Shown here in pieces: positions 1 to 21,295 of a stretch of DNA of 21,295 nucleotides (position 1 is the stretch's first letter; each line of letters starts with the position of its first letter). Position numbers and translations under genes: made by a program. This DNA is from Symbiobacteriaceae bacterium (GTDB taxonomy: Bacteria; Bacillota_E; Symbiobacteriia; Symbiobacteriales; Symbiobacteriaceae), in the NCBI GenBank assembly GCA_027356675.1, contig DAHVXO010000152.1, positions 1 through 21,295 of the forward strand, in the 5' to 3' direction. The notes under the pieces are model-generated. The model did not search any database and had not been told where the DNA came from. It saw nothing but the letters and a program-made list of their open reading frames with translations.

Positions 1-135
1 GCCAATTTGTTCTTTAATCGCTGAAACGTCCACTGCCAAGGCCTCCCGCCTGGTGTCGGCAGTATGCAGCTTGGCTTCGAGGATTTTCCGGCTTTCCAGC
101 AGCGCATTCAGGATTGCCTCAAGTTCAGCGTTCAA
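1..135 (-). CDS. N-terminal part of an unrecognised small helical protein, cut by the window edge
   Basis: An open frame on the minus strand runs from a TTG codon at 135 off the left edge, giving 45 codons without a stop. It starts (M)NAELEAILNALLESRKILE and is rich in Glu, Leu, Ala and Lys with heptad-like spacing, so an amphipathic or coiled-coil helix is likely. The TTG is chosen because an excellent ribosome binding site (AGGAGGAGGG, about 142-151) sits about 7 nt upstream. An in-frame ATG at 171 would add 12 Arg-rich residues but has no binding site, and its extra codons would be the purine-rich site itself. I do not recognise the family. It lies downstream of mntR on the same strand, separated by about 165 bases. 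Confidence 0.6.
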   Translation of the reverse strand, partial: MNAELEAILNALLESRKILEAKLHTADTRREALAVDVSAIKEQIG

Positions 136-254
136 CTGAACCCTCCTCCTCGTCCTGCCCTTCGCTATCATCTTACCATAGCAGTTGTCCGGTTGGGGAG
201 CAGATACTGCTACCTTGACCGAAGCTCAGTTACCGCCCATTCATGTAAGTCGCG

Positions 255-280
255 CCACCGACCCGCGTGGGGATCGGTGG
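255..280 (-). terminator. Possible hairpin terminator downstream of mntR
   Basis: CCACCGA (255-261) and TCGGTGG (274-280) form a 7-bp stem, extendable by C-G pairs, 20 bases past the mntR stop. No T-run follows on the minus strand, so termination is only a possibility. The stretch 136-299 holds nothing else I can support. Confidence 0.3.
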
Positions 281-299
281 CTGCATGCGTTGCTGCGCT

Positions 300-731
300 T
301 CAGTTCTGCTCTGTCGGGCGCTGGAGTCCCTGGTGTTGGTGAAGCGCCTCGCGGTGGTGCGGATTCTGCTGAAAGAACGTGGTCAGGTCCTGGATCGACT
401 GGACCGTGGCCGGACTCACGTGGTGCTCGATACCCTCCACATCCCTGCGGACGGTCTCCTCGGGCACGCCGATAATGCGCAGAAACTCCATGAGCATGGC
501 ATGGCGGTTGCGCATGGTCTCACCCAACTGCTCGCCGACCGGCGTAAGCACGAGCCCCCGGTAGCGCTCGTAGTGGATGAAGCCGGCCTCGGCCAGTTTC
601 TGGACCATCTTCGTGACTGAGGATGGCTGCAAGTTTAATGCGACGGCGATGTCACTGACCCGGGCGTACCCTTTGCCCTTGATCAGTTCGTAGATCTTTT
701 CGAGGTAGTCCTCCATACTGGGAGTGGCCAT
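300..731 (-). CDS. mntR: MntR, manganese-responsive DtxR-family transcriptional regulator
   Basis: This is a 143-residue protein, the usual length for Bacillus-type MntR, which represses manganese uptake genes when loaded with Mn(II). A winged helix-turn-helix occupies about residues 1-70 (ARVSDIA, then [11 protein letters not shown] as recognition helix), followed by the dimerisation domain. All six metal ligands known from B. subtilis MntR fall at the same numbers: D8, E11, H77, E99, E102 and H103, the last three in DVEGIEHH. D8 rather than Met fits manganese over iron selectivity. The ATG at 731 is chosen because GAGGG lies just upstream and the protein then begins MATPSMEDY like its homologues; in-frame ATGs at 740 and 770 lack binding sites. 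No Mn transporter is visible nearby, so it probably acts elsewhere. A short palindrome before the gene could be its own operator. Confidence 0.95.
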
Positions 732-743
732 GCCAGCCCTCAT

Positions 744-756
744 TTCTCGGCGAGAA
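744..756. promoter_or_regulatory. Palindrome just upstream of mntR, candidate operator
   Basis: TTCTCGGCGAGAA is a 13-bp perfect dyad (5-3-5) located 13 bases before the mntR ATG. Its position would allow autoregulation. It does not resemble the known AT-rich Bacillus MntR box, so the link is inference only. Confidence 0.3.
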
Positions 757-783
757 TCTAATATCGCCATCGTAACATAGATG

Positions 784-809
784 CCGGCCCCGCTGCAACG
801 CGGGGCCGG
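784..809 (-). terminator. GC-rich hairpin between the DtxR regulator and mntR
   Basis: CCGGCCCCGC (784-793) pairs perfectly with GCGGGGCCGG (800-809) across a 6-nt loop. It lies 40 bases after the stop of the DtxR-type gene, so it is a likely transcription end for that unit. There is only a weak T-rich tail on the minus strand (ATCTATGTT). Confidence 0.5.
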
Positions 810-849
810 TGACCGGGCCCCGCCGAGTAAGACCGGCGAGGCCAGGTCA

Positions 850-1512
850 TTAGACTGGCGCCTCCACTCGGATCAGCCGTGCGATGGCGGACCCCAGCAC
901 AAACGGCTCGGCTATCCGGTCCAGGCGTAGCGTCAGGGTCTCGCCCAGGCCATCCCGGCTGAGGACGAAGAGGCGCGCCCCCGGCTTGATCCCGTGGTCT
1001 TCGAAGTAGGCGAGGAGGCGGGGGTCGTTCTCGGCCACCTGCGCCACCGTGGCGTCCTCACCGGGGGCCATCTCGGCCACCGGTCGCAGCCGGCGCTCGG
1101 GCAGCACGCCTTCCTTCGTCGGAATCGGATAGCCATGCGGGCAGGCGGTGGGGTAGCCCATCACGGCGTGCATCCGGTCCACAACCTCTTCGGGCATGGA
1201 GTGTTCCATCTGATCGGACATGGCGTCGGCCCGGTCCCAACTGATTCCCAGCACATCCACCAGGAAACGCTCGGTGACCCGGTGGCGGCGGATATAGCCC
1301 ATGGCCGCCTCCTCGCCCGATGGGGTCAGGGTGGCGCCGGCGTACTCCCTGTGCTCCACCAGGCCCAGCTCGGCCATCTTCTTGAACATGTACGTCGTAC
1401 TGGCAGCGGTGACGCCCAGGCGGCGGGCCACCTCCGAGGTGGTCGCAACCCCGCCGTACTGCGTGAGGCGCCAGATCGCTGCAATGTAGTTCTCCATGGC
1501 GTGGCTGACCAT
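850..1512 (-). CDS. Three-domain DtxR/IdeR-type metalloregulator with atypical metal ligands
   Basis: This 220-residue protein has the full DtxR layout: winged helix (about 1-70), dimerisation and metal-binding domain (about 71-140) and a C-terminal FeoA/SH3-like domain (about 147-220). The DtxR hallmark CPHGxPIP is present as CPHGYPIP at 124-131. Ligands differ from both classic types: N8 replaces Met10 of DtxR or Asp8 of MntR, A11 replaces Glu11, and D100 stands where DtxR has Cys102, followed by the conserved E103-H104; H77 and E81 match ancillary ligands. Metal identity therefore cannot be assigned by homology. The start at 1512 is set by GAAAGGAG 7 nt upstream; an upstream extension would overlap the preceding gene. 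It follows the metallophosphoesterase by 13 nt, so the two are probably co-transcribed. Confidence 0.88.
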
Positions 1513-1525
1513 CCGAATGCTCCTT

Positions 1526-2257
1526 TCAGTACAGGCGCACGGGAGTGAAGTCGACGCCGTCACAGGCGACCAACCGGTAGTTGATCCCGCCATGCTCCCC
1601 TCGGAAGGCCCGGTTCTGCGCACTCGGCCCATGGAGGTGCCCGTAGACGCAGGTCAGCACGCCGCCGCAGGAGTCCAGTACCTCGGTGAAGGCTGTCGGC
1701 CGGTGGTCATCGGCCACCGGCGGGTAGTGGAGCATCACGAGAAAGGCGGCGGCGCCCGCTTTGCGACCGGACTCCAGGGACATCCTTAGCCGTCCGGTCT
1801 CCCGGTTGTAGATCTTGGTGTTGTGGGCGACGTCCTCACCCCAGGCGCGGTCGCCGGGGGTGATCCAGCCGCGCGTTCCGCAGACCGCCACGGGTTCGGC
1901 CACGTCGGGAAGCGTGCCCGGCGGCAGGAGGACAGCGTCGTTCTGGATAAATTCAATGCTCTGGAGTGGGAGTGTCCGCAGCTTCTTGACCGACTCCCAC
2001 CAATAGTCGTGGTTGCCCTGGATCATGAACTTGCGGCCGGGCAGTCTGTCCAGTTCCAACAGGTCGGGGAGGGCCTCAGCCAGGGTCATACCCCAGGATA
2101 TGTCGCCGGGCACGAGCACGATGTCCTCAGGGCCGACCGTCGCCTCCCAGTTCTGAAACAGGGGGCCGGGATGACCGGTCCAGTGGGATCCGAAGATGTC
2201 CATCGGTTTGTTGACGGCGAAACTCAGGTGGGTATCGCCCAGGGCATAGACGGCCAC
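1526..2257 (-). CDS. Calcineurin-like metallophosphoesterase
   Basis: This is a 243-residue cytoplasmic protein with no signal peptide. It carries all the signature blocks of the calcineurin-type binuclear metallophosphoesterase fold: D8-x-H10 (GDTH), G51-D52 (PGDISW), G81-N82-H83-D84, H177 (LHYPP) and GH207-x-H209-G. These coordinate two divalent metals for hydrolysis of phosphomono- or diesters; the substrate cannot be read from the sequence. It starts with GTG at 2257, preceded by AGAGGAG about 9 nt upstream. It is the first gene of a two-gene unit with a DtxR-type regulator 13 nt downstream, a pairing that might make the enzyme metal-controlled. That is inference. Confidence 0.88.
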   Translation of the reverse strand: MAVYALGDTHLSFAVNKPMDIFGSHWTGHPGPLFQNWEATVGPEDIVLVPGDISWGMTLAEALPDLLELDRLPGRKFMIQGNHDYWWESVKKLRTLPLQSIEFIQNDAVLLPPGTLPDVAEPVAVCGTRGWITPGDRAWGEDVAHNTKIYNRETGRLRMSLESGRKAGAAAFLVMLHYPPVADDHRPTAFTEVLDSCGGVLTCVYGHLHGPSAQNRAFRGEHGGINYRLVACDGVDFTPVRLY

Positions 2258-2306
2258 GGAGCGGGCTCCTCTCTGACCGAAGTCTCAGCGCAATACTTAT
2301 GGCAAA

Positions 2307-2335
2307 GCGTACCGGAGGCAGGCTCCGGCGTCAAG
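2307..2335 (-). promoter_or_regulatory. Candidate promoter with a dyad filling its spacer, before the metallophosphoesterase
   Basis: On the minus strand TTGACG (2330-2335) and TACGCT (2307-2312) are 17 bp apart. The 17-bp spacer is exactly an inverted repeat, CCGGAG-N5-CTCCGG (2313-2329). It could be an operator dyad under RNA polymerase, or the hairpin could instead be the terminator of pabC, whose stop is at 2352. No T-run follows the hairpin, which favours the promoter reading slightly. Confidence 0.4.
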
Positions 2336-2351
2336 GGAGAGGTGTGTGTGA

Positions 2352-3161
2352 TCACCACAGTATGGATGTGAACTCGCGGTCTGGTCCCAAGGGCAGAGCC
2401 CTCCCATCCAGCGAGCCCAGGGCGATACACCCCATGAGGGCGTTCGTGAGAAAGACTCCGTCGGATCTGATCAGGTCTGCCACCGTCAGCGGAGCCTCGT
2501 CCGCCCCGGCAGCCGCGATCACCCGCTCCCGCATCACTCCGGGCAGGCATCCCTCGGAGAGCGGCGGCGTGATCCACCGGGTGCCGCGGCGGATGAAGAC
2601 ATTGGCGGCAGCGCACTCAGCCACTCGACCGTCCAGGTTCAGCAGAAGTGCCTCACTCGCACCCGCCTGGACCGCTTCGGCCTGGGCCAGCACCTTCTCC
2701 AGGGCACTGAGTGTCTTGTGCCGCACCAGGGGAGAGTCCGGGTTGACCCGCACCGATGCGGTCACGGCACTGAGGGGCACTGCCGGACGCCGGTAGGGCG
2801 CGGCGGTCACGAGCAGCGTGGGCCGGGCGTCGGTCGCCGCCGGGGGCGGTGCGTAGCCGCGCCGCTCCGCCAGCCCGCGGCTGAGGGTAAGGCGCAGGGC
2901 CCAGTCGCCGCCGCCCGCGGCCGTGACCACGAGGCCGATGGCCCTGGCAGTGAACTCGCCATCGCACGGGATGCCCAGGGCCGCCGCAGATGCCGTAAGC
3001 CGCTTCAGGTGGGCCGCCAGCAACGGAACGGCCCCGTCTCTGGCCAGCATGGTCTCGAAGAGGCCGTCACCGTATAGGAAACCCCGGTCGCCCACTGGCA
3101 GTGCTGCTGCAGCGGGCGGGACCAGGCCCGGCCCCCGGCCGCCCACGTCAAGGAAGATCAT
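2352..3161 (-). CDS. pabC: Aminodeoxychorismate lyase (class IV PLP aminotransferase fold)
   Basis: PabC removes pyruvate from 4-amino-4-deoxychorismate to give p-aminobenzoate for folate synthesis. The 269-residue protein has the fold-type IV pattern: GDGLFET near residue 31-37, the PLP lysine K149 in RHKTLSALEKVLA, and EALLLN...GRVAEC...NVF at about 170-189 with E182 near the cofactor. Branched-chain and D-amino acid aminotransferases share this fold, but the 14-bp overlap with pabB upstream makes the lyase call strong. The ATG at 3161 lies inside the end of pabB, with GGTGAG as a ribosome binding site, so translation is probably coupled. Confidence 0.9.
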   Translation of the reverse strand: MIFLDVGGRGPGLVPPAAAALPVGDRGFLYGDGLFETMLARDGAVPLLAAHLKRLTASAAALGIPCDGEFTARAIGLVVTAAGGGDWALRLTLSRGLAERRGYAPPPAATDARPTLLVTAAPYRRPAVPLSAVTASVRVNPDSPLVRHKTLSALEKVLAQAEAVQAGASEALLLNLDGRVAECAAANVFIRRGTRWITPPLSEGCLPGVMRERVIAAAGADEAPLTVADLIRSDGVFLTNALMGCIALGSLDGRALPLGPDREFTSILW

Positions 3162-4569
3162 CCAGGCTCACCCCTAGTGCCAGAGCTAGTCCGGCTGCCT
3201 TGGCGATCGTCTCAGCGTACTCAGCCGAGGGGTCGGAATCCGCCACGATGGCGCCGCCCGCATGAAAGTACGCCTTGCCGCCGCCGACCACGGCCGTCCG
3301 GATCGCGATGTTGAAGTCCATCCGTCCATCGAAGCCGATGTAACCGATGGCGCCGGTGTAGACACCCCGCCGCACCGGCTCCAGTTCCTCAATAATCGCC
3401 ATGGCCCGGACCTTCGGCGCACCGCTGATGGCCCCGCCCGGGAAGACGGCCCGCAGCACGTCGGCGCTGGTCACGTCGCTCCGCAGACGGCCCTCCACGG
3501 TGGCCACCGTATGCCAGACGCTGGGGGTGGCCTCCAGGCGCCGCAGGTCCGGCACGGTCACCGAGCCGAACTCGCAGACCCGGCCCAAGTCGTTGCGCAT
3601 CAGGTCGACGGTCATGGTCAGCTCGGCCTGGTCCTTCTCACTGGCCAGCAGTTCTGCCGCTGCCGCCTGATCTGCCACGGCGCTGTCGCCGCGGAGCCGG
3701 GTGCCTTTGATGGGCCGGGTCTCGATCCGCCGGCCGTCGACCGCAATCAAACGCTCGGGCGAGCACGAAACAACTTGCCAGGAACCCAACTCCAGATACG
3801 CCGAGAAGGGGGCGGGGGAGACCTGCCGCAGGCGATGGTAGAGATCCCGGCCGGTGCCGGACCATGGGCAGCTGAAGCGTTGGGCGAGATTGACCTGGAA
3901 GATGTCACCGGCGCCGATATACGTCAGCGCCCGGTTCACCGCGTCGCGGTAGGCTGCCCGCGTCAGGCTGGAGACCGCCTTACCGGGGGCGGGCGGTGCG
4001 GCGGGGGCCGCTGCGGGCGGCGCAGCGGCCTTGAGCGCCCGTGCCCAGCGGGCGGCCTTTGCTGCCGCCTCCGCCTCGCGGCCGTCCGGCGCCCCGATGA
4101 GCAGGGTGGCCTCACCGGTCTCATGGTCGATGGCCACCATGACGTCGTAGAAACCCATCTGAACCTCAGGCATCCCGAGGTCGTCTCGGGCAGTTGCCGG
4201 CAGCCGCTCCACCCGGCGCCCCAGGTCGTAGGAGAGGTACCCCACGGCAGCCCCGGGGGGCTGGCCGGGGCGGCCGTGGTCGGTAGTCATCCGGCACCGG
4301 TCGAGCAAGGACTGGAGCACCGTGAAGGGATCCTCGTTCATGACCCGGGTGCCCCCCGGCTCGTGTACGTACGCCTCCCGCCCATGCGTCACCAGTGTCA
4401 TAAATGGCTCCGCCCCCACGAAGGTGTGGCGACGAACGGCGGCCGGCCCGGAAGCGCCGCTTTCCAGCACGAACTGCCCCGGTCCGGGCGGCAGCGCATC
4501 CAGCAGGACGGGCAGGTCGAGGGTCGGCAGGGACAACGGTAAGACTCGCAGCAATGCCATCGCGTTCAT
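3148..4569 (-). CDS. pabB: Aminodeoxychorismate synthase component I
   Basis: This 473-residue protein belongs to the chorismate-binding family. It has the N-terminal anthranilate-synthase-I-like domain (about 5-165), an Ala/Pro-rich linker (about 178-198) and the catalytic domain from about 205. PabB is separated from TrpE by the lysine in PIKGT: here RPIKGTRLRG with K288, where TrpE has Ala. Further family blocks are DLMRNDLGR (323-330), PGGAISGAPK (377-386) and GGAIVADSDP. It adds an amino group to chorismate with ammonia from a PabA/TrpG glutaminase, which is not in this window. The ATG at 4569 overlaps the ltaS stop as ATGA, a typical coupled start, with GGGGAA just upstream. ATG at 4560 is a less likely alternative. 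Confidence 0.93.
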   Translation of the reverse strand: MNAMALLRVLPLSLPTLDLPVLLDALPPGPGQFVLESGASGPAAVRRHTFVGAEPFMTLVTHGREAYVHEPGGTRVMNEDPFTVLQSLLDRCRMTTDHGRPGQPPGAAVGYLSYDLGRRVERLPATARDDLGMPEVQMGFYDVMVAIDHETGEATLLIGAPDGREAEAAAKAARWARALKAAAPPAAAPAAPPAPGKAVSSLTRAAYRDAVNRALTYIGAGDIFQVNLAQRFSCPWSGTGRDLYHRLRQVSPAPFSAYLELGSWQVVSCSPERLIAVDGRRIETRPIKGTRLRGDSAVADQAAAAELLASEKDQAELTMTVDLMRNDLGRVCEFGSVTVPDLRRLEATPSVWHTVATVEGRLRSDVTSADVLRAVFPGGAISGAPKVRAMAIIEELEPVRRGVYTGAIGYIGFDGRMDFNIAIRTAVVGGGKAYFHAGGAIVADSDPSAEYAETIAKAAGLALALGVSLDDLP

Positions 4570-6479
4570 TTCCCCATGTGGGAGATCAGGTTCCACTCCA
4601 CCATCAGCCGGGAGATGCGCAGGCGGTCCCGTGACCGCTCGGCCAGGGTCTGGCAGGCGGAGACATCCACCTCGCTCCCGTTGGTCTTCTCCCAACACCG
4701 TCCGGGCGTGGGTCCGCCACCGTCGGGGAAGTACAGGTAGCGGTCGTCCGTCGCCGCCCCGTTGTAGAACGCAGTCGCACCGTCCTGCTGTGCCAGCACG
4801 CTCCGGCCCATGAAGAAGGCGCTCTGGGTGGGCACACCCAGCAGTTCGCCCAGGGTAGGCGCGATGTCGGCCTGCCCGGCCGTCTGTAGCCGTTCCCCGG
4901 CCTGTGCCCCACCGGGGAGGCGAACCAGGAACGGGATGCGCCTCTCCGCCTGGAACCAGCGCATGGTATCGCCCTCGGGGATCTTCAGGGCCTCCGCCAT
5001 TCCAGAGTTCCCTGAGAAAACGCCGGCGTGGTCACCGTAGAGCACGATCACCGACCGGTCGAGTATCCCCTCGGCCTTCAGCGCGTCCAGGAAATGTCCG
5101 ATGGCCCCATCGGTGTAATGAACGGCGTGCAGGTAGTGGCCTGCGACGGTCCCCTCCAGCGTCCCCAGGTTCAGGGGGCGGGGGAGGCCTTTGAAATCGA
5201 AGTTGCCGTGGCTGGTCAGGGTGACCAGATAGGCGTAATACGGCTCCGGCAGGGACTTCAGCGTTGGCAACGTCTGCTTGAAGAAGGACTCATCGGAGAG
5301 GCCGATGCCGATTCGCTCGGACTGGTCATACTCCTTGCCGCTGTAGAAGTGCTCGAAGCCCAGCTTGGGGTAGACCGTCGCGAGGTTCCAGAAGTCCGGC
5401 GGCATGCCCTGGAAGGCGTAGGCATGATACCCGGCCTCCCGCAGGACCTGGGGCATGCAGCGGAAGTCGTTGGTGGCGTAGTCGAAATAGACGGCGCCGG
5501 TCCGGGTGGGGTGGAGCGAGCAGTTGCCCAGGAGGTCGGCGTCCGCGGTGACGCCCTGCCCGGTCTGGCTGTAGAAGTCCTTGTAGTTCAGGCTCTCACG
5601 GGCCAGGCGGTTCAGGTTGGGCGTGACCTCCTGCCCGTTCACCTTGAGCCCCAGCGTGAAGGCCTGGAGGGACTCGACCTGGATCATGATCACGTTCTTC
5701 CCCCTCGCAATGCCCGCAAGGGGCGATGGGGGCGTGGGGTGCGCGGATCGCGCCGCGAACCACGCTTTGACCTCCTGCGCGGGTCCCGAAGCAGGCGTAA
5801 GCCGCAGGGAGAGCCGCTCCACATAGGTGCCGATGTCGAAGGCGTGATAGTTGAGCAGTCCCATGCGGCTGCCAACCATTGAATGCCCGTAGTACTGCTC
5901 GCTCATGTATGGATCGGCCACGAAGGAGGCCGTGACCGCCACGAATCCAACCAGAGCCAGGGCGCCTGCCGTGCGCCCCCGCACGTTGGTCGCCAACTGC
6001 CGGCGCCAATGCGCAGGGGCAAGGAGCAGCGCTCCCAGCACCGGCAGGTCGATCCAGAGCCGCAGGTCGGCGAAGTGCATCAGCACCGTGACAGCCCCGG
6101 ACACTGACCCCAGTTGGGTGACGAACCGCAGCGATGCAATCGAGACCAGATCGCCGAACTGGCGGAAATAGAGGATATCGGCGTACATGATCGCGGTCAG
6201 CAGCAGGTCCAGGAGCAGCAGGGCCGTCAATTGCTGGCGCCCTCGCACCAGGCGCACCCACGGCAGCAGCACCAGCAGCGATCCAATCGCCGCCCACAGC
6301 ATATACGGACCAGGTGCCATGTGCACGGCGGCCAGGGCCCACCGTTGCTTGTAGACCATCCAGATGAAGTAGAGGGCAAACGGAAGCTGGGCCAGCCAGG
6401 GGTTTGGCTGTGGCTGGTCCGCTGCCTGTGGCGAGAGCGCACGGGCCTGTGAATACTGCGACAACTGCGATCGCTCCAT
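4566..6479 (-). CDS. LtaS-type lipoteichoic acid synthase family phosphoglycerol transferase
   Basis: A 637-residue membrane protein. Residues about 30-190 hold four to five hydrophobic segments; an extracellular sulfatase-fold domain follows from about 258. Active-site elements of LtaS are present: metal ligand E269 in VIMIQVESLQ, nucleophile T311 in SQTGQGVTADAD (LtaS has GQGKTSDAE with Thr300), SFWN-like DFWN (362-365), LTSHGNF, and D483-H484 in LYGDHAG. The family polymerises glycerol phosphate from phosphatidylglycerol onto a lipid anchor; whether this member makes LTA, its primer or another polymer is open. The C-terminal 70 residues are polar and unassigned. The annotated ATG lacks a ribosome binding site and abuts a strong hairpin; a TTG at 6464 preceded by GGAG is an alternative start. 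The gene overlaps pabB by 4 nt, an odd functional pairing. Confidence 0.87.
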   Translation of the reverse strand: MERSQLSQYSQARALSPQAADQPQPNPWLAQLPFALYFIWMVYKQRWALAAVHMAPGPYMLWAAIGSLLVLLPWVRLVRGRQQLTALLLLDLLLTAIMYADILYFRQFGDLVSIASLRFVTQLGSVSGAVTVLMHFADLRLWIDLPVLGALLLAPAHWRRQLATNVRGRTAGALALVGFVAVTASFVADPYMSEQYYGHSMVGSRMGLLNYHAFDIGTYVERLSLRLTPASGPAQEVKAWFAARSAHPTPPSPLAGIARGKNVIMIQVESLQAFTLGLKVNGQEVTPNLNRLARESLNYKDFYSQTGQGVTADADLLGNCSLHPTRTGAVYFDYATNDFRCMPQVLREAGYHAYAFQGMPPDFWNLATVYPKLGFEHFYSGKEYDQSERIGIGLSDESFFKQTLPTLKSLPEPYYAYLVTLTSHGNFDFKGLPRPLNLGTLEGTVAGHYLHAVHYTDGAIGHFLDALKAEGILDRSVIVLYGDHAGVFSGNSGMAEALKIPEGDTMRWFQAERRIPFLVRLPGGAQAGERLQTAGQADIAPTLGELLGVPTQSAFFMGRSVLAQQDGATAFYNGAATDDRYLYFPDGGGPTPGRCWEKTNGSEVDVSACQTLAERSRDRLRISRLMVEWNLISHMGK

Positions 6480-6482
6480 CCC

Positions 6483-6502
6483 GACGGCGCCGCAGCGCCG
6501 TC
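6483..6502 (-). promoter_or_regulatory. UNCG-capped hairpin abutting the ltaS start codon
   Basis: In the minus-strand RNA, GACGGCGC-UGCG-GCGCCGUC forms a perfect 8-bp GC-rich stem with a UNCG-class tetraloop, ending 3 nt before the ATG at 6479. It occupies the place where a Shine-Dalgarno sequence should be and would block initiation there. Confidence 0.5.
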
Positions 6503-6557
6503 AATCTGACTGCCTGATTCAGGGCGCGCCTCCGCCATGAAAGTCACGACCTGCGAT

Positions 6558-6600
6558 ATTCGACAAAGTTCGCGCGAACCCTCCGGCTGCGGTGTCGAAT
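6558..6600. repeat. Nested inverted repeats upstream of ltaS
   Basis: ATTCGACA (6558-6565) is matched by TGTCGAAT (6593-6600), an 8-bp perfect inverted repeat. Inside it GTTCGCGCGAAC (6568-6579) is a separate 12-bp perfect palindrome. It lies 80-120 bases upstream of ltaS in the divergent region, so an operator or an RNA structure is possible. Confidence 0.5.
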
Positions 6601-6650
6601 TGGGTTGGAGTAGACCATGAACCTGGGGGCGGTAACGGACCCGGAGTCCC

Positions 6651-6680
6651 TTGACAGGCGTGCATTCACGTCTGTATACT
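6651..6680 (+). promoter_or_regulatory. Sigma-70/SigA-type promoter of alaS
   Basis: TTGACA (6651-6656) and TATACT (6675-6680) are 18 bp apart, a near-consensus housekeeping promoter. Transcription would start at about 6687, giving a leader of about 290 nt, the size expected for a T-box. Confidence 0.85.
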
Positions 6681-6689
6681 GCTGGTATA

Positions 6690-6950
6690 TGGCTTCCCGG
6701 CATCGTCGCGAAGCTCGAACCCCATGACGGGACTCACAGTCCAGACGCACTGCCAAGAGAGGGCACCCCCTGGCTGAAAGGGCGCCTGCGGAGTTGCGGG
6801 GACTCCAGCCACCCCTGAGGGGCCCGCCGGCGAGGCGGGACGGCCACCAGACCGATACCGCTGGCAAGAGTTCCAATCAGGGTGGTACCGCGAGCGCTTT
6901 GGCCTCGCCCCTGACGCCTGCAGTGCGTCAATGGGCGGGGCCTCATCATA
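6690..6950 (+). promoter_or_regulatory. T-box riboswitch for tRNA-Ala upstream of alaS
   Basis: The hallmark T-box AGGGTGGTACCGCG is at 6879-6892 and contains the UGG that pairs with the NCCA end of uncharged tRNA. Stem I elements are visible: GACGGGACTCA on the 5' side (about 6723-6733) and AAGAGAGGG (6753-6761). A GCC alanine codon at 6808-6810, followed by A, is the likely specifier. The terminator stem is 6901-6942 (GGCC, CGCCC and TGACG pairing with CGTCA, GGGCG and GGCC). CCCU at 6909-6912 can pair instead with AGGG of the T-box, forming the antiterminator. Uncharged tRNA-Ala should thus allow read-through into alaS. The T-run after the terminator is weak. The specifier assignment is inference. 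Confidence 0.93.
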
Positions 6951-6974
6951 TTCCCGCCGAAGGAGGCGTCCCTC

Positions 6975-9602
6975 GTGCCCAAGTATATGTCTGGCAACGA
7001 GATCCGCACTGCGTTCATCGCGTTCTTTCAATCGAAGGGCCACACCCACGTCCCCAGCTCCTCGCTGGTGCCGGTGGGCGACCCAACCCTGCTGTTCACC
7101 AACGCCGGCATGAACCAGTTCAAAGAGGCCTTCCTCGGTCTGCAGAGGCGGGAGTACGTCCGCGCCGTGACCGCCCAGAAGTGCGTTCGGGCCGGCGGCA
7201 AGCATAACGACCTCGAGGAGGTCGGTTTCACCGCCCGCCATCATACCTTCTTTGAGATGATGGGCAACTTCAGCCTGGGCGACTACTTCAAGGACGACGC
7301 CCTCGCCTACGCCTGGGAGTTCATCACCAGCCCCGAGTGGCTGGGGCTCCCCACGGACCGGCTTTGGGTCACCATTTATAAGGATGATGACCAGGCCTTC
7401 GAGATCTGGAACAAACAGGTCGGCGTGGCGGCGGACCGGATCGTGCACCTGGGCGAGAAGGAGAATTTCTGGCGAATGGGCGACACCGGCCCTTGCGGCC
7501 CCTGCTCCGAGATCTTCTGGGACTACGGTGCGGAGCACTCCTGCGATGATCCCCGGGGCTGCAGCATCGCCACGTGCGGGTGCGATCGCTGGCGGGAGTT
7601 CTGGAACAACGTCTTCATGCAATACAACCAGACCCCTGAAGGCCTTGTGCCCCTGGAGCGCACGGGCGTCGACACGGGCCTGGGCCTCGAGCGCATGGCG
7701 ACGATCATGCAGGAGGTCTGGTCCAACTGGGAGATCGACCTCTGGCTGCCCATCTTTGACCGGATCAGCGAGCTGGCCGGCAAGGCCTACACCGAGGGCC
7801 CCGAGGGCGTGCCCTTCCGGGTCATCGCCGACCACATCCGCTGCTGCACCTTCCTCATCGCCGATGGCGTCCGCTTCTCCAACGAGGGGCGCGGGTACGT
7901 CATGCGACGCATCCTGCGGCGGGCGGTCCGCTATGGGCGTTCCCTGGGCTTTGCCGAACCGTTCATGCATAAGATTGTCGCCGCGGTGGCCGCTGTCATG
8001 GGCGATGCCTATCCCGAGGTGCGGGAGCACATGGCGAATATCCAAGCTGAGATCAAGCGGGAGGAGGAGCGCTTCTTCCGGACCCTGGAGGGCGGCCTGA
8101 AGCGGCTGGAGGAGATCCTGAGGGGCATGCGCCAGGACGCCAAGTCCACCATCAGCGGTGTGGATGCCTTCGTGCTCTACGATACGTTTGGGTTCCCCCT
8201 CGATATCGTGCGGGACGTGGCCCGGGAGCACGGCTTCGCGGTGGATGAAGCCGGCTACCAATCGGCCATGGCCGAGCAGAAGAGCCGCGCCCGGGCGGCC
8301 CGGGATGTTTCCTACATGGCCGAGTCGCAGACCCGCATTGCCTCCGGCCTCGACGGCGTGACCAGGACGGCCTTCCTGGGCTATGACCTGCTCGCCGCCG
8401 ATGCACGGGTCTTAGCCGTCTTCGATGAGGAGGGTAACCCGACCGGCGCCGGTACGAATTCGGCGGTGATCATCGTATTGGACCGGACCCCGTTCTACGC
8501 CGACAGTGGCGGCCAGGTGGGCGACACCGGGATGCTGACGGCCCCCGGCCTCACCGTCCGGGTGGAAGACTGCAAGAAATTGGCCACCGGTCACTTCCTG
8601 CACGTCGCGACCGTCGAGAAGGGCTTTCTCGAGGCCGGGCAGGCGGTCTCGGCCGCCGTGGATGTGGAGCGGAGAGGGGCCATCATGAAGAACCATACGG
8701 CGACGCACCTGCTGCACAAGGCCCTGCGCACGGTCCTGGGGACCCACGTCCACCAGGCCGGTTCGCTGGTTGCCCCCGACCGGCTCCGCTTTGACTTCTC
8801 GCACACCGGGCCCATGAGTCCCGAGGAGATCGCCATGGTGGAGGAGATCGTCAACGGCGAGATCGCGGCTGCGGAGGATGTGACCTGGAGCGAGATGCCC
8901 ATCGATCAGGCGAAGTCTCTGGGCGCCATGGCGCTCTTCGGTGAGAAGTACGGCGACGTCGTCCGCATGGTCGAGGTCGGCGAGGGCTGGTCCCGGGAGC
9001 TTTGCGGCGGTACGCATGTAAAGAACGTGGGCCAGATCCAGTTTGTGAAGGTGGTCTCGGAGACCGGCATCGGCGGCGGCGTCCGCCGGCTCGAGGCGGT
9101 CACGGGCCGGGGCGTGGTCAAGTACTTTGAGGAGGCCGGGGAGCGTCAGGCCCAGGCGGCGGACCAATTGCGGAGCCGGGTCCGGGAGTTGGAGAAGGAA
9201 CTGGATCACGCCAGGGCGAAGCTTGCCGCAGGTGAGACCGACACCCTGGTGGCCAGGGCGCGTGAGGTCAAGGGTGTCAAGGTCGTGGCGGGCACAGCGC
9301 CCGTCTCCACCATGGATGACCTGCGCAATATGACGGATCTGATTCGGGGCAAGCTGGGGTCAGGCGTGGTCGTCCTCGGCGCCGTGGCGGCGGCGGATAA
9401 GGTCAATCTGGTCGCTGCAGTCACGGGCGACCTGGCAGGCAAGGTCCATGCCGGAAACCTGATCAAGCAGGTTGCGGCGATCTGTGGCGGCGGCGGCGGC
9501 GGGCGGGGAGAGATGGCGAGTGCTGGCGGCAAGGATCCCGCCAAGCTGGGCGAGGCGTTGCAGGCGGTGGCCGGCCTCGTCAGCCTGCAGATCGGCGGGT
9601 AG
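6975..9602 (+). CDS. alaS: Alanyl-tRNA synthetase
   Basis: An 875-residue full-length AlaRS, which charges tRNA-Ala in the cytoplasm. In order: class II aminoacylation core (starting MSGNEIRTAFIAFF and SSLVPVGDPTLLFTNAGMNQ), a Cys-containing insertion, the tRNA recognition domain, the editing domain with its zinc motif HTATH (about residues 574-578) and CGGTH (about 676-680), a coiled-coil stretch near 720-750, and the C-Ala domain ending in a Gly-rich run with GGGGRGEMASAGGKDP. The GTG at 6975 is the start: AGGAGG lies 8 nt upstream (6961-6966). It is regulated by the T-box in its leader. GNAT and ireB genes follow on the same strand. Confidence 0.98.
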   Translation: MPKYMSGNEIRTAFIAFFQSKGHTHVPSSSLVPVGDPTLLFTNAGMNQFKEAFLGLQRREYVRAVTAQKCVRAGGKHNDLEEVGFTARHHTFFEMMGNFSLGDYFKDDALAYAWEFITSPEWLGLPTDRLWVTIYKDDDQAFEIWNKQVGVAADRIVHLGEKENFWRMGDTGPCGPCSEIFWDYGAEHSCDDPRGCSIATCGCDRWREFWNNVFMQYNQTPEGLVPLERTGVDTGLGLERMATIMQEVWSNWEIDLWLPIFDRISELAGKAYTEGPEGVPFRVIADHIRCCTFLIADGVRFSNEGRGYVMRRILRRAVRYGRSLGFAEPFMHKIVAAVAAVMGDAYPEVREHMANIQAEIKREEERFFRTLEGGLKRLEEILRGMRQDAKSTISGVDAFVLYDTFGFPLDIVRDVAREHGFAVDEAGYQSAMAEQKSRARAARDVSYMAESQTRIASGLDGVTRTAFLGYDLLAADARVLAVFDEEGNPTGAGTNSAVIIVLDRTPFYADSGGQVGDTGMLTAPGLTVRVEDCKKLATGHFLHVATVEKGFLEAGQAVSAAVDVERRGAIMKNHTATHLLHKALRTVLGTHVHQAGSLVAPDRLRFDFSHTGPMSPEEIAMVEEIVNGEIAAAEDVTWSEMPIDQAKSLGAMALFGEKYGDVVRMVEVGEGWSRELCGGTHVKNVGQIQFVKVVSETGIGGGVRRLEAVTGRGVVKYFEEAGERQAQAADQLRSRVRELEKELDHARAKLAAGETDTLVARAREVKGVKVVAGTAPVSTMDDLRNMTDLIRGKLGSGVVVLGAVAAADKVNLVAAVTGDLAGKVHAGNLIKQVAAICGGGGGGRGEMASAGGKDPAKLGEALQAVAGLVSLQIGG

Positions 9603-9638
9603 CGGCGCCCTTCATATCCGGCGCAAGAGGGTGTTTGC

Positions 9639-10208
9639 GTGGACCAGGGAATCATCTGGGGCGACGTCGTGGGCATCCGACCCCTGCTGCCGCAGGATGC
9701 CGGGACCGTGCGGCGGTTCGCCCTGGACACCGAGGTAGCCGACCTGCTCTTTGAGGACGCAGGCGGCCCCATCCCTTCGACCATGACGTTGGCGGCCATG
9801 ATCGCGGTCCAGTGGCTCAACGGGCGCCCCGATTTCGCGATCGTCGACCGGGCGAAGGCAATGATCGGCGTGGTGCGGCTCTGGCGTGTCAGTGACCGGA
9901 ACAAGAGTGCGATGCTGACCATCTTTATCGGCGGGCGGGGGAACTGGGGGCGGGGGTTCGGCACCGATGCCCTGCGGGTATTGCTCCGGCAGGCCTTCGG
10001 TCCCATGAACCTCCACCGGGTCGAGCTGAATGTCTTCGATTTCAACGAGCGGGCGATCCGTAGCTACGAGAAGGTCGGTTTCGTGCGGGAAGGCTCTCGG
10101 CGCGAAGCGCTGAGCCGGCGCGGCATCTTCCACGACATCGTGGTGATGGGGATCCTCAAGCCGGACTTCCTGGCGCTTGAGCACGCACGCAAATCAACCC
10201 TGCGGTGA
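9639..10208 (+). CDS. GNAT N-acetyltransferase, RimJ/RimL-like
   Basis: This 189-residue protein has the GNAT fold. An N-terminal IRPLLPQDAG segment (about 13-22) starts the fold, then the acetyl-CoA pyrophosphate loop appears as GRGNWGRGFGTDALR (about 99-113, variant of Q/RxxGxG/A), and the C-terminal part has HRVELNVFDFNERAIRSYEK followed by VGFVREGSRRE, typical of the RimJ/RimL group that acetylates protein N-termini or small molecules. The acceptor cannot be told from sequence. The GTG at 9639 is preceded by GAGGGTG. It lies 36 bases after alaS and may be read from the same transcript. It interrupts the alaS-ireB order common in Firmicutes. Confidence 0.88.
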   Translation: MDQGIIWGDVVGIRPLLPQDAGTVRRFALDTEVADLLFEDAGGPIPSTMTLAAMIAVQWLNGRPDFAIVDRAKAMIGVVRLWRVSDRNKSAMLTIFIGGRGNWGRGFGTDALRVLLRQAFGPMNLHRVELNVFDFNERAIRSYEKVGFVREGSRREALSRRGIFHDIVVMGILKPDFLALEHARKSTLR

Positions 10209-10308
10209 AAGGATTCCAGATGCAGGGGAGAGAATACGATTGTACGGCGACTCCGACCGGGGCGGGTGCTTTCGGTCAGCCAGTTAGTTGCGGAGGGCGG
10301 TGATCCCA

Positions 10309-10566
10309 ATGCCCGAGATCAACGACAGAACCGTATCCTATCGGAATAAACCGGAAGACCGGAACCCCGGTGAGGTGCTGCGTAAGGTGCATGCCGCTCT
10401 GAAGGAGAAGGGGTATAGTCCCATCGATCAGATCGTCGGCTACCTGCTGTCAGGGGATCCGACATACATCACCAGCCACCAGGGGGCGCGTAACCTGGTG
10501 CGGCGCCTCGAGCGCGACGAATTGCTGGAAGAGCTTGTCCGGCACTACCTCGAGGATCAGGCATAG
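10309..10566 (+). CDS. ireB: IreB family regulatory phosphoprotein (UPF0297)
   Basis: An 85-residue protein matching the IreB/YrzL family over its whole length: [39 protein letters not shown] and [19 protein letters not shown] are the family's most conserved blocks. In Enterococcus faecalis, IreB is phosphorylated by the Ser/Thr kinase IreK on N-terminal threonines and influences cephalosporin tolerance; T8 in DRTVSY sits where the reported Thr7 lies. The ATG at 10309 is chosen because the protein then begins like its homologues, with GGAGGG about 11 nt upstream; a GTG at 10300 is an alternative. In many Firmicutes it sits between alaS and ruvX; here a terminator follows and ruvX is absent. 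Confidence 0.95.
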
Positions 10567-10592
10567 ATCCGCGGGTCCGAATGACAGCGACA

Positions 10593-10621
10593 CCCCCCTG
10601 CCTTGCGGCAGAGGGGTTTTT
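10593..10621 (+). terminator. Rho-independent terminator after ireB
   Basis: CCCCCTGCC-TTGC-GGCAGAGGGG is followed directly by TTTTT (10617-10621). This is the clearest intrinsic terminator in the window and closes the alaS-GNAT-ireB unit. Confidence 0.9.
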
Positions 10622-10900
10622 CCATGTCCGACACCTCCTGAGATGACTGTATAGACTAGTACCTTTGGAGCATGGCGTAGTGCTGATGGTATGCGTTAGA
10701 ATAAAAAGACTATCTTATGTAGCCAAAATATTTGGCTTGAAACCTCTTGCTGCACGGGGTAAATCGGACAACGAAATCCACTGTTCCGTGTGGGATACCC
10801 CCGATGTCGGACTTTGGCCAGTACTCGTCCGCATGTCTTGCCATGCCGTGGTTGCCCGTCGAGTGGGTTCGACCGTGCAAGACCACAAGGAGGTCTGCCG
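10622..10900 (+). promoter_or_regulatory. Control region before the sensor kinase, with an AT-rich palindrome
   Basis: This gap holds no gene I can support. An AT-rich island at about 10690-10745 stands out against the GC-rich surroundings and contains the 17-bp dyad AGCCAAA-ATA-TTTGGCT (10721-10737, 7-bp arms perfect). It probably contains the promoter of the two-component operon and an operator, but no clear -35/-10 pair was found. The kinase binding site AAGGAGGT lies at the right end. Confidence 0.45.
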
Positions 10901-12457
10901 ATGCTGGACGACTTCGCGGTCCTGGATTGGACGCTCTCCCGTGCACTTTTCACCGCTTGTGACCACTTCTCTGATGGCGTGGTCATCATTGATGAACACC
11001 GTCTGGTCCGGTATATGAACCTCGCGGCCTCCGGGCTGGTCGGTGCGGTTCAAGTTGAAGGTCGCCGGTCGCAGCCGTGCCGTACGATCATGCGCTGCGG
11101 TCCGGTGCAGCAGCCCAACTCTGAGTGCGGTCACTGCCGGGTCTCTACGACCTTGCGCGGCCGCGTTGCCATGCCCTTCTTCGATACAGCGGTGGGGCCT
11201 CCCGGGGCCCGCGTTCCCGTCCACGCCAGTTGCTCGCCCGTACCCGGGGAACACCCGGCGGCGGTCCTCTTGCTGCGCCCAGCCATCGGATTGCCCGTTG
11301 CGCCGCCGGATGCCCCTGAGCAGCCTGATCTGCTGCCGGCACCCGGTCAGGCTGTTCTGCAATCGTTGGTCCACGCCGCACGCGAGCTGCTGGGCGCCGA
11401 CTACGCAGCGCTCGGCCGTGTCGACGTGGATGCCTCGGAGGTGGCCTGGGTCGTCCAGGAAGGAAACTGTTCCGCAGACACTGCGCGGGCTCGAGTTCCG
11501 CTGGGACAGGGCATCCGGGGTCGGGTGGTCAGCAGCGGGCAATCCGTCTTCATCTCAAGCTTCCCGCAAGGGGCGCCGGACCCGCCGGAATTGCACCCCA
11601 CCATGCAGACCGAGCAGCTGAAGGCCGCTCTGGCCGTGCCGGTCTATATCCACGGCGAATCCGCCGGGGTGCTAATGGTGGCCAGGCGTGAGCAAGGGGG
11701 ATACCTGCCTCACCACGAGCACTCCCTGCGAGTGATGGCCCGCCTGGCAGGCGAGGCGATGGCCAATGGCGACTGGTTCCTGGATGTGCAGGCCGCGGCC
11801 GTGCGGGCCGAACGCGAGTGGTTGGCGGCGGAACTGCACGACGGCCTGGCTCAAGTGCTCGGTGCCATGGTGCAAAAGCTCAAACTGGTGCGCTGGGCCA
11901 TCCGCCGCAGCGACAGCGTGGGGCAGTCAGCCCCTGGTCTTGAGGAGGTCCTGTCCCTATCCGAGCAAGCGCACCAGGAGTTGCGCCTGGCGCTGACCGA
12001 ACTGCGCATGCCGGCGACGCAGCAGGATTTCCTTGGGGCACTGGAGTCGACCCTGGCCGACTTCCGCCGGCGCTTCGGCCTGCGGGCGTCGCTGGCCGAA
12101 GTGCCTGACCTGCGGCCACCCTTCTCGGCACCGGTCGCCCTGCAGGTACTGCGGGTGATCCAGGAGGCGCTGACGAACGCCCGCAAGCACTCCGGCGGTA
12201 CCGGGGTCTCGGTGCGCTGGAGTTTTGCCGCAAACCGCCATACCTTCACGATCACAGATGACGGGCATGGTTTTACGCCGGAGCAGGCCGGCCAAGGCTT
12301 CGGCCTCAACATTATGGCTGAGCGAGCGTCCCGCATCGGCGGCTCGCTGACGGTGGTCTCGCGCCCCAGGGGGGGCTGCTCTGTCATGCTGACCGTGCCT
12401 CACCGCACACCAGAAGGGAGCCGGAAGGGTGAAGCCAGTACGAGTGCTCTTGGTTGA
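10901..12457 (+). CDS. Soluble sensor histidine kinase: PAS with four-cysteine cluster, GAF, HisKA_3, HATPase
   Basis: A 518-residue protein without membrane segments, so it senses a cytoplasmic signal. A PAS-like domain spans about 15-125 and contains C60-x5-C66-x9-C76-x2-C79, a spacing able to hold a metal or Fe-S cluster. A GAF domain follows (about 150-290), then the HisKA_3 dimerisation helix with the phospho-acceptor H313 in AELHDGLAQVLG, and the ATPase with N-box IQEALTNARKHS (N426), TDDGHGF and GQGFGLNIMAERA. This is the NarX/NreB/DegS class, which pairs with LuxR-type regulators; one overlaps its 3' end by 29 bp. NreB of staphylococci also uses a PAS with four cysteines to bind an oxygen-sensitive 4Fe-4S cluster, but spacing differs. 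The ATG at 10901 has AAGGAGGT 8 nt upstream, so the longer frame is not the start. Confidence 0.92.
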   Translation: MLDDFAVLDWTLSRALFTACDHFSDGVVIIDEHRLVRYMNLAASGLVGAVQVEGRRSQPCRTIMRCGPVQQPNSECGHCRVSTTLRGRVAMPFFDTAVGPPGARVPVHASCSPVPGEHPAAVLLLRPAIGLPVAPPDAPEQPDLLPAPGQAVLQSLVHAARELLGADYAALGRVDVDASEVAWVVQEGNCSADTARARVPLGQGIRGRVVSSGQSVFISSFPQGAPDPPELHPTMQTEQLKAALAVPVYIHGESAGVLMVARREQGGYLPHHEHSLRVMARLAGEAMANGDWFLDVQAAAVRAEREWLAAELHDGLAQVLGAMVQKLKLVRWAIRRSDSVGQSAPGLEEVLSLSEQAHQELRLALTELRMPATQQDFLGALESTLADFRRRFGLRASLAEVPDLRPPFSAPVALQVLRVIQEALTNARKHSGGTGVSVRWSFAANRHTFTITDDGHGFTPEQAGQGFGLNIMAERASRIGGSLTVVSRPRGGCSVMLTVPHRTPEGSRKGEASTSALG

Positions 12458-13070
12458 TGACCACAGCCTGTTCCGGCAGGGTACGGCCCAGGCCCTCCGC
12501 CTGTTGGGTGGCATCGATGTGGTGGGTGAGGCGGATAACGGGCTCGACGGCGTGGAGATGGCCAGGTCGCTGCGACCGGACATCACCCTCATGGATCTCT
12601 CGCTGCCCGGATTGGGCGGTCTCGAGGCGACCCGGCGCATCTGCAGCGAGGCACCCGGGGTCAAGGTGCTCGTGCTCACGTACCGGGAGGAGGAGGCCAG
12701 CCTCATCTCCGCCTTACGGGCCGGCGCCTCGGGCTACCTGCTCAAGAGTGTGGGGCCGGAGGAACTCTGGGCGCACGTCCGGGCTGCCGCCAATGGCGAC
12801 ACCCCCGTCTCCGGGTCAGTCGTGATGCGGCTGGTCAGCTCCCTGGAGCAGCGTCAACTCCTGCCGAACGACTCTGCGATATCGCTTACAGCCCGTGAGC
12901 GACAGCTAGTGGATCTGGTGGTCCGGGGGCAAAACAACACGGAGATCAGCCATGCGCTATTTATCTCTGTGAGCACGGTAAAGCTCCATTTGCACAACCT
13001 CCTGGAGAAGCTGGGGCTGAAGAACCGGGCTGAGTTGATTGGCTACGCTGCCCGCAATGGCCTGACCTAG
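12429..13070 (+). CDS. NarL/FixJ-family response regulator
   Basis: A 213-residue partner of the preceding kinase. The receiver domain (about 4-118) has acidic pair D10-D11, phospho-acceptor D56 in TLMDLSLPG, T84 and K106. The LuxR-type helix-turn-helix (about 148-210) reads LTARERQLVDLVVRG, then NNTEISHALFISVSTVKLHLHNLLEKLGLKNR with the usual S-TVKxH recognition helix. The GTG start at 12429 overlaps the kinase end by 29 bp, with GGAAGG just upstream, so the two are co-translated. Targets are unknown; the AT-rich dyad before the kinase gene is a candidate site. Confidence 0.93.
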   Translation: MKPVRVLLVDDHSLFRQGTAQALRLLGGIDVVGEADNGLDGVEMARSLRPDITLMDLSLPGLGGLEATRRICSEAPGVKVLVLTYREEEASLISALRAGASGYLLKSVGPEELWAHVRAAANGDTPVSGSVVMRLVSSLEQRQLLPNDSAISLTARERQLVDLVVRGQNNTEISHALFISVSTVKLHLHNLLEKLGLKNRAELIGYAARNGLT

Positions 13071-13095
13071 CATGACGAGACCCGCTGGTGACCTG

Positions 13096-13128
13096 AGCCC
13101 GCTGCACATGACGTGTGCGGCGGGCTTT
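13096..13128 (+). terminator. Terminator after the two-component operon
   Basis: AGCCCGCTGCACA-TGAC-GTGTGCGGCGGGCT forms a long stem with a single T/G-type interruption, followed by TTTCGG. It lies 25 bases after the regulator stop. The T-run is short. Confidence 0.75.
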
Positions 13129-13663
13129 CGGTTGTCCCAGAGGAGATCAAGCCAGAGAGTCAGCCTGCAATGCCAGATCGTCTTGGATCAACCAAGCAAA
13201 AGCCAGATTAACTCAGATCCTCTTAGAACAAGCATGCACGATACCGGATCGTCCCGGCACAAGAGGCTCGCTCTCTCGATCGCCTGTGCCGTGACTTATT
13301 CTCCGGCGCGGGACTCTTTTTCCCGCATGACGGGCGATGCAGTCCGGGGGCGGCTTTCCGAAGACGCGTGCAGCGATGGCCTCCACTCCCGCGGTTCGCC
13401 GTACCCCAATGGGGAGCATCCGTAGCCTGATGTCGTTCGCGAAGGACTCTTGTAGCCCTCAGTCGCTCTTCAGAATAACCCAGAACAACCCTGAACGACC
13501 CACATCAAGCGAAAACACACTTGTAGCCATGGGCCGGCCTGCCGCAGTCGGTTGAAAGCCAGTAAAAGGCCGCGCGGATGCCTGCGCAGCCCGGCCTCAG
13601 CCCTGCGCAGCCCGGTCCCGGACCTGTGGATGCGCCTGTTGATCGACGGGATCGACGGCCACG
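13129..13663. other. Long stretch without a convincing gene
   Basis: No frame here has both a ribosome binding site and recognisable protein sequence. It holds a GCGGGA-N7-TCCCGC hairpin (13308-13326), three imperfect decamers (13471-13501), a 14-bp direct repeat CCTGCGCAGCCCGG at 13581-13594 and 13602-13615 (period 21), and a short open end at 13624-13695 reading LWMRLLIDGIDGHVVIVTPE that looks coding-like but has no start. The region may be a decayed gene or a regulatory spacer. Confidence 0.5.
13471..13501 (+). repeat. Three imperfect 10-bp direct repeats
   Basis: CAGAATAACC, CAGAACAACC and CTGAACGACC follow one another without a gap. The 10-bp period places them on the same face of the helix, as in tandem protein-binding sites. 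Confidence 0.5.
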
Positions 13664-13693
13664 TGGTCATCGTCACGCCAGAGTATCTATGCT
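13664..13693 (+). promoter_or_regulatory. Candidate promoter of the EamA transporter gene
   Basis: TGGTCA (13664-13669) and TATGCT (13688-13693) are 18 bp apart and lie about 90 bases before the gene start, within an AT-rich patch. A TTGACT at 13707 has no -10 partner. Confidence 0.35.
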
Positions 13694-13782
13694 AATCTAA
13701 TTTTGGTTGACTTCGGACACGAAGCCTTCCGCCAACGCACAGCGATCAAGCCCATTCGTTGTCGATCTATGGAGGTCCCACC

Positions 13783-14733
13783 ATGCGCCATCCCGGGCCC
13801 GAAGCTGCACCAGTCTCTCCCGCCCGCCCCGCCGCCGGAGTGGATCTCCGTGGCCTGGGCGCCCTCCTGCTGCTCGCCGTCATGTGGGGCGCGTCGATCC
13901 CGGTCATCAAGCTGGGCCTTCGGGACCTGCCCCCGCTCACCCTGACTGCCCTCCGGTACGTCACCGCGGTGCCGTTCTTTGCGTGGAGCCTGCGCCATCA
14001 TTGGGGAGAGGTTTGGCGCCACCTCGGGCCGCTGGCCCTCCTGGCGGTGCTGAACGCCATTCCCGGCCAGGTGCTCCAGACCGTGGCGGTCCGCTACACC
14101 ACCGCCACCGTGGCCACCCTGCTCTCGGCCACCATCCCGCTCTGGTTCGTCGCCCTGGCCAGCCTCCGGCTGGGCCAGCGGCTCGGGCGGCGCCAGTGGA
14201 CGGGCTTGGCCGTGGCCATGGGCGGCATCACCCTGCTGGTGGTGGGGGACCCCCGGGACCTGAGCGGCCTCTGGTCTTTCCGAGCCTTCACCGGCAACCT
14301 GTTCATTCTGGGCTCGGCCGCGTCGGTGGCCCTGTTCTACGCCCTCAGCGCGGGCCTGGGCCTCCGGCTCTCCCCCATGGTGGTGGCAGGGGGCACCTCG
14401 GTGCTGGGCGCCGTCGCCCTGGTTCCCTTCAGCCTGTGGGAGCTGGCGCACCAGCCCCTGCGCCCCACCGCCACCGTCACAGGCATCGGCGCCGTACTGT
14501 ACCTGGCCGTGCTGGTCACCTACGTGGGCCTGCAGATCTGGTTCACGGTGCTGCAAAAGGTGCCGGCGTCCATTGCGGGCGCCTTGCAGTACCTGCAGCC
14601 GGTGGTCGGGGTGAGCCTGTCCGCCCTGCTCCTGGGGGAGACCCTGACCGCCCACTTTGCGGCGGGGGCGGTGCTGGTGCTGGTGGGAATTGGTGTGGTT
14701 ACGTCCGGGTCACGGCGTCGTGAACCCGGTTGA
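13783..14733 (+). CDS. EamA/DMT-family transporter (ten-helix exporter)
   Basis: A 316-residue membrane protein made of two EamA repeats of about five helices each. The first begins ALLLLAVMWGASIPVIKLGL (about 27-46), the typical WG-s-p-i-K opening of drug/metabolite transporters. ATVATLLSATIPLWFVALAS marks helix 4 of repeat one, and ASIAGALQYLQPVVGVSLSA is the matching helix of repeat two. Members export amino acids, metabolites or toxic compounds; the substrate cannot be read here. The ATG at 13783 has GGAGG 7 nt upstream; the upstream TTG at 13759 has none. It stands alone, bounded by an intergenic stretch and a strong hairpin. Confidence 0.9.
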   Translation: MRHPGPEAAPVSPARPAAGVDLRGLGALLLLAVMWGASIPVIKLGLRDLPPLTLTALRYVTAVPFFAWSLRHHWGEVWRHLGPLALLAVLNAIPGQVLQTVAVRYTTATVATLLSATIPLWFVALASLRLGQRLGRRQWTGLAVAMGGITLLVVGDPRDLSGLWSFRAFTGNLFILGSAASVALFYALSAGLGLRLSPMVVAGGTSVLGAVALVPFSLWELAHQPLRPTATVTGIGAVLYLAVLVTYVGLQIWFTVLQKVPASIAGALQYLQPVVGVSLSALLLGETLTAHFAAGAVLVLVGIGVVTSGSRRREPG

Positions 14734-14764
14734 CCGGATCTGAACCGATGTACACGCCCTGGCG

Positions 14765-14794
14765 AAAGGACCGGTCTGGATCGACCGGTCCTTT
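14765..14794 (+). terminator. Perfect hairpin terminator after the EamA gene
   Basis: AAAGGACCGGTC (14765-14776) pairs perfectly over 12 bp with GACCGGTCCTTT (14783-14794) across a 6-nt loop. The A-rich and T-rich flanks make it usable in both directions. It separates the transporter from the oxalate locus. Confidence 0.8.
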
Positions 14795-14862
14795 CCCATA
14801 CGTGACAATCCGGCGACTGGCCACCTGGGCAATTCGAATGTCCACTCGGCTACGCACCCATG

Positions 14863-14905
14863 ACCACGTGGTGAATTGGTTCTGACTACTCATAACTGTT
14901 AGAGT
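14863..14905 (+). promoter_or_regulatory. Candidate promoter and operators of the oxalate oxidoreductase operon
   Basis: TTGGTT (14876-14881) and TAGAGT (14900-14905) are 18 bp apart. Just upstream of the -35 is the 10-bp palindrome ACCACGTGGT (14863-14872). The spacer and -10 carry TAACTGTTA (14893-14901), a 4-1-4 dyad. A related dyad, TAACATGCTA, lies in the promoter spacer of the gntR gene at 19984-19993, so both may bind that regulator. This is inference from two sites. Confidence 0.45.
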
Positions 14906-14924
14906 ATTGGCGAGGGGGTTTGCT

Positions 14925-14954
14925 GTGAGCGAGCTGCGCTGCTGGCCGAGATGA
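14925..14954 (+). CDS. Possible 9-residue leader peptide (MSELRCWPR)
   Basis: GTG at 14925 is preceded by GAGGGGG (14912-14918) with a 6-nt gap, as good a ribosome binding site as those of the real genes here. The frame ends at TGA 14952-14954, which overlaps the next ATG as ATGA. It lies just 5' of the structured leader. Expression is unproven. Confidence 0.35.
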   Translation: MSELRCWPR

Positions 14955-15004
14955 AAGGGGGAATGGGCTTCGCATCTGTCACCGTGGCACCAGCCACGAG
15001 CTGA
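14951..15004 (+). CDS. Possible 17-residue second leader peptide, coupled to the first
   Basis: ATG at 14951 overlaps the preceding stop (ATGA). The 17-codon frame (MKGGMGFASVTVAPATS) crosses the 5' strand of the main leader stem and a whole hairpin. Ribosomes translating it would therefore melt the structure. It has no binding site of its own and would depend on coupling. Confidence 0.25.
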   Translation: MKGGMGFASVTVAPATS

Positions 15005-15124
15005 TCGCAATCTCAAGGGGGTTCGACCGTACATGACCAGGCGAAGCCCCAGCTGACGAAGACGGTCTCGGCCTGGGCCTGACCGGGGCGAGACCGTGCC
15101 AGACCTCAAGGAGGGATTTGTCCT

Positions 15125-16081
15125 ATGAACCCCGTGGAACTGTTTGCAGAACCCACCCTCAAGCAGGTGACCGTCTGGTCGCGTGGCGTCATCCTGGTCA
15201 AGGATGGGCGCGACGTCTCCTTCCTGCTGGCTAACGCCGGCCGGATGGACGGCAAACACGTACAGGCTTTTGAGAACTACGTGGACCTGCCTGATCGGGT
15301 GGGCGTTCCAGTCTCCTCGTTCGCCCGCTTTGCCGATGAGCCGATCGAGTCTCGCTTCCTTTATGAAAACACCTCCCACGACGTGGTCGTGCTTGTGGAG
15401 GAGACCCTGGTCCGGGGACCGGTCCTCAACAACATGAACAACGGCGGTGTGCTGGTGGTCAATACCCGCCGCACGGCTGCCGAGATCGCCAGGTTTCTGC
15501 CGAGGCATCCGCACCTCAAGTACATCGTGACGGTCGATGCCGCCGGCATCGCCAAGGGCAAGTTTACGCTCTCCGGTCAGGAAGGCGCCTCTGACGCCGA
15601 AGGCTTCGGCGACAACCTGGGTGGCCCACTGGCGGCGGAGGTGGCGAAGGCCACAGGCTACTGCACCCTGGAGTCCCTGATGAAAGTCGCCAAGGATCCC
15701 GTCGGGATTCAGCGTGGCTGGGACCTCGCCACCATTACCCCGGCGCAAGAACTCTTTGAGCGGGGCATCGGCAAGCCCTTCACGGGCGATGTGCCCGCCA
15801 AGGTCTACGAGACGGCCCCCTTCGCCGGCACTGTCCCCGCCCCCGACAAGCGCAACACGCTCATGGTTACCGGTACGTGGCGCACCCTGCGGCCCGTCCT
15901 GAATGCCGACCTCTGCACCCAGTGCCTGGTCTGCGTCGTGGACTGCCCCGACGCCTGCATCACCCTGAACAAGAACGCCGTCGCGGTGGACTACGAGTAC
16001 TGCAAGGGCTGCGGGATCTGCACCGCCGTCTGCCCGACCGAGGCGTTCCGGGACGAACCCGAGCTCGACTTTGTCTCGTAA
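15125..16081 (+). CDS. Oxalate oxidoreductase, fused gamma-delta subunit
   Basis: A 318-residue protein joining two modules of 2-oxoacid:ferredoxin oxidoreductases: a gamma domain (about 10-195) with FENYVDLPDRVGVPVSSFAR and LVRGPVLNNMNNGGVLVVNT, then a bacterial two-cluster ferredoxin domain (about 262-312) with CTQCLVCVVDCP and CKGCGICTAVCP, holding two 4Fe-4S clusters that pass electrons to ferredoxin. The oxalate oxidoreductase of Moorella thermoacetica has this same gamma-delta fusion at nearly the same length and the same gene order gamma, alpha, beta (from memory). The ATG at 15125 follows AAGGAGGG. It is the first gene of the operon, behind the structured leader. Function is set mainly by the alpha subunit. 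Confidence 0.88.
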   Translation: MNPVELFAEPTLKQVTVWSRGVILVKDGRDVSFLLANAGRMDGKHVQAFENYVDLPDRVGVPVSSFARFADEPIESRFLYENTSHDVVVLVEETLVRGPVLNNMNNGGVLVVNTRRTAAEIARFLPRHPHLKYIVTVDAAGIAKGKFTLSGQEGASDAEGFGDNLGGPLAAEVAKATGYCTLESLMKVAKDPVGIQRGWDLATITPAQELFERGIGKPFTGDVPAKVYETAPFAGTVPAPDKRNTLMVTGTWRTLRPVLNADLCTQCLVCVVDCPDACITLNKNAVAVDYEYCKGCGICTAVCPTEAFRDEPELDFVS

Positions 16082-16095
16082 GGGGGGGAAGAACG

Positions 16096-18268
<2,173 letters not shown>

Positions 18269-18287
18269 GGGTGTGGCCGTCCCGGAG

Positions 18288-18316
18288 CGGGGCACGGGGG
18301 AGCTCCCTGTGCCCCG
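18288..18316 (+). terminator. Strong intercistronic hairpin between the oxidoreductase and transporter genes
   Basis: CGGGGCACGGGG (18288-18299) pairs with CUCCCUGUGCCCCG-side bases 18305-18316 over 12 bp with one G-U pair and a 5-nt loop. No T-run follows. It may be a partial terminator or a 3' end stabiliser that makes the enzyme mRNA more abundant than that of the transporter. Confidence 0.5.
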
Positions 18317-18361
18317 GCTGGGGTCGGCTTCCCGCAGACCTGCACGCTTGGGGGGAGTGGC

Positions 18362-18595
18362 ATGTCGAGCGCAATCATCGCCGGGTTGTTCCTGATCGCC
18401 TGGGGACTCTGGTGTCTGGTGCGCGCACCTCGCCTGGCGGTATGCAGCCAGCGCCTGTTGTCGCGCGCACTGACCCTGACGCCCGCTCGGCGGCGGGAGT
18501 GGCTAACTCCCCTGGAATGGCGGGTCTACGGGGTCTTCTGGTGTCTCCTGGGATCCATGTTCCTGGCCCTGGCGATAACGTCCGAAGGGGGTTGA
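18362..18595 (+). CDS. Small two-helix membrane protein linked to the oxalate transporter
   Basis: A 77-residue protein I do not recognise as a named family. It has two hydrophobic segments, about residues 3-19 (SAIIAGLFLIAWGLWCLV) and 53-72 (YGVFWCLLGSMFLALAI), joined by a basic loop with many Arg residues and LTPARRREW. Each helix has one Cys next to Trp. The positive loop suggests a hairpin with both ends outside. The ATG at 18362 follows GGGGGGAG. It ends 4 bases before the transporter start, so the two are almost certainly co-translated. Some OFA-type MFS transporters in other bacteria are accompanied by a short membrane protein annotated as a small subunit; this one may play a comparable part, but that is inference. 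Confidence 0.8.
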   Translation: MSSAIIAGLFLIAWGLWCLVRAPRLAVCSQRLLSRALTLTPARRREWLTPLEWRVYGVFWCLLGSMFLALAITSEGG

Positions 18596-18599
18596 GCAA

Positions 18600-19901
18600 A
18601 TGGTTCAGGAGGCGCAGTCAAAACGCGATCCGTTGATGTCATCCCGTTGGATTATTCTTGTGGCACTGGTTCTTTCCATGATGGCAATCGCGAACTTCCA
18701 GTATGCGTGGACGCTCTTCACCGGCGTCGTCCGCAAGGAGTTTGGCGCTTCGCTGGCGGCCGTGCAGGTGACCTTCACCCTGTTCATCGCAGTGCAGACC
18801 TGGGTCGTGCCCTTCGTCGGCTATCTGGTAGACCGATTCGGGGCGCGGCTGCTGATGTCCGTCGCCGGTGTGATCGTCGGCGCAAGCTGGGTCTGGTCCA
18901 GTCAGGTCCACTCGCTGTCCGCACTCTACATCTCCTATGCCTTTGGCGGCATCGGCGTGGGTGCGGTCTACGGGGCTTCGATCGGCATCGTCACGAAGTG
19001 GTTCCCCGACCGTCGGGGGCTGTGTGCCGGACTTGTGGCTGGCTCCTACGGATTCGGCACCCTGTTCACGGTACTGCCCATCTCTTCGATTATTGAGGGG
19101 GCCGGCTGGCGGCAGGCGCTCTTCACATTCGGGCTGATCTCGGGTGTCCTTGTCCTGCTGGCTGCCCAGTTCGTGAAGTCCCCCGATCCCGCCTGGAAGC
19201 CGCTCGGTTGGGTGCCCAAGAACACGGCGCGAGTCGCCCAGTCGGCCAAGAGTTATACCCCCGCCCAGATGCTGAAGACCCCGCCATTCTACATTCTCTA
19301 CCTCATGATGACCATGGTCGCCTTCGGTGGCATGATGGTCACGGCACAGCTCAAGCCCATCGGGACCTCGTACGGATACGACAAGTTTATGGTTCTGTCC
19401 ATGAGCGCTGTCAACCTGGCCTTGATGCTCGACCGGTTCCTCAACGGCTTCACGCGGCCGATGTGGGGCTGGATCTCCGACCACATCGGGCGCTACAATA
19501 CGATGGCGCTTGCGTTCTCGCTGGAGTCGATCGCCATCATCATCTTCGCCCTGACCATCAAGAACCCCATCGCCTTCGTGATCATGTCCGGCATGACGTT
19601 CTTCGCCTGGGGGGAGATCTACTCGCTCTTCCCGTCGGCGATCACGGACGTGTACGGGCCCAAGTACTCGGCCACCAACTACGGCATCCAGTACACCTCC
19701 AAGGGCGTGGCTACACTGCTGGCAGGCCCGGGCGCAGCCCTCTTGATGGAGTGGAGTGGTTCCTGGCTGCCCGTGCTGTATTCCGCCGTGGCGATGGACC
19801 TGGTTGCCGCCGTCCTGGCCTTCTTCTGGCTCAAGCCTATGATCAAGACCCTGCTGGCCAGGCGTGAGATCGAGGGTCTGCAGGCCGTCACTGGCGACTA
19901 G
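18600..19901 (+). CDS. OFA-family MFS transporter, oxalate/formate antiporter-like
   Basis: A 433-residue protein with twelve predicted helices and MFS marks: DRFGAR after helix 2 (79-83) and the matching SDHIGRYN (293-300) after helix 8. It resembles OxlT of Oxalobacter: R279 in LDRFLNGFTRP and K368 in QYTSKGVATLLAGPG stand near the places of OxlT Arg272 and Lys355, the charged residues that bind oxalate (mapping by eye). LFPSAITDVYGPKYSATNYG is typical of the OFA family. The ATG at 18600 follows AAGGGGG. Its place in an oxalate oxidoreductase operon supports oxalate as the imported substrate. Since that enzyme makes CO2 and not formate, the exchanged counter-ion is unclear. Confidence 0.9.
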   Translation: MVQEAQSKRDPLMSSRWIILVALVLSMMAIANFQYAWTLFTGVVRKEFGASLAAVQVTFTLFIAVQTWVVPFVGYLVDRFGARLLMSVAGVIVGASWVWSSQVHSLSALYISYAFGGIGVGAVYGASIGIVTKWFPDRRGLCAGLVAGSYGFGTLFTVLPISSIIEGAGWRQALFTFGLISGVLVLLAAQFVKSPDPAWKPLGWVPKNTARVAQSAKSYTPAQMLKTPPFYILYLMMTMVAFGGMMVTAQLKPIGTSYGYDKFMVLSMSAVNLALMLDRFLNGFTRPMWGWISDHIGRYNTMALAFSLESIAIIIFALTIKNPIAFVIMSGMTFFAWGEIYSLFPSAITDVYGPKYSATNYGIQYTSKGVATLLAGPGAALLMEWSGSWLPVLYSAVAMDLVAAVLAFFWLKPMIKTLLARREIEGLQAVTGD

Positions 19902-19935
19902 ACGCGAAGGCTCCGGGGTTGGCCTCGTTGACCCC

Positions 19936-19967
19936 ACCGGTGTCCGGGCGGTAAGCCCGGCATCGGT
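19936..19967 (+). terminator. Hairpin after the transporter gene
   Basis: ACCGGTG-T-CCGGGC pairs with GCCCGG-CATCGGT across GGTAA: 13 pairs with one G-U and one bulged T. It lies 35 bases after the transporter stop and 75 before the regulator gene. No T-run, so a likely but unproven terminator. Confidence 0.5.
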
Positions 19968-19975
19968 TAGACCTG

Positions 19976-20041
19976 AGTGGTTATAACATGCTAATGCGTA
20001 TACTAATAGAACCGTAGACCAAATTCCCGGGGGTGTTGGGG
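19976..20041 (+). promoter_or_regulatory. Promoter region of the GntR regulator gene
   Basis: An AT-rich patch carries TATACT (19999-20004), a good -10, with only a weak -35 (GTGGTT, 19977-19982). The spacer contains TAACATGCTA (19984-19993), a near-dyad related to TAACTGTTA before the oxidoreductase genes. The regulator would thus have its own promoter and might bind here. Confidence 0.45.
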
Positions 20042-20776
20042 ATGATGGTGGACCCTGAGAGCGCCCTGCCGCTCTATGCCCAGGTCAAGGACATCCTGGG
20101 ACGGCAGATTCGCGGCGGCACGTACCAGGCGCACCAGGCACTGCCGGCGGAGCGGGACCTGGTGGATCGGTTCGGCGTGAGCCGGATCACGGTGCGGCGC
20201 GCCCTGGCCGAGCTGGTGGGCGAGGGGCTGCTCTACCGGCGGGTGGGGCGGGGCACCTTCGTGGCGGCGGAGCCGATCGTAGGGACGCTGACCGAACTGA
20301 CGGGGCACCTGGAGGAACTGATCCGGCGAAACCTGCATCCCGAGGTGCGGTTGGTGGAGTCCGCGCAGATCCCCACGCCGGTGGAGGCCGCAGTGGAGTT
20401 GGGTGGGTCGCGGGAGGTCCTGTTCGTGCGGCGCGTGGTCTCCGTGGAAGGGGCGCCGCTTCTGGTGTTGGACATTTGCGTGCCCGCGGACCTGGGCATG
20501 CGGTTCGCCCCCCAGGCGCTGACGGTGGAGCCGATCAACCGGCTGCTCGAGGCGCAGGGATTTCATCCCGTCAGTGGGGAGCAGCGAATCCGGGCCCGGG
20601 CAGTGGAGGAGACCGAGGCGCTCCTGCTCGAGGTTGAGCCTGGGACACCTGTGCTGGAGGTCACACGGACTGAGCGGACGATCGGGGAGCGCGGGCTGCT
20701 CTGGTCGCGGGCGGTCTACCGGGGAGACCGGTACCAGTATGTGATCCGGTTGCATCGGAGGCGCAGCTTGGCCTGA
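20042..20776 (+). CDS. GntR-family (HutC/UTRA) transcriptional regulator
   Basis: A 244-residue regulator. An N-terminal winged helix (about 10-75) reads LYAQVKDILGRQIRGGTY, LPAERDLVDRFGVSRITVRR, ALAELVGEGLLYRRVGRGTF, the GntR signature. The C-terminal effector domain (about 90-240) is of UTRA type with PVLEVTRTERT and a closing YRGDRYQYVI. UTRA domains usually bind small acids or sugars phosphates that relieve DNA binding; here oxalate or a related acid is a guess from context. The ATG at 20042 follows GGGGGTG at 7 nt; a GTG at 20033 and an ATG at 20045 are alternatives. It follows the oxalate transporter on the same strand behind a hairpin, with its own -10. Confidence 0.92.
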   Translation: MMVDPESALPLYAQVKDILGRQIRGGTYQAHQALPAERDLVDRFGVSRITVRRALAELVGEGLLYRRVGRGTFVAAEPIVGTLTELTGHLEELIRRNLHPEVRLVESAQIPTPVEAAVELGGSREVLFVRRVVSVEGAPLLVLDICVPADLGMRFAPQALTVEPINRLLEAQGFHPVSGEQRIRARAVEETEALLLEVEPGTPVLEVTRTERTIGERGLLWSRAVYRGDRYQYVIRLHRRRSLA

Positions 20777-20984
20777 GGGGCGCCAGGCCCGGGCTGAATG
20801 ACTGGTGATCTGGTTGCTTCTAGACACCCCCCCAGATGAAACGTTTGTATATTTGGCGGATGGCCTCGGGCGCTTGCAACAACCGCCGGTGTGGGGGTAA
20901 TGCCTTCGCACCGCCTAAGCTTTGTTCGAGGGAACTGTGGGATTGCAGCAGGCCCTGACCGGCCCCGGCTACCCAGCGGTCCGC

Positions 20985-21295
20985 TCACCCCACCCGTCGC
21001 GGCCGCAGGGTGTTGCTTTCAACCAGCAGTTGCCGGGCGGTCCGGCCAGGAAGGCGATACCAGGCCAGGTAGTGGTGAAGGTACCGGGTGGCGACCCCGT
21101 GAAACTGCAACAGCCAGGCGTAGAGTCCCCTCAGGAGCCTCTCCACGGCTCTGCAAGGCGGCGTCCACCCGGCTGCGGCCCCCGGGCCCCACGCCTCCCG
21201 GTGGGGAACACCCAGGCGCAGGCAGGCCGCGGCATAGGGGGCAAGCCCCAGGGTCGACAGTTCTGCCCCGGCTCCGAGGGTCTGCGCCAGGGTGG
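20985..21295 (-). mobile_element. C-terminal end of an IS1595-like (ISXO2-type) transposase, cut by the window edge
   Basis: On the minus strand an open frame enters at the right edge and stops at 20985-20987, about 103 codons. It contains LGLAPYAAACLRLGVPHREA and then RLLRGLYAWLLQFHGVATRY followed by LHHYLAWYR, the last matching the F-H-G-V-(A/S)-T-(K/R)-Y-L--Y-L-W block at the C terminus of IS1595-family transposases. Where members usually have the second catalytic Asp (TDGLAPY-like), this copy reads TLGLAPY, so it may be inactive. The DNA-binding and first catalytic parts lie outside. No terminal inverted repeat could be defined between 20777 and 20984. Confidence 0.65.

Follow-up and report, generated by a model that had tools for sequence, protein, structure and literature searches.

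Does the run of genes downstream of the EamA transporter gene in this DNA encode a module for the import and oxidation of oxalate, and is such a module complete in itself? Both had been proposed in a sequence-only reading. We analysed the whole stretch of 21,295 nt (the window; GC 65%), in which no tRNA was found and no Rfam family matched at gathering score. The gene positions claimed in that reading were all correct and the observation as a whole was confirmed (Table 1). The run consists of the genes for delta, alpha and beta, a 77-aa ORF, and the OFA and GntR genes, all on one strand. They are separated by 14, 19, 93, 4 and 131 nt, the 4 nt being those between the end of the 77-aa ORF and the OFA start, and are presumably co-transcribed. 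The GntR/UTRA gene is the last of the run, with about 520 bases of the window beyond it. As judged from its genes, the locus is very probably an oxalate import-and-oxidation module, in which a known enzyme is encoded by a locus variant that lacks a CDC48-family gene and has a regulator of a different class.

Table 1. Features of the window (positions in nt from its first letter)
Feature	Position	Strand	Remarks
alaS	6975-9602	+	outside OOR run
NarQ-like histidine kinase with LuxR-type response regulator	10790-13070	+	
EamA transporter	13759-14733	+	precedes OOR genes
Perfect 13-bp inverted repeat, 6-nt loop	14764-14795		between EamA and OOR genes
Possible OOR 5' leader	14863-15124	+	hairpins at about 14965-15049 and 15062-15097
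OOR delta, gamma and delta domains fused, two [4Fe-4S] motifs	15125-16081	+	NF045790
OOR alpha, substrate pocket subunit	16096-17307	+	NF045791; ATG start
OOR beta, thiamine diphosphate motif and proximal [4Fe-4S] cysteines	17327-18268	+	NF045792
77-aa small membrane protein, orphan	18362-18595	+	two hydrophobic stretches
OFA-family MFS transporter, probable oxalate carrier	18600-19901	+	TIGR04259; OxlT site residues
GntR regulator with UTRA ligand domain, HutC-like	20033-20776	+	PF00392 and PF07702

Identity of the three-subunit enzyme

All three subunits scored above the cut-offs of the NCBIfam equivalog models for oxalate oxidoreductase (OOR): delta with 453.7 bits (cut-off 230), alpha with 695.6 bits (cut-off 500) and beta with 594.5 bits (cut-off 590, a margin of only 4.5 bits). 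The best PDB matches were chains of the Moorella OOR, namely 5c4i_A for alpha (E 1.9e-168), 5c4i_C for beta (E 3.5e-158) and 5c4i_B for delta (E 1.6e-93). Alpha, beta and delta reached 564, 529 and 317 bits against this enzyme, versus 226, 265 and 55 bits against the next one, a PFOR. The OOR of Moorella thermoacetica (PDB 5c4i, 5exd, 5exe; NF045790-NF045792) likewise has three subunits with gamma and delta fused and the same pocket and cluster ligands, and the gene order delta-alpha-beta is common to the window and the Moorella loci that we fetched. The window alpha is 63-65% identical to the alphas of M. stamsii and M. mulderi. Judged by sequence motifs, the ligands of three [4Fe-4S] clusters and of the thiamine diphosphate site are complete: delta has CxxCxxCxxxCP at residues 264 and 293, and beta has a GDG...N motif and Cys 26, 29, 54 and 227, all aligned with 5c4i. 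The motif AAGGAGG is found upstream of the delta start.

We numbered alpha from the ATG at 16096; the listed 476-aa ORF begins earlier in the same frame. Counted in this way, YPIRPY occupies residues 35-40, including R38 and Y40, and R116, D119, D123 and F124 are all present, so that the oxalate-type pocket of the sequence-only reading is in place. In the structure alignment the offset to the Moorella numbering was 7 throughout, as had also been claimed. We take Moorella D112 and F117 to be the counterparts of the window residues D119 and F124. The accessible text of PMC5020499 names R31 (in YPIRP), R109 and D116 of the Moorella enzyme, and describes this OOR as CoA-independent with two CO2 as product. 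By analogy, the window enzyme is predicted to oxidize oxalate to CO2 without CoA.

R38, R116, D119, D123 and F124 were invariant in 149/149 aligned OOR-type alphas, a set of close relatives by choice, with some duplicates (the window, 29 loci from sampled genomes and the 119 best of 2093 database matches). The three PorA paralogues all carried T, R, A, T and I at these positions. R116 is therefore common to OOR and pyruvate-type enzymes, and the other four residues discriminate. We also calculated a tree of 80 rows (the window, the 29 loci, 47 of the 119 database rows and three PorA); it was a quick tree without bootstrap, with 2-oxoglutarate and branched-chain enzymes left out. Alpha grouped with OOR and not with PorA, the split having a support of 100, which agrees with the phylogeny expected in the sequence-only reading. 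The window alpha fell into an 11-row clade (SH-aLRT 99) whose only named row is Caldinitratiruptor microaerophilus. The sampled genome nearest to this clade was G173, and its class (seven genomes) gave no closer relative.

These data bear on another explanation, that the enzyme is a 2-oxoacid:ferredoxin oxidoreductase acting on pyruvate, glyoxylate or another 2-oxoacid, and owes its oxalate label to annotation transfer. The superfamily is the same, R116 also occurs in PorA, and many relatives listed in the database are named 'pyruvate ferredoxin oxidoreductase'. However, YPIRPY replaces YPITP, D119, D123 and F124 are present, alpha is placed with the OOR rows at full support, and an OFA transporter gene adjoins, and we regard this explanation as highly improbable. 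The OOR family and the complete set of pocket and cluster ligands can be read directly from the gene products; we infer that oxalate is the true substrate.

The sequence-only reading had further assumed that this kind of oxalate oxidation is confined to very few organisms, mainly acetogens. At the sequence level this does not hold. An OOR alpha above the cut-off was found in 29/398 sampled genomes of Moorella's phylum and in none of 14 control genomes, and the best 120 of 2093 matches to alpha included relatives named from Thermodesulfobacteriota, Actinomycetota, NC10, Ignavibacteriales and Acetomicrobium. No OOR copies were found on viral contigs, in a scan limited to close relatives. Candidate plasmid copies were rejected: the best match had 36.5% identity and was unannotated, and the second was annotated porA.

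Transporter, small membrane protein and regulation

The OFA protein scored 452 bits with TIGR04259 (oxalate/formate antiporter; cut-off 335). With the broader TIGR00890 it did not reach the cut-off (264.7 versus 374.85), and its score with the lactate model NF049980 came close to the threshold (307 versus 320). The best structure match was OxlT (8hpj; E 1.1e-71). OxlT of Oxalobacter formigenes (PDB 8hpj/8hpk) belongs to the OFA family too and is 36% identical. Ten site residues of OxlT, including the basic pair R272/K355 and an aromatic cage, are given in the accessible text of PMC10070484. Eight of them are conserved in the window protein (Q34, Y35, Y124, Y150, R272, W324, Y328 and K355, the basic pair being R286/K368 in its own numbering), and two are changed, Q63 to I and W352 to Y. 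The transporter site is thus evident from the residues themselves, and the protein is a probable oxalate carrier, for which oxalate/formate exchange is a prediction. The presence of OOR and an OxlT-type transporter in one run, as the sequence-only reading had it, is borne out by family models, pocket, tree and transporter residues alike.

We fetched all 29 OOR loci to compare their neighbourhoods. The usual layout is an FCD-type GntR gene, a CDC48-family AAA+ ATPase gene, delta-alpha-beta and then a transporter gene. A transporter in the same run as OOR is common: just downstream of beta, we found OFA in 10/29 loci, an LctP-type permease in 9/29, a DctM-like protein in two and none of these in eight, some of which are limited by short contigs. 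The Q63I and W352Y substitutions recurred in 9/9 other OOR-linked OFA proteins examined, a set that omits L042 (gene split into two ORFs) and L044 (gene upstream, on the other strand). Position 150 is F in these nine and Y in the window protein, and position 328 is F in three of the nine.

These comparisons also inform the possibility that the OOR is real but serves for detoxification or co-substrate use and not for growth, and that the OFA protein mainly moves formate, lactate or a similar carboxylate. The score near that of the lactate-transporter model, the differences from OxlT at Q63 and W352 and the LctP-type permeases at the same place in related loci would fit this. On the other hand, K355 is conserved, in contrast to the cysteine found at this position of the aligned lactate transporter 6g9x, and the recurrence of the same two substitutions in all nine OOR-linked proteins makes them compatible with oxalate use. 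We consider this possibility unlikely, and favour an OFA protein that would bring oxalate into the cell, either as an exchanger or together with protons. The enzyme makes CO2 and not formate, so that a plain oxalate:formate exchange would require a separate source of formate. One may speculate that I63/Y352 is the mark of OFA proteins that work without formate exchange, as would suit an enzyme producing only CO2.

The 77-aa protein has Kyte-Doolittle peaks within residues 1-29 and 53-77 and a GC3 of 0.79. A database search, in which only four candidates shared words with it, returned no relative other than the protein itself; tblastn found none in the 29 OOR loci, and no Pfam family exceeded its cut-off. 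We considered as kin the two-helix proteins of 60-77 aa encoded beside LctP genes in OOR loci, which showed no BLAST relation to it. The two-helix proteins of L035, L036 and L051 are related to each other. The 77-aa protein, like the leader described below, presumably has a role in the module.

The best NCBIfam model for the GntR protein was TIGR02018 (HutC), with 116 bits and thus under the cut-off of 220; it has the same DNA-binding and UTRA domains as HutC/UTRA-type regulators. Relatives of it above 60 bits occurred in none of the 29 other OOR loci; a 333-aa GntR protein in L063 matched it at 36%. Relatives of the Moorella FCD-type GntR were present in 21/29 loci, 19 of them at -1.7 to -4.5 kb of alpha and those of L044 and L048 elsewhere. 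The Moorella loci have CDC48 and FCD-type GntR genes upstream of OOR and epimerase and ClC genes downstream, which the window lacks: a tblastn-type search of the window, including the roughly 520 bases beyond GntR, gave no match above 60 bits to the FCD regulator, the epimerase or the ClC protein of Moorella. The run is probably under the control of the GntR/UTRA protein, whose presumed ligand is oxalate or a product. An operator motif common to the OOR leader and the intergenic stretch upstream of GntR was sought and rejected, as no pair of 16-mers had 13 or more matches and 7/20 shuffles reached 13. With no motif beyond chance, the proposed regulation by GntR is an argument from adjacency.

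The 391 nt between EamA and delta (14734-15124) are non-coding by GC3, which was 0.58-0.61 in the three forward frames and 0.83-0.85 in the OOR genes. Within them, the 78 nt at 14738-14815 folded with a z of -6.3, matched by 0/200 shuffles. A T-run is missing from the inverted repeat in this segment, and scanning for terminators gave none there; the repeat probably ends the EamA transcript. The region directly before delta is a possible 5' leader of the OOR transcript. As a whole it was not more stable than shuffled sequences (z -0.82; 44/200 at least as good), and its two sub-hairpins, picked after the fold was seen, had z values of -2.9 and -3.0. No Rfam family matched the leader at gathering score, and three weak matches were at chance level (E 0.5-2.5). 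A riboswitch sensing oxalate or a related compound might be considered here, given the long non-coding stretch before delta and two stable local hairpins, one of which ends about 10 nt before the ribosome site. The z of the whole region and the Rfam result argue against it, as do the lack of available homologous leaders for covariation and the protein regulator already present, and we think it very improbable.

Pairing of OOR with a CDC48-family ATPase

In 28/29 OOR loci, delta is immediately preceded by a gene on the same strand that encodes a CDC48-family AAA+ ATPase. A tblastn search (E 1e-5) found no CDC48 in the window. The sequence-only reading had described the module as self-contained. 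Uptake, oxidation and regulator genes do stand together, but the CDC48-type ATPase of 28 of the comparison loci is missing, so that this description is correct only in part. Apart from CDC48 itself, the gene order of the window resembles that of the CDC48-associated OOR loci in Bacillota, where a gene for a carboxylate transporter often comes after delta-alpha-beta.

We searched the 398 genomes for CDC48 (E 1e-100; two candidates scored per genome; three single-domain matches set aside). Full-length CDC48 was present in 35 of them, 28/29 with OOR and 7/369 without OOR. Fisher's exact test gave a p of about 2e-35, which overstates the association because the genomes are related. Among the 14 control genomes, CDC48 was found in the four archaea, as expected. 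When four OOR-linked CDC48 proteins were scored with TIGR01243 (cut-off 802.65), three passed and one reached 753.7; in the genome search, 4/28 OOR-linked copies were under this cut-off (659-802 bits). Both Walker A sites fitted the strict pattern in 23/28. Gas-vesicle-like genes (GvpF/L-, GvpG-, Hsp20- and ArsA-like, named by eye from ORFs) surround the CDC48 genes of the seven genomes without OOR and also the second copies present in G127 and G280. The sole OOR genome without CDC48 is G021, where the FCD regulator directly precedes delta. We found no publication on the OOR-CDC48 pairing, in a search that did not cover the original Moorella OOR papers, which may mention a CDC48 neighbour.

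How did the window come to lack this gene? The tree neighbours nearest to the window clade are L063 and then L055-L057, with CDC48, and L062, without it. Loss or relocation of CDC48 in the window's line therefore looks more economical than primitive absence, for a clade read at one locus only. If relocated, CDC48 would be encoded elsewhere in the host genome and the module would be only apparently complete. Just 21 kb of that genome were read, and nearly all comparison genomes with OOR possess CDC48. Against this, a distant copy would be unusual, since CDC48 is the next gene upstream of OOR in all 28. Moreover, in G021 (completeness unstated) OOR directly follows the regulator gene, and a search at E 1e-100 gave no CDC48 match. 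No Caldinitratiruptor was among the 120 of 7996 CDC48 matches listed, a weak point as most rows are nameless. On balance, we judge a CDC48 gene elsewhere to be somewhat unlikely.

Implications for the window lineage and for OOR

The OOR pathway is known biochemically from Moorella, and the enzyme described here is of this known kind, in an under-described lineage. Caldinitratiruptor microaerophilus is microaerophilic and nitrate-reducing, has 71% GC and carries cytochrome oxidase genes (PMC9933637). From its physiology, we propose a respiratory fate of the electrons: in this lineage they would more likely feed respiration than acetogenesis. The pathway would thus extend to relatives of a nitrate reducer with cytochrome oxidase genes, and OOR may oxidize oxalate outside acetogenesis.

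The most interesting outcome of the analysis is the OOR-CDC48 pairing together with the window's exception to it. As a tentative explanation, which we hold to be possible but short of probable, the OOR of Bacillota would normally have a CDC48/p97-type unfoldase of its own as partner. This unfoldase might act in activation or repair, by opening stalled OOR complexes again or taking them apart. In the window lineage the system would operate without CDC48, and it would include a novel membrane protein of two helices next to the transporter as well as another type of regulator. The window, with an OOR that has no neighbouring CDC48, provides a natural counter-example to a very strong gene pairing. 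A comparison of the two versions would make the role of a eukaryote-style unfoldase for a bacterial thiamine enzyme testable and, if the explanation is true, the window lineage would show what replaces the unfoldase or makes it unnecessary.

A CDC48-type ATPase gene beside OOR

Among the 29 comparison loci for oxalate oxidoreductase (OOR), which come from a sample of 398 genomes of Moorella's phylum, the immediate upstream neighbour of OOR was a gene for a CDC48/p97-type double AAA+ ATPase in 28 (L035-L061 and L063). Within the same sample, CDC48 was present in 28 of the 29 OOR genomes versus only 7 of the 369 others. The one sampled OOR locus lacking the gene, L062 (genome G021), has a split delta gene that is immediately preceded by an FCD GntR regulator, and its alpha subunit forms a long branch in the tree.

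CDC48 copies were also found away from OOR. The genes of the seven OOR-less genomes, as well as second copies in two OOR genomes (L064-L071 and L074 together), are housed in gas-vesicle-like clusters, with neighbours that we named by eye as GvpF/L-, GvpG-, Hsp20- and ArsA-like.

Features of the window and of the comparison loci
Feature	Location	Strand	Remark
CDC48/p97-type double AAA+ ATPase gene	L036:4649-6874		example
ClC-type relative	L035-L040, L042, L043, L050, L051, L058-L061		downstream of OOR
Two-helix small ORF	L035:12131-12364		after LctP; also L036, L039, L040, L051
NarQ-like histidine kinase and LuxR-type response regulator	window 10790-13070		upstream of OOR locus
Open ORF	window 20985-21293	-	window end

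Genes downstream of OOR

Of the 29 loci, 14 carry a relative of ClC-type anion channels or exchangers on the downstream side of OOR, and in 10 of these an NAD-dependent epimerase gene is nearby. In several loci, an LctP permease is followed by a two-helix membrane protein of 62-77 aa. These small proteins are mutually related by BLAST in L035, L036 and L051; those of L039 and L040 are similar by eye. The 77-aa protein of the window is placed in parallel, before the OFA transporter gene instead of after LctP, but is unrelated to them.

Other window genes and the OFA transporter

The C-terminus of the window-end ORF may resemble that of IS-type transposases; searches with this ORF gave no matches in Pfam at E 1 or in PHROG at E 0.1. 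The kinase/regulator pair would fit a nitrate-respiring host.

All 10 OOR-linked OFA transporters compared (window 18600-19901, L037, L041, L043, L045-L047, L049, L050 and L063) have the same residues at two OxlT positions, I at 63 and Y at 352. They may perhaps represent a sub-type that does not exchange for formate.
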